This document shows, piece by piece, positions 1 through 64,000 of a DNA stretch of 64,000 bases. Origin of the DNA: Deferrisoma camini S3R1 (GTDB lineage Bacteria; Desulfobacterota; Deferrisomatia; Deferrisomatales; Deferrisomataceae); the NCBI RefSeq assembly GCF_000526155.1, contig NZ_JAFN01000001.1:3950001-4014000 (forward strand), written 5' to 3'. The position numbers and the translations under genes are program-made. Numbering within the stretch: position 1 is the stretch's first letter; the number at the start of each line of letters is the position of its first letter. The notes beneath the pieces are model-generated. The model made no database searches and was not told where the DNA came from. It saw only the letters and a program-made list of their open reading frames with translations.

Positions 1-109
1 GTTTCGGCTTCGCTCCCAGGGGCCGTAGGGCCGCGTTGTTGCGCTCCCTTACCTCTTCGGCTACTATGCCGCGAGTATTGAGCCCTTTTGGGAGAAGCCG
101 ACGAGGCCC
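1..109. other. Stretch upstream of the first gene, no gene supported
   Basis: No complete gene is visible. One minus-strand frame stays open for about 36 codons to the window edge, but it has no family signature I recognise. It could be the end of a gene or mobile element lying to the left of the window. A weak GAGG just before position 110 could serve as the ribosome site of the following gene. Confidence 0.3.
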
Positions 110-1321
110 ATGTTCGTCTCCTGCCCGAAGTGTCACGCCCGCTACGACGTTCCGGACGAAAAGCTCGCCAAAGGTGCGGTGAAGATCCGGTGCGCCCGGT
201 GCACGAACCTGTTTGCGGTGCGGCGCCGGGTGGGAGCCCCGCCTGAGCCGACACCCTCTGCGGCGGAGCCGAGCCGGGAGGAGCCCCGGCCGGAACCGGA
301 GTCCCCACCCGCTGCGCAGGCCGCTGCCGGGACCCCCGAGGCGCGGTTCGAGGACTTCGATTTCGACGGCTCGCCCCAGGAGGCCCCGGCGCCCGAGGCG
401 GAACCCGAGGTGCCGGCCCAGGACGAGCTGCCCCCCTTGGGCGAGCTGGATCTGGGCGATTTCGAGGGCGAGGGCGAGTCGGTCCAGCCGGAATCCGAGG
501 GGAGCGAGGCCTCCGAACCGGATCTGCCCGATCTGGAGGACCTTCCGTCCTTGGGGGAGCTGGACCTGGGGGACTTCGAGGTCGGTCCCGAGGAGGCCGA
601 ACCCACCCCCGCGGCGGAACCCGAGCCGCTGGAGCGGGTGCGCGAGGAGGACCTGGTTCCCCCTCGGCCTTCGGGGGGCGTCCAGGTCCAGAGCCTGGCG
701 GACGACATGCCCCGCCTCGACCTGCAGCGGGGCCCCCGTCGGCCCGACCCTGGGAAGCGTTCGCCCCTGGTGGCCCGCGACCGGAGGCGGTCCCCCCTGT
801 TCTGGGTGGTGGCGCTCGCGGCGGTGGGGATTGCCGGGTTCACCGGCTACAACGTGTACCGCCACCCCGAGGCGTTCACGTTCCTCAGCCCCTCGAAGAT
901 CCGGGCCCTGTGGCACCGTCGTGCCGTCAACACCCGGCTGACCGTCCAGAACCTGGAGGGCTACTACCGCGAGGTGGGCGGGCGCAGGGTGTTCGTCATT
1001 CGGGGCGAGGTGTGGAACCGGTCCCAGGCTCCCCAAAGCCTGATCCGGGTCCGGGGGAACCTGTTCGACGCCCAGGGCAACCCCCTGGCATCTCGGGAGG
1101 TGTTCTGCGGGAACGTCCTCACCGAGGCGGACCTGGCCAAGCTGCCCCCCCAGGACATCGAGGCGCGCCTCCAGAACGAGGTGGGCGAGGGGTTGAGCAA
1201 CATGGACATCCAACCCGGGGCCCGGGTGCCGTTCATGGTGGTGTTCCTGCCGGCCCCGGAGGGCGCCACCAAGTTCAACGTGGAGGTGGTCCAGGCCCGC
1301 GAGGGGGCTTCGGGCGGGTGA
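110..1321 (+). CDS. Zinc-ribbon (MJ0042-type) membrane protein with DUF3426-like C-terminus
   Basis: The 403-residue protein starts with a zinc finger-like domain: CxxC at residues 5-8 and CxxC at 28-31. Residues 45-215 are acidic and Pro-rich, with two near-copies of a LGELDLGDFE segment. A single membrane helix follows at about 229-250, and the rest resembles the DUF3426 domain that usually accompanies this finger in proteobacteria. The cytoplasmic finger, linker, helix and outer domain suggest an inner-membrane protein with its C-terminus outside the cytoplasm. The function of the family is unknown. The gene stops 10 bases before the ABC exporter pair and may be co-transcribed with it. The ATG at 110 is chosen because the finger begins immediately after it. 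Confidence 0.8.
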   Translation: MFVSCPKCHARYDVPDEKLAKGAVKIRCARCTNLFAVRRRVGAPPEPTPSAAEPSREEPRPEPESPPAAQAAAGTPEARFEDFDFDGSPQEAPAPEAEPEVPAQDELPPLGELDLGDFEGEGESVQPESEGSEASEPDLPDLEDLPSLGELDLGDFEVGPEEAEPTPAAEPEPLERVREEDLVPPRPSGGVQVQSLADDMPRLDLQRGPRRPDPGKRSPLVARDRRRSPLFWVVALAAVGIAGFTGYNVYRHPEAFTFLSPSKIRALWHRRAVNTRLTVQNLEGYYREVGGRRVFVIRGEVWNRSQAPQSLIRVRGNLFDAQGNPLASREVFCGNVLTEADLAKLPPQDIEARLQNEVGEGLSNMDIQPGARVPFMVVFLPAPEGATKFNVEVVQAREGASGG

Positions 1322-1331
1322 GTTCCCCGGG

Positions 1332-3065
1332 GTGATCCGAGTCTTCCGTCCCCTGTTCCCGCATCTTCGGCCCCATGCGAAGGCCTTCGCATGGGGTTTC
1401 GTCGCCCTGGTCTACTCGGTGGCGCTTCAGCTGGCCGGCCCCCAGGTCTTGAGCCGGGGGGTGGACGCCGTGGCTTCCGGTTCGGGCAGTGTGCCGGGGT
1501 TGGCGGCGCTCCTCGCCGGGCTGGCCCTGGGCCAGGCCGGGTTCCGGTTCGCGTCGCGCCGGCTCGTGCTGGCCGCGGCCCGGAGGGTCGAGCACGAGCT
1601 GCGCATGGCCTACGTGGGCCATCTTCTCCGCCTGCCGGTGGAAACCCTCGACACGGCTCGCCGGGGCGACCTCGTGAGCCGAGCCCTCCACGACATCCAG
1701 GACCTCCGACTCTTCCTGGGGGCCGGCCTCCTGAACCTGTGCCAGACCGTGCTCGTGGCCACGGCCACGGCCGTGCTTCTGTGGCGGATCCACCCCGGGC
1801 TCACCCTCGTGGCCCTCGCCCCGTTTCCGGCGATCGCCTGGATCGTGCGCCGGATGAGCCCGCGGCTCCACCAGCGGTTTCTCGCGGCGGATCGGGCAGC
1901 CGGGGACCTGGCCGACCGGGTCCACGAGACGCTCACCGCCGTGCGGGTGCTGCGGGCCTACCGCAGGGAGGCGTGGCAGCAGGCGCGGTTCCAAAGGGAG
2001 AATCAGGCGCTGTGCACGGCCCGGGAGAGGGTGGTGTGGGCCTGGGCCGGGGTGTTTCCCGCCGTGGGGGTGCTGGCGGGCCTGGGCCACGTGGCCGTGC
2101 TGGGCCTGGGGGGATATTGGGTGTACGAGGGCAGCCTGTCCCTGGGGGGGCTGGTGGCCTTCAGCGCGTACCTCGCCATGTTGGTGTGGCCGATGGTGGC
2201 GCTGGGGTGGACCCTCAGCCTGTTCCAGAGGGGGGCGGCCGCGATGGGCCGCTTGGAGGAGGTGCGGGCCTGGCCGGCCGAGCCCGAGCCGACCGGCCCC
2301 CTGCCCCGGGCGGACGGCCCCTGCCTGGAGGCCGAGGGCGTCTCCTACGGCTACCCGGGATCCCGCGGACCCGCCGTCTCCGGTGTGGACCTGCGCGTGC
2401 CCGAAGGGGGGGTGTGGGCCCTGGTGGGACCCACGGGTTCGGGGAAGACCACGGTGGTGAGCCTGTTGGCGCGGCTCCGCAGGCCTCAGGCGGGTCGGAT
2501 CTCGGTCCACGGGGCCCCGATCCACGAGGTCTCCGACGCGGCCCTCCGGCGCCACCTGGCCGTCGTGCCCCAGGAGGACTTCTTCTTCTCCGACACCGTG
2601 GCCGCCAACGTGTGCCTCGGGCGGCCCCGGGACGACGCCCAGATCTGGGACGCCCTGGCCCTGGCCGGTCTGGCGGACGATGTGGCGGCCCTGCTAGGTG
2701 GGCTCGACACCCCGGTGGGCGAGGGGGGGGTGACGCTCTCCGGGGGGCAGCGCCAGCGCCTCGGCATCGCCCGCGCCGTGTACGGGGACCCTGGCGTGCT
2801 CGTGCTGGACGGAAGCCTCTCCAATCTGGACGCCCGCACGGCCCGGGCCGTGATCGGCCGGCTGCGGGAACGGTTCCGCGGCCGCACGCTGCTGGTCGTG
2901 AGCCACCGGGCGTTCGAGGTGGAGGAGGCCGACGGGGTGTGGTTCCTGGCCGGAGGCCGAGTGGTCGCGTTCGGGCGGCACGAGGACCTGTGGGACGAGC
3001 TGGCCGCCTACCGGAGGCTGTACAGGGAGGAGGCCCTGCGCAGGCAGTTGGAGGAGGAGCCGTGA
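1332..3065 (+). CDS. ABC exporter half-transporter with degenerate ATPase site
   Basis: This 577-residue half-transporter has an N-terminal six-helix exporter domain (about 1-310) and a C-terminal nucleotide-binding domain. The Walker A motif GPTGSGKTT is near residue 366 and a normal LSGGQRQRLGIARA signature near 470. Walker B reads VLVLDGSLSNLD, so the catalytic glutamate after the aspartate is replaced by glycine. The switch histidine (VSHR) is kept. Such an asymmetric site is known from heterodimeric exporters of the MdlAB, LmrCD and TM287/288 type. The next gene overlaps by 4 bases and should encode the partner. Start is GTG. The substrate (lipid, peptide or drug) cannot be told from sequence. 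Confidence 0.88.
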   Translation: MIRVFRPLFPHLRPHAKAFAWGFVALVYSVALQLAGPQVLSRGVDAVASGSGSVPGLAALLAGLALGQAGFRFASRRLVLAAARRVEHELRMAYVGHLLRLPVETLDTARRGDLVSRALHDIQDLRLFLGAGLLNLCQTVLVATATAVLLWRIHPGLTLVALAPFPAIAWIVRRMSPRLHQRFLAADRAAGDLADRVHETLTAVRVLRAYRREAWQQARFQRENQALCTARERVVWAWAGVFPAVGVLAGLGHVAVLGLGGYWVYEGSLSLGGLVAFSAYLAMLVWPMVALGWTLSLFQRGAAAMGRLEEVRAWPAEPEPTGPLPRADGPCLEAEGVSYGYPGSRGPAVSGVDLRVPEGGVWALVGPTGSGKTTVVSLLARLRRPQAGRISVHGAPIHEVSDAALRRHLAVVPQEDFFFSDTVAANVCLGRPRDDAQIWDALALAGLADDVAALLGGLDTPVGEGGVTLSGGQRQRLGIARAVYGDPGVLVLDGSLSNLDARTARAVIGRLRERFRGRTLLVVSHRAFEVEEADGVWFLAGGRVVAFGRHEDLWDELAAYRRLYREEALRRQLEEEP

Positions 3066-4822
3066 GGCCCCGGGGCACCGAGACGCGGCCGGTGCGGCCG
3101 GGGGACTGGCGGCTGCTCGCCCGTTTGTGGCCCGTGACCCGGCCGTACCGCTCGGCTCTGCTGGCAGGGGTGGGGCTCATGGGGCTGGGGGCCGCGGGCC
3201 GGATGGCCGGTCCCTATCTCATCAAGGTCGCCATCGACGGGCCGGTGGTGCGGGGCGACGCCCGGGGCCTGGCCCTGCTCGCCGCGCTGTATCTGGCGGT
3301 TCAGCTGGGGGTGGGGGGCGTGGAGGCAGCCCAGACGGTGCTGCTGCGGACCCGGGGGGAGCGGATCCTGCGCGACCTGCGGACCCGCCTGTTCGCCAAG
3401 GCGCTCGCGCTTCCCATGGCCCGGCTCGATCACACCCCGGCCGGCACCGTGGTCTCCCGGGTGTCGTCCGACGTGGCGGTGCTGGCCGATCTGTTCAGCG
3501 CCGGCATGGTGGGGGTGCTGGGAGACCTGATCCTGGTGCTCGGCATCCTCACGGTGCTGGTGCGGCTCCACGCCGGCCTGGCCCTGACCGTGGTAGCGGT
3601 GTTCCCGGTGCTCCTGCTGGCCTCCGAGTGGGTGCGCAGGGGCATGCGCGAGGCATACCGGGCCGCGCGGGAGCACACGTCGCGCCTGACGGCGGCCGTG
3701 CACGAGCACCTGCGGGGCGCCGAGGTGGTGAGGCTGTTCGGGGCCCGGGCGTGGAGCCTGGAACGGGTGCGGGACCACGGGGAGGCGAACCTCCGGGCCC
3801 AGGTGCGGTCGGTGACTCTGCAGGCCCTGTTCTTCCCCCTGGTGGAGCTGTTCTCGGCCCTTGCCCTGGCCCTGGTGCTGTGGAGGGGGGCCGGATTCGC
3901 GGCGGAAGGGGGGTTGACCTTCGGGGCGTTGGTGGCGTTCTTCGAGTACGTCCAGCGGCTGTTCCGGCCCCTGCGGGACGTGGGGGAGCGCATCAACGTG
4001 CTCCAGGCGTCGCTCGCCGCGGTGGAACGGATCGTGGGGTTCCTGGACGAGCCGGCCGAGGCGCGGTCGGGCAGGGGCCGGCCGGTCATCCGGGGCGGGA
4101 TCCGGTTCGAGGGAATCCGGTTCGGCTACGGCGGCGGACCCGACGTGCTGGCCGGGTTCGACCTGGATATCCCCCCGGGGGAGTCGGTGGCCCTGGTGGG
4201 GGCCACCGGCGCGGGCAAGACCACCGCGGTGCACCTGTTGCTGGGGTTCTACCGGCCGAGGGCCGGCCGCATCCTGGTGGACGGGGTGCCGTTGGACGAG
4301 ATCGATCCGGCCTGGATGTCCCGCCACCTGGCCCTGGTGCCCCAGGACCCGGTCCTGCTCCGGGGCACCGTCCTGGAGAACATCCGCCTGGGCCGTGAGT
4401 GGGTGGGTGAGGAACAGGCCGTGGCCGCGGCCCGGGCCGTGGGGCTCCACCCCATGGTGGAGGCCCTGCCCCGGGGGTACGAGACCGTTCTCGGCGAGGA
4501 GGGGGCGGGCCTGAGCTCGGGCCAGCGGCAGCTGGTGGCGTTCGCCCGGGCCCTGGCCGGCGAGCCGCGGATCCTGATCCTCGACGAGGCCACCTCCGAG
4601 GTGGACCAGGACACCGAGGCTCGGATCGAGGAGGCCCTGGCCGTGCTGCTGCAGGGCCGTACCTCGCTGGTGGTGGCCCACCGGCTGACCACGGTCCGGC
4701 GGGTGCACCGGATCGCGGTCCTCCACCGGGGGCGACTCGTGGAACAGGGGGCCCACGCCGATCTCTTGGAGCGGGGGGGGCTGTACCGATCGCTGTACGA
4801 GTTGAACCTGCTGCGTTCCTGA
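3062..4822 (+). CDS. ABC exporter half-transporter, catalytic partner
   Basis: This 586-residue half-transporter has a membrane domain (about 1-330) and an ATPase domain with Walker A GATGAGKTT near residue 379, Walker B ILILDEATSEVD with the catalytic Glu intact, and switch His in VAHRLTT. Its signature is LSSGQ rather than LSGGQ. In a heterodimer this altered signature would face the degenerate Walker site of the upstream protein, and the upstream LSGGQ would complete the active site here, so the two genes make one asymmetric exporter. The GTG start overlaps the preceding stop (GTGA). The reading frame stays open far upstream, but that extension is only an antisense-like shadow of the first gene. 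Confidence 0.88.
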   Translation: MRPRGTETRPVRPGDWRLLARLWPVTRPYRSALLAGVGLMGLGAAGRMAGPYLIKVAIDGPVVRGDARGLALLAALYLAVQLGVGGVEAAQTVLLRTRGERILRDLRTRLFAKALALPMARLDHTPAGTVVSRVSSDVAVLADLFSAGMVGVLGDLILVLGILTVLVRLHAGLALTVVAVFPVLLLASEWVRRGMREAYRAAREHTSRLTAAVHEHLRGAEVVRLFGARAWSLERVRDHGEANLRAQVRSVTLQALFFPLVELFSALALALVLWRGAGFAAEGGLTFGALVAFFEYVQRLFRPLRDVGERINVLQASLAAVERIVGFLDEPAEARSGRGRPVIRGGIRFEGIRFGYGGGPDVLAGFDLDIPPGESVALVGATGAGKTTAVHLLLGFYRPRAGRILVDGVPLDEIDPAWMSRHLALVPQDPVLLRGTVLENIRLGREWVGEEQAVAAARAVGLHPMVEALPRGYETVLGEEGAGLSSGQRQLVAFARALAGEPRILILDEATSEVDQDTEARIEEALAVLLQGRTSLVVAHRLTTVRRVHRIAVLHRGRLVEQGAHADLLERGGLYRSLYELNLLRS

Positions 4823-4872
4823 CCACAGGGCCGGCTCCGGGACGGCGGCGGCCGGCCGGCGGAGGAAACACC

Positions 4873-6156
4873 GTGCTCACCGAGTTGGACGTTCCGAAAC
4901 ACCTCCTGGCCCTGGGGGGGCTGCTGGTGCTCTCCGCGTTCTTCTCGGGGTCGGAGACCGCGCTGCTGGGAGCGGACTGGTGGCGGATGTGCTACCGGGC
5001 CCGATCGGGGGACTTCCGGGCCCGGATCTACGAGGCCCTTCTGACCCGGCGGGACCACCTGATCGGCACGATCCTGGTGGGAAACAATCTGGTGAACATC
5101 GCGGCCTCGGCCCTGGCCACGGCCGTGGCCCTGCAGCTGTTCGGCGAGGAAGGGATCGCGGTGGCCACCGGCGTGATGACGCTGCTGCTCCTCGTGTTCA
5201 GCGAGATCGCCCCCAAGACGTTCGCGGCCCAACGGCCGGAGCCGGTCGCCCTGGCGGTGGCCCCGGTGTTCGCCGTGTTGTGCCGGGTGCTCTATCCCGT
5301 GGTGGCAGCCGTGACCTGGCTCTCCAACGGGCTGCTGCGCCTCATGGGAGCCCGGCCCGAGGCCTCGGCCCGGCCGAGCCTCTCGGAGGACGAAATCCAG
5401 GCCTTTCTCACGGAGGGGGCGGGGGTGGTCGTGGAGGAGACGCGCAGACGCATGCTCCACGGCATCTTCCGGATCGGGCGGCAACAGGTTCGGGAGATCA
5501 TGGTGCCCCGCACCCGGGTGCAGGCCCTGGACGTGTCCACTCCCCTGCGGGAGGCGGTGGAGACCTTCGTGCGCACCGGCTACACCCGGCTGCCGGTGTA
5601 CCGCGAGCAGCTGGACGACCTCGTGGGCATCGCCCACGTGCGCGACGCCGTGGCCCTGCTCATCCGGGACCCCAACGGCCAGTTGGCCCAGGTGGCCCGC
5701 GAGCCGTTTTTCGTGCCCGAGACCAAGGACCTGGAGAGCCTGCTGTACGAGTTTCGGACCCGACGGTTCCACATGGCCGTGGTGGTGGACGAGTACGGGG
5801 GGGTCGAGGGGATCGTGACCCTGGAGGACGTGATCGAGGAGATCGTGGGCGAGATCCGGGACGAGCACGACGTGGAGGCCGAGCCGATCCGGTTCCTCCC
5901 CGGGGGGGAGGCCCTGGTGCACGGGGGCACCCCGATCCGTGAGCTGAACCAGAAGCTGGGGCTTCGCCTGCCCACCGAGCCGGACGTCACGCTGGCCGGG
6001 TTCCTGATGACCCGGCTCGGCCACATCCCCCAGCCGGAGGAGGCCTTGGAGTACCTCGGCCACCGCTACACGGTGGAGCGCACCGCCGGCCACCGGGTGC
6101 TCCTGGTCCGGATCACCCCGCTCCCGCGTCAGCAATCAGAGGTCAGAGGAAGGTGA
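4873..6156 (+). CDS. CNNM/CBS-domain membrane protein (CorC/HlyC family)
   Basis: The protein has 427 residues. An N-terminal CNNM (DUF21) domain of about 190 residues with several membrane helices is followed by a CBS pair (about 205-320, including a MVPRTRVQALD stretch) and a C-terminal CorC/HlyC-type domain (about 345-420). Related proteins are implicated in magnesium or cobalt efflux and resistance; some were once called haemolysins. The GTG start follows a good GGAGG at 4861-4865. The last codons run through a short heptad repeat (CAG at 6130, 6137 and 6144), so the final residues QQSEVRGR probably come from the repeat and not from the family. Confidence 0.85.
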   Translation: MLTELDVPKHLLALGGLLVLSAFFSGSETALLGADWWRMCYRARSGDFRARIYEALLTRRDHLIGTILVGNNLVNIAASALATAVALQLFGEEGIAVATGVMTLLLLVFSEIAPKTFAAQRPEPVALAVAPVFAVLCRVLYPVVAAVTWLSNGLLRLMGARPEASARPSLSEDEIQAFLTEGAGVVVEETRRRMLHGIFRIGRQQVREIMVPRTRVQALDVSTPLREAVETFVRTGYTRLPVYREQLDDLVGIAHVRDAVALLIRDPNGQLAQVAREPFFVPETKDLESLLYEFRTRRFHMAVVVDEYGGVEGIVTLEDVIEEIVGEIRDEHDVEAEPIRFLPGGEALVHGGTPIRELNQKLGLRLPTEPDVTLAGFLMTRLGHIPQPEEALEYLGHRYTVERTAGHRVLLVRITPLPRQQSEVRGR

Positions 6157-6170
6157 GGGGCGTCAGACCG

Positions 6171-6260
6171 AGTTGCATTCAAAACTATTGGCGCCCGGCC
6201 GGAGGCAGGGCCCTTGCCCCGCCCCCGGATCCGTATGCGATGGATGGCAGCTTGGTATCA
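6171..6260. repeat. Intergenic hairpin repeat E (CAGGTCCCTTGCCCC family)
   Basis: The stretch reads TTGCATTCAAAAC, then a hairpin around GCAGGGCCCTTGCCCC, then GATGGATGGCAGCTTGGTATCA. The last part matches, in inverted form, the repeat that follows the radical SAM gene at 31218. The TCA at the end is the complement of the stop codon of the minus-strand chemoreceptor gene, so the repeat begins exactly at that stop. Confidence 0.75.
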
Positions 6261-7910
6261 GACCGTGAACCTCTCCATGAGGTGCTGGAGCCGGGAGGTG
6301 CGCTCCCCCAGGCGCTCGGCCGTGCCCCGGGCTTCCTCCACGGCTTCGGCGAGGGTCGCGGCGAGATCGGCCACCGCGTCCAGGTTCCGGCTGATCTCCC
6401 CCACGGCGGCGCTCTGCTCGTCGGTGGCCGTGGCGATCTGGGCCACCCGGTCGGCGGTCTGTTCGATTCGCGCAACGATCTCGGACAGGGCCTGGCCCCC
6501 CTGGCGGACCTGGGCGCTTGCCTCCTCGACCTCGCGGAGCCCGTCCTCCACCGAAGCGACCGCCTGCTCGGTCTCCTTTTGGATCCCGGCCACCGTCTGA
6601 CGAACTTGGCGGGTGGCCTGGGCGGTCTTTTCGGATAGCTTCCGGACCTCGTCCGCCACCACGGCGAACCCCCGGCCGTGCTCGCCCGCACGGGCGGCCT
6701 CGATGGCCGCGTTCAGGGCCAGCAGGTTCGTCTGGTCCGCGATGTCGTCGATCACCTGCATCACCGCGCCGATCTCGCCGGTGCGGCGGCCGAGGTCCCG
6801 GACCTGGGCCGCGATCTCCCGCACCCGCTCCTCCACCCGGCCCATGCCGGCCATCCCCGACTCCACGGTCTGTCCGCCGGTCTCCGCGATCTCGGAAGCC
6901 GATCGGGCCGTGGCCGCGGCGTCCCCGGCGTCCCGGGCCACCTGAAGCACGGTGGCGCTCATCTCCTCGGCCGAGGTGGCCGCCGCATGGGTGAGGTCCT
7001 TCTGCTCCTCGGCCCGCTGCAGGGCCGCGCGGCTGGCCTCCAGGATCTCGTGGCTGCCCGCCGTGACCTGGTTTGCGGTGTCGAGCACCTCGTGGATGAG
7101 GGCCTGCAGCTTCTCGAGAAAGGCGTTGAACGCCGCGGCCAGTTCCCCCATTTCGTCCCGGCTGGTCACGGGGAGGCGGCGGGTGAGGTCGGCCTCGCCG
7201 GTGGCCATCTCGGCCACCCGGGCGGTGAGGGTCCGGATCGGGCGGCCCACCTGGACGCCAAGCAGCACCCAGGTACCCAGGGCGGCGGCCAGCAGGCCGG
7301 CGAGCCCCGTGACCACGCCGGTGGCGATGCTCGCCCGGCGGGCGCGGGCGAGAAAGGTTCGGCTCTCCTGCTGGGCCCGAACGAGGTCCGCGAGGCTGTA
7401 GCGCACGTACAGCACGCCGGCCAGGTCCCCGGGTTTGGCCTCGTCGTGGCACCGGAGGCAGTCCGCCGCCATCCTGTGGGCCCGCAGAAGCACGACCTCC
7501 CCGGCACCGGGCACCTCGGCCACCCCCGATCCGGTCGACGCCCGGCGGAAGGCCGCTGGGTCGAACGGTTTTCCCACCGAGGTTTCCCGGCTGGCGTAGG
7601 CGATCTTCCCCTTGGGATCCAGGAGCCCGATCTCGACCACCCCTCCGATCTTTCCAAGGTCGGCCAGCAGGTCCTCGAACTGGTCCATCTCGCCCCGCTC
7701 CAGGGATCCCTTGGTCCCGGTCTCGAGGCTTGCGAACACGTTGCGGGCCTGGGCCAGGGCCGAGGCCCGCAACGCCTCGGCATTGGAGCGGGCCTGTTCC
7801 TCCAACGCCTGGGTCGAACGGCTCGTGGCCACCCAGGTGCTGAGCCCGAACGACAGGGCCAGCACCGCCACGAGAAATCCCCCCGCCTTCACCTGGATCC
7901 CGATGCGCAT
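6258..7910 (-). CDS. Methyl-accepting chemotaxis protein with a haem c-type sensor domain
   Basis: The 550-residue protein has a membrane helix at about 11-30, a periplasmic domain (about 31-193), a second helix (about 195-220), a HAMP domain and a long methyl-accepting coiled coil with the tip sequence [20 protein letters not shown]. The periplasmic part carries CLRCH at 151-155, a covalent haem c motif, flanked by a single-cache-like fold ([13 protein letters not shown] upstream, GVLYVRYSL downstream). Haem-bearing chemoreceptor sensor domains are known from Geobacter and would sense redox state or a diatomic gas. The ATG at 7910 has GGAGGG upstream; frames extending further upstream run through repeats. 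No CheA/CheW genes lie nearby. Confidence 0.9.
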
Positions 7911-7975
7911 GGAACCCTCCGCAGAAACGCTGGACCTCGGGATGTGGCCGATGGTTTGGTTTTTCCAGTAACTTC

Positions 7976-8110
7976 GGTCGACGGTCAGCGGTCGTCGGTC
8001 TGGGGCCCTCGGCCCGCTGGGCGCCAGGCGGCTCTCGAACCGCGCCAAAGCTCGGGGGCATGGGGCCTGCTTCCGGCCGCGCGCGGCTCTCCAGCAGACC
8101 CCATGCCCCC
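7976..8110. repeat. Composite repeat: GGTC heptads plus single-copy arm
   Basis: GGTC recurs at 7976, 7983, 7990 and 7997, then GGCC at 8004 and 8011: exactly period 7. Next come a GCTGGGCG-like octamer stretch and an arm reading CTCTCGAACCGCGCCAAAGC and onward to GGGGGCATGGGGCCTGC. The whole composite recurs in inverted orientation at 15075-15203, upstream of murE. The gap 7911-8246 contains no gene that I can support. Confidence 0.8.
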
Positions 8111-8180
8111 CGGACCCTGAGGTGGCGCCAAAGAGGTGGGGCCATACTTGGAACACTCCGGAATCAAGTAGGTTTTCATG

Positions 8181-8213
8181 CGTCCCAGCGTCCCAGCCTC
8201 CCAGCGTCCTAGC
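8181..8213. repeat. Octamer tandem repeat (GCGTCCCA)
   Basis: Four consecutive units of period 8 are visible: GCGTCCCA, GCGTCCCA, GCCTCCCA, GCGTCCTA. The YAG ends fall at 8186, 8194, 8202 and 8210. The array sits in the gap downstream of the hydrogenase small-subunit gene. Confidence 0.85.
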
Positions 8214-8246
8214 GGAAGTCACATGGAAGCCGTCTCCCCGGCGAGG

Positions 8247-9158
8247 TCACGCGGTGCGGCCCTCGTTGAGCCGGAAAAACGGGTAGGCCGGGTCCCGAGC
8301 GAATCCCGGCCGGGCGCACCCCGTGCACGGAGCCCTGCCCCTCACACACCAGTTCGTCCCGCCGTTCCACCCCCGCCAGGGGCAGTCGGCGTGGGTCAGG
8401 GCGCCCTGGCACCCCAGCTTGAACAAGCACCCGTCCTCGCCCGGGGTTCGGGCGAACTCCTGGCGCTCGTACCGGGCGAAGTGGGGGCACTGGTCGTGGA
8501 CCGGCCGGCCGAAGAACGCGGTGGGGCGGTGCTCCTCATCGACCGTTATGTCGTTCTTGTGCAGCACCAGCACGGCGGTCCCCACGATCCAGTGGGGGTG
8601 TGCCGGGCAGCCGGGCACGTTCAGGTGGGGGACCGAGACCCCCGCCCTCGCCAGGACCTCGCTCACCGGGGCCGCGCCGGTGGGGTTGGCCGCGGCTGCC
8701 GGGATGCCCCCAAAGCTCGCGCAGGTCCCCACGGCCAGCACGGCCCGGGCCCGGGCCGCCGCGCGGGAGACCAGGCTCGCGATGGGCTCGTCGCCCACGG
8801 TGCAGGCCCGGGGCATACCCAGGGGCATGGCCCCCTCCACGGCCAGTAGGTAACCCCCGGCGTTCACGGCCCGGTCCACCGCTGCCAGTGCCTCGTCTCC
8901 GGTGGCTGCGGACAGGGTGGGGTGGAACCACACCGAGAAGTATCGGGTCAGCAGCTCGGCCGGACCGGGCCGCTCCCCGTTCAACAGGCTCACCGAGCAG
9001 CCGGAGCACGACTGCCCTTGGAGCCACACCAGGCCCGGCCGCCGGGCGGCCAGTCCCTCCAGGGCCCGGGCGAGCCGGGGCACGGAGCCCGAGCCGAGCC
9101 CCAGTCCGGCGGCCAGCATCGCCGCATCCCGCAGAAACTCCCGTCGGGTGTGAGCCAT
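8247..9158 (-). CDS. [NiFe] hydrogenase small subunit, Tat-exported
   Basis: The protein has 303 residues. A twin-arginine signal (RREFLRDAAMLAAGLG) is at the N-terminus. The proximal cluster ligands follow (CSGCS, then GTCASFGG and NVPGCPAHP). The C-terminal half carries the Cys-rich distal and medial cluster region (CPHFARYE, GCLFKLGC, CPWRGWN, PCTGC). There is no C-terminal membrane anchor, so the enzyme is predicted to be periplasmic and soluble, or held by an unknown partner. It lies 25 bases downstream of the large-subunit gene, which reverses the usual small-then-large order. No cytochrome b, maturation protease or hyp gene is present nearby. Confidence 0.93.
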   Translation of the reverse strand: MAHTRREFLRDAAMLAAGLGLGSGSVPRLARALEGLAARRPGLVWLQGQSCSGCSVSLLNGERPGPAELLTRYFSVWFHPTLSAATGDEALAAVDRAVNAGGYLLAVEGAMPLGMPRACTVGDEPIASLVSRAAARARAVLAVGTCASFGGIPAAAANPTGAAPVSEVLARAGVSVPHLNVPGCPAHPHWIVGTAVLVLHKNDITVDEEHRPTAFFGRPVHDQCPHFARYERQEFARTPGEDGCLFKLGCQGALTHADCPWRGWNGGTNWCVRGRAPCTGCARPGFARDPAYPFFRLNEGRTA

Positions 9159-9183
9159 GGCGGGTTCTCCTTTGTCGGCGGAT

Positions 9184-10659
9184 TCAATGCACCGCGCAGG
9201 CGATGCACGGATCGAACGAGCGCACCACCCGCGCGACCGCCAGCCCCCTGGGCTCCCCTTCCAGAGGCTCCAGCCCCTCCAGGGCGGCCTCCACCGCCCC
9301 GGGCCGGCCCCGGCCGTCCCGGGGCGAGAAGTTCCAGGTGCTGGGGACGATGCACTGATAGGCCTCGATCCGAAGCTCCCGTACGCTCACCCAGTGGCCC
9401 AGGGCTCCCCGCGGCGCCTCCACGAGGCCGGCCCCGTCCCCCGAGGCGTTGGGCTCGTAGGGCCCGACCGTGGGGCCGGCAGGGTCGAGGCGGTCGAGCC
9501 AGGCTTCCATGCGGCGGGCCAGCATCCAAGCCTCGAGGGCCCGGGCGAGGTGCCGGCCCGTCACGCCGGAGAGCTCCGACAGCCGCAGACCGGCGGGCGC
9601 GAGCCACCGCTCCCCGGCCTCCTTCACCTCCGGCAGCCCCGAGGCCGCGGCCACCCGGAGCCGGGCCAGGGGGCCCACCTCCACCGGGCGGCCGTCGTAG
9701 CGGGGCGCCTTGAGCCAGGAATACGCACCCGGCTTTTCCGGGTCGGGCTCGGCCCCCCGGTACCGGCTGTGGGCGGTCTCCTCTGTGATCCGGCCCGGGT
9801 CCAGCGGCTCGAGCCGGTCGCCGGCCCACACGCCGGCCGGAAGCCAGGGCCGTCCGTCCGCCTCCTCGAACGCCCCGAACGCGAGGTACCGGTCGGGGCC
9901 GACGCCCTGGCCGGCGAGGTGCGGGAACCGGGCCGCCACCTCGAGCGCGTCCGGCAGGTACACCTGCTCCACGAACCCGCGGACCGAGGCCAGCTCGCTC
10001 CGGAACCCCTCGACGCCGAGGGGATCCACGCCCGCGGTGACTCCGCCGGGAACCAGCGTGGCGGTGTGGGGAACCCGCCCACCGAACCGGGCCGCCATGC
10101 GGTGGGTGGCCTGTCGCACCTCCAGCGCCTTCAGGTAGTGTCCCAGGGCCCGTCCCGCCCACCGGCCGTCCGAGGGCAGCCCAGCGGGCCACTGGGGCAG
10201 GAAGGGGGCGGCGGGAAGTACCCGGTTCGACCGCACCTCGGCCTCCACCCAGGTCCGGAGGGCCCGCACCGCCGGATCGGGATCGTCGGATTTCAAAAGT
10301 GCTCCCACGTCCACGAAGTCCAGGGCCGACAGGTGGTAGAAGTGGAGCAGGTGGCTCTGGAGGAAGTTGGCTCCCAGCACCAGGCTGCGGAGCAGCCGGC
10401 CGTTGGGCGGCACCCGAATCCCCAGGGCCTGTTCCAGCGCCCGGCACGAGGCCACGGCGTGGCTCACCGGGCACACCCCGCAGATGCGCTGGGTGATCAC
10501 GGGCGCGTCCAGGGCGTCCCTCCCCCTCAGGATCGACTCGAAACCGCGAAACATCTCGCCGGCCACCCGGGCCTCGGCGAGCCTGGGGCCGTCCCAGCGG
10601 GTTTCCACCCTGAGGTGCCCCTCGATCCGGGTCACCGGGTCGAGCACGATCGTGGCCAT
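9184..10659 (-). CDS. [NiFe] hydrogenase large subunit lacking a C-terminal extension
   Basis: The protein has 491 residues. The N-terminal active-site motif RICGVCPVSH starts at 58, and EAPRGALGHW is present. The last residues are DPCIACAVH, directly followed by the stop codon. Most large subunits carry a peptide of about 15 residues after this histidine, which an endopeptidase removes after nickel insertion. Here the end already equals the mature C-terminus, as in CooH, Ech-type and sensory hydrogenases. The small partner nevertheless has a Tat signal, as respiratory enzymes do. The ATG at 10659 has CAGGAGG upstream and begins the conserved IVLDPVTRIEGH stretch. The gene is divergent from the mraZ promoter. 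Confidence 0.93.
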   Translation of the reverse strand: MATIVLDPVTRIEGHLRVETRWDGPRLAEARVAGEMFRGFESILRGRDALDAPVITQRICGVCPVSHAVASCRALEQALGIRVPPNGRLLRSLVLGANFLQSHLLHFYHLSALDFVDVGALLKSDDPDPAVRALRTWVEAEVRSNRVLPAAPFLPQWPAGLPSDGRWAGRALGHYLKALEVRQATHRMAARFGGRVPHTATLVPGGVTAGVDPLGVEGFRSELASVRGFVEQVYLPDALEVAARFPHLAGQGVGPDRYLAFGAFEEADGRPWLPAGVWAGDRLEPLDPGRITEETAHSRYRGAEPDPEKPGAYSWLKAPRYDGRPVEVGPLARLRVAAASGLPEVKEAGERWLAPAGLRLSELSGVTGRHLARALEAWMLARRMEAWLDRLDPAGPTVGPYEPNASGDGAGLVEAPRGALGHWVSVRELRIEAYQCIVPSTWNFSPRDGRGRPGAVEAALEGLEPLEGEPRGLAVARVVRSFDPCIACAVH

Positions 10660-10796
10660 GACGTGGTCCTCCTGCTGGGGCGGGGAGCCGGTGCCGAGCC
10701 CCACCGTCGATCCGTTGGAACGCCCCGTGGCATCCGGGGTCCAGGTCGGCAAATCCCTGGGAAAGCTTTAGGAAATCGGAGGGGATTTTCCGAGGA

Positions 10797-10817
10797 CCGG
10801 CACGCAAAATTTGCCGG
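10797..10817. promoter_or_regulatory. Inverted repeat between hydrogenase and mraZ genes
   Basis: CCGGCA and TGCCGG are separated by a 9-base AT-rich centre. The site lies in the divergent region 10660-10949 and could be an operator for the hydrogenase operon. It resembles a sigma-54 element, but the GG and GC spacing is wrong. Nothing else of the gap is explained. Confidence 0.3.
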
Positions 10818-10949
10818 AGTTGGAAAAGACTCGCATTCGAAGGGGGCTCGTTTCGAGTTGTTGCAGGCCGTGGGGGACAGAGGAGGGGCCGGGGCAGCCG
10901 GCGCCGGCCGGCCGTGGTCCGTGGCTGGATTTCTTTCCTCCCGGTTTGC

Positions 10950-10978
10950 TTGACAGCGGTGGGACGGCTTTGTATAGT
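10950..10978 (+). promoter_or_regulatory. Sigma-70-type promoter of the dcw cluster
   Basis: TTGACA at 10950-10955 and TATAGT at 10973-10978 are separated by 17 bases, close to consensus for a housekeeping promoter. Transcription should start near 10985, just before the three MraZ boxes, and run into mraZ. Confidence 0.85.
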
Positions 10979-10989
10979 CCGGCCATGAT

Positions 10990-11015
10990 GTGGGATGAGG
11001 TGGGATAGAGTGGGT
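10990..11015 (+). promoter_or_regulatory. Three MraZ boxes (direct TGGGN repeats)
   Basis: GTGGGA, GTGGGA and GTGGGT recur with TGGG at 10991, 11001 and 11011, an exact 10-base period. MraZ is known to bind TGGGN direct repeats spaced by 5 bases in front of its own operon, so this is the expected autoregulatory operator. It lies just downstream of the predicted start point. Confidence 0.85.
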
Positions 11016-11035
11016 TCCAGGGCCATGGAGGCCGC

Positions 11036-11476
11036 ATGTTCCGGGGATGCTTCGAGCACACCATCGACGACAAGGGTCGGCTCAGCATCCCCGCTCGCTT
11101 CCGGGAAGCCCTGGAGACCACGTTCAGCGCCCCCCTCTACCTGACCCGCCACAAGGACTGCTTGGTCGCCTACCCGGCCGACGAGTGGAGGGCCCTCGAG
11201 GCCCGGATCAACGAACTGCCCGCCTTCGATCCCAAGATCCAGGCCTTTCGACGGTTCTTCTACGCCCCCGCGCAGGAGTGCGCGGTGGACCGGGCCGGCC
11301 GTATCCTGGTGCCGCCCACCCTCCGGGCCTACGCCGGCCTCGACCGCCAGGTGGTGCTCGCCGGGATGGGAAAGAACTTCGAGATCTGGGCCAAGGAACG
11401 CTACGACGCCGCCATGGACGCGGTGGCCGCCCAGTTCGACGAGATCGCCGGGGCGGTGGGGGGATTGGGGCTGTGA
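11036..11476 (+). CDS. mraZ: MraZ transcriptional regulator of the dcw cluster
   Basis: The 146-residue protein has two MraZ/SpoVT-AbrB-like halves. The first begins MFRGCFEHTIDDKGRLSIPARFR, shown here only as the characteristic DxKGRLSIPARFR pattern, and the second contains the matching DRAGRILVPPTLR. MraZ is a ring-forming DNA-binding protein that regulates division and cell-wall genes. The ATG has GGAGG at 11027-11031. Promoter and boxes upstream fit autoregulation. It overlaps the following STAS-like gene by 4 bases. Confidence 0.95.
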   Translation: MFRGCFEHTIDDKGRLSIPARFREALETTFSAPLYLTRHKDCLVAYPADEWRALEARINELPAFDPKIQAFRRFFYAPAQECAVDRAGRILVPPTLRAYAGLDRQVVLAGMGKNFEIWAKERYDAAMDAVAAQFDEIAGAVGGLGL

Positions 11477-11796
11477 CCCGCATCGTCCGGCGCACCCACC
11501 GGGGGGTGATCGTGGTCCGGATCGAGGGGGACGTCGGGTTGGAGCGGGCTCGGGACTTCGAGGAGGCCCTGCGGGGCGCGCCGGGCGACCGTTTGGTCGT
11601 GGACCTGCGCAAGGCCCGGCACCTCCACTACCGCATGGCGAGCCAGCTCCTGTTGCTGGCCCGGCGGCGGAGGGTGCAGCTGGTGGGGCCGAGCCCCTAC
11701 CTGCGGCAGATCCTCCGGTTCGTGGGCGGGGCCGACGGAGATCTCCCCGAGTTCCGGACCCTCCGGGAGGCCCTGCAGGCCCATGACGCCGCCTGA
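11473..11796 (+). CDS. STAS-like small protein within the dcw cluster
   Basis: The 107-residue product fits the STAS (anti-sigma-factor antagonist-like) pattern: an early beta strand (GVIVVRIEGDV), a central VVDLRKARHLHY stretch and a VQLVGPSPYLRQILRFVG segment. The serine that is phosphorylated in SpoIIAA-type proteins is not in its usual place; the region reads LHYRMASQL. The GTG start overlaps the mraZ stop (GTGA), and the 3' end overlaps rsmH by 14 bases, so it is translationally embedded in the operon. The assignment rests on the pattern only. A role in linking MraZ or division control to another partner is conceivable but unproven. Confidence 0.65.
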   Translation: MTRIVRRTHRGVIVVRIEGDVGLERARDFEEALRGAPGDRLVVDLRKARHLHYRMASQLLLLARRRRVQLVGPSPYLRQILRFVGGADGDLPEFRTLREALQAHDAA

Positions 11797-12745
11797 TCGG
11801 CCATACCACGTGCCCGTGCTGGCCCGGGAGGTCGTGGATCTCCTGGTGACCGATCCGAACGGCCGGTACGTGGACGGCACCCTGGGCGGGGGAGGGCACG
11901 CCCGTCGGATCCTGGAGCGGCTGGGGCCGGCAGGGGCCCTGCTGGGGATCGACCGGGATCCCGGCGCTCTGGCTGCCGCCGCCGACCTGGCCCAGGACCC
12001 CCGCGTCCGGCTTCGACCGGGGAACTTCGGGGACCTGGCCGAACTCCTGACCGACGAAGGGTGGGGGCAGGCCACGGGGATCCTCCTGGACCTGGGCGTG
12101 AGCTCCCGGCAGCTCGACGAGGGGGGCAGGGGGTTCAGTTTCCGGCGGGACGGCCCCCTGGACATGCGCATGGATCCGGGGCTTCCGGTCACCGCGGCGG
12201 ACCTGGTGAACACCCTGCCCGAGGCCGAGCTGGCCCGGCTGTTCCGGGAGTACGGGGAGGAGCCGCGGGCCCGTCGGGCGGCGCGGGCGGTGGTGGCGGC
12301 CCGGCGCCGAAAGCCGTTTTCCACCACGGGGGAGCTGGCCGAGGTGGTGGAGCGGGCGCTGGGCCGGCGCGGCCCCAAGCACCCCGCCACCCGGGTGTTC
12401 CAGGCCCTGCGCATCGCGGTGAACCGGGAGCTCGAGGCCCTGGATCGGTTCCTGGCCGCCCTGCCCGAGGTGATGGCTCCGGGGGGACGGGTGGTGGTGA
12501 TCTCGTACCATTCGTTGGAGGATCGGCGGGTGAAACAGGCCCTGCGCAACGCCGAGCCCCGGTGCCGCTGCCCTGTCGAGGCGTTGCGGTGCACCTGCGG
12601 CCGGCCCGGGTGGCTTCGGGTCCTCACCCGTCGGGTGGTCCGGCCGAGCGACGACGAGAAGGCCCGGAACCCCCGCGCCCGGAGCGCCCGCCTGCGAGCG
12701 GCCGAACGCCTTGTGCAAGACCGGGGTCAGGGAGGACAATCATGA
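11783..12745 (+). CDS. rsmH: 16S rRNA C1402 N4-methyltransferase RsmH
   Basis: The 320-residue protein begins with the conserved YHVPVLAREVVDLL and carries the SAM-binding motif DGTLGGGGHARRIL. Later come LDLGVSSRQLDEGGRGFSF and FQALRIAVNREL, all diagnostic of RsmH (MraW). It methylates N4 of C1402 in 16S rRNA. It sits in its normal dcw position between mraZ and ftsL. The ATG overlaps the STAS-like gene and its stop overlaps the ftsL start. Confidence 0.95.
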   Translation: MTPPDRPYHVPVLAREVVDLLVTDPNGRYVDGTLGGGGHARRILERLGPAGALLGIDRDPGALAAAADLAQDPRVRLRPGNFGDLAELLTDEGWGQATGILLDLGVSSRQLDEGGRGFSFRRDGPLDMRMDPGLPVTAADLVNTLPEAELARLFREYGEEPRARRAARAVVAARRRKPFSTTGELAEVVERALGRRGPKHPATRVFQALRIAVNRELEALDRFLAALPEVMAPGGRVVVISYHSLEDRRVKQALRNAEPRCRCPVEALRCTCGRPGWLRVLTRRVVRPSDDEKARNPRARSARLRAAERLVQDRGQGGQS

Positions 12746-13068
12746 CGACCACCGCGCTCACCCGAGTGCTTCGCGCCGAGATCCTGACGGGAACCGTGCC
12801 CGGGCTGAGGGCCTGGCTGGTGCGGGCCGGCTGTTTCGGGCTGTGCCTGACCGCGGCCCTGTTCCTGGTGGCGGTCCGGCTCCAGGCCATCCGGCTGCGC
12901 TACGAGATCAACGAGCTCGTGCGGGAGAAGCAGGCGGCGGCCGCCCGCCTGTCCAACCTCGAGGTGGAGCGCTCGGCCCTGGGGGCGTCGAACCGGATCG
13001 AAAGGGAGGCCCGCCGCCTGGGGTTCGTGGTTCCGGGCCGGGATGCGGTCGTCGTTCTCTCCGACTAG
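12742..13068 (+). CDS. ftsL: Cell division protein FtsL
   Basis: The 108-residue protein has a short cytoplasmic N-terminus, one membrane helix (about 32-52) and a heptad-like periplasmic coiled coil (about 55-90) ending in a ARRLGFVVP segment. This matches FtsL size, topology and position between rsmH and ftsI. It would form the FtsQLB part of the divisome. The ATG overlaps the rsmH stop (ATGA), with GGAGG at 12731-12735. Confidence 0.85.
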   Translation: MTTTALTRVLRAEILTGTVPGLRAWLVRAGCFGLCLTAALFLVAVRLQAIRLRYEINELVREKQAAAARLSNLEVERSALGASNRIEREARRLGFVVPGRDAVVVLSD

Positions 13069-15025
13069 GAACCGGTCGGCCCGGCCGCTGCGGGGCGAGC
13101 GCATCCGGTTGGCCCTGGTGGCCGGCCTGGTGCTCTCGCTGCTGGCCGCGGCGGCCCTCCGGGCCGCGCATCTCCAGATCGTGCAGGCGCCTCGGCTCCA
13201 GGAGCGGGCCCGGCGTCAGCACCAGCGGCAGATCGAGATCCTCCCCACCCGCGGGCCGATCTTGGACCGAAACGGGCGGGAGCTGGCGTTGAGCGTGCCG
13301 GGTTGGAGCCTGTTCGCCGACCCCTCGGTGCTGCTGGCCGACCCGGAGGCCGTGGCCCGGGTCGGTGAGATCCTGGGGTGGTCCGCCGATCGGCTTCGGC
13401 GCCGGCTCGAGCGGGGGGGGGCCCGGTTCGCGTGGATCAAGCGGGGGCTCAGCCCGTCCGAGGTCCGGGCCCTGCGCCGGGCCGACGTGCCGGGCACCGG
13501 CCTGGCCCGAGAGCCCCAGCGGTTCTACCCCAAGAGGTCCCTGGCCGGGCAGGTGTTGGGGTTCGTGGGGGCGGACGGCCAGGGCCTGGGGGGCCTGGAG
13601 TACCGGTTCGACTCGGTGCTCCGGGGGCGCCAGCGGCGGGTTCTGGCCACCCGGGACGCGCGGGGGCGGCTGATGCTGCCCGACGCCCCGGATCCCCTGG
13701 CAGCGTCGGGTGGCAGCCTGGTGCTCACCCTGGACGAGACGATCCAGCACATCGCCGAGGAGGAACTGGCCCGGGCGGTGAAGGCCAGCGACGCCCGGGG
13801 CGGGGTGGCCGTGGTGGTGGAGCCGAGCACGGGCGAGATCCTGGCCCTGGCCCAGGTCCCGGCCTTCAACCCCAACGCCCTGGGCCGCAGCCGGCCGGCC
13901 GACCGGAAGGTCCGGGCGGCCGTGGACGTGTTCGAGCCGGGCAGCACCCTGAAGGCCCTGTTCGTGGGGCTGCTCCTGGACCGGAGGCTGGCCCGCCCCG
14001 ACGAGCGGGTGTTCTGCGAGAACGGCGCCTGGCAGGTCCACGGCCGGACCATCCACGACCACAAGCCCCACGGGTGGCTCACGGTCGAGGAGATCCTTCG
14101 GGTCTCCAGCAACATCGGGGTCGCGAAGCTCTCGGAGCGGCTCCCTCCCGAGGAGCTGTACCGGGGCTACCGGGCTTTCGGGTTCGGGGAGCCCACCGGG
14201 GTGGAGCTGTCGGGGGAGTCCCGGGGGCTCCTGCCCGAGCCCCGGCGGTGGTCCCTGATGACCCCCAAGACCCTGGCTTACGGCCAGGGGATCGGTGCCA
14301 CGGCCCTGCAGGTGACGGGGGCGTTCGCGGCCCTGGCCAACGGGGGGCTCCGGATGCGGCTGCGCCTGGTGCGGGAGGTGCGGGCCCCCGACGGAAGCGT
14401 GGTGGAGAGGTACGAGCCCCAGGCCGTGGGCCGGGTGATCTCCGAGGCCACGGCCCGGCGTCTCACCCGGATCCTCGAGGGGGTGGTGAGCCCGGAGGGC
14501 ACCGCCCCCCGGGCCCTGGTGCCGGGGTTCCGGGTGGCCGGCAAGACCGGCACCGCCTGGAAGGTGGAAGGGGGGCGGTACAACCCCCGCAAGGTGTGGG
14601 CGAGCTTCGTGGGGTACGTGCCGAGCCGCGCCCCCCAGCTGGTGATCCTGGCCGCGGTGGACGAGCCCCGGAAGGGCTCGCGGTACGGTGGGATGGTGGC
14701 CGGTCCGGTGTTCCGGGAGATCGCCCGCCGGGCCCTGGCGTACCTGGGCGTGGCGCCCGAGGCGGTGGCCTCGGCCCGGCCGGCCGAGGCGGTCCCGGCC
14801 CCGAGCCGCCGGAAGACCGGCGCCGTTGCCGAGCCGGGGGTCATGCCGGACTGCCGGGGGCTCACGATGCGCGCCGCCCTCCGGTTGCTGTCTCGGGCCG
14901 GGGTGGCCGGTCGGGTCCGGTTCCTGGGGACGGGGTGGGCGGCCCAGCAGGACCCTGCCCCCGGCACGCGTCTGGGGCCCGACACCACCTGCACCGTGGT
15001 GTTCCGGCCGCCCTTTGGGAGCTAG
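13043..15025 (+). CDS. ftsI: Septal peptidoglycan transpeptidase (PBP3/FtsI-like) with PASTA domain
   Basis: The 660-residue protein has an N-terminal membrane helix (about 23-43), a pedestal domain and a transpeptidase domain. The active-site serine is Ser301 in STLK, the SxN motif is SSN near 355 and KTG is in GKTGTAWK near 501. A single PASTA domain occupies about 595-660 (MPDCRGLTMRAAL onward). A PASTA domain on a division PBP is typical of Firmicutes SpoVD/PBP2x and of some deltaproteobacteria. It cross-links septal peptidoglycan in the periplasm. It overlaps ftsL by 26 bases. Confidence 0.93.
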   Translation: MRSSFSPTRNRSARPLRGERIRLALVAGLVLSLLAAAALRAAHLQIVQAPRLQERARRQHQRQIEILPTRGPILDRNGRELALSVPGWSLFADPSVLLADPEAVARVGEILGWSADRLRRRLERGGARFAWIKRGLSPSEVRALRRADVPGTGLAREPQRFYPKRSLAGQVLGFVGADGQGLGGLEYRFDSVLRGRQRRVLATRDARGRLMLPDAPDPLAASGGSLVLTLDETIQHIAEEELARAVKASDARGGVAVVVEPSTGEILALAQVPAFNPNALGRSRPADRKVRAAVDVFEPGSTLKALFVGLLLDRRLARPDERVFCENGAWQVHGRTIHDHKPHGWLTVEEILRVSSNIGVAKLSERLPPEELYRGYRAFGFGEPTGVELSGESRGLLPEPRRWSLMTPKTLAYGQGIGATALQVTGAFAALANGGLRMRLRLVREVRAPDGSVVERYEPQAVGRVISEATARRLTRILEGVVSPEGTAPRALVPGFRVAGKTGTAWKVEGGRYNPRKVWASFVGYVPSRAPQLVILAAVDEPRKGSRYGGMVAGPVFREIARRALAYLGVAPEAVASARPAEAVPAPSRRKTGAVAEPGVMPDCRGLTMRAALRLLSRAGVAGRVRFLGTGWAAQQDPAPGTRLGPDTTCTVVFRPPFGS

Positions 15026-15074
15026 AGGCTAGAAACTGGAGAAATTCCGAGGGGATCGGGCCGTTGGGTAGGGG

Positions 15075-15203
15075 CGGGTCTCCAGCAGGCCCCATGCTCC
15101 CGAGCTTTGGCGCGATTCGAGAGCCGCCCGGCCGCCTAGCTGCCTAGCCGCCCAGCGGGCCGAAGGCCCCCGACCGACGACCAACGACTGACGACCGTCG
15201 ACC
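15075..15203. repeat. Composite repeat: arm, octamers and GACC heptads
   Basis: This is the inverted partner of the composite at 7976-8110. Octamers GCCGCCCG, GCCGCCTA, GCTGCCTA and GCCGCCCA run from 15123 to 15154. Heptads follow with GGCC at 15158 and 15165 and GAC(C/T) at 15172, 15179, 15186, 15193 and 15200. It fills the only large gap (15026-15252) in the first half of the dcw cluster. Confidence 0.85.
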
Positions 15204-15252
15204 GAAGTTACATGGAAGAACCGCGTTGCCGTCTTTGCCCACGGCGAGGATC

Positions 15253-16749
15253 ATGCGTCTGAGTGACCTGATGCCCGAGCTGCCCGGAGCCCGACCCCTG
15301 GATCCGGGGAACCCCGAGATCCGGGGGGTCACCTGCGACTCCCGGACGGTGCGGCGGGGAGACCTGTTCGCCGCCGTGCCGGGGTCCCGGGTGGACGGCC
15401 ACGCCTTCGCCCCTGTTGCGGCCGCGGCAGGGGCTTCTGTGTGTCTGGTGAGCCGGACGGTGGAGGCGCCGGGGGCGGTGCGGGTGAGGGTGGACGACCC
15501 CGAGGCCGCACTGGCGCGGGCCGCCGCCGCGTTCCACGGCCACCCCTCCCGTCGGCTCCGGGTGGTGGGCATCACAGGGACGAACGGCAAGACCACCACG
15601 GCGTTCCTGGTGGAGCACATCCTGGCCTCCGAGGGAAGGGTCACGGCCCGGCTGGGCACCGTGGGGTACGCGTTCCCCCGCGGGGAGGAGCCGGCGCCGC
15701 TCACCACGCCGGACGCCCCCGCCCTCCAGGCCGCCCTGGCCCGGGCCCGGGACGAGGGGGCCCAGGCCGTGGTGATGGAGGTCAGCTCCCACGCCCTGGC
15801 CCGGCGGCGGGTGGAGGCGACCCGGTTCGCGTGCGTGGCGTTCACGAACCTGACCCAGGATCACCTGGACTACCACGGCACCCTGGAGGCGTATTTCGAG
15901 GCCAAGCGGCTCTTGTTCACCCGATACGCGGCCGGGGCGCCGGCCGTGGTGAACGCCGACGACCCCTTCGGCCGGCGCCTCCTGGCGGAGCTGGGCCCGC
16001 GGGCCCTGTCGTTCGGGCTGGAGGCGGGGGACGTGCGGGTGGTGGTGGACGACCAAGGCCCGTGGGGTTTCCGGGGGCGGGTGCGGCTGCCGGACCGGGA
16101 GGTGGCGCTGGAGCTTCCGCTGGTGGGCCGGTTCAACGCGGCCAACGCGGCCTGCGCCCTGGCCTGCGCCCTGGCCCTGGGCATCGACGGAGAGCGGGCC
16201 GCGGCGCATCTGGCCCGGGCCCCGGCCGTGCCGGGCCGGGTCGAGCCGGTGCCGAACCGGCTGGGGTTCGCCGTGTACGTGGACTACGCCCACACCCCGG
16301 ACGCGCTGGACCGGGTCCTCCAGACCGTGGCCGAGGTGACCCCCGGCCGGGTCATCGCCCTGTTCGGGTGCGGCGGCGACCGGGACCGCTCGAAGCGGGC
16401 CCCCATGGCCCGGGCCGCGGCCCGGTGGGCGCAGGCCTTGGTGATCACGGCCGACAACTCCCGGTCGGAGCCCACCGACCGGATCCTCGACGAGATCGAG
16501 GCCGGCCTGCCGGCCGGGTGGACCCGGGTCCGGGCCGCGCCGGAGCTCGGGCAGGATCGCTCCTACGTGCGCGTGCCCGACCGGGCCGAGGCGATCCGGT
16601 GGGCGGTGGCGGCGGCCCGGCCGGGCGACGCCGTGGTGCTGGCGGGCAAGGGCCACGAGACCACCCAGACCCTGGGCCCCGAGGTTCTGCCCTTCGACGA
16701 CCGGCTGGAGGCCCGGCGGGCCCTGGCCGAGCGGGAGGCGGCGGCGTGA
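15253..16749 (+). CDS. murE: UDP-MurNAc-tripeptide synthetase MurE
   Basis: The 498-residue Mur ligase has the ATP-binding motif GTNGKTTT near 109, VMEVSSHAL and the C-terminal domain. MurE adds the third residue of the stem peptide, expected here to be meso-diaminopimelate because dapF is present at 55436. The residue-selecting motif, usually DNPR in DAP-adding enzymes, reads DNSR in TADNSRSEP, a single change. The ATG at 15253 is preferred over an ATG 27 bases upstream because GCGAGGA precedes it and the family begins there. It overlaps murF by 4 bases. Confidence 0.92.
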   Translation: MRLSDLMPELPGARPLDPGNPEIRGVTCDSRTVRRGDLFAAVPGSRVDGHAFAPVAAAAGASVCLVSRTVEAPGAVRVRVDDPEAALARAAAAFHGHPSRRLRVVGITGTNGKTTTAFLVEHILASEGRVTARLGTVGYAFPRGEEPAPLTTPDAPALQAALARARDEGAQAVVMEVSSHALARRRVEATRFACVAFTNLTQDHLDYHGTLEAYFEAKRLLFTRYAAGAPAVVNADDPFGRRLLAELGPRALSFGLEAGDVRVVVDDQGPWGFRGRVRLPDREVALELPLVGRFNAANAACALACALALGIDGERAAAHLARAPAVPGRVEPVPNRLGFAVYVDYAHTPDALDRVLQTVAEVTPGRVIALFGCGGDRDRSKRAPMARAAARWAQALVITADNSRSEPTDRILDEIEAGLPAGWTRVRAAPELGQDRSYVRVPDRAEAIRWAVAAARPGDAVVLAGKGHETTQTLGPEVLPFDDRLEARRALAEREAAA

Positions 16750-18098
16750 GGCTGAGGCTGGCCGACGTGGCCCGGGCCACCGGGGGCGAGCTGCGCGGGG
16801 GCGACCCCGAGCGGTGGATGGAGCGGGTGCACACCGACACGCGCACCCTGCGGCCCGGGGACCTGTTCGTGGCCCTTCGGGGGCCCCGGCACGACGGCCA
16901 CGACCACCTGGCCGAGGCCGCAGCCGGCGGGGCCGCGGCCGTGGTGATCCACCGGGGCGAGCCGCCCCCCGGGGTGCCGGCGGTGCGGGTGGCCGACACC
17001 CTCCAGGCCCTGGGGGACCTGGCCGCGTTCGTGCGGGATCGCATCGGGTTTCCGGTGGTGGCGGTCACCGGAAGTGCGGGGAAGACCACCACCCGCGAGC
17101 TCACCGCCGCCCTGCTCTCCGCGGCGGGCCGCCGGGTTCTGACCAGCCCGGGCAACTGGAACAACCGGGTCGGCCTGCCCCTGACCCTGCTGGGGGCGTT
17201 GGGGGACGAGACCGCCGCGGTGCTGGAGCTGGGCATCAGCGAGCCCGGAGAGATGGCGCACCTCACGGCGGTGGCCCGACCGGACGTGGCCGTGATCACC
17301 TGCGTGGGGGCCTGTCACACCGAGGGCCTGGGTGGGATCGAGGGCGTGGCCCGGGAGAAGCTGGCCATCGCCCGGGGGCTGCGGCCGGGGGGGACGTTGG
17401 TGCTGCCCCACGGCGACGAGCTCCTCGTGCCCCCGCCCGGGATCCGGGTGCTCACCTTCGGCTGGTCCGAGGGCGCGGACGTTCGGGGCGAGGCCTACCG
17501 AACCGGTGAAAGGGGAGGCTGCGAGTTCCGGGTGGGCGGCCGCCGGATCCGGCTGGGGTTGCCTGGCCGCCACAACGCCGCGAACGCCCTGGCGGCCCTG
17601 GCCGCGGCCCGGGCCCTCGGGATCGAGCCGGCCGACCCCTCCCGGGCGTGGGAGGGCCTGGGCCCGGCGCCCCTGCGGGGGGAGGTGCGGCCGGGCCGGG
17701 CCGGGTCCCGTCTGTACGTGGACTGCTACAACGCAAACCCCACGGCGGTGGAGGCCGCCCTGGAGACCCTGACCGAGCTCGCGGCCGGGGGCCGAGCCAT
17801 CGCGGTGCTGGGGGAGATGCTCGAGCTGGGCCCCCTGTGCCGGGCCGGCCACGAGGCGGTGGGCCGGGCCGCGGCCCGGTTGGGCCTGGCCGAGCTGCAC
17901 CTGCTGGGCCGGCGCACCGAGGCGATCCGGGAGGGGGCGCTCGATGCCGGGTTTCCGGCGGAGCGGATCTGGACCTACGACGACCAAACCACCCTGGTGG
18001 CGGCCGTGGGCCGGCGCCTCCGGCCCGGGGACTGGGTGCTCGTGAAGGGCAGCCGGGCCCTGGGCCTGGAGGCCGTGGCCGACGCCCTGGAGCGATGA
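16746..18098 (+). CDS. murF: UDP-MurNAc-pentapeptide synthetase MurF
   Basis: The 450-residue Mur ligase has an N-terminal UDP-binding domain (HTDTRTLRPGDLFVALRG), the ATP motif GSAGKTTTRE near 113, and the ligase C-domain (YNANPTAVEAAL, GEMLELG). It attaches D-Ala-D-Ala to the tripeptide in the cytoplasm. The GTG start overlaps the murE stop. D-Ala-D-Ala would come from the Ddl encoded at 25186. Confidence 0.93.
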   Translation: MRLRLADVARATGGELRGGDPERWMERVHTDTRTLRPGDLFVALRGPRHDGHDHLAEAAAGGAAAVVIHRGEPPPGVPAVRVADTLQALGDLAAFVRDRIGFPVVAVTGSAGKTTTRELTAALLSAAGRRVLTSPGNWNNRVGLPLTLLGALGDETAAVLELGISEPGEMAHLTAVARPDVAVITCVGACHTEGLGGIEGVAREKLAIARGLRPGGTLVLPHGDELLVPPPGIRVLTFGWSEGADVRGEAYRTGERGGCEFRVGGRRIRLGLPGRHNAANALAALAAARALGIEPADPSRAWEGLGPAPLRGEVRPGRAGSRLYVDCYNANPTAVEAALETLTELAAGGRAIAVLGEMLELGPLCRAGHEAVGRAAARLGLAELHLLGRRTEAIREGALDAGFPAERIWTYDDQTTLVAAVGRRLRPGDWVLVKGSRALGLEAVADALER

Positions 18099-18101
18099 GC
18101 G

Positions 18102-19178
18102 TTGCTGTATCGTCTGCTCTACGGTCTGAGCGACGCGTTCGGGCCGTTCAATGTGTTCCGGTACCTCACGTTCCGGAGCGTGCTGGGCATGCTCACGGCC
18201 CTGGGGATCGCCCTGTTCTTCGGGCCGGCCGTGATCCGCTGGCTCGAACGGCTCAAGGTGGGCCAGGCGGTGCGCGACGACGGCCCGGAGAGGCACCTGG
18301 CCAAGGCGGGCACCCCCACCATGGGGGGCATCCTGATCCTGGTGGGCCTGGGCGTGGCCACCCTGGCCTGGTCCGATCCGCTGGAACCCCGGGTGTGGAT
18401 CGTGCTGGGGATCACCTTCGGGTTCGCGGCGGTGGGGTTTGCCGACGACTACCTCAAGGTGACCCGGCGCAACAGCCGGGGCCTGCCGGCCCGGGCCAAG
18501 TTCTGGTCCCTGGTGGTGGTGGCCACGGCCGGGTGCACCGCCCTGTGGGCCCTGCCCGGATTCGACACCCGACTGGCGGTGCCGTTCTTCAAGAACCTGC
18601 GGCCGGACCTGGGGTGGGCCTACATCCCGTTCGCCGTGTTCGTGGTGGTGGGCGCGGGCAACGCCGTGAACCTGACCGACGGCCTCGACGGCCTGGCCAT
18701 CGGCCCGGTGATCACGGCGAGCCTCACCTACCTCATCTTCACCTACACCGCGGGTCACGCCCGGATCGCGGAGTATCTGCAGATCCCCTGGGTGCCGGGC
18801 GCCGGCGAGCTGGCCGTGTTCTGCGCGGCCATGGCCGGGGCGGCCCTGGGGTTCCTTTGGTACAACGCGTACCCCGCGCAGGTGTTCATGGGCGACGTGG
18901 GCAGCCTGGCCCTGGGCGGCGCCCTCGGCGCCGTGGCCGTGGTGAGCAAGTCCGAGATCGTGCTGGCGGTGGTCGGCGGGGTGTTCGTGGTGGAGGCCCT
19001 GAGCGTGATGATCCAGGTGGTCTCGTTCAAGACCCGGGGCAAGCGGGTGTTTCGGATGGCGCCCATCCACCACCATTTCGAGCTGAAGGGGTGGGCCGAG
19101 CCCAAGATCATCGTGCGGTTCTGGATCGTATCGATCATCCTGGCCCTGCTGGGCCTGGGCACCCTGAAGCTGCGGTGA
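18102..19178 (+). CDS. mraY: Phospho-MurNAc-pentapeptide transferase MraY
   Basis: The 358-residue polytopic membrane enzyme carries PTMGG in the first loop, [17 protein letters not shown] and the MAPIHHHFE motif near the end, all MraY hallmarks. It makes lipid I on the inner face of the membrane. The start is TTG at 18102, giving the family N-terminus MLYRLLYGL; it lies 3 bases after the murF stop. Confidence 0.94.
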
Positions 19179-20527
19179 ACCCAATGGCTCGAGGCGCGCG
19201 GTTCGACGGGAAGAGGGTGCTGGTGCTGGGGGCCGGTCGATCGGGACGAGCCGTGGCCCGGTACCTGGCCGGCCGCGGGGCGAGGGTGGAGGTCCACGAC
19301 GACCGACCCGTGGAGCTGCCCCCGGATCTGCCCGCGGCCCCCTACGCCGGCGACCCGGTCGCGTGCTACGACCTGGCCGTGGTCAGCCCGGGGGTGCCCC
19401 CCCGTCACCCCCTGTGGGCCGAGCTGCGGCGGGCCGGGGTGCCGGTGGTGGGCGAGCTGGAGCTGGCGGCCCGGGAGCTCGGCTGCCCCCTGGTGGCGAT
19501 CACCGGCACCAACGGCAAGAGCACCGTGACCGAGATGGTTGGCCGGGCCCTGTCGGCCGAGGGCCGGGCCGTGTTCGTGGGGGGGAACCTGGGCACCCCC
19601 CTGGTGGAGGCCCTGGGGGGGGCGTGGGAGCTGGCCGTGGTGGAGGCGTCGAGCTTCCAGCTCGCAACGGCCGAGACGGTCCGCCCCCGGGTGGCCGTGC
19701 TGCTCAACGTGGACCAGGACCACCTGGACTGGCACGGCACCCCCGAGGCGTACGCCGAGGCCAAGGCCCGGATCTTCCGGAACCAGGGCGAGGGCGACGC
19801 GGCCGTGGCCTGCGCCGCCGACCCCGCGGCCTGGGCCCTGGCCCGCCGGAGCCGGGGCGTGCTCCTGGGGTTCTCGGAGCAGGGCCCCCTGCCGGCCGGG
19901 GCGTGGCTGGAGGGGGACGACGCCGTGGTGTGCCTGCCGGGCCGCGACGGCGTCCGGCTCGATGCCGACCCCTGCCGGGCCCGGGGCCGGCACCACCTGC
20001 GAAACGCCCTGGCGGCCGTGCTCGCGGCCGCCTGGATGGGGGCCGACCCGCAGAGGGCCTGGGATGCGGCGGTCTCGTTCCCGGGGCTGCCCCACCGCAT
20101 GGAGCGGTTCTGGGAGGCCGGCGGCGTCGGGTTCGTGGACGACTCCAAGGCCACCAACGTGCATGCGGCTCGAGAGGCCCTGTCCTCTCTGCCTGGGCCG
20201 GTGGTGTGGGTGGCCGGGGGCCAGGCCAAGGGCCAGGACCTGGCGCCCCTGGCCGGGGCCGCCCGGGGTCGGGTCAAGGTGGCCGTGGTGGTGGGCCAGG
20301 ACGCCCCGGCCTTGGCCCGGGTGCTCGATGGGGTGGTTCCGGTGCGGATGTTCGACGATTGGCCCGAGGCGGTGGAGGCGGCCGTGGCCGCGGCCGAGCC
20401 GGGCGACACCGTGCTCCTGTCGCCGGCCTGCGCCAGCTTCGACCGCTTCTCCGGGTATGCCGAGCGCGGTCGGGCCTTCCAGGCCCTGTGCCGGCGGGCG
20501 TGGCAGCGGAGGCGGAGCCGTGGGTGA
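19175..20527 (+). CDS. murD: UDP-MurNAc-alanine:D-glutamate ligase MurD
   Basis: The 450-residue Mur ligase has an N-terminal Rossmann region ([16 protein letters not shown]), [12 protein letters not shown] as ATP site near 110, [10 protein letters not shown], and the C-terminal [10 protein letters not shown]. It adds D-glutamate to UDP-MurNAc-L-Ala. GTG at 19175 overlaps the mraY stop like the other operon genes; an ATG at 19184 is an alternative. It overlaps ftsW by 8 bases. Confidence 0.94.
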
Positions 20528-21623
20528 GGCCGGGCGTTGCCGGCCCGACCCCTGGGTCCTGGGCGCGGCCTCGGTGCTCGTGGGCCTGGGGCTGGTTCTG
20601 GTGTACTCCTCGGCCGCGCCCCGGGCGTTCGGCGGGGCCGGCGGTGACCCCCTGGCCTACCTGAAACGCTCGGCCGTGTACGCCGGCCTGGGACTGGTGG
20701 CCATGACCGCGGCGAGCCGGGTCCCGGCGGAGCGACTCCGGCCGTGGGCCTACCCGATCCTCGGGCTGAGCACGGTGCTGCTGGCCCTGTGCTGGGTGCC
20801 GGGGCTGGGTCAGGCCGTGAAGGGGGCCCACCGATGGATCCGGGTCGGGCCGGTGGGGTTCCAACCGTCCGAGGTGGCCAAGTTCGCGGTGGTGTTGTTC
20901 CTGGCCGACAGCCTGGCCCGCCGGGGGGAGCGGCTGCGGTCGTTCGCCTACGGGTACCTGCCCCACGTGCTGATCCCGGCGGTGCCCCTGGCGCTGATCC
21001 TGGCGGAGCCCGACCTGGGCACCGCGGCCCTGGTGGGCGGGGTGGTGCTGCTGGTGTGCTTCACGGCCGGGGTGCGGCCCGCGCACCTGGCCTCGGGGCT
21101 GTTGCCGGCGGTGCCTGTGGCCGTGTGGGCCCTGTGGTTCGTGCCGTTTCGTCGGGAGCGGATCCTGGCGTTCCTGGACCCCTGGGAGCACGCCCAGGGC
21201 GCGGGGTTCCAGCTGGTCCAGAGCCTGTTGGCGTTCGGGTCCGGCGGCCTGTGGGGCGTGGGGATCGGGCGGGGCCAGCAGAAGCTATTCTACCTGCCCG
21301 AGGCCCACACCGACTTCATCCTGAGCGTGTGGGCCGAGGAGGCCGGGTTCGTGGGCGTGGCGGCGGTGCTCCTCCTGTTCGGGCTCCTGGTGGGCCGGGG
21401 GTTCTGGCTGGCGGCCCGCCAGACCGACCCCTTCCGGCGATACCTGGGCGTGGGGGTGGCCGCCTGGCTGGGACTCCAGGCGGGCCTGAACGCCCTGGTG
21501 GTGACCGGGTGTCTGCCTACCAAGGGGCTGCCCTTTCCGTTCCTCTCGTACGGGGGAACGGGCTGGGTGGTGGACCTGGCGGCGGTGGGGGTGCTGGCGG
21601 GGCTGGGCCGGTGCGAGTCCTGA
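20520..21623 (+). CDS. ftsW: Septal peptidoglycan glycosyltransferase FtsW (SEDS family)
   Basis: The 367-residue membrane protein has about ten helices. SEDS family landmarks include HRWIRVGPVGFQPSEVAK, LAEPDLGTAALV, WEHAQGAGFQLVQSLLAFGSGG, and near the end PTKGLPFPFLSYGGT. FtsW polymerises glycan at the septum with the FtsI product. The GTG at 20520 is preferred because GGAGG-like sequence precedes it and it overlaps murD. It overlaps murG by 13 bases. Confidence 0.93.
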   Translation: MGEAGRCRPDPWVLGAASVLVGLGLVLVYSSAAPRAFGGAGGDPLAYLKRSAVYAGLGLVAMTAASRVPAERLRPWAYPILGLSTVLLALCWVPGLGQAVKGAHRWIRVGPVGFQPSEVAKFAVVLFLADSLARRGERLRSFAYGYLPHVLIPAVPLALILAEPDLGTAALVGGVVLLVCFTAGVRPAHLASGLLPAVPVAVWALWFVPFRRERILAFLDPWEHAQGAGFQLVQSLLAFGSGGLWGVGIGRGQQKLFYLPEAHTDFILSVWAEEAGFVGVAAVLLLFGLLVGRGFWLAARQTDPFRRYLGVGVAAWLGLQAGLNALVVTGCLPTKGLPFPFLSYGGTGWVVDLAAVGVLAGLGRCES

Positions 21624-22690
21624 TCGCGGGGGGCGGCACCGGGGGGCACCTGTACCCCGGCATCGCCGTGGCCCAGGAGCTGGTGGCCCGGCCGGGCCGG
21701 CACGAGGCCGTGTTCGCGGGCACCCTCCGCGGCCTCGAAGCCCGGGTGGTGCCCCGGATGGGGTTTGCGTTCCACGCCGTGCGCGCGGCAGGGGTGGTGG
21801 GCAAGGGCCCGGCCGGCGCGGTACGGGGCCTGGTCCAGACGGCGCGGGGGCTGGGGGATGCCGCGCGGATCCTGCGGCGGGTACGGCCCCACGCCTGCCT
21901 GGGGGTGGGGGGATACGCCTCGGTGCCGGTGGTGGCCCTGGCCCGGCTGTTCGGGGCGTTCACCGCGGTCCAGGAGCAGAACGCCTGGCCGGGCGTGGCC
22001 AACCGGGTTCTGGGCCGGTGGGTGCACCGGGTCTATCTGGGGTTCGAGGAGGCGGCCGGCCGGTTCCCCCGGCGAAAGGTTCGGGTCACCGGCAACCCCC
22101 TGCGGCCCGAGTTCGCGGAGCCGTTCCCCTACCCGGACCGGAGGGGGGGCGAGGCGCTGCGGGTGCTGGTGGTGGGCGGAAGCCAGGGGGCACGGGCCCT
22201 GAACCTGGCGGTGCCCGATGCCCTGGCCCGGGTTCCCGGTCCGGTGGAGGTGCTGCACCAGAGCGGACCGGGCCGCAAGGACGAGGTGGCGAGCCGGTAC
22301 GGGCCGGGCCCGGGGGTGCGGGTGGTGGAGTACCTGGACGACATGGCCGGGGCCTACGCCTGGTGCCATCTGGCCGTGGCCCGGGCCGGGGCCCTGACCG
22401 TGGGGGAGCTGGCCGCGGCCGGCCGGCCGGCGGTGCTGATCCCGTACCCCCACGCGGCCGGGGGCCACCAGGAGAAGAACGCCCGCGCCGCCGAGGCCGC
22501 CGGATGGGCGGTCTGCCTGCCGGAGCCCGAGCTCTCGGCCGAGGCCCTGGCCCGGCGGATCGCGGACCTGGCCGGCCGGCCCGGCCGCCTGGAGACCATG
22601 GCGGCGGCCGCCGCCGCCTGGGCTCGCCGGGACGCGGCCCGGGTGATCGTGGACGAGCTGTTGGAAGCGGCGGAGCGGCGAGGCAGCTAG
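21611..22690 (+). CDS. murG: Lipid II synthase MurG
   Basis: The 359-residue glycosyltransferase begins VLIAGGGTGGHLYPGIA, the MurG glycine-rich loop, with GGYASVPV, QEQNAWPG and the C-domain (GGSQGARALN, AGALTVGELAAAGRPA). It transfers GlcNAc to lipid I at the inner membrane face. The GTG start lies inside ftsW. The stop codon TAG is part of the octamer repeat that follows, so the last residues (RGS) derive from repeat DNA. Confidence 0.94.
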   Translation: MRVLIAGGGTGGHLYPGIAVAQELVARPGRHEAVFAGTLRGLEARVVPRMGFAFHAVRAAGVVGKGPAGAVRGLVQTARGLGDAARILRRVRPHACLGVGGYASVPVVALARLFGAFTAVQEQNAWPGVANRVLGRWVHRVYLGFEEAAGRFPRRKVRVTGNPLRPEFAEPFPYPDRRGGEALRVLVVGGSQGARALNLAVPDALARVPGPVEVLHQSGPGRKDEVASRYGPGPGVRVVEYLDDMAGAYAWCHLAVARAGALTVGELAAAGRPAVLIPYPHAAGGHQEKNARAAEAAGWAVCLPEPELSAEALARRIADLAGRPGRLETMAAAAAAWARRDAARVIVDELLEAAERRGS

Positions 22691-22825
22691 GCGGCTGGGC
22701 GGCGGACCGGAACGAACCGGTTTCGGGGGCTGAAGCGAGGAAACCATGTTGTCGGATGCGGTTTGGACGTGGAACGCGGCGGGGGGGCTCGAGGCCGCCC
22801 AGCTGCCTAGCCGCCCAGCCGCCTA
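22681..22825. repeat. Inverted pair of octamer arrays between murG and murC
   Basis: AGGCAGCT, AGGCGGCT and GGGCGGCG run from 22681. Their complement type, GCCGCCCA, GCTGCCTA, GCCGCCCA and GCCGCCTA, runs from 22794 to 22825. The two arrays face each other across about 90 bases and could form a long hairpin in the transcript. The left array includes the murG stop codon. Confidence 0.85.
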
Positions 22826-22837
22826 GCGAGGAAACGC

Positions 22838-24238
22838 GTGTACCGCAAAGACCATCGCATCCATTTCGTGGGGATCGGAGGCATCGGGATGAGCGGCATC
22901 GCCGAGGTGCTGCTGAACCTGGGCTACCCGGTGAGCGGGTCCGACCTGCGGGACACCCCGATCACCCGGCGCCTCGCCGGCCTCGGGGCCCGGATCCATC
23001 AGGGCCACGCGGCCGAGCACGTGGGCGACGCCACCGTGGTGGTGACCTCGTCGGCGGTGGGGCCCGACAACCCGGAGGTGGTCGAGGCCCACCGCCGGGG
23101 CGTGCCGGTGATCCCCCGGGCCGAGATGCTGGCCGAGCTCATGCGCATGAAGTACGCCGTGGCCGTGGCCGGGGCCCACGGAAAGACCACCACCACCTCC
23201 ATGGTGGGGGCCGTGCTGAGCGAGGCCGGGCTGGACCCCACGGTGGTGGTGGGCGGCCGGCTACGGGGCGTGGGCACCAACGCCGTGCTCGGCCGGGGCG
23301 AGTTCCTGGTGGCCGAGGCGGATGAGAGCGACGGCAGCTTCCTCACCCTGGTGCCCACGGTGGCGGTCATCACGAACATCGACCGGGAACACATGAACCA
23401 CTATGGCAGCGAACAGGCCCTCGAGCAGGCGTTCGTGGACTTCGCCAACAAGGTGCCGTTCTACGGGGCCGTGGTCCTGTGCCTCGACGACCCCCGGGTG
23501 CAGGAGGTGCTGCCGGCCGTGCGCAAGCGGGTGATCGCCTACGGCCTGTCGGCCCAGGCCGAGGTGCGGGCCCGCGACGTGAGCACCACCGGCGCGCGGA
23601 CCCGGTTCGAGGTGGTGGTGCGGGGTGCGGCCGTGGGCCGGGTGGACCTGGCCGTGCCCGGCGTCCACAACGTACGCAACGCCCTGGCCGCGGTGGCGGT
23701 GGCCGACGAGCTGGGGGTGGATCCGGGGCTGGCATGCCGCGCCCTGTGCGCCTTCGAAGGGGTGGAGCGCCGCAGCCAGGTGGTGGGCGAGGCCGGAGGG
23801 GTGATCGTGGTGGACGACTACGGCCACCACCCCACCGAGATTCAGGCCGTGCTGGCCGCCCTCAAGGAGGCGTACGGCCGGCGGGTCGTGGCCGTGTTCC
23901 AGCCCCATCGGTACTCCCGCACGGCCGACCTGATGGACCGATTCGCCACGTGCTTCTACGACGCGGACACCGTGCTCGTGACCGACATCTACCCGGCCGG
24001 CGAGGACCCCGTGGAGGGGGTCACCGCAGGGGCCCTGGCCGAGGGGCTGCGGACCCACGGCCACCGGGACGCGGCGTTCGTGGGGCCGTTGGACGCCGTA
24101 CCCGACGCCGTGGTGGAACGGGCCCGGCCCGGGGACCTGGTGGTGACCCTGGGGGCCGGCAGCATCGGGGGCGTGGGCGCGCGGATCGTTGCGCGGTTGG
24201 CAGAAGGAGACACCCATGGCGAGAACAGCGCTGGATGA
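22838..24238 (+). CDS. murC: UDP-MurNAc:L-alanine ligase MurC
   Basis: The 466-residue Mur ligase begins with [18 protein letters not shown], has the ATP motif [12 protein letters not shown] near 108, EADESDGSF, and the C-terminal [10 protein letters not shown] and FQPHRYSRT motifs of MurC. It starts the stem peptide by adding L-Ala. The GTG start follows GCGAGGAAAC right after an octamer array. It overlaps murB by 23 bases. Confidence 0.95.
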
Positions 24239-25151
24239 GATCCAAGAGCGCGTCCGGGGGCGGGTGGTTCTGAACGCGCCCATGGACCGCCTGACCACCC
24301 TCCGGGTGGGGGGACCGGCCGACCTGCTGGTGTACCCCGAGGACCAGGAGGATCTGGCGACCCTGGTCTCGTTCCTGACCCAACGGGGCCTCCCCTACTT
24401 CGTCCTGGGGAACGGGTCCAACCTGGTGGTCCGGGACGGCGGCATCCGGGGCGCCGTGATCTGCCTGACCGAAGGGTTCCGGGGCCTGGAAGCCCGGGAG
24501 GGGGCGTCGTTCCGGGTGGAGGCCGGGGTGGCCGTCCGGCGGATGGTCCGGTGGACCGTGGACCGGGGGATCACCGGGTTCGAGCCCCTGGTGGGCATCC
24601 CGGGGTCGGTGGGAGGGGCCCTCGCCATGAACGCCGGGGCGTGGGACACCGAGATCGCCGATCGGGTGGTGGAGCTGGAGGTCCTGACCCCGGGCGGCGG
24701 GGTGGAGGTGCTCGGCCGTTCGGAGCTTCGGTTCCGGTACCGGGGCCTGGACCTGCCCCCCGGCTGCGTGATCGTGGCCGCCGTGTTGGAGGGGGAGCCG
24801 GCCGAGCCCGAGGCGGTGAAGGAGCGGGCCCGGGAGCTCTACGCCCGGCGGAAGGAGTCCCAGCCGCTGCAGGAGCCCAGCGCCGGCAGCGTGTTCAAAA
24901 ACCCCGCCGGCGCCAAGGCGGCCCGCCTGATCGAGGCGTGCGCCCTCAAGGGGGTCCGGGTGGGCGATGCCGAGGTTTCGCGGATCCACGCGAACTTCAT
25001 CGTGAACGCCGGCATGGCCACCGCCAGCCAGGTGGTGGCCCTGATCGGCATGATCCAGGAGCGGGTGTACGTGAAGCACCGGATCAAGCTGGAGCCCGAG
25101 GTCCGGATCGTGGGGGAGTGGGCCAAGGGGAAGCTGCGGGTGCAGGAGTGA
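24216..25151 (+). CDS. murB: UDP-N-acetylenolpyruvoylglucosamine reductase MurB
   Basis: The 311-residue flavoenzyme has [22 protein letters not shown] (FAD site), [17 protein letters not shown] and the catalytic-serine region [10 protein letters not shown]. It reduces enolpyruvyl-GlcNAc to MurNAc with NADPH. The ATG at 24216 lies within the end of murC and has AGAAGGAG upstream. A start 27 bases earlier is possible but lacks support. Confidence 0.94.
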
Positions 25152-25185
25152 GCGGGCGGCAGCCGGCTTGCCGAAAGGAGCCCCG

Positions 25186-26085
25186 ATGAGCCGGGTGGCG
25201 GTGCTGCTGGGCGGACGGAGCAACGAGCGGGAGGTGAGCCTGCGCACGGGCCGGGCCGTGGCCGAGGCCCTCCGGCGCAAGGGGCACGACGTGACCGAGG
25301 TGGACGCGGTCGGCGACTGGGTGGAGCGGCTCCTGGGCCTTCGGCCCGAGGCCGCGTTCGTGGCGCTGCACGGCCGGTGGGGCGAGGACGGCACGGTCCA
25401 GGGGCTGCTGGAGATGCTCGACATCCCCTACACCGGGTCCGGGGTGCTGGCGAGCGCCCTGGCCATGGACAAGGTGGCCTCGAAGCGGGTGTTCGAGGCC
25501 TGCGGCATCCCCACCCCGCCGTGGCAGGTGCTGCCCCCCGGCCGGGGGGCCGAGGCCGTGGAGGTCCTCACCCCGTTGGTGGCCAAGCCCCCGCGGGGCG
25601 GCTCCACCCTGGGGGTCGGGGTGGCCCGCACCCCCGACGAGGTCCCGGCCGCCCTCCGCACGGCCCGGGGGTGCGAGGACACGGTGCTGGTCGAGGGGTT
25701 CATCGAGGGGCGGGAGCTCACGGTGGGGCTCCTGGACGAATTGGAGCTGCCCGTGGTGGAGATCGTGCCGGAGTCGGGGTTCTACGACTACGAGGCCAAG
25801 TACACGGCCGGACGCACCCGCTACCTGTGCCCGGCGCCCCTGGCCGAGGCCGAGGCCTCCCGCTCGGTGGAGGTGGCCCGGGCGGCTTACGCCGTCCTGG
25901 GGTGCTCGGGTGCGGCCCGGGTGGACCTGCGGCTCGATCCCCAGGGCAACCCCTGGGTCCTCGAGGTGAACACGATCCCGGGCATGACGCCCACGAGCCT
26001 GCTGCCCAAGGCCGCGGCCGCGGCAGGCATCGGGTTCGACGACCTGGTGGAACGGATGCTCTCCGGGGCGTCCCTGAAGGCGTGA
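25186..26085 (+). CDS. ddl: D-alanine:D-alanine ligase
   Basis: The 299-residue ATP-grasp enzyme begins VAVLLGGRSNEREVSLRTG, contains HGRWGEDGTVQG, and ends with the metal and product motif LEVNTIPGMTPTSLLPK. It makes D-Ala-D-Ala for MurF. The ATG at 25186 has AAAGGAG upstream and is favoured over a start 18 bases earlier. Confidence 0.94.
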   Translation: MSRVAVLLGGRSNEREVSLRTGRAVAEALRRKGHDVTEVDAVGDWVERLLGLRPEAAFVALHGRWGEDGTVQGLLEMLDIPYTGSGVLASALAMDKVASKRVFEACGIPTPPWQVLPPGRGAEAVEVLTPLVAKPPRGGSTLGVGVARTPDEVPAALRTARGCEDTVLVEGFIEGRELTVGLLDELELPVVEIVPESGFYDYEAKYTAGRTRYLCPAPLAEAEASRSVEVARAAYAVLGCSGAARVDLRLDPQGNPWVLEVNTIPGMTPTSLLPKAAAAAGIGFDDLVERMLSGASLKA

Positions 26086-26092
26086 GGCAGCG

Positions 26093-26869
26093 GTGAGAGA
26101 CGAGCCCTTCGCGGCGGAGAACTCGAACCCCCGACCGGCCCTGGCTCCCCTGGCCGTCACCCTGGTGTGGCTGGCGGCCGGGGCGGCGCTGGCCGTGGCC
26201 CTGTACGCCGGGTTCCGCCGGACCGCGGGCACGGTGTTCCCGGTGGCGACGGTTCGGGTGGAGGGCACGGTGCGCACCGACCCCGAGGCGGTCCGCCGGG
26301 CCGTGGGCGTAGAGCCCGGGGACCCGCTGTTCGGCCTCGACGTGGCCGGCATCCGGCGGGCCGCCGAGCGGCTGCCGTGGGTGCGGGAGGCCCGGGTGAT
26401 CCGCCAGGTGCCCGGCACCGTGCGGATCGTGGTGACCGAGTGGGAGCCCCGGTACCTGATCCGCACCGACCGCCTGGCCTACCTCACGGCCGAGGGCCAT
26501 GTGGTGCCCGTTCCGGTGGCGCCCGGGGACGACTACCCGGTGATCACCGGCGTCTCGCCCGCCCAGCTGCGCCGGCGAGGCGAGGTGCGCCAGGCCCTGC
26601 TGGAGCTCCTGGGGCTGCTCGGGGGCGGGCTGGCCGGAGAGGAGCTGGGCGAGGTCCACGTGGACCCGGAGGAGGGCATCACCGTGTACACCGACCGACG
26701 GGCGGTGCGGTTCGGGCTCGGGGGGTTCGGGGAGAAGCTCGAGCGCCTGGCCCGGCTGGACCGCCACCTGTCCCGCACCGGGCAGTGGGCCCGCACCGTG
26801 GACCTGGACTACGAGGACCGGATCGTGGCCCGCCTCGAGGGGCCGTATCGCAAGGGAGGCCGACGGTGA
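26093..26869 (+). CDS. ftsQ: Cell division protein FtsQ
   Basis: The 258-residue protein has a cytoplasmic N-terminus, a membrane helix (about 20-40), a POTRA domain (about 50-120, VRVEGTVRTDPEAVRRAVG and LPWVREARVIRQVPG segments) and a FtsQ/DivIB beta domain. It scaffolds the divisome with FtsL and FtsB. The GTG start follows ddl closely and the stop overlaps ftsA by 4 bases. Confidence 0.9.
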   Translation: MRDEPFAAENSNPRPALAPLAVTLVWLAAGAALAVALYAGFRRTAGTVFPVATVRVEGTVRTDPEAVRRAVGVEPGDPLFGLDVAGIRRAAERLPWVREARVIRQVPGTVRIVVTEWEPRYLIRTDRLAYLTAEGHVVPVPVAPGDDYPVITGVSPAQLRRRGEVRQALLELLGLLGGGLAGEELGEVHVDPEEGITVYTDRRAVRFGLGGFGEKLERLARLDRHLSRTGQWARTVDLDYEDRIVARLEGPYRKGGRR

Positions 26870-28101
26870 GGGCTGGCACGCGTCAGATCGTCGGGCTGGA
26901 CATCGGCACCACCAAGATCTGCGCCGTGGTGGCCGAGACCTCGGCCGAGGGCATCCGGGTCCTCGGGTTCGGCACCCACCCTTCCAAGGGCCTGCGCAAG
27001 GGGGTGGTGGTCAACATCGAGGCCACGGTCCAGTCGATCCGCAAGGCCGTGGAAGAGGCCGAGATCATGGCCGACCGGGAGATCCGTCAGGTGTTCGCCG
27101 GCATCGCCGGCGGGCACATCCAGGGGTTCAACAGCCACGGCGTGATCCCCCTGAGGGATCGGGAGGTGCGGCCGGCCGACGTCCGGCGGGTGCTCGACGC
27201 GGCCCGGGCCGTGGCCATCCCCATGGACCGGGAGGTGATCCACATCCTGCCCCAGGAGTACATCGTGGACGACCAGGACGGCATCCGCGAGCCCCTGGGC
27301 ATGAGCGGCGTGCGGCTGGAGGCCCGGGTCCACATGGTCACCGGCGCCGTGACCAGCGCCCAGAACATCGTGAAGTGCTGCAACCGGGCGGGGCTCCAGG
27401 TGGCAGACATCGTGCTCGAGCCCCTGGCCAGCGCCGAGGCGGTGCTCACCGAGGACGAGCGGGAGATCGGAGTGGCCCTGGTGGACATGGGCGGCGGCAC
27501 CACCGACATCCTGGTGGTCAGCCAGGGCGCCGTGCGCCACTCCTCGGTGCTGGCACTGGGCGGGGCCCACGTGACGAACGACATCGCCGTGGGGCTGCGC
27601 ACCCCGGTGGCCGACGCCGAGAAGATCAAGCGACGCCACGGCTGCGCCCTGGCGTCGCTGGTGGGCAAGGACGAGACCCTGGAGGTGCCGAGCGTGGGCG
27701 GCCGCCGGCCCCGGGTGATGAACCGGAAGATTCTGGCCGAGATCGTGGAGCCCCGCATGGAGGAGCTGCTGACCCTGGTGCAGCAGGACCTGGAGAAGGC
27801 CGGCATGGAAGACCGGCTGGCCTCGGGCCTGGTGCTCACCGGCGGGGGCAGCCTGCTCGAAGGGGTCGTGGAGATGGCCGAGCAGGTGTTCGGAGGGGTG
27901 CCGGTGCGGCGGGGCTACCCCCAGGGGCCCGAGAGCCTGCCCGACGGCCTGCGGGACCCGGCGTTCGCCACCAGCGTGGGGCTCGTCCTGTACGCGGCCC
28001 GGGCGGGCACCGAGGGGTTGGGTCCCCTGGACTCCGACGACCAGAACCTGTTCGCCAAGATCGCCAGCCGGATGAAGTCGTGGTTTCGCAACTTTTTCTG
28101 A
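26866..28101 (+). CDS. ftsA: Cell division protein FtsA
   Basis: The 411-residue actin-like ATPase begins with the phosphate-1 motif GLDIGTTKICAVVAE and has VDMGGGTTDILV as phosphate-2 motif and LTGGGSLLEGV near the end. The C-terminus MKSWFRNFF is a short amphipathic helix that would tether FtsZ filaments to the membrane. The GTG start overlaps the ftsQ stop. Confidence 0.95.
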   Translation: MRAGTRQIVGLDIGTTKICAVVAETSAEGIRVLGFGTHPSKGLRKGVVVNIEATVQSIRKAVEEAEIMADREIRQVFAGIAGGHIQGFNSHGVIPLRDREVRPADVRRVLDAARAVAIPMDREVIHILPQEYIVDDQDGIREPLGMSGVRLEARVHMVTGAVTSAQNIVKCCNRAGLQVADIVLEPLASAEAVLTEDEREIGVALVDMGGGTTDILVVSQGAVRHSSVLALGGAHVTNDIAVGLRTPVADAEKIKRRHGCALASLVGKDETLEVPSVGGRRPRVMNRKILAEIVEPRMEELLTLVQQDLEKAGMEDRLASGLVLTGGGSLLEGVVEMAEQVFGGVPVRRGYPQGPESLPDGLRDPAFATSVGLVLYAARAGTEGLGPLDSDDQNLFAKIASRMKSWFRNFF

Positions 28102-28142
28102 ACATCGTTCCCAGGTAGCGTCCCCCAGCCAGGAGGTGACCC

Positions 28143-29309
28143 ATGGCCAAGTTCGAGCTCGAAGAGACCCCTGCGTTCCAGGCCCGCATCAAGGTGGTGG
28201 GGGTGGGAGGCGGCGGCGGCAACGCCGTGAACACCATGATCGCCGCGGGGATCCAAGGCGTGGACTTCATCGCGGCCAACACCGACGCCCAGGCCCTGGC
28301 CGCGAGCCTCGCGCCCATGAAGGTGCAGCTGGGCAGCGGTCTGACCCGGGGGCTGGGGGCCGGCGCCAACCCCGAGGTGGGCCGCCAGGCCGCCCTGGAG
28401 GACACCGCCACCATCGCCGACGCCCTGGACGGTGCGGACATGGTGTTCATCACGGCCGGCATGGGCGGGGGCACGGGCACGGGCGCGAGCCCGGTGATCG
28501 CCCGGGTGGCCAAGGAGTGCGGCGCGCTCACCGTGGGCGTGGTCACCAAGCCCTTCGGCTTCGAGGGCAAGCGCCGGATGCGACAGGCCCTCGAAGGCGT
28601 GGACGAGCTGCGCCAGGAGGTGGACACCCTGGTCACCATCCCCAACGACCGGCTCCTGTCCATCGCCGGCAAGCAGGCCTCGTTCCTCGACGCGTTCCGC
28701 ATGGCCGACGACGTGCTGCGCCAGGCGGTGCAGGGCATCAGCGACCTGATCACCCAGGCCGGCATCATCAACGTGGACTTTGCCGACGTGCGCACGGTCA
28801 TGAGCGAGAAGGGCATGGCGCTCATGGGCAGCGGGGTGCGCAGCGGCGAGAACCGGGCGGTCATGGCGGCCCAGGACGCGATCTCGAGCCCCCTGCTGGA
28901 CAACGTGAGCATCGAGGGGGCCCGGGGTGTGCTGATCAACATCACCGGCCCCTCGGACCTGGGTCTGGCCGAGGTGGTGGAGGCGGCCACCCTGATCCAG
29001 GAGGCGGCCCACGAGGACGCCAACATCATCTACGGCCAGGTGATCGACGACTCCATGGGCGACCGGGTCCAGGTGACCGTGATCGCCACCGGGTTCGGGG
29101 AGGCCAAGGCCGAGCAGGAGCCGATCCACATCGAGACCGTCCGCGCCGTGAAGGCCGAGAAGGCCCAACCCGTGGACTACGACAAGCCCGCCTTTCAGCG
29201 CCGCAAGGAGCCGGCCGCGGCCGTGCGGGTCAGCCGGGTGGTGGGCAGCGACATCGAGATGGAGAGCGAGCTCGACATCCCCACGTTCCTCCGGAGGCAG
29301 GCCGACTAG
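28143..29309 (+). CDS. ftsZ: Cell division protein FtsZ
   Basis: The 388-residue tubulin homologue has the GTP-binding loop [26 protein letters not shown] at the N-terminus, the T7 catalytic region [11 protein letters not shown], and the conserved C-terminal peptide DIPTFLRRQ that binds FtsA. AGGAGGTG lies just before the ATG. Its TAG stop is the right part of a CTAG at which a repeat element has inserted. Confidence 0.97.
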
Positions 29310-29421
29310 CGTTCCGTTTCGCAAAAACGTATGCGGATTGCTTCGGTGGGGCTGGGGGCTCCGCCGAAGCGCGACGGCCGAGCAGCCCGGGCCGCCCGGC
29401 GCCAGGGGAGCGGCCGCGGCC
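29306..29421. mobile_element. Truncated copy of the CTAG palindromic element (copy 1)
   Basis: Starting from CTAG at the ftsZ stop, the stretch GTTCCGTTTCGCAAAAACG, GGTGGGGCTGGGGGC and the GC-rich core match one end and about half of the 237-base element at 36290. Similarity is lost after GCGGCCGCGG and no second CTAG end is found, so this copy is truncated. Confidence 0.8.
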
Positions 29422-29544
29422 CCCTCGGTCGCCGCGCAGCGCCTGCTGCGTGCGGACCGCGAAGTGGTACCCGTTGCACGGAACCGTGATGAACCCAACT
29501 CTGATGTCTCGTGCCTGCGCGGCGAATCTCAGTGCCCGGCTTCG

Positions 29545-29609
29545 CGCCCGGCCGGAGGCAGGTCCCTTGCCCCGCCTCCGGAGAGGCGCCCCCCCTTCGT
29601 TGCCGGGTG
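29545..29609. repeat. Intergenic hairpin repeat E
   Basis: CCGGAGGC and GCCTCCGG form an 8-base inverted repeat around AGGTCCCTTGCCCC. Together with copy 1 of the CTAG element this fills the 336-base gap between ftsZ and the radical SAM gene. The piece 29422-29544 shows nothing I recognise. Confidence 0.75.
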
Positions 29610-29645
29610 AATGATGCCCCCCCTGCCGCGCGCGGAGCCCCAGGG

Positions 29646-31220
29646 GTGAGGAACCCCCGCCCCCCCTGCCCGGACGCGCCGGTTCGGTGCGCCTTGGTCT
29701 ACCCGAACCGCCTGGCCGTGGCCGCGGCCAACCTGGGGTTCCAGTGCCTCTACGGGCTGCTGAGCCGAAAGGGGTGGGTCTGCCACCGGGCGGCGGCAGA
29801 CACCCCCCGCACCCGGGAGGCGGACCGTGCGCTCGCCGAGTACGACGTGGTGGCCGCCAGCCTGTCGTTCGAGGGCGACTACCCCGCGTTCCTGGAGCTG
29901 CTCTCCGGCGGCGGGATCCCCTTGCGGGCGGCCCTGCGGGGGGACGCCGCCCCCCTGGTGGTGGTGGGCGGGATCGCCCCCAGCCTGAACCCGGAGCCCC
30001 TGGCCCCGTTCGCGGACATCGTGTTCCTGGGGGAGGCCGAGGCCGGGCTGGAGGGGCTCCTGTCCTTCCTGGAGACCCACCGCCCCCTGCCCCGGCAGGA
30101 CCTCCTGGCCTCGCTGGCCCGTGCCGGGCTGCCCGGGGTGTACGTGCCCTCCCTCCAGGGCCCCGGCTCGGGCGCCGGGGTGCGGCGGGTCTGGGCCCCC
30201 GTGCCCTGGGACCCTGCCCGGACCCGATTCCGGGTGGAGGGGGACCCGTTCGGCGGAGCCTACCTCCTCGAGGTGAGCCGGGGGTGCCCCCACGCCTGCC
30301 GGTTCTGCGCGGCCGGCTACGCCACCCGGCCGTTCCGCCCCCTTCCGGCCGAGCGTCTCCTTCCGTGGATCCGGGCCGGCGCACGCGAGGCCGGGCGCGT
30401 GGGGCTGGTGGGTGCGGCCGTATCCGATCATCCGGCCTTCGAGGACCTGGCCGAGGCCGCCCTGGAGGCGGGCGCGGGCTTCACGGTGAGCTCGTTTCGG
30501 GCCGAGAACCTCACCCCGCGGGCGGCCGAGCTCCTGGCCCGGGGCGGGCTCCAGACGCTGACCGTGGCCCTGGAAGCGGGAACCCCCCGGCTGCGGGCGC
30601 TGCTGGGCAAGCGGATCACCGAGGACCACCTGCTGGAGGCCGCCCGGATCGCCGGGGAGGCCGGCATCCCCAACCTACGGATCTACGCCATGGTGGGGCT
30701 GCCCACCGAGACCGATGAGGACGTGGACGCCCTGGCCCGGCTGGCCGAGAAGGCCCGGTCCGCCCTGGGGCGGGGTCAGGTCACGGTCAGCGTGGCCCCG
30801 TTCGTGCCCAAGCCCCACACCCCCCTCCAGTGGGAGGCCGTGGCCCCCGAGGCCCTCGTGCGGGCCCGGATCCGGCGGCTTCAATCCCTGTGCGGAAGGG
30901 TCCGGGGGGTGCGGGCCGTGGCCGAGGCGCCCAAGTGGTCCCGGCTCCAGGCCCTGTGGAGCCGGGGTGGCCGGGACGTGGCCGAGCTCCTGGAGCAAGG
31001 GGTGCGCTCCGGCGACTGGCGCGCGGTGCTGCGCACGCCCTTGGCCCGGCGCGAGCTCGACGCCCCCCGGGACCCGGGCGGCCCCCTGCCCTGGGACTTC
31101 GTCGAAGGCGTGCCCGACCGGGCCCACCTGGCCCGGGAGCGCGAGGCCGCCCTGGCCGGCAGGCCCCCCGTGCCCTGCCGCCCCGGCACCTGTACCGTGT
31201 GCGGGGTCTGTGGGGGATGA
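29646..31220 (+). CDS. B12-binding-type radical SAM protein
   Basis: The 524-residue protein has an N-terminal cobalamin-binding-like Rossmann part (about 20-190: YPNRLAVAAANLGFQCLYGLL, VVVGGIAPSLNPEPL, FLGEAEAGL), then a radical SAM core with CPHACRFC (CxxxCxxC, near 215) binding the [4Fe-4S] cluster. The C-terminus ends CRPGTCTVCGVCGG, an extra cysteine set that could hold another cluster. Proteins of this architecture occur next to the radical SAM/DUF2344 family, but the reaction is not known. GTG at 29646 is chosen because the conserved part starts soon after; longer frames run into repeat DNA. The TGA stop is the first codon of the next repeat. Confidence 0.8.
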   Translation: MRNPRPPCPDAPVRCALVYPNRLAVAAANLGFQCLYGLLSRKGWVCHRAAADTPRTREADRALAEYDVVAASLSFEGDYPAFLELLSGGGIPLRAALRGDAAPLVVVGGIAPSLNPEPLAPFADIVFLGEAEAGLEGLLSFLETHRPLPRQDLLASLARAGLPGVYVPSLQGPGSGAGVRRVWAPVPWDPARTRFRVEGDPFGGAYLLEVSRGCPHACRFCAAGYATRPFRPLPAERLLPWIRAGAREAGRVGLVGAAVSDHPAFEDLAEAALEAGAGFTVSSFRAENLTPRAAELLARGGLQTLTVALEAGTPRLRALLGKRITEDHLLEAARIAGEAGIPNLRIYAMVGLPTETDEDVDALARLAEKARSALGRGQVTVSVAPFVPKPHTPLQWEAVAPEALVRARIRRLQSLCGRVRGVRAVAEAPKWSRLQALWSRGGRDVAELLEQGVRSGDWRAVLRTPLARRELDAPRDPGGPLPWDFVEGVPDRAHLAREREAALAGRPPVPCRPGTCTVCGVCGG

Positions 31221-31275
31221 TACCAAGTTGCCATCCATCGGATACGTATCCGGGACGGGGCAAGGGACCTGCCTT
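31218..31275. repeat. Intergenic hairpin repeat E, inverted copy
   Basis: TGATACCAAGTTGCCATCC at the start matches the complement of the repeat end at 6242-6260, and GGGGCAAGGGACCTGC matches the core. The TGA is the stop of the radical SAM gene. Confidence 0.8.
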
Positions 31276-31276
31276 T

Positions 31277-31361
31277 CAGGGGTCAGGGCTCGGTGGACAG
31301 GAGACAGGGAAAACCGCTCCTGCGATTCTTCTGTCCACTGTCCTCTGAATTCTGGGCCCTG
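31277..31361. repeat. Facing CAG and CTG heptad arrays
   Basis: CAG (once CGG) recurs at 31277, 31284, 31291, 31298 and 31305. CTG recurs at 31331, 31338, 31345, 31352 and 31359. Both are exactly period 7 and complementary, so they could fold as a hairpin. The same arrangement is found at 53155-53257. Confidence 0.85.
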
Positions 31362-31368
31362 ACACGGC

Positions 31369-31446
31369 CGCGCCCGGCTCTCCGGCAGGCCCCTTGCCCC
31401 TCTGGGCAGGGGGGCAACAGGTTTGGATGCAACCTGGTACGATCAG
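31369..31446. repeat. Intergenic hairpin repeat E, direct copy
   Basis: GGCTCTCCGGCAGGCCCCTT leads into TTGCCCC and GGGGCAA arms around CTGGGCAG, then GTTTGGATGCAACCTGGTA. With the inverted copy at 31218 and the heptad arms it forms one large palindromic unit that fills the gap 31221-31451. Confidence 0.8.
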
Positions 31447-31481
31447 AAGAGATGTCTCGCCGGGGGCCGAAAGGGGATGAG

Positions 31482-32087
31482 GTGACCACGGCAAAGACCG
31501 CGATCGCGCTCGTGGGGAGCTACCGGAGGGGCGGAGCCGTGGACTCTGCCGTGGCCCTGGTGGTGTCCGGCCTAAAGACGCACGGCGTGGCCTGCCGGAC
31601 CGTGTACCTTCGGGACTGCCACATCGAGTTCTGCACGAACTGCCGGAGCTGCCTCCAGCCCCCTGGGCCCGAGAGGGGGCGGTGCGTCGTTCAGGACGAC
31701 ATGGGCCCCCTTCTCGACCGGATCGGCTCGGCAGACCTCCTGGTCCTCGGCGCCCCCACCAACGCCGGCGGGGTCAACGCCCTGACCCAGCGGTTCATCG
31801 AGCGCTGCGTTTGCCTGGCCCGCTGGCCCTGGGGGACCCACGCTCCGGTTCTGAGGGACAAGACGAGGAGCAAGAGGTCGGTGCTGGTCGCATCCAGCGG
31901 CGCGCCGGCGCTGATCGGCAGGTATCTCAACGGAACGCTCCGATCGTTGAAAACGGTGTCGCGCTACCTGGGGGCGAAACCCGTGGGCGCCCTGTGGGTC
32001 GGCGGGGTCACCGAACGGGAGGTGGAGCTTTCCCCCAAGATCGGCCGCAGGGCCCGGGCGCTGGCCGACAGGATGGCCACCGGCTGA
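31482..32087 (+). CDS. Flavodoxin-like NAD(P)H-dependent FMN reductase
   Basis: The product of about 201 residues has a flavodoxin-like fold: first strand and FMN phosphate loop AIALVGSYRRGGAVDSAV, the second-strand segment DCHIEFCTNCRSC typical of iron-sulfur flavoprotein-like reductases, and SADLLVLGAPTNAGGVNALTQRFIER. Cysteines CxxCxxC in that segment could bind a [4Fe-4S] cluster, as in Isf-type proteins, though the spacing is tight. GTG at 31482 with AAGGGG upstream fits the family start; ATG at 31452 is an alternative. It stands alone between repeats and kup. Confidence 0.75.
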   Translation: MTTAKTAIALVGSYRRGGAVDSAVALVVSGLKTHGVACRTVYLRDCHIEFCTNCRSCLQPPGPERGRCVVQDDMGPLLDRIGSADLLVLGAPTNAGGVNALTQRFIERCVCLARWPWGTHAPVLRDKTRSKRSVLVASSGAPALIGRYLNGTLRSLKTVSRYLGAKPVGALWVGGVTEREVELSPKIGRRARALADRMATG

Positions 32088-32240
32088 TCCCGGGTTGTGT
32101 CCAAAGTGAGCGCTCTCGGGGCGGCCGGTTCTGCGCTGGGGAGCCGGCCTCGCCGAAGCCGTCACGGCTCGCCGAGCAGCTTGATGCCGAGTCGCTTTCG
32201 AACCGGGAGCCCTCGGGGCCGGGGCAAGGAGGGAGGAGAG

Positions 32241-34121
32241 ATGGACGAGCCGCGTCCTTCGGGCCGCCGCCTGGCGGTGCTCACGCTCGCCGCGCTGGGG
32301 GTCGTGTACGGCGACATCGGCACGAGCCCCCTGTACGCGTTCCGGGAGTGCTTCTACGGCGAGTACTCCCTCGCCCCGACCCCGGGCCACGTGCTCGGGG
32401 TCCTCTCTCTCATGTTCTGGTCCCTGGTCGTGGTCGTCAGCGTGAAGTACCTGGCCCTCGTGCTGCGGGCCGACAACCGGGGGCAGGGGGGCATCATCGC
32501 CCTGCTCGCCCTGATCACCCCTCCCCGCGGGGATCACCGGTGGGGCCGCCGGGTCCTGGTGACCATGGCCCTGTTCGGGGCGTCGCTCCTGTACGGGGAC
32601 GGCATGATCACCCCCGCCATCTCGGTGATGAGCGCGGTGGAGGGGCTGAAGGTCGCGACCCCCGCCCTGGGCCCCTTCGTGATCCCCCTGACCGTGGCCA
32701 TCCTGGTGGGGCTGTTCTGGTTCCAGCACCGGGGCACGGGCCAGGTGGGCATGGTGTTCGGCCCCGTCACCCTGGTGTGGTTCGGGGTGCTGGCGGCCCT
32801 CGGCCTCGGGAGCATCGCGTCGTATCCGGGCGTGCTCCGGGCGTTGAACCCGATGTACGGGGCGGTGTTCCTGGCCGAGACCGGCCTGCGGGGGTTCCTG
32901 GTGCTCGGGGCGGTGTTCCTGGTGGTGACCGGGGCGGAGGCCCTGTACGCCGATCTCGGCCACTTCGGCCGGCGTCCGATCCGGCTGGCCTGGTACACGG
33001 TGGTCTTTCCGGCGCTGGTGCTCAACTACTTCGGTCAGGGAGCGGCGGTGCTTCGCAACCCCGAGGCCGCCCATCACCCCTTCTACACCCTGGTGCCGGC
33101 CTGGGGGGTGGTGCCCCTGGTGGTCCTGGCCACGGCCGCGACGATCATCGCTTCCCAGGCGGTGATCTCCGGGGCGTTCTCGTTGACCCGGCAGGCCATT
33201 CAGCTCGGGTACTGCCCCCGGCTGGAGATCCGCCACACCTCCCCCGAGGCGGCCGGCCAGGTGTACATCCCGCCCGTGAACCGGCTGCTCGCCGTGTGCA
33301 CCATCGCCCTGGTGCTGGGGTTCGGCTCGTCGAGCCGCCTGGCTGCGGCGTACGGCGTGGCCGTCACCACCACCATGTTCATCACGACCTGCCTGTTCTA
33401 CGTGGTGGCCCGCGAGCGGTGGGGCTGGGGCCGCCTGGCCGCCGGCGTTCCCGCGGCCGCCTTCCTCGCGGTGGACGCCTCGTTCTTCGCGGCCAACGTG
33501 GGCAAGGTGGCCCACGGGGCCTGGTTCCCCCTGGCCATCGGGCTGGCGGCGTACCTGACCCTGTCCACCTGGAAGCAGGGGCGGGAGGTCCTGGCCCGTC
33601 GGTTCCTCCAGACCTCGAGGCCGTTGGAGTCGTTCATCGCGTCGGACCAGGCGCAAGAGAGCATCCGGGTGCCGGGCCGGGCCGTGTTCATGACCGGGAA
33701 CCCGGGCTACACCCCGGCGGCCCTCGTCCACAACCTCCGCCACAACAAGGTGCTCCACGAGGAGGTGGTGGTGCTCACGGTGATCACCGAGGACACCCCC
33801 CGGGTGCCGCCGAAGGACCGGCTGGAGGTGGAGCGGCTGGGGGACGGGTTCTACCGGATCATGGCCCGGTACGGGTTCATGGAGGACCCCCACGTGCCTC
33901 ACGTGCTGCGGTTGGCCAAAGATCACGGCCTCGAGTTCGCGCTCAAGGAGACGAGCTTCTTCCTGGGGCGGGAGGTGATCCTGGCGTCCCACCGCTCGGG
34001 CATGCCGGTGTGGCGGGAGAGGCTCTTTCAGTTCCTGGCCCGCAACGCCCAGCCGGCCCGGGGCTTCTTCCACGTGCCCCCGGACCTCGTGGTGGAGCTC
34101 GGAGCCCAGGTGCAGCTGTGA
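32241..34121 (+). CDS. kup: Kup-type potassium transporter
   Basis: The 626-residue protein begins with the Kup landmark GVVYGDIGTSPLYAFRECF, contains GQGGIIALLALI, YGDGMITPAISVMSAVEGL and a twelve-helix membrane core (about 15-430), then a cytoplasmic C-terminal domain (GRAVFMTGNPGYTPAALVHNLRHNKVLHE). It imports potassium with protons. The ATG has GGGAGGAGAG upstream. I looked for a potassium or c-di-AMP riboswitch in 32088-32240 and saw only a short CCGG-type hairpin. Confidence 0.93.
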   Translation: MDEPRPSGRRLAVLTLAALGVVYGDIGTSPLYAFRECFYGEYSLAPTPGHVLGVLSLMFWSLVVVVSVKYLALVLRADNRGQGGIIALLALITPPRGDHRWGRRVLVTMALFGASLLYGDGMITPAISVMSAVEGLKVATPALGPFVIPLTVAILVGLFWFQHRGTGQVGMVFGPVTLVWFGVLAALGLGSIASYPGVLRALNPMYGAVFLAETGLRGFLVLGAVFLVVTGAEALYADLGHFGRRPIRLAWYTVVFPALVLNYFGQGAAVLRNPEAAHHPFYTLVPAWGVVPLVVLATAATIIASQAVISGAFSLTRQAIQLGYCPRLEIRHTSPEAAGQVYIPPVNRLLAVCTIALVLGFGSSSRLAAAYGVAVTTTMFITTCLFYVVARERWGWGRLAAGVPAAAFLAVDASFFAANVGKVAHGAWFPLAIGLAAYLTLSTWKQGREVLARRFLQTSRPLESFIASDQAQESIRVPGRAVFMTGNPGYTPAALVHNLRHNKVLHEEVVVLTVITEDTPRVPPKDRLEVERLGDGFYRIMARYGFMEDPHVPHVLRLAKDHGLEFALKETSFFLGREVILASHRSGMPVWRERLFQFLARNAQPARGFFHVPPDLVVELGAQVQL

Positions 34122-34139
34122 GGGGCCACCCGTGCCTGA

Positions 34140-34154
34140 CCTCCGGAACGGAGG
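34140..34154. terminator. Short hairpin between convergent kup and crotonase genes
   Basis: CCTCCG and CGGAGG are separated by three bases. There is no T-tract, so it is at most a weak or Rho-dependent end signal for the two convergent genes. Confidence 0.3.
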
Positions 34155-34229
34155 GCTGCCGCGCGTTCCCAGGAGGGGCTTTCCCCCAGGATCTTGGCGG
34201 GAGAATCCGGCGGCGGGTCGCGTTGGGCC

Positions 34230-35006
34230 TCAGCGCTTTCGGTCGTAGAACTCCTGGAGCCTCTTGTGAACCTCTGAGAAGTCGCCCACGCTGGAGTACG
34301 CGTTCAGGGTCTCCAGGCGCAGCGCATCGTCCAGGGAGCGGCCCACCACGTCCAGGATGGTCTCCTTGGCGGAGCGGATGGCCTGTTGGCTGTTCTCCAG
34401 CAGCTGGTCGGCGAGCTCCTCGGCGGCATCCATCAGCCGATCGTCCGGCACGACCCGGTTGACCAGCCCCAGCCGGTACGCCTCCTCGGCGCTCACCTCC
34501 CGACCGGTCAGGGCGAGGTCCAACGCCACCGCCAGGCCGGCGATCGCCACCAGCCGGACGATTCCCCCGTCGCCCTGGTGCAGGCCCCGGCGCACCTCGA
34601 ACGAGGCGAACCGGGCGGACTCGGCCGCGATCCGGAAGTCGCACGCCAGGGCGATTTCGAAGCCGCCGCCCACGGCGTACCCGTTCACGGCCGCGATGAT
34701 GGGTTTGTAGATCCGGTGCTGGCCCCGCGTGATTCCACCCCCGAACCCCCGCCCCACGTTCCGGCGCAGGTCCATCATGTTGGCGTGGGCCCACTTGGGG
34801 AGCCAGGTCTTCAGGTCCGCCCCGGCGCAAAACGCCTTGCCCGCGCCGGTCACGATGGCCACGTCCACGGCGTCGTCGGAGCCGAAGTCGGCCCACGCTT
34901 CCCAGAGGGCCTCGTCCAGTTCGTCGTCCACCGCGTTGAGGACCTCCGGGCGGTTCAGGGTGATGTAGGCGATCCTGCCGCGCTTCTCGTAGAGGACCTT
35001 GCTCAT
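34230..35006 (-). CDS. Enoyl-CoA hydratase/isomerase family protein (crotonase)
   Basis: The 258-residue crotonase has LNRPEVLNAVDDEL, AGKAFCAGADLK (oxyanion loop), GGGFEIALACDFRIA and SFEVRRGLHQGDGG; both usual catalytic glutamates (in GGGFE and FEV) are present. It would act on a CoA thioester. Its place just downstream of a benzoyl-CoA reductase operon on the same strand makes a dienoyl-CoA hydratase (BamR-like) or beta-oxidation role plausible, but sequence alone does not decide. The ATG at 35006 has CAGGAG upstream; longer frames are not family-like. Confidence 0.8.
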   Translation of the reverse strand: MSKVLYEKRGRIAYITLNRPEVLNAVDDELDEALWEAWADFGSDDAVDVAIVTGAGKAFCAGADLKTWLPKWAHANMMDLRRNVGRGFGGGITRGQHRIYKPIIAAVNGYAVGGGFEIALACDFRIAAESARFASFEVRRGLHQGDGGIVRLVAIAGLAVALDLALTGREVSAEEAYRLGLVNRVVPDDRLMDAAEELADQLLENSQQAIRSAKETILDVVGRSLDDALRLETLNAYSSVGDFSEVHKRLQEFYDRKR

Positions 35007-35058
35007 GGCGGGCTCCTGGTGGGGGACCTTGCTTGGCGGAACACCACGCTCCAGGCGC

Positions 35059-35439
35059 TCATAGCGGGTACAGCGAAACGCCCAAGCGGCGAGCCACGTC
35101 CTCTTGTCGGTGATCGTACGTGGCCAGCCGGACGTCCTGTCCGCGGCTCCGAAGGAACTCGACGGAGGCAAGGTGCAAGGCGTCCAGGGTGCGGATCGGG
35201 AAGGGTTCCAGCGCCCGGGCTAGCACGACCGGTGCGAGTTCGAGCGTGGCGATCCGGGCTAGGAGCGCAGCCACGTTCTCCCGGTGAGTGTCGGTCAACC
35301 CGCGGGCGTGGATGCGGTTCCAGATTTCGTACTCCGAGAGGCGGCTCGAGATGAGGGGCTCGGACCAGAGTCGGCGGGGTGGGTAGCGGTTCTCGGCGAG
35401 GAGGTGTGCCAGGGCCACCGAGGTGTCAAGATAGATCAC
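35059..35439 (-). CDS. PIN-domain toxin (VapC-like)
   Basis: The 126-residue protein has the acidic PIN ribonuclease residues: Asp5 in YLDTSVALAHL, a glutamate in LSEYEIWNR, an aspartate in TLDALHLAS and another in TYDHRQ. VapC toxins cleave tRNA or rRNA. Its start overlaps the stop of the antitoxin gene by 4 bases, the standard arrangement of a toxin-antitoxin pair. Confidence 0.85.
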   Translation of the reverse strand: MIYLDTSVALAHLLAENRYPPRRLWSEPLISSRLSEYEIWNRIHARGLTDTHRENVAALLARIATLELAPVVLARALEPFPIRTLDALHLASVEFLRSRGQDVRLATYDHRQEDVARRLGVSLYPL

Positions 35440-35624
35440 GGGTCGTTCCGGTCTTGGGCCAGCTCTTCCATGATCTCTGACAGAGGGGCGACGGGCCTAC
35501 GCGGGGGACCGAGCTCGGCCACCACACGGTCCTCTTCGGTGACGAGCACGATCTCACCGCCGCCCGCGATCCGGATGTATTCGCCCAGCCGGTCTTTGAG
35601 TCGTTCGATCGGTACGGTTTGCAT
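35436..35624 (-). CDS. Antitoxin of the PIN-domain pair (Phd/YefM-like)
   Basis: The 62-residue protein MQTVPIERLKDRLGEYIRI and onward resembles Phd/YefM antitoxins, with an N-terminal DNA-binding part and a short toxin-binding tail. ATG at 35624 is chosen over an upstream ATG because the family starts with this Ile-Lys-Arg-Leu pattern. No Shine-Dalgarno sequence precedes it; the predicted promoter would start transcription at or next to the ATG. Confidence 0.8.
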   Translation of the reverse strand: MQTVPIERLKDRLGEYIRIAGGGEIVLVTEEDRVVAELGPPRRPVAPLSEIMEELAQDRNDP

Positions 35625-35631
35625 GGAGACG

Positions 35632-35660
35632 AAACTATCCGCCAGGGGCGCCGCTGTCAA
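35632..35660 (-). promoter_or_regulatory. Promoter of the toxin-antitoxin pair
   Basis: On the minus strand TTGACA (35655-35660) is followed after 17 bases by TAGTTT (35632-35637). The start point would fall at about 35624, which suggests a leaderless transcript. The -10 match is only fair. Confidence 0.5.
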
Positions 35661-35682
35661 ACGGCGCCGCTTCACGCGGCCC

Positions 35683-36285
35683 TCAGGCCTGCTGCTCCTC
35701 CCGCGGGAACAGGATCCCCTCCACCAGCACGTAAGCGGCCTGGAGCCAGGAGGTGGGGCACAGGGGGAAGCACTCCTTGCACTTCCAGCACTCCCGGGCC
35801 GCGATGTCCGGGACGAAGGCGATCTCCTTCTTCGTGCCCCGGTTGATGAAGCCCACGGCGTGCTTCTTCTTGACCTCGGCGCAGTAGCGCACGCACAGGC
35901 CGCAGTGGATGCAGAAGGACGACTCCTTGTCGAACCGGTCCTTGTCCGCTCCGTACTCCTCGGCCAGGGCCTTGAGCCGGGGAGCCTCGGGGGCGTGGGC
36001 CAGGTACAGCTCCAGGATCACCCGCCGGATCCGCTCGATCTCGGGGGTGCGGGTGCGCACGGTCAGGCCCTCGGCCACGGGGTAGACGCACGAGACCACG
36101 TGCTGCTTGCGGCCGCCGCGCTCCACCTCCACGGTGCACAACCGACAGCTCCCGAAGGGCTCGAGCTTCTCGTGGTGGCACAGGGTGGGGATCGGGATCC
36201 CGGCGCCCTGGGCCGCCTCGAGCACGGTCGCGCCCTCCGGCGCCGCGACCTCCTGGCCGTCGATCTGCAGGCGAACTTCGCTCAT
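35683..36285 (-). CDS. bamI: BamI-like iron-sulfur subunit (NuoG N-terminus-like)
   Basis: The 200-residue protein has an N-terminal [2Fe-2S] ferredoxin domain (LEAAQGAGIPIPTLCHHE, FGSCRLCTVEV, VVSC) and two [4Fe-4S] motifs, CIHCGLCVRYC and CWKCKECFPLC. This equals the N-terminal part of NuoG without the molybdopterin domain. In the class II benzoyl-CoA reductase of Geobacter the BamG, BamH and BamI subunits resemble NuoE, NuoF and NuoG. The ATG at 36285 is preceded by AGGGAC, which belongs to the CTAG target of a 237-base element inserted immediately upstream. Confidence 0.82.
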   Translation of the reverse strand: MSEVRLQIDGQEVAAPEGATVLEAAQGAGIPIPTLCHHEKLEPFGSCRLCTVEVERGGRKQHVVSCVYPVAEGLTVRTRTPEIERIRRVILELYLAHAPEAPRLKALAEEYGADKDRFDKESSFCIHCGLCVRYCAEVKKKHAVGFINRGTKKEIAFVPDIAARECWKCKECFPLCPTSWLQAAYVLVEGILFPREEQQA

Positions 36286-36289
36286 GTCC

Positions 36290-36526
36290 CTAGTGCTCCG
36301 TTTCGCAAAAACGTATGCGGATTGCGTCGGTGGGGCTGGGGGCTCCGACGAAGCGCGACGGCCGAGCAGCCCGGGCCGCCCGGCGCCAGGGGAGCGGCCG
36401 CGGCGCGTGCCCTCACGCGCCGCAGCGGACCGCGCCGAGGCGGCCCCTGCGAGGCCGTTCAGCGAAGGAGGGGCCCCCAGCCCCACCCCCTGGGAAAACC
36501 ACGGAATTTCGGAAACGCTACACTAG
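36290..36526. mobile_element. CTAG palindromic MITE-like element (copy 2), inside the bam operon
   Basis: The element is bounded by CTAG at 36290 and CTAG at 36523, with CTAGTG and CACTAG ends and the arms CCGTTTCGCAAAAACG and CGGAAACG. The inner inverted repeat is GGTGGGGCTGGGGGC against GCCCCCAGCCCCACC. The core matches copies 3 and 4 in the opposite orientation. The right CTAG contains the complement of the bamH stop codon TAG. No transposase is encoded; open frames in it are GC-rich artefacts. Confidence 0.88.
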
Positions 36527-38442
36527 CCTCTTGCACGCACGGTCCGCTGGTCCTCCGGCAACGGCGGGGGGACCGGCTCTCCGGAGATCTTGCGCACGGC
36601 GCCGAACCGATCAGGGCACACCTCCAGGCAGGTTCCGCACTTGGTGCACAGGTCCTGGTCGATCTGGTGGATCACGTTCTTCGCGCCCGAGATCGCCTCT
36701 GCCGGGCACTTGCGGCGGCACCGGCCGCAGGCCCGGCACCTGTCGGGATCGATGTGGAAGGCGATGAGGTCCTTGCAGGAGAGCGCCGGGCAGCGATTCT
36801 CGCGGATGTGGGCCTCGTACTCGTCCCGGAAGTAGCGCAGGGTGCTCAGGAAGGGGTTGGGCGCGCTCTTGCCCAGCCCGCACAGGGCCGCCTCCTTGGC
36901 CACCACCGACAGGTCCTCCAGGATCTCCAGGTCGCCATCTCTGCCCTCGCCCCGGCAGATGCGGGTGAGCACGGCGAGCATCTGGCGCAGGCCCTCGCGG
37001 CAGGGCACGCACTTGCCGCACGACTCGTCGGTGAGGAACTCGATGAAGTACCGGGCGACGTCCACCATGCAGGTGTCCTCGTCCATGACGATCATGCCGC
37101 CCGAGCCCATCATCGAGCCGGCCTGGGTCAGCTCGTCGAACCCCACGGGCAGGTCGAGCATGTGCTCGGGCAGGCACCCGCCCGAGGGGCCGCCGGTCTG
37201 CACGGCCTTGAGCCTCTTGCCGCCCGGGATGCCGCCCCCGATCTTGTAGACGATGTCCCGCAGGGGCATGCCCATGGGCACCTCGACCAGGCCGGTGTTG
37301 GTGATCTTGCCCACGATCGAGAAGATCTTGGTGCCCGAGCTCGTCTCGGTGCCGATGCGGGTGAACCAGTCGGCGCCGTTCTGGATGATCAGGGGCACGT
37401 TGGCCCAGGTCTCCACGTTGTTGAGCACGGTGGGCCGGTTCCACAGCCCCCGCACGTTGGAGCGGATGTACTTGGGCCGGGGCTCGCCCACCCGGCCCTC
37501 GAGGGCGGTCATGAGCGCGGTGGACTCGCCGCACACGAACGCGCCCGCGCCCCGGTGCACCTTCACCCGGAACGAGAACCCCGACCCCAGGATGTCGTCG
37601 CCCAGGAGCCCCAGCTCCTCGGCCTTCTGGATGGCCAGGGTCACGTTCTCCACGGCCAGGGGGTACTCCTGACGCACGTACACGTACCCCTCGTGGGCCC
37701 CCACCGCGTAGGCGCCCAGGATCAGGCCCTCGAGCACGGCGTGGGGGTTGCCCTCCAAGAGGCTCCGGTCCATGTACGCGCCGGGGTCGCCCTCGTCCGC
37801 GTTGACCACCACGTACTTGACCGGGTCGGGGGCGTTGCGGGTGCCCTCCCACTTGATCCCGGCCGGGAACCCGCCGCCCCCCCGGCCCCGCAGGTTGGCC
37901 CGCTTGACCTCGTCGAGCACCTGCTCCGGGGTCATCTCCGAGAGGGCCTTGGCCAGGGCCGAGTACCCGCCGATGGCCACGTAGTCCTCGATGCTCTTGG
38001 GGTCGATGCTCCCGTTCGACCCGAACACGATGCGCTGCTGGTGCTTGTAGAAGGGGATCTCGTCCTCCCGGGCGAGGGGGTCGCCCGAGTCCGGGTCCAC
38101 GTACAGCAGCCTCTCGACCCGTTCGCCGGCCTTGACGGTCTTCTCGATGATCTCGGGCACGTCGGCGGCCGTGAGCTGGAAGTAGCAGACCGACTCGGGC
38201 TGGATCACGAGGATCGGGCCCCGCTCGCAGAACCCGTGGCACCCGGTCAGGCGCAGGTGGACCCGGTCGGCCAGGCCCTGCTTTGCGAGCTCCACCCGGA
38301 CGGCCTCGGCCACGTCGTTGCAGCCGCAGGCGTGGCAGGCGGAGCCGGCGCACAGGGTGATGCACGGCTGGTCCGGGGCCCGGTCGGCGAGAACGGCCTT
38401 CCGGAACGCTTCCAGTTCGGCCGGGGAGTGCAGGCGTTCCAT
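36523..38442 (-). CDS. bamH: BamH-like NADH-binding flavoprotein subunit (NuoF-like)
   Basis: The 639-residue protein has an N-terminal thioredoxin-like [2Fe-2S] part (CITLCAGSACHACGC, GCHGFCERGP), an NADH and FMN module (RGRGGGGFPAG, VVNADEGDPGAYMDR), the [4Fe-4S] motif ESCGKCVPCREG, and a C-terminal pair CRACGRCRRKCP and CTKCGTCLEVCP. This is the HndC/NuoF-type architecture. In the Bam complex it would exchange electrons with NAD(H). The ATG at 38442 lies 8 bases after the bamG stop. Confidence 0.88.
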   Translation of the reverse strand: MERLHSPAELEAFRKAVLADRAPDQPCITLCAGSACHACGCNDVAEAVRVELAKQGLADRVHLRLTGCHGFCERGPILVIQPESVCYFQLTAADVPEIIEKTVKAGERVERLLYVDPDSGDPLAREDEIPFYKHQQRIVFGSNGSIDPKSIEDYVAIGGYSALAKALSEMTPEQVLDEVKRANLRGRGGGGFPAGIKWEGTRNAPDPVKYVVVNADEGDPGAYMDRSLLEGNPHAVLEGLILGAYAVGAHEGYVYVRQEYPLAVENVTLAIQKAEELGLLGDDILGSGFSFRVKVHRGAGAFVCGESTALMTALEGRVGEPRPKYIRSNVRGLWNRPTVLNNVETWANVPLIIQNGADWFTRIGTETSSGTKIFSIVGKITNTGLVEVPMGMPLRDIVYKIGGGIPGGKRLKAVQTGGPSGGCLPEHMLDLPVGFDELTQAGSMMGSGGMIVMDEDTCMVDVARYFIEFLTDESCGKCVPCREGLRQMLAVLTRICRGEGRDGDLEILEDLSVVAKEAALCGLGKSAPNPFLSTLRYFRDEYEAHIRENRCPALSCKDLIAFHIDPDRCRACGRCRRKCPAEAISGAKNVIHQIDQDLCTKCGTCLEVCPDRFGAVRKISGEPVPPPLPEDQRTVRARG

Positions 38443-38450
38443 GGTTTCCC

Positions 38451-38903
38451 TCAGTCGTGGTTCCGAAGGGCCTCCGCCGTTTCGGCAGGGGTCATCTTCC
38501 CGTAGGTCTTGCCGTCGATCTCCATGACCGGGCCGAGGGCGCAGCAGCCCAGGCAGTTGACCGTCTCGAGGCTGAACTTGAGCTCCAGGTCGGTCTCGCC
38601 CGGCTTGATGCCGGTGGCCTCCTGCACCGCGTCGAGCACCCGCTGGGCTCCCCGCACGTGGCAGGCCGTGCCCATGCACACGTGGATGCGGTGCCGGCCC
38701 TTGGGAACCGTGCTGAACGCCTTGTAGAACGTGGCGATGTGGAGGATCCGCGACAGGGGCACCCGGAGCCGTTCGGCGACCCGCTCGAGGGCCTCCTGCG
38801 GAAGCCAGTTGTTCTCGGTCTGGATGTCCAGGAGCACCTGGATGAGGTAGCTCTCGTCCGCTCCGTACCGGTCGATGATCTGATCCACCCGTGCGATGTC
38901 CAT
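38451..38903 (-). CDS. bamG: BamG-like [2Fe-2S] subunit (NuoE-like)
   Basis: The 150-residue protein matches the NuoE family: an N-terminal helical part (DQIIDRYGADESYLIQVLLDIQ, here described as the usual helical bundle) and a thioredoxin-like [2Fe-2S] domain with HVCMGTACHVRGA and NCLGCCALGPV. The four cysteines are present. It pairs with the BamH-like protein. The ATG at 38903 is preferred; upstream frame runs through repeats. Confidence 0.87.
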   Translation of the reverse strand: MDIARVDQIIDRYGADESYLIQVLLDIQTENNWLPQEALERVAERLRVPLSRILHIATFYKAFSTVPKGRHRIHVCMGTACHVRGAQRVLDAVQEATGIKPGETDLELKFSLETVNCLGCCALGPVMEIDGKTYGKMTPAETAEALRNHD

Positions 38904-39007
38904 GTCGTCGTCCACCCTGTTAAGCCGGCGGTGAAACCGTCGCGATCCCCTCCCTGCTCGGGAGGGCGAGGGGCCTGCCGGAGAGCGTGATGCGGGGCCT
39001 TCGCCCC

Positions 39008-39180
39008 GCTGGGCGGCCAGGCTGCTAGGCAGCCGGGCGGCTCTCGGGCCCGCCAAATAATCGGGGTATGGTCTAGTCTCTAGTTTCTTGTCTCTAGTTT
39101 CTGGCCTCTGGCCGGCCGGAGGCAGGTCCCTCGCCCCGTCTCGGGAAAAACGCGCCCGGTTTGCTGCCGGGTTGCTCAAC
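39008..39180. repeat. Octamers, CTAG heptads and hairpin repeat E between bamF and bamG
   Basis: Octamers GCTGGGCG, GCCAGGCT, GCTAGGCA and GCCGGGCG run from 39008. Six heptads begin CTAG, CTAG, CTTG, CTAG, CTGG and CTGG at 39072, 39079, 39086, 39093, 39100 and 39107. Repeat E follows from 39111 (CCGGAGGCAGGTCCC). These fill the gap 38904-39175 inside the operon. Confidence 0.88.
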
Positions 39181-39946
39181 CGACGGATCCCAGTGCGTAC
39201 CGCTTCTGGGAGAGGTCGTACCGGATCACCCCCCGGGCCACTGCCGCGGCCAGGTACCGGGACGCCTCGGAGGGGCTCAGGCCCAGGCGCTCCGCGATCT
39301 CTGCCGTGGCGAGCGGCGAGGCGCGAAGGAGCAGGGCCACCCGGGCCATGATCCACTTCTCCACCACCGCCTCGTCGATGACCCGGTCCACGTCGTGGTG
39401 CGCGAAGAACGCCTCGTAGGCCTCCGGGGACGGCAGCCCCGGGTTGAGCTTCTCCGCCAGGATCATCCGCAGGTACGGCACGATCGACTCCAGGGCGTCG
39501 AGGCCGTTGCGCAGGCGGTCCGGGTCGAGCCCCTCGCTCCGGCCCAGGGGGCCCAGCTCGCGGACCTGCGCGGTGAAGGCGTCGGTGGCCTCGGCGAACC
39601 GCGCGCCCTCGCCGCTGGAGAGGAACTCGATCCCGATCCGCCGCGGGTCGAGGCCCAGGCGCTCGAGGAGCCGCTTGCAGAGGTGGGTGAGCCGCAGCGC
39701 GTGGAAGTTCCCGTGGGTGGTGTAGTTGCACTCGCCGAGGCGGCACCCCACGATGAACACCCCGTCCGCGCTCTTGGAGAACGCCCGGAGCACGAACCCG
39801 AGGTCCACGCGTCCCGTGCACATCACCCGCACGAGCCGAATGTCAGCCTTGTACTGTAGCCTGGAAACTCCGGCTAGGTCCGCAGACCCGTAGCCTCACC
39901 AGTGGCAGACGAAACCCAGGATCTTCGCTTGATACTCCTGAGCCAT
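39176..39946 (-). CDS. bamF: BamF-like selenoprotein (MvhD family), TGA read as selenocysteine
   Basis: The full gene is 257 codons with an in-frame TGA at codon 17 (39896-39898). The text before it is MAQEYQAKILGFVCHW and after it GYGSADLAGVSRLQYKADIR, which aligns with the MvhD N-terminus where a cysteine or selenocysteine sits after CxW. Downstream come RVMCTGRVD, CRLGECNY and a C-terminal winged-helix-like part. AAGGAGG precedes the ATG at 39946. A strong hairpin follows the TGA. MvhD-type subunits carry electrons between partner enzymes and HdrA-like flavoproteins. Starting at 39832 instead would lose the conserved N-terminus. Confidence 0.9.
39872..39898 (-). promoter_or_regulatory. Putative SECIS hairpin of bamF
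   Basis: Directly after the TGA the RNA reads GGCUA, CG, GGUC, UGCG, GACC, UAGCC, which folds into a 5+4 base-pair hairpin. The GGUCU part resembles the apical GGUCU of the E. coli fdhF element recognised by SelB. Confidence 0.65.
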
Positions 39947-39967
39947 GTTCGTCCTCCTTGTGGAATC

Positions 39968-40030
39968 GGTCGTCGGTCGTCAGTCGTCGGTCACCCGTCA
40001 CCCGTCACTCGTCACCGATCGTCGGTCACC
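39968..40030. repeat. Nine GGTC-type heptads
   Basis: nGTC/GATC words start at 39968, 39975, 39982, 39989, 39996, 40003, 40010, 40017 and 40024, exactly period 7 over nine units. The array overlaps the last codons of bamE and reaches the bamF ribosome site region. Confidence 0.9.
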
Positions 40031-43000
40031 CGCCGGCCAGGGCGGCGTCGATCTGGCCCTCGAACTCGTCGTCGGTGAAGTGCTTGAGCGAGATCGCGCC
40101 GGTGGGGCAGACCACGTTGCACAGGCCGTCGCCCTTGCACAGCACCGGGTTGACCTCGGCTCGGCCGTTGGCGCCCAGCTCCACCGCGCCGTAGGAGCAC
40201 GCCGCCACGCACTGGCCGCACGAGACGCACTTGTCCTCGTCCACCACGCACACCGCGCCCGAGGCCACCACCGTGTCGTGGGACAGCAGGGCCACCACCC
40301 GGCCGGCCGCGCCCTGGGCCTGGCTGATCGTCTCGGCCAGATGCTTCGGGTACTGGGCGGCTCCGCACAGGTACACGCCGTCGGTGGCGAAGTCCACGGG
40401 CCGGAGCTTGACGTGGGCCTCCTTGAAGAACCCGTCCGGGCCCAGGGCCACCTGGAACATCTGGGCCACCTGGGGGTTGTCCTCGCGGGGCACCGCGGCC
40501 GCGGCCAGGGACACCACGTCGGCGTCGATGGCGAGCTCCTTCCCGAGGATCGGGTCGGTCACCCGGACCCGCAAGACCTTGCGGCCCCCTTCCTCCACGG
40601 CCGCCACCTCGGGCCGGGCCTCGGGCACGTACCGGATGAACGTGACGCCCTTGCCCGAGGCCTCCCGGTAGGCGTCCTCCCGAAGGCCGTAGGTGCGCAT
40701 GTCGCGGAACAGCACGTACACGTCCGCGGCAGGGTTGACCTCCTTGAGCCTGAGGGCGTTCTTCACGGCGTGGTTGCAGCACACCCGGGCGCAGTAGTTG
40801 CGCTCTTCGTTGCGGCAGCCCACGCACTGGATCATCGCCACGCTGCCGGCCCCCAGCAGCCGCTCGTCGTCCCGGGCCAGGGCCTCCTCCAGCTCCAGGT
40901 GGGTCATCACCCGCTCGTCCTGGCCGTAGAGGTACTCGGTGGGGCGGTGCTCGGCCGCGCCCGTGGCGATGACCGTGGCCCCGTGGTGGAGGTCGCGCAC
41001 CCGGCCCCGCACCTCGACCCGGGTCACGAAGTTGCCCACGTAGCCCCACGCGTCGGTGACCTTGGCGCCGGTGAGCACGTGGACCAGGGGGTGGCGGTAC
41101 ACCTTCCACACCAGGTCCCGCACGAACGCCTGCACGTCCAGGCCCTCGAGCGTGTGCTGGAGCCGGCTCGCCGTGCCCCCGAGCTCCCGCTCGCGCTCCA
41201 CCAGGTACACGGGGTGGCCCTGCTCGGCGATGTGCAGGGCCGCGGTCATGCCGGCCACGCCGCCGCCCACCACCAGGGCCGCCTTGGTGACCGACAGGTC
41301 GAACTCCTGCAGCGGCTCGAGCCGGGCGGCCCGGGCCACGGCCATGCGCACCAGGTCCAGGGCCTTGGGGGTGGCCCGGTCCTTCTCCTTGGCGTGCACC
41401 CAGGAGCAGTGCTCCCGGATGTTGGCCATCTCCAGGTAATACTGGTTGAGGCCGGCCTCCTTCAGGGTGTCGCGGAACAGCGGCTCCAGGGTCCGGGGGG
41501 AGCACGCCGCCACCACCACCCGGTTGAGGCGCTGCTCCTGGATCACCTTGGTGATGTCCTGGGCCGAGTTGGTGGCGCACGAGAAGAGCTGCTCGTCCGC
41601 GAACACCACGTGGGGGAGCTTGCGCACCTCCTCCACCACCGAGGGCACGTTCACGATCCGGCCGATGTTGGCCCCGCAGTGGCACACGAACACGCCGATG
41701 CGAAGCTCCTCGGCCGAGGTGTCCCGCTCCAGGGGGTAGCGCCGCTCCGTGGCCAGCTTGCCGCGCCGCCGGTCCAGGAGCCGGCCGCACTGGGACCCGG
41801 CCGCGCTGGCGCTGAACACCGACTCGGGGATGTCGGTGGGGCCCTGGAACGCGCCGCTCACGAACACCCCGGGCCGGCTCGTCTCCACCGGGTTCGAGGG
41901 GGATGCCTGCACGAACCCGTGGTCGTTGAGGTCCACGCCGAAGGTCTCGGCGAGCCGCTCCACGTCGGCCGGCGGGGTGAGCCCCACCGACAGCACCACC
42001 AGGTCGAACTCCTCCTCCTTGACGCCCTCGTCCGGGGTGCTGTAGCGCACGGTCACGTTCTTGGTCTCGGGGTCCTCCCGCACGATCGATGCGTAGCTGC
42101 GGATGAACCGGACCCCGGGCAGGGCCTCGGCGCGCTGGAAGTAGGTCTCGAAGTCCTTGCCGTAGGCCCGGATGTCGTTGTGGAACACCGTGCACTCGAC
42201 CCCGTCGTCGTGCTCCTTGGTCAGGAGCACCTGCTTCTGGGTGTAGGTGCAGCACACGGCCGAGCAGTAGCTGTTGGCGCCCTCGCGCACCTGGCGGGAG
42301 CCCACGCACTGGAGCCACGCCACCCGGCGGGGGTGCCTCAGGTCGGACCGGCGCAGGATCTGGCCCTGGAACGGCCCGGTGGCGCTCATGAGCCGCTCGT
42401 AGTCCATGCTGGTCACGACGTTGGCGAACTCGCCGTACCGGTACTCCCGGAGCAGCTTCGGATCGTAGGGCTCGAACCCGGGCGAGAGGATCACCGCCCC
42501 CACCCGGACCTCCCGGGTCTCCTCGGACTGGGTGAAGTCGATCGCTCCGGCCTTGCACACGGCCGAGCAGATGCCGCACTTCTTCTCTTTCAGGTACAGG
42601 CAGCTCTCGTCGATGTACGTGATGAGCGGAACGGCCTGCGAGAAGTAGACGTGGATGGCCTTGTTGAGGGAGATCTCCTGGTTGAACGGGTCCGGGTACT
42701 GCACGGGGCAGTACTCCACGCACACCGTGCACCCGGTGCACTTATCCTCGATGACGTACCGGGGCTTCTTCTTCAGGACGACCCGGAAGTTTCCGGCCTC
42801 GCCCCGGACGTTTTCCACCTCGGTGTAGGTGAGGACCTCGATGTTTGGCTGCCGGCCGACCTCGACCAGTTTGGGCGAGAGAATTCACATGGAGCATTCG
42901 TTGGTGGGGAACGTCTTGTCCAACTGCGCCATGTGGCCGCCGATGGAGGGGCCCGACTCCACCAGGTACACCTTGAACCCGGCGGAGCTGAGGTCGAGCG

Positions 43001-43115
43001 CGGCCTGGATGCCGCTGACGCCGCCTCCCACCACCAGCACGTCGCCGAACTCGCCGTCTCCGAGCTTCCTGAACACCCCTTCCGCCTGCAGTCGGTCCAC
43101 CAGTTCCTTCGCCAT
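40026..43115 (-). CDS. bamE: BamE-like selenoprotein (HdrA-type flavin iron-sulfur protein), TGA read as selenocysteine
   Basis: The full gene is 1029 residues with in-frame TGA at codon 77 (42885-42887), in the context [16 protein letters not shown]; the equivalent HdrA position is Cys or selenocysteine. Before it lies an FAD motif ([15 protein letters not shown]). After it come [17 protein letters not shown]-type cluster motifs, a second HdrA-like FAD module ([19 protein letters not shown]) and C-terminal clusters [11 protein letters not shown] and [10 protein letters not shown]. HdrA proteins bifurcate electrons, and BamE is expected to do so for benzoyl-CoA reduction. The sequence 42819-42884 between the two open parts is in frame and family-like, so this is one gene, not two. 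Confidence 0.9.
42852..42887 (-). promoter_or_regulatory. Putative SECIS hairpin of bamE
   Basis: Fifteen bases after the TGA the RNA reads CUGGUC, GAGGUC, GGCCGG: a 6-pair stem (two G-U pairs) with a GAGGUC loop. The GGUC in the loop and its distance from the codon are close to those of the E. coli fdhF element. Confidence 0.6.
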
Positions 43116-43213
43116 GTCCTCCGCCTCGTTCCGGGTCTAGTGCGTGTTGGTGACGAGTCGCCCCGGGGCAGACGTCCTCCTCCCCCGGGGATGCCGGTCT
43201 CCGGGACCGGGGC

Positions 43214-44365
43214 CTACAGGGCCTCCCTCACGATCTCGGTGAGGTCCATGACCCTGAGCGCGTCGTCGCCCTTGAGGGCGAGCCGGCTGTCCTCGAAGTT
43301 GGAGATGCAGTAGGGGCACGACGTGGCGAGCACCCGGGCCCCCGCGTCCAGGGCCTGGGCCACCCGCAGGTCCGAGAACCTCTCGCCCTTGGGGGTGTCC
43401 ATCCAGATCCGGCCCCCGCCCCCGCCGCAGCACAGGCTGTCCTCCCGGTTGTCGGCCATCTCCACGAGCTCCACCCCGGGCACGCGCCGGAGGACCTCGC
43501 GGGGCTCGTCGTAGAGCCCGTTGTGGCGGCCCAGGTAGCAGGGGTCGTGAAAGGTGACCTTCAGGGGGACCTCGCGGGTGAGCTCGAGCCGGCCCCGCTC
43601 GATCAGGTCGAGCAGGAACTGGCTCATGTGGACCACCTCGAAGTGGACCATGAACTCGGGGTACTCGTTCTTGAAGGTGTGGTAGCAGTGGGGCGACGAC
43701 ACGAGCACCCGGCGCACCCCCCGGTCGATGAACGCCTTGATGTTCTGCCGGGCCAGCTTTTTGAACGCCTCCTCGTCGCCCGCCTTTCGGATGCTCTCGC
43801 CGCAGCAGCTCTCGGCCTCGCCCAGGATGCCGAACTCCACCCCGGCCCGCTGGAGGATCTCGGCCGTGGCCGCGGCCACCTTCTTCAGCCGGCTGTCGTA
43901 GCTGAAGTAGCAGCCGGCGAAGTAGAGGATCTCCATCTCCTCGGAGAACGGCCGCACGCCCAGGGCCTCGGCCCAGGCCCCCCGGGCCTCCCGGGGCTCC
44001 CCGAAGGGGTTGCCCTGGGTGCTCAGGTTGCCGCTCACCCCCCGCACGGGCCGCACGTTCTCGGGGAACACCCCGTACTCCGTGGCGATCCGCCGCAGGG
44101 CCATCCCCGAGTCGATCTGGCGCACGTCCCGGGGGCAGCGCTGGGGGCACCGGCCGCAGGTGGTGCAGCGCCAGATCTCCTCGTTCTCGATCTCGGTCAT
44201 GCCGAACGCGGCCTGGCGCACGATCTTTCGCATGCTGAACCGGCGCACCCGGTTCCACGGGCACACCACGTCGCACATGCCGCACTGGAAGCAGCGTCGG
44301 AACGCCTCGCCGCCGGCGCCTTCGATCAGCTCGGCGATCTCTTTGTAGTCGGCTACGTTCTCCAC
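43214..44365 (-). CDS. bamD: BamD-like iron-sulfur protein (HdrD/GlpC-type, two CCG domains)
   Basis: The 383-residue protein has two [4Fe-4S] ferredoxin motifs (CFQCGMCDVVCP, CTTCGRCPQRCP) and two CCG domains, the first with AESCCGES and the second with DSLCCGGGGG, plus DPCYLGRHNG. CCG domains bind non-cubane clusters in heterodisulfide reductase. In the Bam complex this subunit would link the HdrA-like BamE with the BamBC core. GTG at 44365 has GAGGGG upstream. Spacing to bamC is 33 bases. Confidence 0.87.
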   Translation of the reverse strand: MENVADYKEIAELIEGAGGEAFRRCFQCGMCDVVCPWNRVRRFSMRKIVRQAAFGMTEIENEEIWRCTTCGRCPQRCPRDVRQIDSGMALRRIATEYGVFPENVRPVRGVSGNLSTQGNPFGEPREARGAWAEALGVRPFSEEMEILYFAGCYFSYDSRLKKVAAATAEILQRAGVEFGILGEAESCCGESIRKAGDEEAFKKLARQNIKAFIDRGVRRVLVSSPHCYHTFKNEYPEFMVHFEVVHMSQFLLDLIERGRLELTREVPLKVTFHDPCYLGRHNGLYDEPREVLRRVPGVELVEMADNREDSLCCGGGGGRIWMDTPKGERFSDLRVAQALDAGARVLATSCPYCISNFEDSRLALKGDDALRVMDLTEIVREAL

Positions 44366-44398
44366 GGGACACCCCTCGTCACGGCGGGACGGGCCGGA

Positions 44399-44956
44399 TC
44401 AGTCCTTTTTGGCGAGCCGGGCCACGGTCTCGAGCACCTTGTCCATGCCGAACCGGTCCACGAGCGACTCGAGCCCCAGCTCCACCTCCTCGGGCCGCGG
44501 CTCCTCCTCCGCCTCGTCCACCTCGACCTCCACCTCTTCGTAGGTCAGGGCGTCCACGAGGCACCACTTCACGCACAGGGGCTCGTCCACCTCGGGCACG
44601 CTCTCGCACATGTCGCACTTGAGCGGGAGCCCCGAGTCGGGCTCCTTGAAGTCGGCCCGGGAGGGGCAGGCCGCCCGGCAGAAGGCGCACTCGTCGTAGA
44701 ACTTGCCCTCCAGGGTGTAGGTGTTGCGGCCCATGCACTCGGCCGGGGTGTACTCGCCGGCGTACACCGGCAGGTAGATGTCCCGCAGGGGATCCGTGAT
44801 CACCCGGATGCGGGCCCGTGCCGGGTTGTTCGTGCTGTACTTGGGCGACGCGTGGAACGCCGAGCAGATCATCTCGCAGGCCCGGCAGCCGTTGCACTTG
44901 TCCGCATCCACGTGGATGCGCTTGATGATCTTGGTCTTTTTCGTCTTCTCAGGCAT
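44399..44956 (-). CDS. bamC: BamC-like ferredoxin subunit
   Basis: The 185-residue protein has [4Fe-4S] motifs CNGCRACEMICS, CAFCRAACP and CDMCESVPEV with a following CVKWC, like the small electron-transfer subunits of AOR-type enzymes. An acidic tail (EVEVEVDEAEEEPRPEEVE) ends the protein. BamC passes electrons to the tungsten subunit BamB. The ATG lies 25 bases after the bamB stop. Confidence 0.87.
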   Translation of the reverse strand: MPEKTKKTKIIKRIHVDADKCNGCRACEMICSAFHASPKYSTNNPARARIRVITDPLRDIYLPVYAGEYTPAECMGRNTYTLEGKFYDECAFCRAACPSRADFKEPDSGLPLKCDMCESVPEVDEPLCVKWCLVDALTYEEVEVEVDEAEEEPRPEEVELGLESLVDRFGMDKVLETVARLAKKD

Positions 44957-44980
44957 GTCGGAACCACCTCTCCGGTTCGA

Positions 44981-46987
44981 TCACTCTGCCGGCGTCTGCT
45001 CGGTCTTGGGCTGGGCCCCGGAGGCGTCCTCCTCCTTGAGGATTCCCCGCTCCAGGAACTCCTGGGCCACGTAGTCCAGGCCCAGGGCCTCCAGGGTCTC
45101 CTTCGTGGGGATGCCGTCCTCGTTCCACCCCTTGAACTTGTAGTAGGTGTCCAGGAGCTCCTTCTCCAGCTCGGGGAACCGGTGCTTCCAATGGTTCTCG
45201 GGGGGCTTCTCGTCCTTGCGGCGCATGCCCCGGCGGATGTTGTTGGCCCGCACCAGGGTGCGGTAGCGCCGGGCCGCCTGTTTGAGCGTGTCCTCGTCCA
45301 TCTCGAACCCGGCTCCGGCCGAGATGATCTTGGGGTAGTTGTGGATGTGGTACGGGGGCTTCAGGGGGAACGACGACAGCCCGGCGCACATGCCCAGGGC
45401 GTCGTCGATGTAGTGCATCATCTCCTGCCAGTCCACGATGTCGCAGCACATCTGGGGGGTGGGGTAGTAGGGGATCGAGTTCTTGCCCCGGGGCTCCCAG
45501 TCCACGAAGTACTGCTTGAACCGGTCGTCCGGCACCTGGAACCAGTCCTTCACGAACTCCTCGCGCTGCTCCCGGGTGGGGAAAGGGGCCTGGGGGAACT
45601 GGCCCTCGATCTGGGTGATGTTGATCTTCTCCCCCGTGCTGTACATCAGGAAGTAGATGGGGTTGAGCATCGAGAGCTTGAGCGGGAGCTGCTCGTGCTT
45701 CTTGATGGTGTTGTGGGCGTAGGCCTCCGCCCCCTTGCCGATCCGCTTCGCGGCCCAGTAGGTGCCGTCGGCCAGCACGTCTCCGATGCCCTCGCGCCGC
45801 ACGATCCGGTCCAGGAGCCAGTAAAAGCGCTCCTCGTTGTCCTGGGGGAACCCTGGCATGTCCTCGTCGGTGAGGATCCCGTTCTCGTAGAGCTCCACGG
45901 CGAACGCCATGACCTGGGGAGTGGAGAACCCGTCCACCCCGTACTCGGTGGCCCGCTGGGCGATCCGCAGCCCGAACTCCAGGTCCGAGAAGGCCGCCAT
46001 CGTGTAGGTGAGCTTGGAGAAGCACTTCATCATGTAAGTGGGCGTGCCGGGCAGGCTGAGGGTGGCCCCGCACTTCATGGGGCAGTTGTAGCAGCTGATC
46101 AGCCGCTTGCGGGCCTTCTCCATGGTCTCGGTCCACTGCTTCTCGATCTCCTCGGTCCAGAAGCCCTTGCGCCGGACCCGGGAGTTGCCCCACATGAAGT
46201 TCTCGGTGTGCCACTTCTCGTCGTGGATCGCCATCTCCTGGGGGGAGCCCAGGCCCGCCAGGATCGGCATGACCCCCTTGATGGGGTTGGCGGCGCGCCA
46301 CTTGATATAGTCCATCACCTCGTCGCACAGCCGGATGAACTCGTCGGGCCGGGCCACGCTGATGTCGCCCGTGCCGCGCACCGCGATCGCCTTGACCCGC
46401 TTGTCGCCCATGACCGCGCCGAGGCCCTGGCGGCTGGCGCTGGACCGGCCCTGCTCAATGGAGGCGAAGTAGACCCGGTTCTCCCCGGCCAGGCCGATGG
46501 CCGACACCTGGGCCCTGGGCTCGTTCAGCTCCTTCTTGATGATCTCGGCGGTCTCGATGGCGCCCTTGCCGGCCAGGTGCCGGGCGTCGCGGATCTCCAC
46601 CTTGTCGTTGTGGATCCAGATGTACACCAGGTCCGGGGCCTTGCCCCTGAGGATCACCTTGTCGTACCCGGCGTACTTGAGCTCCGGCGCCCAGAACCCG
46701 CCCATCATCGAGAAGGCCATGAGCCGGGTCTGGGGGGAGATGGTCGAGACGATGGTGCGGTTGCACCCGATGGCCGGGGTGCCGCACAGCAGCCCGGCGC
46801 TGAAGATCAGAAGGTTGTCCTCGGAGAACGGCTCCACCTCGGGCGGCACCCGGTCCCACAGGATCTTCGCGTTGGTGCCCAGCCCGCCCAGGTACAGCCG
46901 GGTATCCTCGGGGTCGGTGACCACCTTCTCGATGTTCCCGCTGGACAGGTCGATCTCCAGGTTGACTCCGGTTTCCGCGTACCTCAT
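44981..46987 (-). CDS. bamB: BamB-like tungsten benzoyl-CoA reductase subunit (AOR family)
   Basis: The 668-residue aldehyde ferredoxin oxidoreductase family protein has the N-terminal tungstopterin-binding beta domain (MRYAETGVNLEIDLSSGNIE start, LGGLGTNAKILWDRVPPEVEPF-like pattern) and the central region with cluster ligands SCYNCPMKC. It strongly recalls BamB, the active-site subunit of class II benzoyl-CoA reductase, which dearomatises benzoyl-CoA without ATP. Another aromatic or alicyclic CoA ester as substrate cannot be excluded. The ATG at 46987 is preferred over the open frame running upstream to 47134. It is the first gene of the operon and has a sigma-54-type promoter upstream. Confidence 0.87.
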   Translation of the reverse strand: MRYAETGVNLEIDLSSGNIEKVVTDPEDTRLYLGGLGTNAKILWDRVPPEVEPFSEDNLLIFSAGLLCGTPAIGCNRTIVSTISPQTRLMAFSMMGGFWAPELKYAGYDKVILRGKAPDLVYIWIHNDKVEIRDARHLAGKGAIETAEIIKKELNEPRAQVSAIGLAGENRVYFASIEQGRSSASRQGLGAVMGDKRVKAIAVRGTGDISVARPDEFIRLCDEVMDYIKWRAANPIKGVMPILAGLGSPQEMAIHDEKWHTENFMWGNSRVRRKGFWTEEIEKQWTETMEKARKRLISCYNCPMKCGATLSLPGTPTYMMKCFSKLTYTMAAFSDLEFGLRIAQRATEYGVDGFSTPQVMAFAVELYENGILTDEDMPGFPQDNEERFYWLLDRIVRREGIGDVLADGTYWAAKRIGKGAEAYAHNTIKKHEQLPLKLSMLNPIYFLMYSTGEKINITQIEGQFPQAPFPTREQREEFVKDWFQVPDDRFKQYFVDWEPRGKNSIPYYPTPQMCCDIVDWQEMMHYIDDALGMCAGLSSFPLKPPYHIHNYPKIISAGAGFEMDEDTLKQAARRYRTLVRANNIRRGMRRKDEKPPENHWKHRFPELEKELLDTYYKFKGWNEDGIPTKETLEALGLDYVAQEFLERGILKEEDASGAQPKTEQTPAE

Positions 46988-47298
46988 GGTTTCCCCTTGT
47001 TCGAGTCGGGATCGATGCCTTGGGCGCGCCGGGAGCCTCCCGACCCGGGCCCCGCGGCGGATCCGCATGGCCCGGCGGGCGGTGGGGGCCGGGCCGTGGA
47101 TCGCGTGTGAAGAAACGTTGCCGCATGGCTGCAAGGACTATGCCGGGCCCCGCGGCTCGGCAGGGCGGCCGGAGTGTGGTGTGAGGATGCGGGGAGGACG
47201 TGCGGGAAGCGGTAGAAGTTGACCGGTTCCCGGGTGAAGAGTGATCGGAAGGGCCGGGGCCTCCTGAGGAAAGGAGGGGCTTCGGGAGGAGGATCCGC
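46988..47298. other. Regulatory region between bamB and the divergent secreted-protein gene
   Basis: The 311-base gap holds the sigma-54-type element at 47130-47145 and a leader of about 130 bases in front of bamB. I see no gene in it and no repeat of the families found elsewhere. Confidence 0.6.
47130..47145 (-). promoter_or_regulatory. Sigma-54-type promoter upstream of bamB
   Basis: On the minus strand the site reads CGGCAT, AGTCC, TTGCA: the essential GG and GC are exactly 10 bases apart, and GGCA plus TTGC match the -24/-12 consensus. Transcription would start near 47119 and reach bamB. Sigma-54 promoters need an enhancer-binding activator, so the operon is probably induced by a signal such as an aromatic compound. 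Confidence 0.7.
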
Positions 47299-47952
47299 AT
47301 GGGACCCAACCGGTTCGAACCCATTCCCGTCCCGTTTCGGCCGCGGTGGGCCGGGGAGAGGGCCCGGCGGAAAGGGGGCCGGAGCCGTGGGACGGCCTTG
47401 CTCGTGATCGCCGCCCTGATCCTGGGCCTCGCTCGGGCACGGGCGGCCGCGCCTCCGCGGGCCGCCGCCGGGCCCCGGATCTCGCTGTACGCGTACGGGC
47501 CGTTTCCTTCGGGGGCCGAGGTGCGGCTGGGTGCCGTGGCGGACGCGCCTGGCCGGCCGGGAAGCGGGGCCGAGGCCGATCCGGTGGTGCGCAGAGCGTG
47601 GGCGAAGCAGGGATTCCGGGTCGAGGGAGCGGGATCCACGACCTCCCCGCCCGGCCCAGACGGGGGTCTGGCCTGCTCGGCCCGGCTCACCGAGTGGTGG
47701 GAGACGACGACCCGCCGGCCCCAGGTCCTGGCCCCGGCCGGCAGCGGGGCGTGGGCGGACCTGCCCCCCGAGCGCCGCACCCGGGCCAGGGTGGGGCTGC
47801 GGATCGAGTGCGTCCGGTCGCCCCCCGGCCGCACCGTGCTCCAGGCCACGGCCGCGGCCGGTCCGGCGGACGCTCCCGCCGAGGTCCTGATGGCCGATCT
47901 CGTCTCGGCCGTGATCCGCCGGTGGCGCGAGGCGGCCGCCGCGCCGAAGTGA
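47299..47952 (+). CDS. Secreted protein of unknown function
   Basis: The 217-residue protein has a basic N-terminus and one hydrophobic stretch (about 32-50, TALLVIAALILGLARARA) that can act as a signal peptide or anchor. The remainder (ISLYAYGPFPSGAEVRLGAVADAP and onward) recalls small envelope domains such as DUF4136, but I cannot confirm this. GGAGGAGG precedes the ATG. It is divergent from bamB and in line with the transglutaminase-like gene. No function can be given. Confidence 0.65.
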   Translation: MGPNRFEPIPVPFRPRWAGERARRKGGRSRGTALLVIAALILGLARARAAAPPRAAAGPRISLYAYGPFPSGAEVRLGAVADAPGRPGSGAEADPVVRRAWAKQGFRVEGAGSTTSPPGPDGGLACSARLTEWWETTTRRPQVLAPAGSGAWADLPPERRTRARVGLRIECVRSPPGRTVLQATAAAGPADAPAEVLMADLVSAVIRRWREAAAAPK

Positions 47953-48122
47953 TCGCCCAGGTATCGCGTTTGCCGATGCGATCCGCGTCGGGGGTTCGAA
48001 GAACCGATTGGTCTTTCGGGGCGAGGGGGTGGTAGGTGTGTTGCCCCGGCGGGTCGGCGCCGGTCCCGGCAGGCGGGGCGGCCGGCCGGAGGATGCCCTG
48101 GGAACCCGATGGGAGGAGAATC

Positions 48123-49163
48123 GTGAAGCGGATCGCGTACTTCGTGGCAGCGGCGGTGATCTTGGGCCTGGCGGGATCGGCCGGGGCGGGGTATCCGCCC
48201 GAGGTCTCGGGCCGGCTGGTGATGACGTTCGACCTGTCGGACCACCCGGCCGAGAAGACCACCCACCTGTGGGTGCCGTACCCGGTGTCGGACGGCCGGC
48301 AGTACGTGACCGACGTGCGGGTCGAGGGAGACTACGCCAATGCCGAGGTGGTGACCGACCGGGTGTACTCCACCCCCATGCTCCACGCGGTGTGGCCGGC
48401 CGGGGCGAGGAGCCGCCGGCTCACGTTCTCGTTCCGGGTGGACCGGATCGAGGTGGCCCAGAAGGACCTCCCGGCCCTGGATGCGCCCGACGCCCCTTGG
48501 AACCCCAGGGACTTCGCGCTGTGGCTGCGGCCCTCGGCGCTGGTGCGCACCTCGGGGGTGGTGGCCGAGACCGCCAAGCGGATCGTCGCGGGCAAGACCA
48601 CGGTGCTCCAGAAAGCCCGGGCGGTGTACGAGTGGACGTGCCGCAACACGTACCGCAACCCCAAGACCCGCGGGTGCGGGGCGGGGGACGTGTGCCGGCT
48701 GCTGGAGGAGGACCCCGGCGGGAAGTGCGCCGACATCTCGTCGGTGTTCGTGGCCCTGGCCCGGGCCGCCGGGGTGCCGGCCCGGCACGTGCTCGGCACC
48801 CGGCTCGGCCGGGAGGACGGCCAGGACGTGACCACCTGGCAGCACTGCTGGGCCGAGTTCTACCTGCCCGGGTATGGGTGGGTGGTGGTGGACCCGGCCG
48901 ACGTGCGCAAGATGATGCTGAAGCGCGGCCTTGGCCGCGAGGATCCGGTGCCCGAGGACCTGATGGAGTACTACTGGGGCGGGGCCGACCCCTACCGGGT
49001 GCGGCTGGCCGTGGGCCGGGACGTGGTTCTGAACCCTCCCCAACAAGGGGGGCCGCTGAACTACCTCATGTACCCCTACGCCGAGGTGGGGGGGAAGGCC
49101 GTCGACTGGCTCGATCCCAAGACGTTCCGCTACGAGATCCGCTACGAACAGGGAGAGAACTGA
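48123..49163 (+). CDS. Secreted transglutaminase-like protein
   Basis: The 346-residue protein has a signal peptide (about 1-20), a beta-rich N-terminal part and a transglutaminase-like core. Cys in GGKCADISSVFVALARAAGVPAR, His in TWQHCWAEFY and Asp in WVVVDPADV form the expected triad. Such secreted domains act as cysteine proteases or cross-linkers; the substrate is unknown. The GTG at 48123 has GGGAGGAGAA upstream. The gap 47953-48122 between it and the previous gene holds no gene. Confidence 0.85.
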   Translation: MKRIAYFVAAAVILGLAGSAGAGYPPEVSGRLVMTFDLSDHPAEKTTHLWVPYPVSDGRQYVTDVRVEGDYANAEVVTDRVYSTPMLHAVWPAGARSRRLTFSFRVDRIEVAQKDLPALDAPDAPWNPRDFALWLRPSALVRTSGVVAETAKRIVAGKTTVLQKARAVYEWTCRNTYRNPKTRGCGAGDVCRLLEEDPGGKCADISSVFVALARAAGVPARHVLGTRLGREDGQDVTTWQHCWAEFYLPGYGWVVVDPADVRKMMLKRGLGREDPVPEDLMEYYWGGADPYRVRLAVGRDVVLNPPQQGGPLNYLMYPYAEVGGKAVDWLDPKTFRYEIRYEQGEN

Positions 49164-49166
49164 CGG

Positions 49167-49249
49167 CGGTCGTCGGTAGGGGGCCTTCGGCCCGCTGGGC
49201 GGCGCAAAAGCTGGAAAGTTAGAAGGCTAGGGGGCTTGAAGGCCAAGAA
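49167..49249. repeat. Short GGTC heptads and degenerate octamers
   Basis: A partial GGTC/GGCC heptad run ends in CGCTGGGCGGC as in the composite repeats. Octamers GCTGGAAA, GTTAGAAG, GCTAGGGG, GCTTGAAG and GCCAAGAA follow from 49210 with period 8. Confidence 0.65.
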
Positions 49250-49311
49250 CTCCCAGGGGCGGGGCGTGGTGTTCCGGCCGCCCCTCGGGGCCCCAGGGGG
49301 GCGGCTAGAGA

Positions 49312-49548
49312 CTAGTGCAGCGTTTCCGAAATCTCGTGGTTTTTCCAGGGGGTGGGGCTGGGGGCCCCTCCTTCGCTGAACGGCCTCGCAGGGGCCGCCT
49401 CGGCGCGGTCCGCTGCGGCGCGTGAGGGCACGCGCCGCGGCCGCTCCCCTGGCGCCGGGCGGCCCGGGCTGCTCGGCCGTCGCGCTTCGTCGGAGCCCCC
49501 AGCCCCACCCACGCAATCCGCATACGTTTTTGCGAAACGGAACACTAG
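49312..49548. mobile_element. CTAG palindromic MITE-like element (copy 3), inserted in a heptad array
   Basis: CTAG at 49312 and at 49545 bound the element. CTAG heptads lie at 49305 and 49312 on the left and at 49545, 49552 and 49559 on the right. Joining 49312 to 49545 restores an unbroken period-7 array, so the element inserted with a 4-base CTAG (or 2-base TA) duplication. The ends are CTAGTGCAGCGTTTCC and GCGAAACGGAACACTAG; the core is the same as in copy 4. Confidence 0.92.
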
Positions 49549-49590
49549 AAACTAGAGACTAGACCATGCTTTCCGGATCGGGAGGTGGAG

Positions 49591-49650
49591 GTGCAGGTCC
49601 CTTGCCCCTCTGAGCAGGGGGACCATAGCTTTGAATGCAACTTGGTATGA
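49591..49650. repeat. Intergenic hairpin repeat E
   Basis: GTGCAGGTCCCTTGCCCC, a CCCCTCTGAGCAGGGGG hairpin and TTTGAATGCAACTTGGTAT are the clearest version of this family. It lies just before the 3' end of the minus-strand lipoprotein gene. Confidence 0.82.
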
Positions 49651-49681
49651 ATGCGCCCCCTTCGGTGCCGTCCTCGCCGGG

Positions 49682-50302
49682 TCAGGGGCGGGCCGCCTCG
49701 GCCGCGATCCGGTCCACCCGGGCGACCAGCCCGGCCAAGACCTCCTTCCAGACCGGGCCGTAGTCGTAGGCCCAGCGGTCGTAGTCCTCCCAGCGCACCA
49801 CGTGGGTGACCTCCACGGTCTCCCGCCGGACCACGGGCTGCCGCCCCTCCACGGAGGCCTCGATCTCGGCCGTGAGGCGCAGGGTCTTTCGGATCTCCTC
49901 GGGGATGGCCAGGTTGCTCTGGTCCAGGGCGAGGGGCCCGGGCATGCCCAGGGACGCCAGCCTCACGGGCGGGGCCCTCCTCTCCGCACCGATCTCGTCG
50001 TACCCGGCCTGCAGGTCCAGCACCGACACGTCCATCACGAGCGCCTGTCGGGCCGTGCGGGTGCCCCGCTCTTGGGCCCAGATCGCCAGGGCGCCCGACA
50101 CGTCCCGGCCCACCCGCAGATGCACGTAGGTCTCGCCCGGCCCGGCGAGCACGGGGAACGGGTCGGGCACCCGGATCCGGGTCTCGACCGCGATCCGGTA
50201 CGGAAGGGGGGCCTGGGGTTGCCGGGGTTGGGGCACGGTGGCGCAGCCGGCCGCCAGGGCGAACGCCGCAGCCACGACGGGCAAGGACGCAAACGGCTTC
50301 AT
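49682..50302 (-). CDS. Lipoprotein of unknown function
   Basis: The 206-residue protein has a lipoprotein signal ending in the lipobox LAAGC near residue 20. The mature part (PYRIAVETRIRVPDPF, VHLRVGRDVSGALAIWAQ, EVTHVVRWEDYDRWAYDYG) matches no family that I recognise. The ATG overlaps the stop of the malic enzyme gene (ATGA), so the two are translated from one message, although a functional link is not obvious. Confidence 0.7.
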   Translation of the reverse strand: MKPFASLPVVAAAFALAAGCATVPQPRQPQAPLPYRIAVETRIRVPDPFPVLAGPGETYVHLRVGRDVSGALAIWAQERGTRTARQALVMDVSVLDLQAGYDEIGAERRAPPVRLASLGMPGPLALDQSNLAIPEEIRKTLRLTAEIEASVEGRQPVVRRETVEVTHVVRWEDYDRWAYDYGPVWKEVLAGLVARVDRIAAEAARP

Positions 50303-52935
50303 GACGGGCCTCCTTGTCTTTCCCCACGGGCGGGGTCCGGTGTCGCGGCCTTCGGGGGGGACTCCCCTCCCAAGAGGCACGCGGCATCGCCGGCCGCCTC
50401 CTCCTCGCTGCCCAGCATCTGGGCCTCGTAGATGTACTCCGTGAGCCGTCGGCCCACCTCGGACGGGTCCATGTCGAGCCGGGCCATCCCGGTCTCCCGG
50501 GCGGCCCGGGCCACGGCCTCGGCCACCCGGGGGGGCACCGAGAAGTCCATGGCGTCGGGGATGATGTGGTCCGGAGCCAGCCGGTCCGGGGCCACGGCCT
50601 CGGCGATGGCGTGGGCCGCGGCGATCTTCATGGCCTCGTCGATCTGGCGGGCCCTGACGTCCAGGGCCCCCCGGAAGATGCCGGGAAACGCCAGGCAGTT
50701 GTTCACCTGGTTGGGAAAGTCGCTGCGGCCGGTGGCCACCACCGCTGCCCCGGCCTGCCGGGCCTCGGGGGGCAGGATCTCGGGCACGGGGTTGGCCAGG
50801 GCGAACACCACGGGGTCGTCGGCCATGGTGCGGATCATCTCGGGGGTGAGGGCCCCGGCCACCGACAGCCCGATGAACACGTCGGCCCCCCGGATCGCGG
50901 TGCCCAAGGGGCCCTTGATCCGGTCGAGGTTGGTCCGCTCGGCCACGGTGGCCTTGTAGGGATTCATCCCTTTCTTGCGGCCCCGGTACAGGGCGCCGGT
51001 GCGGTCGCACACCACGATGTTCTCCGCCCCCGCGTCCAGCAGGAGCCGGGTCACGGCCAGGGCGGCGGCGCCCGCGCCGTTCACCACGATGCGGGCCGAA
51101 CCGAGGCTGCGGCCGGTCAGCCCCAGGGCGTTCAGCAGCCCGGCCAGCACGACCACGGCCGTGCCGTGCTGGTCGTCGTGGAACACCGGAATGTCCAGCC
51201 GCTCCCGGAGCTTTGCCTCCACCTCGAAGCACCGGGGGGCGGAGATGTCCTCCAGGTTGACCCCCCCGAACGCCGGGGCCAGGGCCTCCACGGCCCGGAC
51301 GATCTCGTCCACCTCCTGGGTGGCCAGGCACAGGGGGAACGCTTCGACTCCCCCGAAGGTCTTGAACAGGATGGCCTTCCCCTCCATGACCGGCAGCGCG
51401 GCCCACGGGCCGATGTTTCCGAACCCGAGCACGGCCGAGCCGTCGGACACCACGGCCACCAGGTTCCCCTTGGCGGTGTAGTCGTACACCCGGCCGGGTT
51501 CGGCCATGATCTCCCGGGCGGGCTCCACGGCTGCCTTGGGGGAGTACAGGCCCACGAAGATGTGCTCGTCGCGGATGGGGATCTTGGGGGTGATCTCCAC
51601 ACAGCCGTGGTACTTGCGGTGGAGGTCCAAAGACTCCTCCTCCACCCCGACGCCCCGACGCACGCGGGCGTGGGGACCCATCTCGTACCAGGCCCGATCC
51701 CCCTCGTAGAGGAAGACCCGGAGCCGCTCCGCCACGGCGCCGGGATCGGGCGCGGTGCCGGCCATGCCGGAGTCCACGGCGGCCCGGGCCACGGCCTCGG
51801 CGATGGCGGGGCCCACGAGCAGGTCCAGGGGGTCGGGTAGGATGTGGTGGGACGACAGGCTGTCGTCGTGGACCAGGCTGGCCACCGCGTCCACGGCCGC
51901 GTTGAGCATGGCCGTGTTGATGTCGGCGCACCGCACGTCCAGGCACCCGCGCAGGAACCCGGGGGTGACGGTGGACGACCGGATCTGCACCGGGAACACG
52001 CTGGTGCCCGAGGCGTACACGGCCGCGCCGGCCCCCTCGGCCTCGTCCGGGCCGATCTCGGGCTCGGGCAGGGCCAGCGCGAACACCACCGGCCGGTCCG
52101 CCATGGTCCGGACCATGTCGCCGGTGAGCACCCCGGGTGCCGACAGCCCGATGAACACGTCGGCGCCCCGGATGACCTCCTCCAGCGGGCCCCGCAGGCC
52201 CTCGGGGTTCGTGCGCCGGGCCAGCAGCATCTTGGCCCAGTTCATGTGCTCGAGGCGGCTCGGGTACAGGGCCCCGCGGGTGTCGCACAGCACGATGTTT
52301 CTCGCCCCCAGCCGCAGGAGCCGCCGGGTGGTGCCGGTGCCCGAGGCCCCGGCTCCGGCGATCACGATCTTCACCTCGTCCAGCCGCTTACCCACCACCC
52401 GCAGGGCGTTCTTCAGCGCCGCCGCCACCACGATGCCGGTGGCGTGCTGGTCGGAGTCGAACACCGGGATCGGCAGGGCCCGCCGAAGCCGGTACTCCAC
52501 GGAAAAGCAGTCCGGAGCCCGGATGTCGTCCAGCACCACCCCTCCGAAGGTTGGGGTCAGGAGCCGGACGATCTCGGTCAGGTCGTCGGGGGTGCCGGCC
52601 CGCACGGCAAAGGGGAAGGCGTCGATGTTGGCGAAGGTCTTGAACGACACGGCCCGGGCCTCGAGCATGGGCAGGGCCGCCTCGGGGGGCACCCGGCCGA
52701 TGCCGTAGAGGGCCGAGGCGTCGGTGACGAGGGCGATGCTGTCGGCCCGGCTGGTGAGCTCGAACGACTCATTCTCGTCGGAGGCCACGGCCAGGCAGCA
52801 GGCCCCCACGCCGGGGGTGTAGAGGCGCGAGAGCACCGAGGTGTCACGGATCGGCACCTTGGACTGGATCCCGATGAGCCCCTGGTACTTGTGGCGGTAG
52901 TACAGGCTGGGCGGTCGGTCGTAGAAACGTTCCAT
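50299..52935 (-). CDS. Tandem fusion of two malic-enzyme domains
   Basis: The 878-residue protein contains two consecutive malic-enzyme-like units. The C-terminal unit (about 430-850) has MEGKAILFKTFGG (catalytic Lys), NLEDISAP and PVFHDDQHGTAVV (metal ligands) and GAGAAALAV. The N-terminal unit (about 1-425) has LEARAVSFKTF, where the lysine is Arg, VLDDIRAP with Glu changed to Asp, and PVFDSDQHATGIVV. The N-terminal unit thus looks catalytically impaired, perhaps regulatory. The reaction is NAD(P)-dependent malate decarboxylation to pyruvate. I see no phosphotransacetylase domain, which other long malic enzymes carry. Confidence 0.85.
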   Translation of the reverse strand: MERFYDRPPSLYYRHKYQGLIGIQSKVPIRDTSVLSRLYTPGVGACCLAVASDENESFELTSRADSIALVTDASALYGIGRVPPEAALPMLEARAVSFKTFANIDAFPFAVRAGTPDDLTEIVRLLTPTFGGVVLDDIRAPDCFSVEYRLRRALPIPVFDSDQHATGIVVAAALKNALRVVGKRLDEVKIVIAGAGASGTGTTRRLLRLGARNIVLCDTRGALYPSRLEHMNWAKMLLARRTNPEGLRGPLEEVIRGADVFIGLSAPGVLTGDMVRTMADRPVVFALALPEPEIGPDEAEGAGAAVYASGTSVFPVQIRSSTVTPGFLRGCLDVRCADINTAMLNAAVDAVASLVHDDSLSSHHILPDPLDLLVGPAIAEAVARAAVDSGMAGTAPDPGAVAERLRVFLYEGDRAWYEMGPHARVRRGVGVEEESLDLHRKYHGCVEITPKIPIRDEHIFVGLYSPKAAVEPAREIMAEPGRVYDYTAKGNLVAVVSDGSAVLGFGNIGPWAALPVMEGKAILFKTFGGVEAFPLCLATQEVDEIVRAVEALAPAFGGVNLEDISAPRCFEVEAKLRERLDIPVFHDDQHGTAVVVLAGLLNALGLTGRSLGSARIVVNGAGAAALAVTRLLLDAGAENIVVCDRTGALYRGRKKGMNPYKATVAERTNLDRIKGPLGTAIRGADVFIGLSVAGALTPEMIRTMADDPVVFALANPVPEILPPEARQAGAAVVATGRSDFPNQVNNCLAFPGIFRGALDVRARQIDEAMKIAAAHAIAEAVAPDRLAPDHIIPDAMDFSVPPRVAEAVARAARETGMARLDMDPSEVGRRLTEYIYEAQMLGSEEEAAGDAACLLGGESPPKAATPDPARGERQGGPS

Positions 52936-53412
52936 CGGAAGGACTGCTCCTTACGTGAGACGTGGAAAGGCCGAAAAGTCCGCCAGGTCCCTGCGGACCC
53001 GGCAACGGCCAAGGGGTTTCTCATGCCAAGTCGCATTCGAAGCCAACGGCCCCCAAATCGCCCCTCTGTGAGCTCATCTTGATCGCAAATTGGTATCAGT
53101 ATTGACCCGGCGACAAGATGGGCCCGCTTTTCCCGGAGGGCGGGGCAAGGATTTCAGGAGACAGACTTCAGCGGACAGAGGACAGGTGTTCAAAAATGCT
53201 CCCCCGACTGCCGGGGTAGTCCCCCTCTGTCCACTGGCATCTGAATTCTGGCCCCTGATAAGGCCGCACCCGGCTCTCCGGCAGGTCCCTTGCCCCTCCG
53301 AGGAGGGAGCGATAGCGCCTGTGTATCCGCCTGGTCAATAAAAAACGGGCCTATTTTGTCGCCGGGTGACTCCCCTTCCCCGGTGCCCGGCCCTACAGCG
53401 ACCGAGGGGGAT
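52936..53412. repeat. Repeat-filled intergenic region
   Basis: No gene is visible. An E-type end (GCAAATTGGTATCA) lies at 53085-53098. CAG heptads start at 53155, 53162, 53169, 53176 and 53183, and CTG heptads at 53227, 53234, 53241, 53248 and 53255. An E core follows at 53267-53310 (GGCTCTCCGGCAGGTCCCTT). The layout equals that at 31218-31446. GCGACAA and TTGTCGC flank it at about 53110 and 53357. Confidence 0.8.
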
Positions 53413-53988
53413 TCAAGGCGCCTCCGGCTTGAGCCGGGTCCCGGCCGGGGGTAGCATCCCCGAGGCGTCGAGCACGACCAAGGCCTGGCGTGCCTCGGCC
53501 AGGGCCCGGTCGATGGCCCCTACCTCGCGCCGGCTCAGGCGCTCACCCGGCCCGAGCTCGTGGAGACGGCGGCCTCCGGGCAGCCGGTCCGGGTGGAGCA
53601 GCAGGTCCGACAGGGCCTGGAACGCCCGGCGAGCTCCCGGCTCGGGGAGCGCGGCGAGGAGGCGCCGGCAGTTGAAGCTGTAGCAGAACACATACCGCCC
53701 CGCGCGGATCTCGCAACCCCGGGGTCCCAGGCCGAAGGGCTGGCGGGTGACCCGCCACTCCGGCGGGGGAACGAACGGCCGGCAGACCCGGTTGACCCAT
53801 CGGTACCAGGGGTTGTCGAAGGTCTTCCGGCAGTACACCGGCCGGCAACAGGGCGACCGGCAGCCGGGGCAGACCCGGGCCGTGAGCCGATCGATGCGGG
53901 CCCGGAGCTCCGCCTCGAGGCGGGCGTAGGACCGGGCCGTGCGCAGGGCGGGCAAGGAGGAGAGCGGCGATGACGGCACGACGAGCAC
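53413..53988 (-). CDS. Cys-rich protein of unknown function
   Basis: The product of up to 191 residues has a helical N-terminal stretch (LEAELRARIDRLTAR) and a Cys-rich centre: CPGCRSPCC, then YCRKTFDNPWYRWVNRVCRPF and later CYSFNC. The pattern suggests a zinc or iron-sulfur site that reads or holds a [4Fe-4S]-like ligand set, but I recognise no family. GTG at 53988 would overlap the divergent protease gene by 19 bases; an internal TTG or GTG start is quite possible. Confidence 0.6.
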   Translation of the reverse strand: MLVVPSSPLSSLPALRTARSYARLEAELRARIDRLTARVCPGCRSPCCRPVYCRKTFDNPWYRWVNRVCRPFVPPPEWRVTRQPFGLGPRGCEIRAGRYVFCYSFNCRRLLAALPEPGARRAFQALSDLLLHPDRLPGGRRLHELGPGERLSRREVGAIDRALAEARQALVVLDASGMLPPAGTRLKPEAP

Positions 53989-55298
53989 GGGGGGTCCTCG
54001 GACGGTATCGGATCGCGGCGGCGTGGCTCATGCTCTCGCTTGCGGGGTGTGCCGTCAACCCGGTGACGGGTCGGCAGCAGTTCGTGCTCATGAGCGAGGA
54101 GCAGGAGCGGAGGATGGGCGAGGATGCCTATCCGGTGTACACCCAGATGTCCGAGGGGGAGTTCCCCGATCCCGGACTCCAGCGGTACGTGGCCGAGGTG
54201 GGCAAGCGGCTGGCGGCCCTGAGTCACCGGCCGAACCTGGACTACGAGTTCAACGTGGTCAACGCTTCCGAGATCAACGCTTACGCCCTGCCCGGGGGGA
54301 AGATCTCGATCACCCGAGGGCTGCTGACCCGCATGGAGAACGAAGCCCAGTTGGCCGCCGTGCTGGGGCACGAGATCGGCCACGTGGCGGCCCGGCACCA
54401 GGCGGCCGGGTACACCCGGCAGGTGCTGGCCGGGGTGCTGACCACGGTGGGGGTGGTGGCGCTGGAGACGGCGAGGGTGCAGGGGGGGGATCTCCTTGCC
54501 CAGGGAGGGCTGCTCGCCACGAACCTGGTGCTGATGAAGTACAGCCGGGATCAGGAGCGTCAGGCCGACGAGCTGGGCATGGAGTACATGACCGCCGCGG
54601 GGTACAACCCCGAGGGCATGGTCCAGGTCATGGAGATCCTGAAGGCCACCCGCGACCGGGAGCCCTCGGCCGTGGAGGCGTTGTTCCTGAGCCACCCCCT
54701 GACCTCGGAGCGCCTGGCCCGGGCGCGGGAGGAGGCCGAGTTCCAGCCGAGGCGGCTCAAGACCCCGGAGCGGCTGCGGGCGGAGCCGTTCCGGAAGGCC
54801 ACGGCCGGGCTTCGGAAGGTGGCGCCGGCCTACGCGAAGATGGACGAGGGAAGGAAGGCCCTGGCCAAGGGAAAGGCCGAGGAGGCCCTGCGCCTGCTGC
54901 GGGAGGCCACCGACATGGCCCCCGAGCACGCGCTGATCTGGGCGTTCCGGGCGGCGGCCGAGGCCAAGGCCAAGCAGACGAAAGAGGCCCTGGACTCGGC
55001 CGAGCGGGCCGTGTCGTTGGCGCCGAACCTGTTCCGGGCCCGGTTCACCGCGGGGGTGGTGGCGTTCGAGGCGGGCGAGCACGACCGCAGCCTCGAGCAC
55101 CTGGCCGCGGCCGAGAAGCTCGTTCCGGGACAACCCGCGGTGGCGTTCTTCCGGGGCCGGAACTACGAGGCCCGGGGCGACCGGGACGCGGCGGCCCGGG
55201 AGTACGTGAAGGTTCTCAAGAAGGTGCGCAAGGGACCGATGGCCAAGTACTGCTTCCAGCGGCTGTCGGAGTGGGGGTACATCCGCACCCGGGGGTAG
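53970..55298 (+). CDS. M48 family metalloprotease lipoprotein with TPR tail (BepA-like)
   Basis: The 442-residue protein has a lipoprotein signal with lipobox ending at Cys27 (LSLAGC), an M48 peptidase domain with the zinc motif HEIGH starting near residue 134 and the third ligand in RQADELG, and TPR-like helices from about 280 to the end. The architecture matches BepA/YfgC, a periplasmic protease and chaperone that supports outer-membrane protein and LPS transporter assembly. The glutamate of HEIGH is present, so it should be active. Confidence 0.9.
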   Translation: MTARRARGVLGRYRIAAAWLMLSLAGCAVNPVTGRQQFVLMSEEQERRMGEDAYPVYTQMSEGEFPDPGLQRYVAEVGKRLAALSHRPNLDYEFNVVNASEINAYALPGGKISITRGLLTRMENEAQLAAVLGHEIGHVAARHQAAGYTRQVLAGVLTTVGVVALETARVQGGDLLAQGGLLATNLVLMKYSRDQERQADELGMEYMTAAGYNPEGMVQVMEILKATRDREPSAVEALFLSHPLTSERLARAREEAEFQPRRLKTPERLRAEPFRKATAGLRKVAPAYAKMDEGRKALAKGKAEEALRLLREATDMAPEHALIWAFRAAAEAKAKQTKEALDSAERAVSLAPNLFRARFTAGVVAFEAGEHDRSLEHLAAAEKLVPGQPAVAFFRGRNYEARGDRDAAAREYVKVLKKVRKGPMAKYCFQRLSEWGYIRTRG

Positions 55299-55306
55299 TC
55301 GGCGGG

Positions 55307-55327
55307 CTAGAGGCTAGAAACTAGAAC
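55307..55327. repeat. CTAG heptads
   Basis: CTAG at 55307, 55314 and 55321 gives three units of period 7 just after the protease gene. The rest of the gap to 55435 has a C-rich stretch and no gene. Confidence 0.82.
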
Positions 55328-55435
55328 CTTGGGGCCGCACCCGGCGCTCCACCAGACCCCCAACCCCGTACTCTGCAAGGGAAAGGGGGCACGGGCCTGG
55401 CAATGCTTTCGTTGGAATTCGTATTTGCCGTCGGG

Positions 55436-56269
55436 TCAAGAAGCCCCGGGTGCGAGAAACTCCCCCTCGAACACGGTCACGGCCGGGCCGGTCAGGAACA
55501 CGTGGCCGCTCTCCTTGTCCCAACGTACCCGGAGCTCGCCCCCGTCCATGACCACCACCGCCTCCGGGCCGGTCCGTCCGGTCCAGTGGGCTGCCACCAC
55601 CGCGGCCGAGGCGCCGGTGCCGCAGGCCAGGGTCTCGCCCGCGCCCCGCTCCCAGACCCGCATCCGCAGCCGATCGGGCGAGAGCACCTGCACGAACTCC
55701 ACGTTGGTGCGGTTGGGAAAGAGCGGGTGGCTCTCGATGCGCGGCCCCATCTCGGCCACGGGGTAGGCGTCGGCGTCCTCCACGAACACCACGGCGTGGG
55801 GGTTTCCCATGGAGACGCAGGTCACCTTGGCGTCGGGGCCGTCCATGGGCAGCGGGTGCTCCCTCACGGGGCCCGAGGCGGACACCGGGATCCGCTCGGC
55901 GTCGAACGCGGGCCGGCCCATGTCCACCTCCACTTGGGCCCCCACGAACCGGGGAACCACGATCCCGGCCAGGGTCTCCACCCGCAGGCTCTCGCCCGAC
56001 CATCCCAGGCGGTCGCGCGCGTACACGGCGAAGCAGCGGATGCCGTTTCCGCACATCTCGGCCCGGGAACCGTCGGCGTTGTAGATGTCCATCCGGAGGT
56101 CGGCCCGGTCCGAGGTCCGCACCAGCAGCACCTGGTCGCACCCGATCCCGAACCGGCGGTGGGCCATGGCCGGGGCGAGCCGCCCCCAGTCCCCCCAGTC
56201 CCGCCGGCGGCAGTCCACCACCACGAAGTCGTTGCCCAGGCCGTGCATCTTCACGAACGGGATTCGCAA
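55436..56269 (-). CDS. dapF: Diaminopimelate epimerase
   Basis: The 277-residue enzyme has both catalytic cysteines, in AEMCGNGIRCFAVY and ETLACGTGASAA, plus KMHGLGNDFVVVD at the start. It converts LL- to meso-diaminopimelate for lysine and peptidoglycan, consistent with a DAP-type wall. Start is TTG at 56269, giving MRIPFVKMHG, with GAGAGGAG upstream. Confidence 0.95.
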   Translation of the reverse strand: MRIPFVKMHGLGNDFVVVDCRRRDWGDWGRLAPAMAHRRFGIGCDQVLLVRTSDRADLRMDIYNADGSRAEMCGNGIRCFAVYARDRLGWSGESLRVETLAGIVVPRFVGAQVEVDMGRPAFDAERIPVSASGPVREHPLPMDGPDAKVTCVSMGNPHAVVFVEDADAYPVAEMGPRIESHPLFPNRTNVEFVQVLSPDRLRMRVWERGAGETLACGTGASAAVVAAHWTGRTGPEAVVVMDGGELRVRWDKESGHVFLTGPAVTVFEGEFLAPGAS

Positions 56270-56308
56270 CGGGGGATCTCCTCTCGTGACGGTCGGGGTT
56301 GCGCGCGC

Positions 56309-56935
56309 TCACCGGGAGCCGGCCAGGGGGGACGACGCTGGATCGGCGGCCGCGGGCAGGGGCGCGCCCACGGCTTCGCAGAACCGTTCCACGAGCCGGT
56401 AGGTGATGCCCCACAGCAAGGGTCGGCCCGAGCCCAGAAGGCGGATCGCGGGGTGGCTCCAGTCGGCCCCGCCGAACCGGAACGCCACCACGGCGTGGCG
56501 GGAGGGGTCCAGGAGATCCGGCAGGGGCACCCAGAACGCGTCGGCCACCTCGTGGTTCAGCCGCAGTTCGGTTTGCGGGGCCACGCCGTACGCGAAGCAC
56601 GACACCACCACCGGGAGCCGTTCGGCCCGGTGGGTGCCCAGAGACCCCAGGTACCGGGCCGCGGTCAGATCGAGCCCCACCTCCTCCAGGGTCTCCCGTT
56701 CCGCTGCCGCCCGGGGCCCGGAATCGCCGGGATCGATGCGCCCGCCAGGGAACGCCAGATGTCCGGACCAGGGGTCGTCGTGGCGCTCTGCCCGTTCGAT
56801 GAACAGCATCTCGAGCGCCGTCCCCGCCTCCCGCAGGCACAGGGCCACGGCGGCACGCACCGGGGCCGTGCTGCCCTCGCCGGGAGGGGAGTAGCGGGCC
56901 AGGTTCCGTTCGACTTCGTCCAGGCTGTGAACCAC
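56309..56935 (-). CDS. Nudix hydrolase (CoA pyrophosphatase type)
   Basis: The 208-residue protein has the Nudix box GGRIDPGDSGPRAAAERETL followed by EEVGLDL (consensus Gx5Ex7REUxEExGU), and an upstream HLAFPGG. The pattern resembles NudL/CoA pyrophosphatase enzymes that cleave CoA or nucleotide diphosphates. GTG at 56935 with GAGGG upstream is chosen. It lies 39 bases upstream of dapF on the same strand. Confidence 0.82.
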   Translation of the reverse strand: MVHSLDEVERNLARYSPPGEGSTAPVRAAVALCLREAGTALEMLFIERAERHDDPWSGHLAFPGGRIDPGDSGPRAAAERETLEEVGLDLTAARYLGSLGTHRAERLPVVVSCFAYGVAPQTELRLNHEVADAFWVPLPDLLDPSRHAVVAFRFGGADWSHPAIRLLGSGRPLLWGITYRLVERFCEAVGAPLPAAADPASSPLAGSR

Positions 56936-57074
56936 AAAACCCTCAATGGGATGGGGCGGCTTGCCGGGGCAGGGTGCCGATGCTATCGTCCGAGCTGGCC
57001 CGCCCGGTGGCCGGCGACCGGGACCGAAGACCGAATTGATGGGGCGAGGAGATGCCGGTCCCAGGGGAGTTACC

Positions 57075-57341
57075 ATGGACGAACCCATCCGTGACGAGGA
57101 AGAGGCCCGCCGGCTGGCCCGCACGATTGTAAGCGACCTGGCTGCCTACCACAAAGCCGAGGTGGAGCGCGGCATCGTGGAGGACCGCCTGTTCGAGGTG
57201 CTGGCGGGACCCATCGAGGAGGGCCGCCGCCACTACCGGGAACGGGTGGCTCCCGACCTGTGGGGCCGGGGGTTTTACGAGAAGGCCCTGGTGGACTTCC
57301 TCCTGAAACCCTTCGGCCGGATCAAGAGCCGGATCTGGTAG
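57075..57341 (+). CDS. Small protein of unknown function
   Basis: The 88-residue soluble protein is mostly helical and charged (EEEARRLARTIVSDLAAYHK, IVEDRLFEVLAGPIEEGRRHY). Similar small proteins are found in deltaproteobacteria, but I know no function. The ATG at 57075 follows CAGGGGAG. It is convergent with the Usp gene. Confidence 0.65.
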   Translation: MDEPIRDEEEARRLARTIVSDLAAYHKAEVERGIVEDRLFEVLAGPIEEGRRHYRERVAPDLWGRGFYEKALVDFLLKPFGRIKSRIW

Positions 57342-57348
57342 CGGTCGG

Positions 57349-57798
57349 TCAGCCGGGCACGGGGACCGTGAGCACGGGCACGGCCGCCGCCTCGGTGACC
57401 TCCTGGACGGTGCTTCCGTACAGGGCCTTGGCGAGGCCCTTGCGGCCGTGGTTGCCCATGACCACCAGGTCGATCCCCCGTTCCCGGGCCACCCTTAGAA
57501 TCTCGCGGGCGGGCTCCCCCGCGGTCACGTACAGCCCCGCGTCCGGTCCCAGGTTCTCCCGGGCGTGATCCCGTAGCCTGCGCAAGGCCTCCTGCTCCTG
57601 GTCCGGGACGTCGTCCTCGGGGCGCAGGGCGGGGAGATCGAGCCCCCTGAGCCCTTCCGGGAGCTCCTCGACCACGTACAGGGCCGTCACCTGGGCCCCC
57701 AACGCCCGGGCCAGGTTCCGGGCGAACGCGCACACCGCGTTGCCGTCGTGGGAGATGTCTACGGCCACCAGGATGCTGCGGATCTCGTTCGTCGCCAT
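57349..57798 (-). CDS. Universal stress protein UspA family
   Basis: The 149-residue protein begins SILVAVDISHDG and ends with the ATP-binding signature VMGNHGRKGLAKALYGSTVQ, the G-x2-G-x9-G(S/T) pattern. A single Usp domain suggests an ATP-binding type stress protein. The ATG at 57798 follows AGGAGAGGC. Confidence 0.88.
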   Translation of the reverse strand: MATNEIRSILVAVDISHDGNAVCAFARNLARALGAQVTALYVVEELPEGLRGLDLPALRPEDDVPDQEQEALRRLRDHARENLGPDAGLYVTAGEPAREILRVARERGIDLVVMGNHGRKGLAKALYGSTVQEVTEAAAVPVLTVPVPG

Positions 57799-57918
57799 GA
57801 AGCCTCTCCTTCGGAGGATGCGGTACCGGGTTCCGATGGATCGCCCCTCGGCGGGGCGGGGCGGCACGGAAATCTACCACGGGTCCACCGGCCGGGGCGA
57901 GGGGCGGCGGCCGGGTCG

Positions 57919-57987
57919 CGCCCGGCTCTCCGGCAGGCGCCTTGCCCCCCTGCTCAGGGGGCCAATGGGCTTGAACGCCACTTGATG
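57919..57987. repeat. Intergenic hairpin repeat E
   Basis: GGCTCTCCGGCAGGCGCCTT, CCCCCCTGCTCAGGGGGCC and CTTGAACGCCACTTG repeat the family layout upstream of the pseudouridine synthase gene, in the gap 57799-58006. Confidence 0.78.
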
Positions 57988-58006
57988 AACGCCACGAGGA
58001 GGTGCG

Positions 58007-58987
58007 ATGGGCCAGGAGGGGTGTGGCCGGGTCCACCGGTTCACCGTGCCGGCCGAGGCGCGGGGGGAGCGGGTCGACCGGTTTCTGGCCGGCCGGGGGC
58101 TGCCGGTGAGCCGCTCGCGGCTCCAGACCCTGGTTGGGCAGGGCAAGGTGCGCGTGGACGGGGCCGCCGTGAAGGCCGGCCGGAAGCTCCGGGGCGGGGA
58201 GGAGGTGGTGGTGGAGATCCCGCCGCCCGAGACGTGGGACGTGGAGCCCCAGGACCTGCCGGTCCGGGTGATCTACGAGGACGAGTGGATCGCGGTGGTC
58301 TCGAAGCCCAGGGGCATGGTGGTTCACCCCGCGCCGGGTCACCGGGACGGCACCCTGGTGAACGCGCTCCTCCACCGCCTGCGCGATCTGTCCGGGGTGG
58401 GCGGGGTGCTGCGGCCCGGCATAGTCCATAGGCTCGATCGGGACACCACGGGTCTGATCGTGGTGGCCAAGGACGACGTGACCCACCGGGGGCTCCAGGC
58501 CCGCTTCCGGAGCCGGTCGGTGGAGAAGGTCTACCTGGCCGTGGTGCTGGGGCGGCTGACGGGCGAGGGGGTGGTGGATCGGCCCATCGGCCGCCACCCC
58601 ACCCAGCGCAAGAAGATGTGGGTGGACGGGCCCCGGGCCCGGCCGGCGGTGACCCGCTGGCGGGCGATCTCCGCCCTGGATGCCGCCACCCTGTTGGAGG
58701 TGACCATCGAGACGGGGCGCACCCACCAGATCCGGGTGCACCTGGCGGCCCTGGGCCATCCGGTGGCCGGCGATCCGGTGTACGGCGGAGCCGCGCGGGC
58801 CAGGGGGGTGCACGATCCTGCCGCGCGCCGTCGGCTTATGGCGGCTCCGGCCCAGGCTCTGCACGCCTGGCGGCTGGGGTTCGAGCACCCCCGGACCGGA
58901 GAGTTCATCCGGTTCACGGCCCCGGTTCCGGAGGACCTGGCGGGGCTGATCCGGGCGCTGGGGGGGGAGGTTCCCGAACCTCCGTGA
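58007..58987 (+). CDS. rluD: 23S rRNA pseudouridine synthase (RluD/RluA family)
   Basis: The 326-residue enzyme has an N-terminal S4 RNA-binding domain (RVDRFLAGRGLPVSRSRLQ) and the catalytic HRLDRDTTGL with the essential Asp. RluD makes pseudouridines 1911, 1915 and 1917 in 23S rRNA. The ATG has GAGGAGGTG upstream. Other RluA-family specificities cannot be fully excluded. Its 3' end overlaps the next convergent gene by 74 bases. Confidence 0.9.
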   Translation: MGQEGCGRVHRFTVPAEARGERVDRFLAGRGLPVSRSRLQTLVGQGKVRVDGAAVKAGRKLRGGEEVVVEIPPPETWDVEPQDLPVRVIYEDEWIAVVSKPRGMVVHPAPGHRDGTLVNALLHRLRDLSGVGGVLRPGIVHRLDRDTTGLIVVAKDDVTHRGLQARFRSRSVEKVYLAVVLGRLTGEGVVDRPIGRHPTQRKKMWVDGPRARPAVTRWRAISALDAATLLEVTIETGRTHQIRVHLAALGHPVAGDPVYGGAARARGVHDPAARRRLMAAPAQALHAWRLGFEHPRTGEFIRFTAPVPEDLAGLIRALGGEVPEPP

Positions 58988-59723
58988 GCTCGGCCACGAA
59001 CGATCCCACGATCACCTCGCTCTGGAGTTTGACGGGCATGCGGCGGCCGTCGTCGGTCAGCCACACGAAGATGCGGGCCCCGGGGCTCTTCTTGAAAATC
59101 CCCCCGATGCCCTCGATCCGGGGTTCGATCTTCACGGTGGAGAACGACCCCGCCGGGGTGTTCACGGTCTCTCGGCCGAGCACCCGCACGGTGCCGGTGA
59201 CCAGCTTCTTCCCGTCGGTGATGTCCAGCACCACGGCCCGGTCGTCCGGGAGGGGCCGCACCCGGTACGCGTAGAAGCAGGACAGGGGATCCTGGATCCC
59301 TGCGGGGACGAGCAGCTCTTTCTTGAGCTCCCTGTTGCGGAAGTAGCGGGAGGTCCCGGCCTCGGGGTCGAACAGCACCTCCACCTCCCGGGGGTCCCCC
59401 CAGCCCTCCTTGGCCCGTTTGAAGTACCGCAACGGGGACAGGGAGACCGGGAGCACCGTGGACTCCACCCGGTTCCGGACCGGGTACACGGTGTCGATGT
59501 ACGGAAGGGTGCGGGCCCGTGCCCGAAATCGCACGGTGCCGTCGGGACCGGCGAGCACCTCCAGGGTGGCCCGGGCGGCGGGGATCACGCCCCACCGCAC
59601 CCGGAACTCCAGCCGCTCCCCGATCAGGGCGGGGAGGCGGGGAGGGGGTGGGAGGGCGGGGACCGCCCGGGCCGCGACCAGGACCGAGAGGATGGCAGCG
59701 AGGAGCGCGAAGCGATGTCCCAT
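58914..59723 (-). CDS. DUF3108-like exported protein
   Basis: The 269-residue protein has a signal peptide and a beta-rich domain with the DUF3108 look (LEFRVRWGVIPAARATLEV, YFKRAKEGWGD, FYAYRVRPLP, GRRMPVKLQSEV). DUF3108 proteins are envelope proteins of unknown function. The Pro-rich end overlaps the convergent rluD gene. Start is ATG at 59723, 9 bases inside the divergent PgeF gene. Confidence 0.8.
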   Translation of the reverse strand: MGHRFALLAAILSVLVAARAVPALPPPPRLPALIGERLEFRVRWGVIPAARATLEVLAGPDGTVRFRARARTLPYIDTVYPVRNRVESTVLPVSLSPLRYFKRAKEGWGDPREVEVLFDPEAGTSRYFRNRELKKELLVPAGIQDPLSCFYAYRVRPLPDDRAVVLDITDGKKLVTGTVRVLGRETVNTPAGSFSTVKIEPRIEGIGGIFKKSPGARIFVWLTDDGRRMPVKLQSEVIVGSFVAELTEVREPPPPAPGSAPPGPPEPGP

Positions 59724-60425
59724 GGGGCGAGCATACCCGAACCGAACGGCGGTTCCCAGTCGGCCTGGCTCGAGGCGCCGGGGCTTTCGGCCGTGAGGGG
59801 GCTGGTGCACGGGTTCACCACCAGGGCCGCGGGGAGCTTCTCCGCGGGCCCCCCGGCCGGCTGGCCGGCCGCGGCAGGGGGGCGTCGGCTCCGCCTGCTC
59901 CGGCAGGTCCACGGCGCCGCGGTGGTGGGGCCCGAGCACCCCGATCCCCTGCCCGAGGCCGACGCGTGGGCGGGCCGCCCGCCCCCGGGGGTGCTCCTGG
60001 GGGTGCGCACGGCCGACTGCGTGCCGGTGATCCTGTGCCACCCCCGAACCCGGACCCTGGCGGTGGTCCACGCCGGCTGGCGGGGCACCGCCGCAGGGGT
60101 GGTGACGTCCGCCCTGGAGGCCCTCGGGGCTCCCCGGCAGGAGGTGGTGGCCGCCGTAGGGCCAGCGATCGGGGGGTGCTGCTACGAGGTGGGCCCCGAG
60201 GTGGTGCGGGCCCTGGGCCCTGGCCCCTGGGCGACCCGGGCGGGGAGGCGGTGGATCGTGGACCTGCGGGGTCGGGTCGAGGCCGAGCTGGTTCGGGCCG
60301 GCGTGCCCCCCGGCCGGATCGAGCGGGTCGGGGGATGCACGGGGTGTGGGGAGGGGTTCTTCTCCCACCGGGCCCGGGCCGACACCGGCCGCATGCTGGC
60401 CTTTGCCGGGTGGAGGGAACCGTGA
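59715..60425 (+). CDS. pgeF: Purine nucleoside phosphorylase/polyphenol oxidase-like PgeF (YfiH, DUF152)
   Basis: The 236-residue protein has the DUF152/YfiH landmarks QVHGAAVV, GVRTADCVPVIL, VHAGWRGTAAGV and CTGCGEGFFSHR, including the metal ligands Cys and His. YfiH proteins act on purine nucleosides and have been linked to peptidoglycan editing. It overlaps coaE by 4 bases. Confidence 0.88.
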   Translation: MSHGASIPEPNGGSQSAWLEAPGLSAVRGLVHGFTTRAAGSFSAGPPAGWPAAAGGRRLRLLRQVHGAAVVGPEHPDPLPEADAWAGRPPPGVLLGVRTADCVPVILCHPRTRTLAVVHAGWRGTAAGVVTSALEALGAPRQEVVAAVGPAIGGCCYEVGPEVVRALGPGPWATRAGRRWIVDLRGRVEAELVRAGVPPGRIERVGGCTGCGEGFFSHRARADTGRMLAFAGWREP

Positions 60426-61090
60426 TCCGCAACTGGCCGGAGGACCGGCCGATCCGGCTCGTGGGCCTGACGGGCGGCATCGCCACGGGGAAGTCCACGG
60501 CGGCCCGCCTGCTCGCCCGGGAGGGGGCGGTGGTGGTGGACGCCGACCGGGTGGCCCGGGAGGTGGTGGAGCCCGACACCCCCGGGCTCCGTGAGATCCG
60601 GCGGACCTTCGGCCCCTCGGTGCTCACGGCCGACGGCCAGCTGGACCGGGACGCCCTGGCCCGGGTCGTGTTCTCCGACCCCGCGGCCCGGAAGCGGCTG
60701 AACGCGATCCTTCACCCGCTGATCGGCGCCGAGGTGGACCGCAGGGTGGAACAAGCCCTCGCCCGGGACCCGGAGGCCGTGGTGGTCTACGACGTCCCCC
60801 TCCTGTTCGAGACGGGGGCCGAGGGACGGTGCGACCTCGTGGTGGTGGTGTACGTGCCGCCCGAGATCCAGCTTCGACGCCTCATGCTCCGGGACGCGTT
60901 GGCCGAAACGGATGCCAGGGCGCGGCTCGCGGCCCAGATGCCCATCGACGAGAAGGCCCGGCGGGCCGACGTGGTGCTCGACAACCGGGGCCCCCCGGAG
61001 TCCCTGGAAGCCCCCGTCCGGGCGTTGTGGGCGCGCATCCGGGCCCACAATGGGCGGTTTGGGGTTGACAAGACGGCTCCGAGGGGCTAG
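60422..61090 (+). CDS. coaE: Dephospho-CoA kinase
   Basis: The 222-residue P-loop kinase has [23 protein letters not shown] and DVPLLFETG, the CoaE pattern. It phosphorylates dephospho-CoA in the last step of CoA synthesis. The GTG start overlaps pgeF. The rho promoter lies within its 3' end. Confidence 0.93.
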
Positions 61091-61093
61091 AAA
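61065..61093 (+). promoter_or_regulatory. Promoter of rho
   Basis: TTGACA at 61065-61070 and TAGAAA at 61088-61093 are 17 bases apart and overlap the coaE stop. The start point would be near 61100, giving a leader of about 265 bases before rho. Confidence 0.65.
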
Positions 61094-61365
61094 AGCCGCG
61101 ACCTCGAGAACGTCAGATCCCAACGCCCCCCGGTTTCTCCCGTCTGGACCCACTCCCTGGGATCGTCAGCGCAACCGAACGACACCCGGACACATCACCG
61201 ACAGGACCGGCCAGCGTTTCGACTCACGCACAAAAGACGGACCACCGGCCCGGCACCCGCCCCAGAGACGGATGCCGCGTCCCCGAACGACGACGGGTTG
61301 AGAACACACGGACCCATCCGGCAATCAGACCCCCAACCTTCCATCATCCGAAATCTGTCGAGACC
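61091..61365 (+). promoter_or_regulatory. C-rich, G-poor leader of rho (putative rut site)
   Basis: By hand count these 275 bases hold about 111 C and 64 G on the coding strand, unlike the G-rich genes on either side. Long C-rich, unstructured RNA is what Rho binds, so the leader probably serves autoregulation by premature termination, as known for rho in E. coli. No gene is visible. Confidence 0.6.
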
Positions 61366-62682
61366 ATGAAAAACAGCGAACGAAAGAGCGGTCGCCGCAA
61401 TCCGCCCCAGAACGGCAAAGCCGTGCCCATGCACCTCCAGGAGCTCAAAGAGAAGCCCATCGCGGAGCTGACCGAGATGGCGGAGGAGCTGGGTATCGAC
61501 GACGCCCACCGGCTGCGCAAGCAGGATCTGATCTTCGCCCTGCTCAAGGCCCAGGTGGAGCAGAACGGGAGCATCTTCGCCGAGGGCACCCTCGAGCTGC
61601 TGCCCGACGGGTTCGGGTTCCTGCGCTCGCCCGACTACAGCTACCTGCCCGGCCCCGATGACATCTACGTCTCGCCCAGCCAGATCCGGCGGTTCAACCT
61701 GCGCACCGGCGACACGGTGGGCGGTCAGATCCGGCCGCCCAAGGCCTCGGAGCGGTACTTCGCCCTGCTGAAGGTGGACAGCATCAACGGCGATCCGCCC
61801 GACAAGGCCCGGACCCGGATGCTGTTCGACAACCTCACTCCCATCTACCCCAACGAGCGCCTCAACCTGGAGGTGGAGACGGACCCCACCAACTACTCGA
61901 TGCGCATCGTCAACCTGATCGCTCCGATCGGCAAGGGGCAGCGGGGCCTGATCGTGGCCCCGCCCCGCACCGGCAAGACGGTGCTCCTGCAGCAGCTCGC
62001 CAACGCCATCACGGCGAACCAGCCCGACGTGTTCCTGATCGTGCTGCTGATCGACGAGCGGCCGGAAGAGGTCACCGACATGAAGCGCTCGGTGCGGGGC
62101 GAGGTGGTGTCCTCCACCTTCGACGAGCAGGCCCAGCGCCACGTGCAGGTGGCCGAGATGGTGATCGAGAAGGCCAAGCGTTTGGTGGAGCACGGGAAGG
62201 ACGTGGTGATCCTGCTCGACTCGATCACCCGGCTGGCCCGGGCCTACAACACGGTGGTGCCCCACTCGGGCAAGATCCTCTCCGGCGGGGTGGACTCCAA
62301 CGCGCTGCACAAGCCGAAGCGGTTCTTCGGGGCGGCCCGGAACATCGAGGAGGGGGGGAGCCTGACGATCATCGCCACGGCCCTGATCGACACCGGCAGC
62401 CGCATGGACGAGGTGATCTTCGAGGAGTTCAAAGGCACCGGCAACATGGAGCTCCACCTGGACCGGCGCCTGGCGGACAAGAGGGTGTTCCCGGCCGTGG
62501 ACATCCAGCGCTCGGGCACCCGCAAGGAGGATCTGCTGCTGCCCCCGTTCGAGCTGAACCGGGTGTGGGTGCTGCGCAAGGTGCTCTCGGCCCTGAGCCC
62601 GGTGGACGCCATGGAGTTCCTGCTCGACAAGATGCGGGGAACCAAGTCCAACGCCGAGTTCCTGGAGAGCATGAGCGAGTAG
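61366..62682 (+). CDS. rho: Transcription termination factor Rho
   Basis: The 438-residue hexameric helicase has the N-terminal Rho helical part, the cold-shock RNA-binding domain ([20 protein letters not shown]), Walker [12 protein letters not shown] and [12 protein letters not shown]. It ends transcription at C-rich RNA. It is preceded by a C-rich leader. The ATG at 61366 fits the family; an internal ATG at 61429 is an alternative. Confidence 0.95.
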
Positions 62683-62945
62683 GGCGGCTGGGCGGCTAGT
62701 GTCATGGTTCGCACGTTCGTGAATTCCCCGAGGGGGTGGGGCTGGGGGCCCCTCCTTCGCTGAACGGCCTCGCAGGGGCCGCCTCGGCGCGGTCCGCTGC
62801 GGCGCGTGAGGGCACGCGCCGCGGCCGCTCCCCTGGCGCCGGGCGGCCCGGGCTGCTCGGCCGTCGCGCTTCGTCGGAGCCCCCAGCCCCACCGCCGGAA
62901 TGGAGATGCTTTTTTGCGGAACGGAACACTAGGCAGCAGCGATGC
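62682..62945. mobile_element. CTAG palindromic element (copy 4) inserted in an octamer array
   Basis: Octamers GGGCGGCT and GGGCGGCT (62682-62697) run into CTAG at 62696; the element ends at CTAG 62929-62932, followed by GCAGCAGCG, the octamer continuation. The core is the same as in copies 2 and 3, while the arms differ (TCATGGTTCGCACG against CCGTTCCGCAAAAAAGC). Confidence 0.9.
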
Positions 62946-62950
62946 TCCCC

Positions 62951-62978
62951 GACCGGGGACCGACGACCGCTGACCGCC
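62951..62978. repeat. GACC heptads
   Basis: GACC starts at 62951, 62958, 62965 and 62972: four units of period 7, next to the 3' end of the DUF294 gene. Confidence 0.85.
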
Positions 62979-64000
62979 TTACCGGATGAAGTCCAGCCGG
63001 TAACGGCTGCGGATGTACTGCAGGAACCAGCCCACCTCTTCCAAGGCCCGCCGGAGGTCGGCTCGCTCCCTCGGGGTGAGGCGCAGGGGGTCCAGGTAGT
63101 TGTCGGGGGGGCGGCCTTCCGACAGGTTTCGCACCTGATGGCGCAGCCTCAGCCCCACCAGGGTGGTGAACGCGTCGTCCAGCCGGTCCGCCTCCTCGGC
63201 GGACAGCACGCCCCGGTCGCGGAGGGCGTCGAGTTTCTCCCAGGTGCTGCCGTCCAGCACCCCGCTTTCCAGGGCGAGCAGGCTCACCCCTTCCGTCAGG
63301 GCGAAGATGCCCGCCTTCTTCATGTCCACCCGGCCCTTGTGGCGGCCCCGGCGCTCCGTGCGGATCCGCCCGAACCACCCCAGGGGCGGGGGAAACCGCA
63401 CGATGTTCTTCGCCACCCGGGGAAAGAACAGGCTGTGGCGTCGTGTGAGCTCCAGGATGTGCTCCTTGATCCGGCGCTCCAGGCCGGGGTCGCCCCACAG
63501 GGTCCTGAGGTCCTGGAACATCCCGAAGTTGACCATGTTCTCGCCGGTGGGCACCGTGACCCACTGCTCCACCCTGCGCAGCCACTCCGACAGGCTGTGC
63601 CTCCACTGGGGGTTGGAGGCCATGGTCCCGCCGGGGCAGGGCGGCACCCCGATGGCGATCAGGGTCTCCACCAACCGCACCGAGAACCTCTCCACGTCCC
63701 ACCGGGCCCCTTCGTCCAGGGCGTCGTCATAGACCGCGGCGCTGTCCTGGTCGGTCCGCAGGGTCTGCTCGCCCCGCCCCTCGCTCCCCAGCACCAGGTA
63801 CGCGGCCCTCTCCGGCAGCACCACCCCCTCCCCTTCGAGAAGCTCAGCCGCCTTGCGGGTCACCTCGTCGTTGAAATGGGAGATCAGCCCCACCAGGTCC
63901 CGGGTGCGGGCCCCCGCCCGCAGGGCGAACCGGACCATCTCGAGCACCCGCCCGTTCACCCGCTTGAGCTCTGACACGGTGGTGGCCCGGGCGATCTCGT
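62979..64000 (-). CDS. DUF294 nucleotidyltransferase-like protein, partial at window edge
   Basis: At least 340 residues are present. The frame continues past position 64000, so the N-terminal part (in this family often cNMP-binding and CBS domains) is outside the window. The visible part has the nucleotidyltransferase-like DUF294 region (AYLVLGSEGRGEQTLRTDQD) and the DUF294_C region (NLSEGRPPDNYLDPLRLTPRE). Such proteins are thought to sense nucleotides and regulate uridylyl- or signal-transfer. A GTG at 63977 could falsely appear as the start. Confidence 0.85.
   Translation of the reverse strand, partial: EIARATTVSELKRVNGRVLEMVRFALRAGARTRDLVGLISHFNDEVTRKAAELLEGEGVVLPERAAYLVLGSEGRGEQTLRTDQDSAAVYDDALDEGARWDVERFSVRLVETLIAIGVPPCPGGTMASNPQWRHSLSEWLRRVEQWVTVPTGENMVNFGMFQDLRTLWGDPGLERRIKEHILELTRRHSLFFPRVAKNIVRFPPPLGWFGRIRTERRGRHKGRVDMKKAGIFALTEGVSLLALESGVLDGSTWEKLDALRDRGVLSAEEADRLDDAFTTLVGLRLRHQVRNLSEGRPPDNYLDPLRLTPRERADLRRALEEVGWFLQYIRSRYRLDFIR

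Follow-up and report, generated by a model that had tools for sequence, protein, structure and literature searches.

Benzoyl-CoA reductase takes part in the bacterial breakdown of benzene rings. The reduction that it carries out is among the most demanding in biology, and the occurrence of selenocysteine (Sec) in the class II form of this enzyme is already known. The study by Peters and colleagues (2004) concerns Sec proteins in the benzoate metabolism of Desulfococcus multivorans, and the title of Loffler and colleagues (2011; reference in PMC4148979) speaks of 'W/Se-containing class II' enzymes. The BamE gene of D. multivorans is split by a Sec UGA with a SECIS element (dmul_C24500/10; PMC5109826), and for Geobacter metallireducens one Sec-FrhD and no Sec-HdrA are listed (PMC1794560). 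Furthermore, CxxU motifs in PF02662 and in HdrA have already been catalogued (PMC13188914, PMC9312934). In the MvhAGD-HdrABC complex, a single [2Fe-2S] cluster is present in MvhD, which passes electrons to the bifurcating flavin of HdrA (PMC6019823). The Sec codon in bamF of Deferrisoma camini S3R1 that we describe here is a sound and, given this background, largely expected finding.

The window, which is the whole analysed stretch of 64,000 nucleotides from D. camini, contains all eight genes bamBCDEFGHI in the order bamB-C-D-E-F-G-H-I on the minus strand, as are all further features of the window given below. They encode BamB, the tungsten benzoyl-CoA reductase catalytic subunit (44981..46987), the ferredoxin-type electron transfer subunit BamC (44399..44956), the HdrC/HdrB-like BamD with CCG domains (43214..44365) and the HdrA-like double flavoprotein BamE (40026..43115; 1029 amino acids with the predicted Sec77). 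These are followed by BamF, which comprises an MvhD/FlpD domain and a C-terminal winged helix (39176..39946; 256 amino acids with the predicted Sec17), by the NuoE-like BamG (38451..38906), the NuoF-like BamH (36523..38442) and the NuoG/HoxU-like ferredoxin subunit BamI (35683..36285). BamB aligns over its full length to 4z3w_A (Benzoyl-CoA reductase, putative) with 1239 bits, the crystallised enzyme from G. metallireducens. Based on the complete gene set and a BamB of the solved type, the cluster is assigned to a putative class II benzoyl-CoA reductase, for which benzoyl-CoA reduction as well as a content of tungsten and iron-sulphur clusters are assumed from the similarity of BamB.

For bamF, the ORF caller gives only a frame of 218 amino acids with a GTG start (39832..39176). 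An earlier note on this DNA had remarked that this frame lacks the MvhD N-terminus, which is indeed the case, and had proposed an upstream extension through one TGA to an ATG preceded by AAGGAGG. This extension was reproduced from the DNA and its translation. Starting from the ATG at 39944-39946, with the Shine-Dalgarno sequence 6 nt upstream (39953-39959), the gene reads MAQEYQAKILGFVCHW-U-GYGSADLAGVSRLQ, contains no more than one TGA in frame (39896-39898) and ends at a normal TGA stop (39176-39178). The in-frame TGA completes the CxxU motif C14-H-W-U17, which lies within the PF02662 FlpD/MvhD domain (BamF residues 9-132, 148 bits). In the solved MvhD chains 7bkb_F, 5odc_D and 8rvu_F, a Cys (CNWC) is aligned to this codon, in agreement with the earlier placement of the TGA at the Cys/Sec position behind the CxW motif.

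Relatives of BamF were looked for in 395 genomes of the phylum. A relative is present in 344 of them, and nearly all of the best matches have exactly one in-frame TGA. The aligned codon was then read in loci retrieved from this set and additionally in 80 loci of named genomes, which together gave 116 distinct proteins. Two of these are other HdrA/MvhD genes of this genome (L096 and L101, 42-44% identical), which are not part of bam clusters and were excluded from the tree and from the bam-type totals. The remaining 114 BamF-type homologues fall into 102 with TGA and 12 with a Cys codon at this position, and no other residue was found. The same TGA is present in two further genomes of the genus. 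Because nearly all of the best relatives have one in-frame TGA and the 114 homologues contain only TGA or Cys, the TGA of bamF does not represent a chance event. The shortened frame found by the ORF caller would fit a true stop, an error or a pseudogene mutation with a restart at GTG 39832, which would yield a BamF protein without its N-terminus. We consider this extremely unlikely in view of the recurrence of the TGA within the genus and in 102 homologues and since the part lost would include both the CxW motif and C14, which is invariant.

The genome (4.24 Mb, one contig) was also checked for the machinery of Sec insertion. It encodes a tRNA-Sec (72.6 bits; tRNA-SeC with anticodon tca (UCA) according to ARAGORN) together with SelA (592 bits), SelB (340 bits, full-length match) and SelD (354 bits), each of them scoring above its curated cut-off. 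The selD gene carries a TGA of its own at the known Sec site (SRTCG-U-AAK; L018 positions 1501-2418, C1:2674710-2675627, minus strand). That several genes of the genome have an in-frame TGA could also be explained by a genome-wide reassignment of this codon, for example to Trp, instead of its recoding to Sec. However, bamF and bamE both end in TGA stops, and TGA is therefore not regarded as reassigned. Moreover, the in-frame TGAs that were examined correspond to conserved Cys or known Sec positions, and the homologues alternate with Cys and never with Trp, which makes a reassignment vanishingly improbable.

Behind the TGA of bamF, the earlier note had described a strong hairpin with a GGUCU stretch. 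This hairpin (GGGUC-UGCG-GACCU, 39876-39889) does appear in the predicted fold, and its resemblance to the GGUCU of E. coli fdhF would favour it as the element that directs Sec insertion. However, its strength was not substantiated, as the 49-nt stretch that starts at the TGA and contains it is no more stable than shuffled sequences (z -0.45). In addition, codons 3-6 after Sec, which build this hairpin, vary among the Sec homologues, and its apical loop starts about 12 nt after the UGA, which is shorter than the usual bacterial distance. It is the codons from Sec+8 to Sec+12 that are frozen instead. In the 102 Sec bamF genes they are nearly fixed as GCT GGA GTT TCC AGA (GCT in 88/96, GGA in 92/102, GTT in 91/102, TCC in 102/102 and AGA in 81/102), which corresponds to the hairpin CUGGA-GUU-UCCAG. 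Together with Sec+14 (CAA in 90/102), they are the six most over-conserved of the 86 synonymous columns tested in bamF (z 15-21); since the sequences are related, these values are descriptive, and the argument is that Sec genes differ from Cys genes at these positions. In the 14 Cys homologues (12 of them bam-type), the codons at the positions Sec+8 to Sec+12 are mixed and AGA does not occur, and the pair table shows that they have lost several stem pairs that are kept in the Sec genes. A compensatory change was found in a second bam-like cluster of this genome (L095), where the Sec bamF stem reads CGGGA-GUU-UCCCG (U-A to G-C), and four Sec bamF genes have a shifted stem, GCCGG/CCGGC, in which pairing is preserved. 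The occurrence of this frozen hairpin in the TGA forms only is a further argument against a true stop.

In D. camini, the conserved hairpin has the form UAGCCGGA-GUU-UCC(a)GGCUA (39857-39876) and is indicated by the synonymous freeze, the pair table and the fold. It deviates from the consensus stem in that a C.A position is resolved by a bulged A in this genus. Its 27 nt fold with -8.7 kcal/mol (z -2.24), and 6 of 200 shuffles were equally stable. An Rfam scan of the bamF site returned no known RNA family. Compared with synonymous recodings, the overall folding energy did not separate the Sec genes of bamF (mean z +1.0), and the mean for bamE was -0.8. As whole-segment folding energy is thus uninformative for bamF and mildly informative for bamE, we relied on synonymous-site conservation and the pair tables. 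These support the downstream GGA-GUU-UCC hairpin as the putative SECIS element of bamF and leave it very unlikely that Sec is inserted under the direction of the GGUCU hairpin. The proposal that the gene encodes BamF and that its TGA is read as Sec is supported by the presence of the sel machinery, by homologues that have TGA or Cys and no third residue, by a conserved SECIS hairpin that is confined to the TGA forms and by the complete bamBCDEFGHI cluster. Neither of the two findings that the earlier note named as counter-evidence was made, since the Sec machinery genes are present and the homologues have no sense codon other than Cys at this site. Judging from these sequence comparisons, bamF is almost certainly a selenoprotein gene that codes for a subunit of a class II (W/Se) benzoyl-CoA reductase, with the UGA read as Sec and the hairpin at 39857-39876 directing its insertion.

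A second in-frame TGA, which the earlier note had missed, is located in bamE. The true start of this gene is the ATG at 43115; the start at 42818 given by the ORF caller is false and hides the TGA (42885-42887), which is the only one in frame. It would place Sec in C74-S-M-U77, the HdrA CxxU motif, and solved HdrA chains have CSMC at this site (8rvu_a aligned). At the aligned position, 59 of the bamE homologues have TGA and 28 a Cys codon, without a third residue. The putative SECIS hairpin of bamE, CUGGUCG-AGGU-CGGCCGG (42852-42869), retains all 7 pairs in 58 of the 59 Sec homologues, whereas the stem is absent in the 28 Cys genes. Its stem changes include a compensatory replacement of C-G by A-U in six Sec genes and of U-G by U-A in eight. 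In bacteria, a SECIS element is a hairpin that follows the UGA at a short distance and has a G among the first two nucleotides of its loop. In agreement with this, the loop of the bamF hairpin is GUU and begins 27 nt past the UGA, and that of the bamE hairpin is AGGU and begins 22 nt past it. With both elements located, Sec insertion becomes directly testable. Six BamE loci show CST-U or CSI-U instead of CSM-U, and these loci also have the compensatory A-U for C-G change in the SECIS stem. In D. camini, both bamF and bamE are shortened by gene callers, and the annotation would lose the key parts for electron transfer, namely the CxW-U of BamF and the N-terminal flavin domain of BamE with its CxxU.

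Regarding the mechanism, SelB with tRNA-Sec(UCA) would decode the UGA at 39896-39898 as Sec, directed by the hairpin at 39857-39876, and BamE-Sec77 would use a SECIS of its own. In the CxWC motif of this MvhD-type [2Fe-2S] subunit, Sec17 would stand in for the second Cys and is probably a ligand or neighbour of the cluster. On the proposed path of the electrons, Sec17 would be placed between BamGHI, the NAD(H)-type module, and BamE, the bifurcating HdrA-like subunit. By analogy with MvhAGD-HdrABC, BamF-Sec17 and BamE-Sec77 would then both lie on the path that leads from BamGHI to the low-potential branch towards BamBC. Elsewhere in the genome, there is a further MvhD-domain gene with an in-frame TGA (L022 positions 1501-1869, C1:1843159-1843527, minus strand). 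Its TGA is found at another conserved Cys, equivalent to C68 of BamF (GADGAFVAG-U-LEGDCHY), and its CxxC site reads CHHC. This gene possibly contains Sec at another likely cluster-ligand position.

The states of both sites could be compared across bam-type clusters. BamE and BamF are Sec/Sec in 59 clusters, Cys/Sec in 20 (Geobacter type) and Cys/Cys in 7, and Sec/Cys does not occur; for the other BamF-type loci (23 Sec-BamF, 5 Cys-BamF), no bamE start was located on the sequence that had been retrieved. The two sites are thus nested, with BamE-Sec never accompanying BamF-Cys. On the tree of the 114 BamF proteins, a single change accounts for the Sec/Cys state of BamF, and two changes account for that of BamE. 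Due to this small number of independent events, the absence of the BamE-Sec/BamF-Cys combination is no proof of coupling. Three genomes contain a Sec/Sec bam cluster together with a Cys/Cys paralogue. In the second bam-like cluster of D. camini (L095, C1:2905110-2909153), BamE is 69% identical and has Cys, and the BamF-like gene has a TGA (CNW-U-AYGSADL). From the sequence comparisons, we tentatively suggest, as a possibility that we hold to be rather doubtful, a widespread double-Sec class II benzoyl-CoA reductase (BamE-Sec and BamF-Sec, 59 clusters), whose Sec content per protomer would be double that of the Geobacter form. In the clusters compared, BamE-Sec occurs only together with BamF-Sec, and in several genomes a Sec-poorer paralogue accompanies the Sec/Sec cluster. 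If this reading were true, both sites may act in a coupled manner to tune the bifurcating electron path, and the clusters may serve different substrates or selenium conditions. The nested pattern provides naturally paired complexes, in some cases from a single genome, with which the contribution of selenium to this demanding reduction can be studied. In the part of the literature that was covered, we found no description of the nested distribution or of double Sec as the most frequent state, and we do not claim novelty for either.

Compared to the described systems, the cluster of D. camini shares gene order and protein families with the Geobacter type, and the same bamF TGA occurs in Geobacter argillaceus, Geomonas and Geotalea. 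These Geobacteraceae have BamE-Cys and BamF-Sec, whereas in D. camini BamE is predicted to contain Sec as well. The complex of G. metallireducens has reportedly two selenocysteines per dimer, which fits a BamE-Cys/BamF-Sec state. This state also agrees with the single Sec-FrhD and the lack of a listed Sec-HdrA in that organism (PMC1794560). BamE-Sec is common to D. camini and D. multivorans, but BamF-Sec is not listed as such for the latter (PMC5109826), while D. camini would have Sec in both subunits. The archaeal and bacterial FrhD/MvhD/VhuD selenoproteins (PF02662) share with BamF both the domain and the location of CxxU within it. BamF differs from them by an additional C-terminal winged helix, a bacterial in-gene SECIS and its membership in a cluster for benzoyl-CoA reductase rather than in a hydrogenase complex. 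Similarly, BamE has U at the CxxU position of the archaeal and deltaproteobacterial HdrA selenoproteins, but this HdrA contains two flavoprotein domains and is encoded within a bam cluster.
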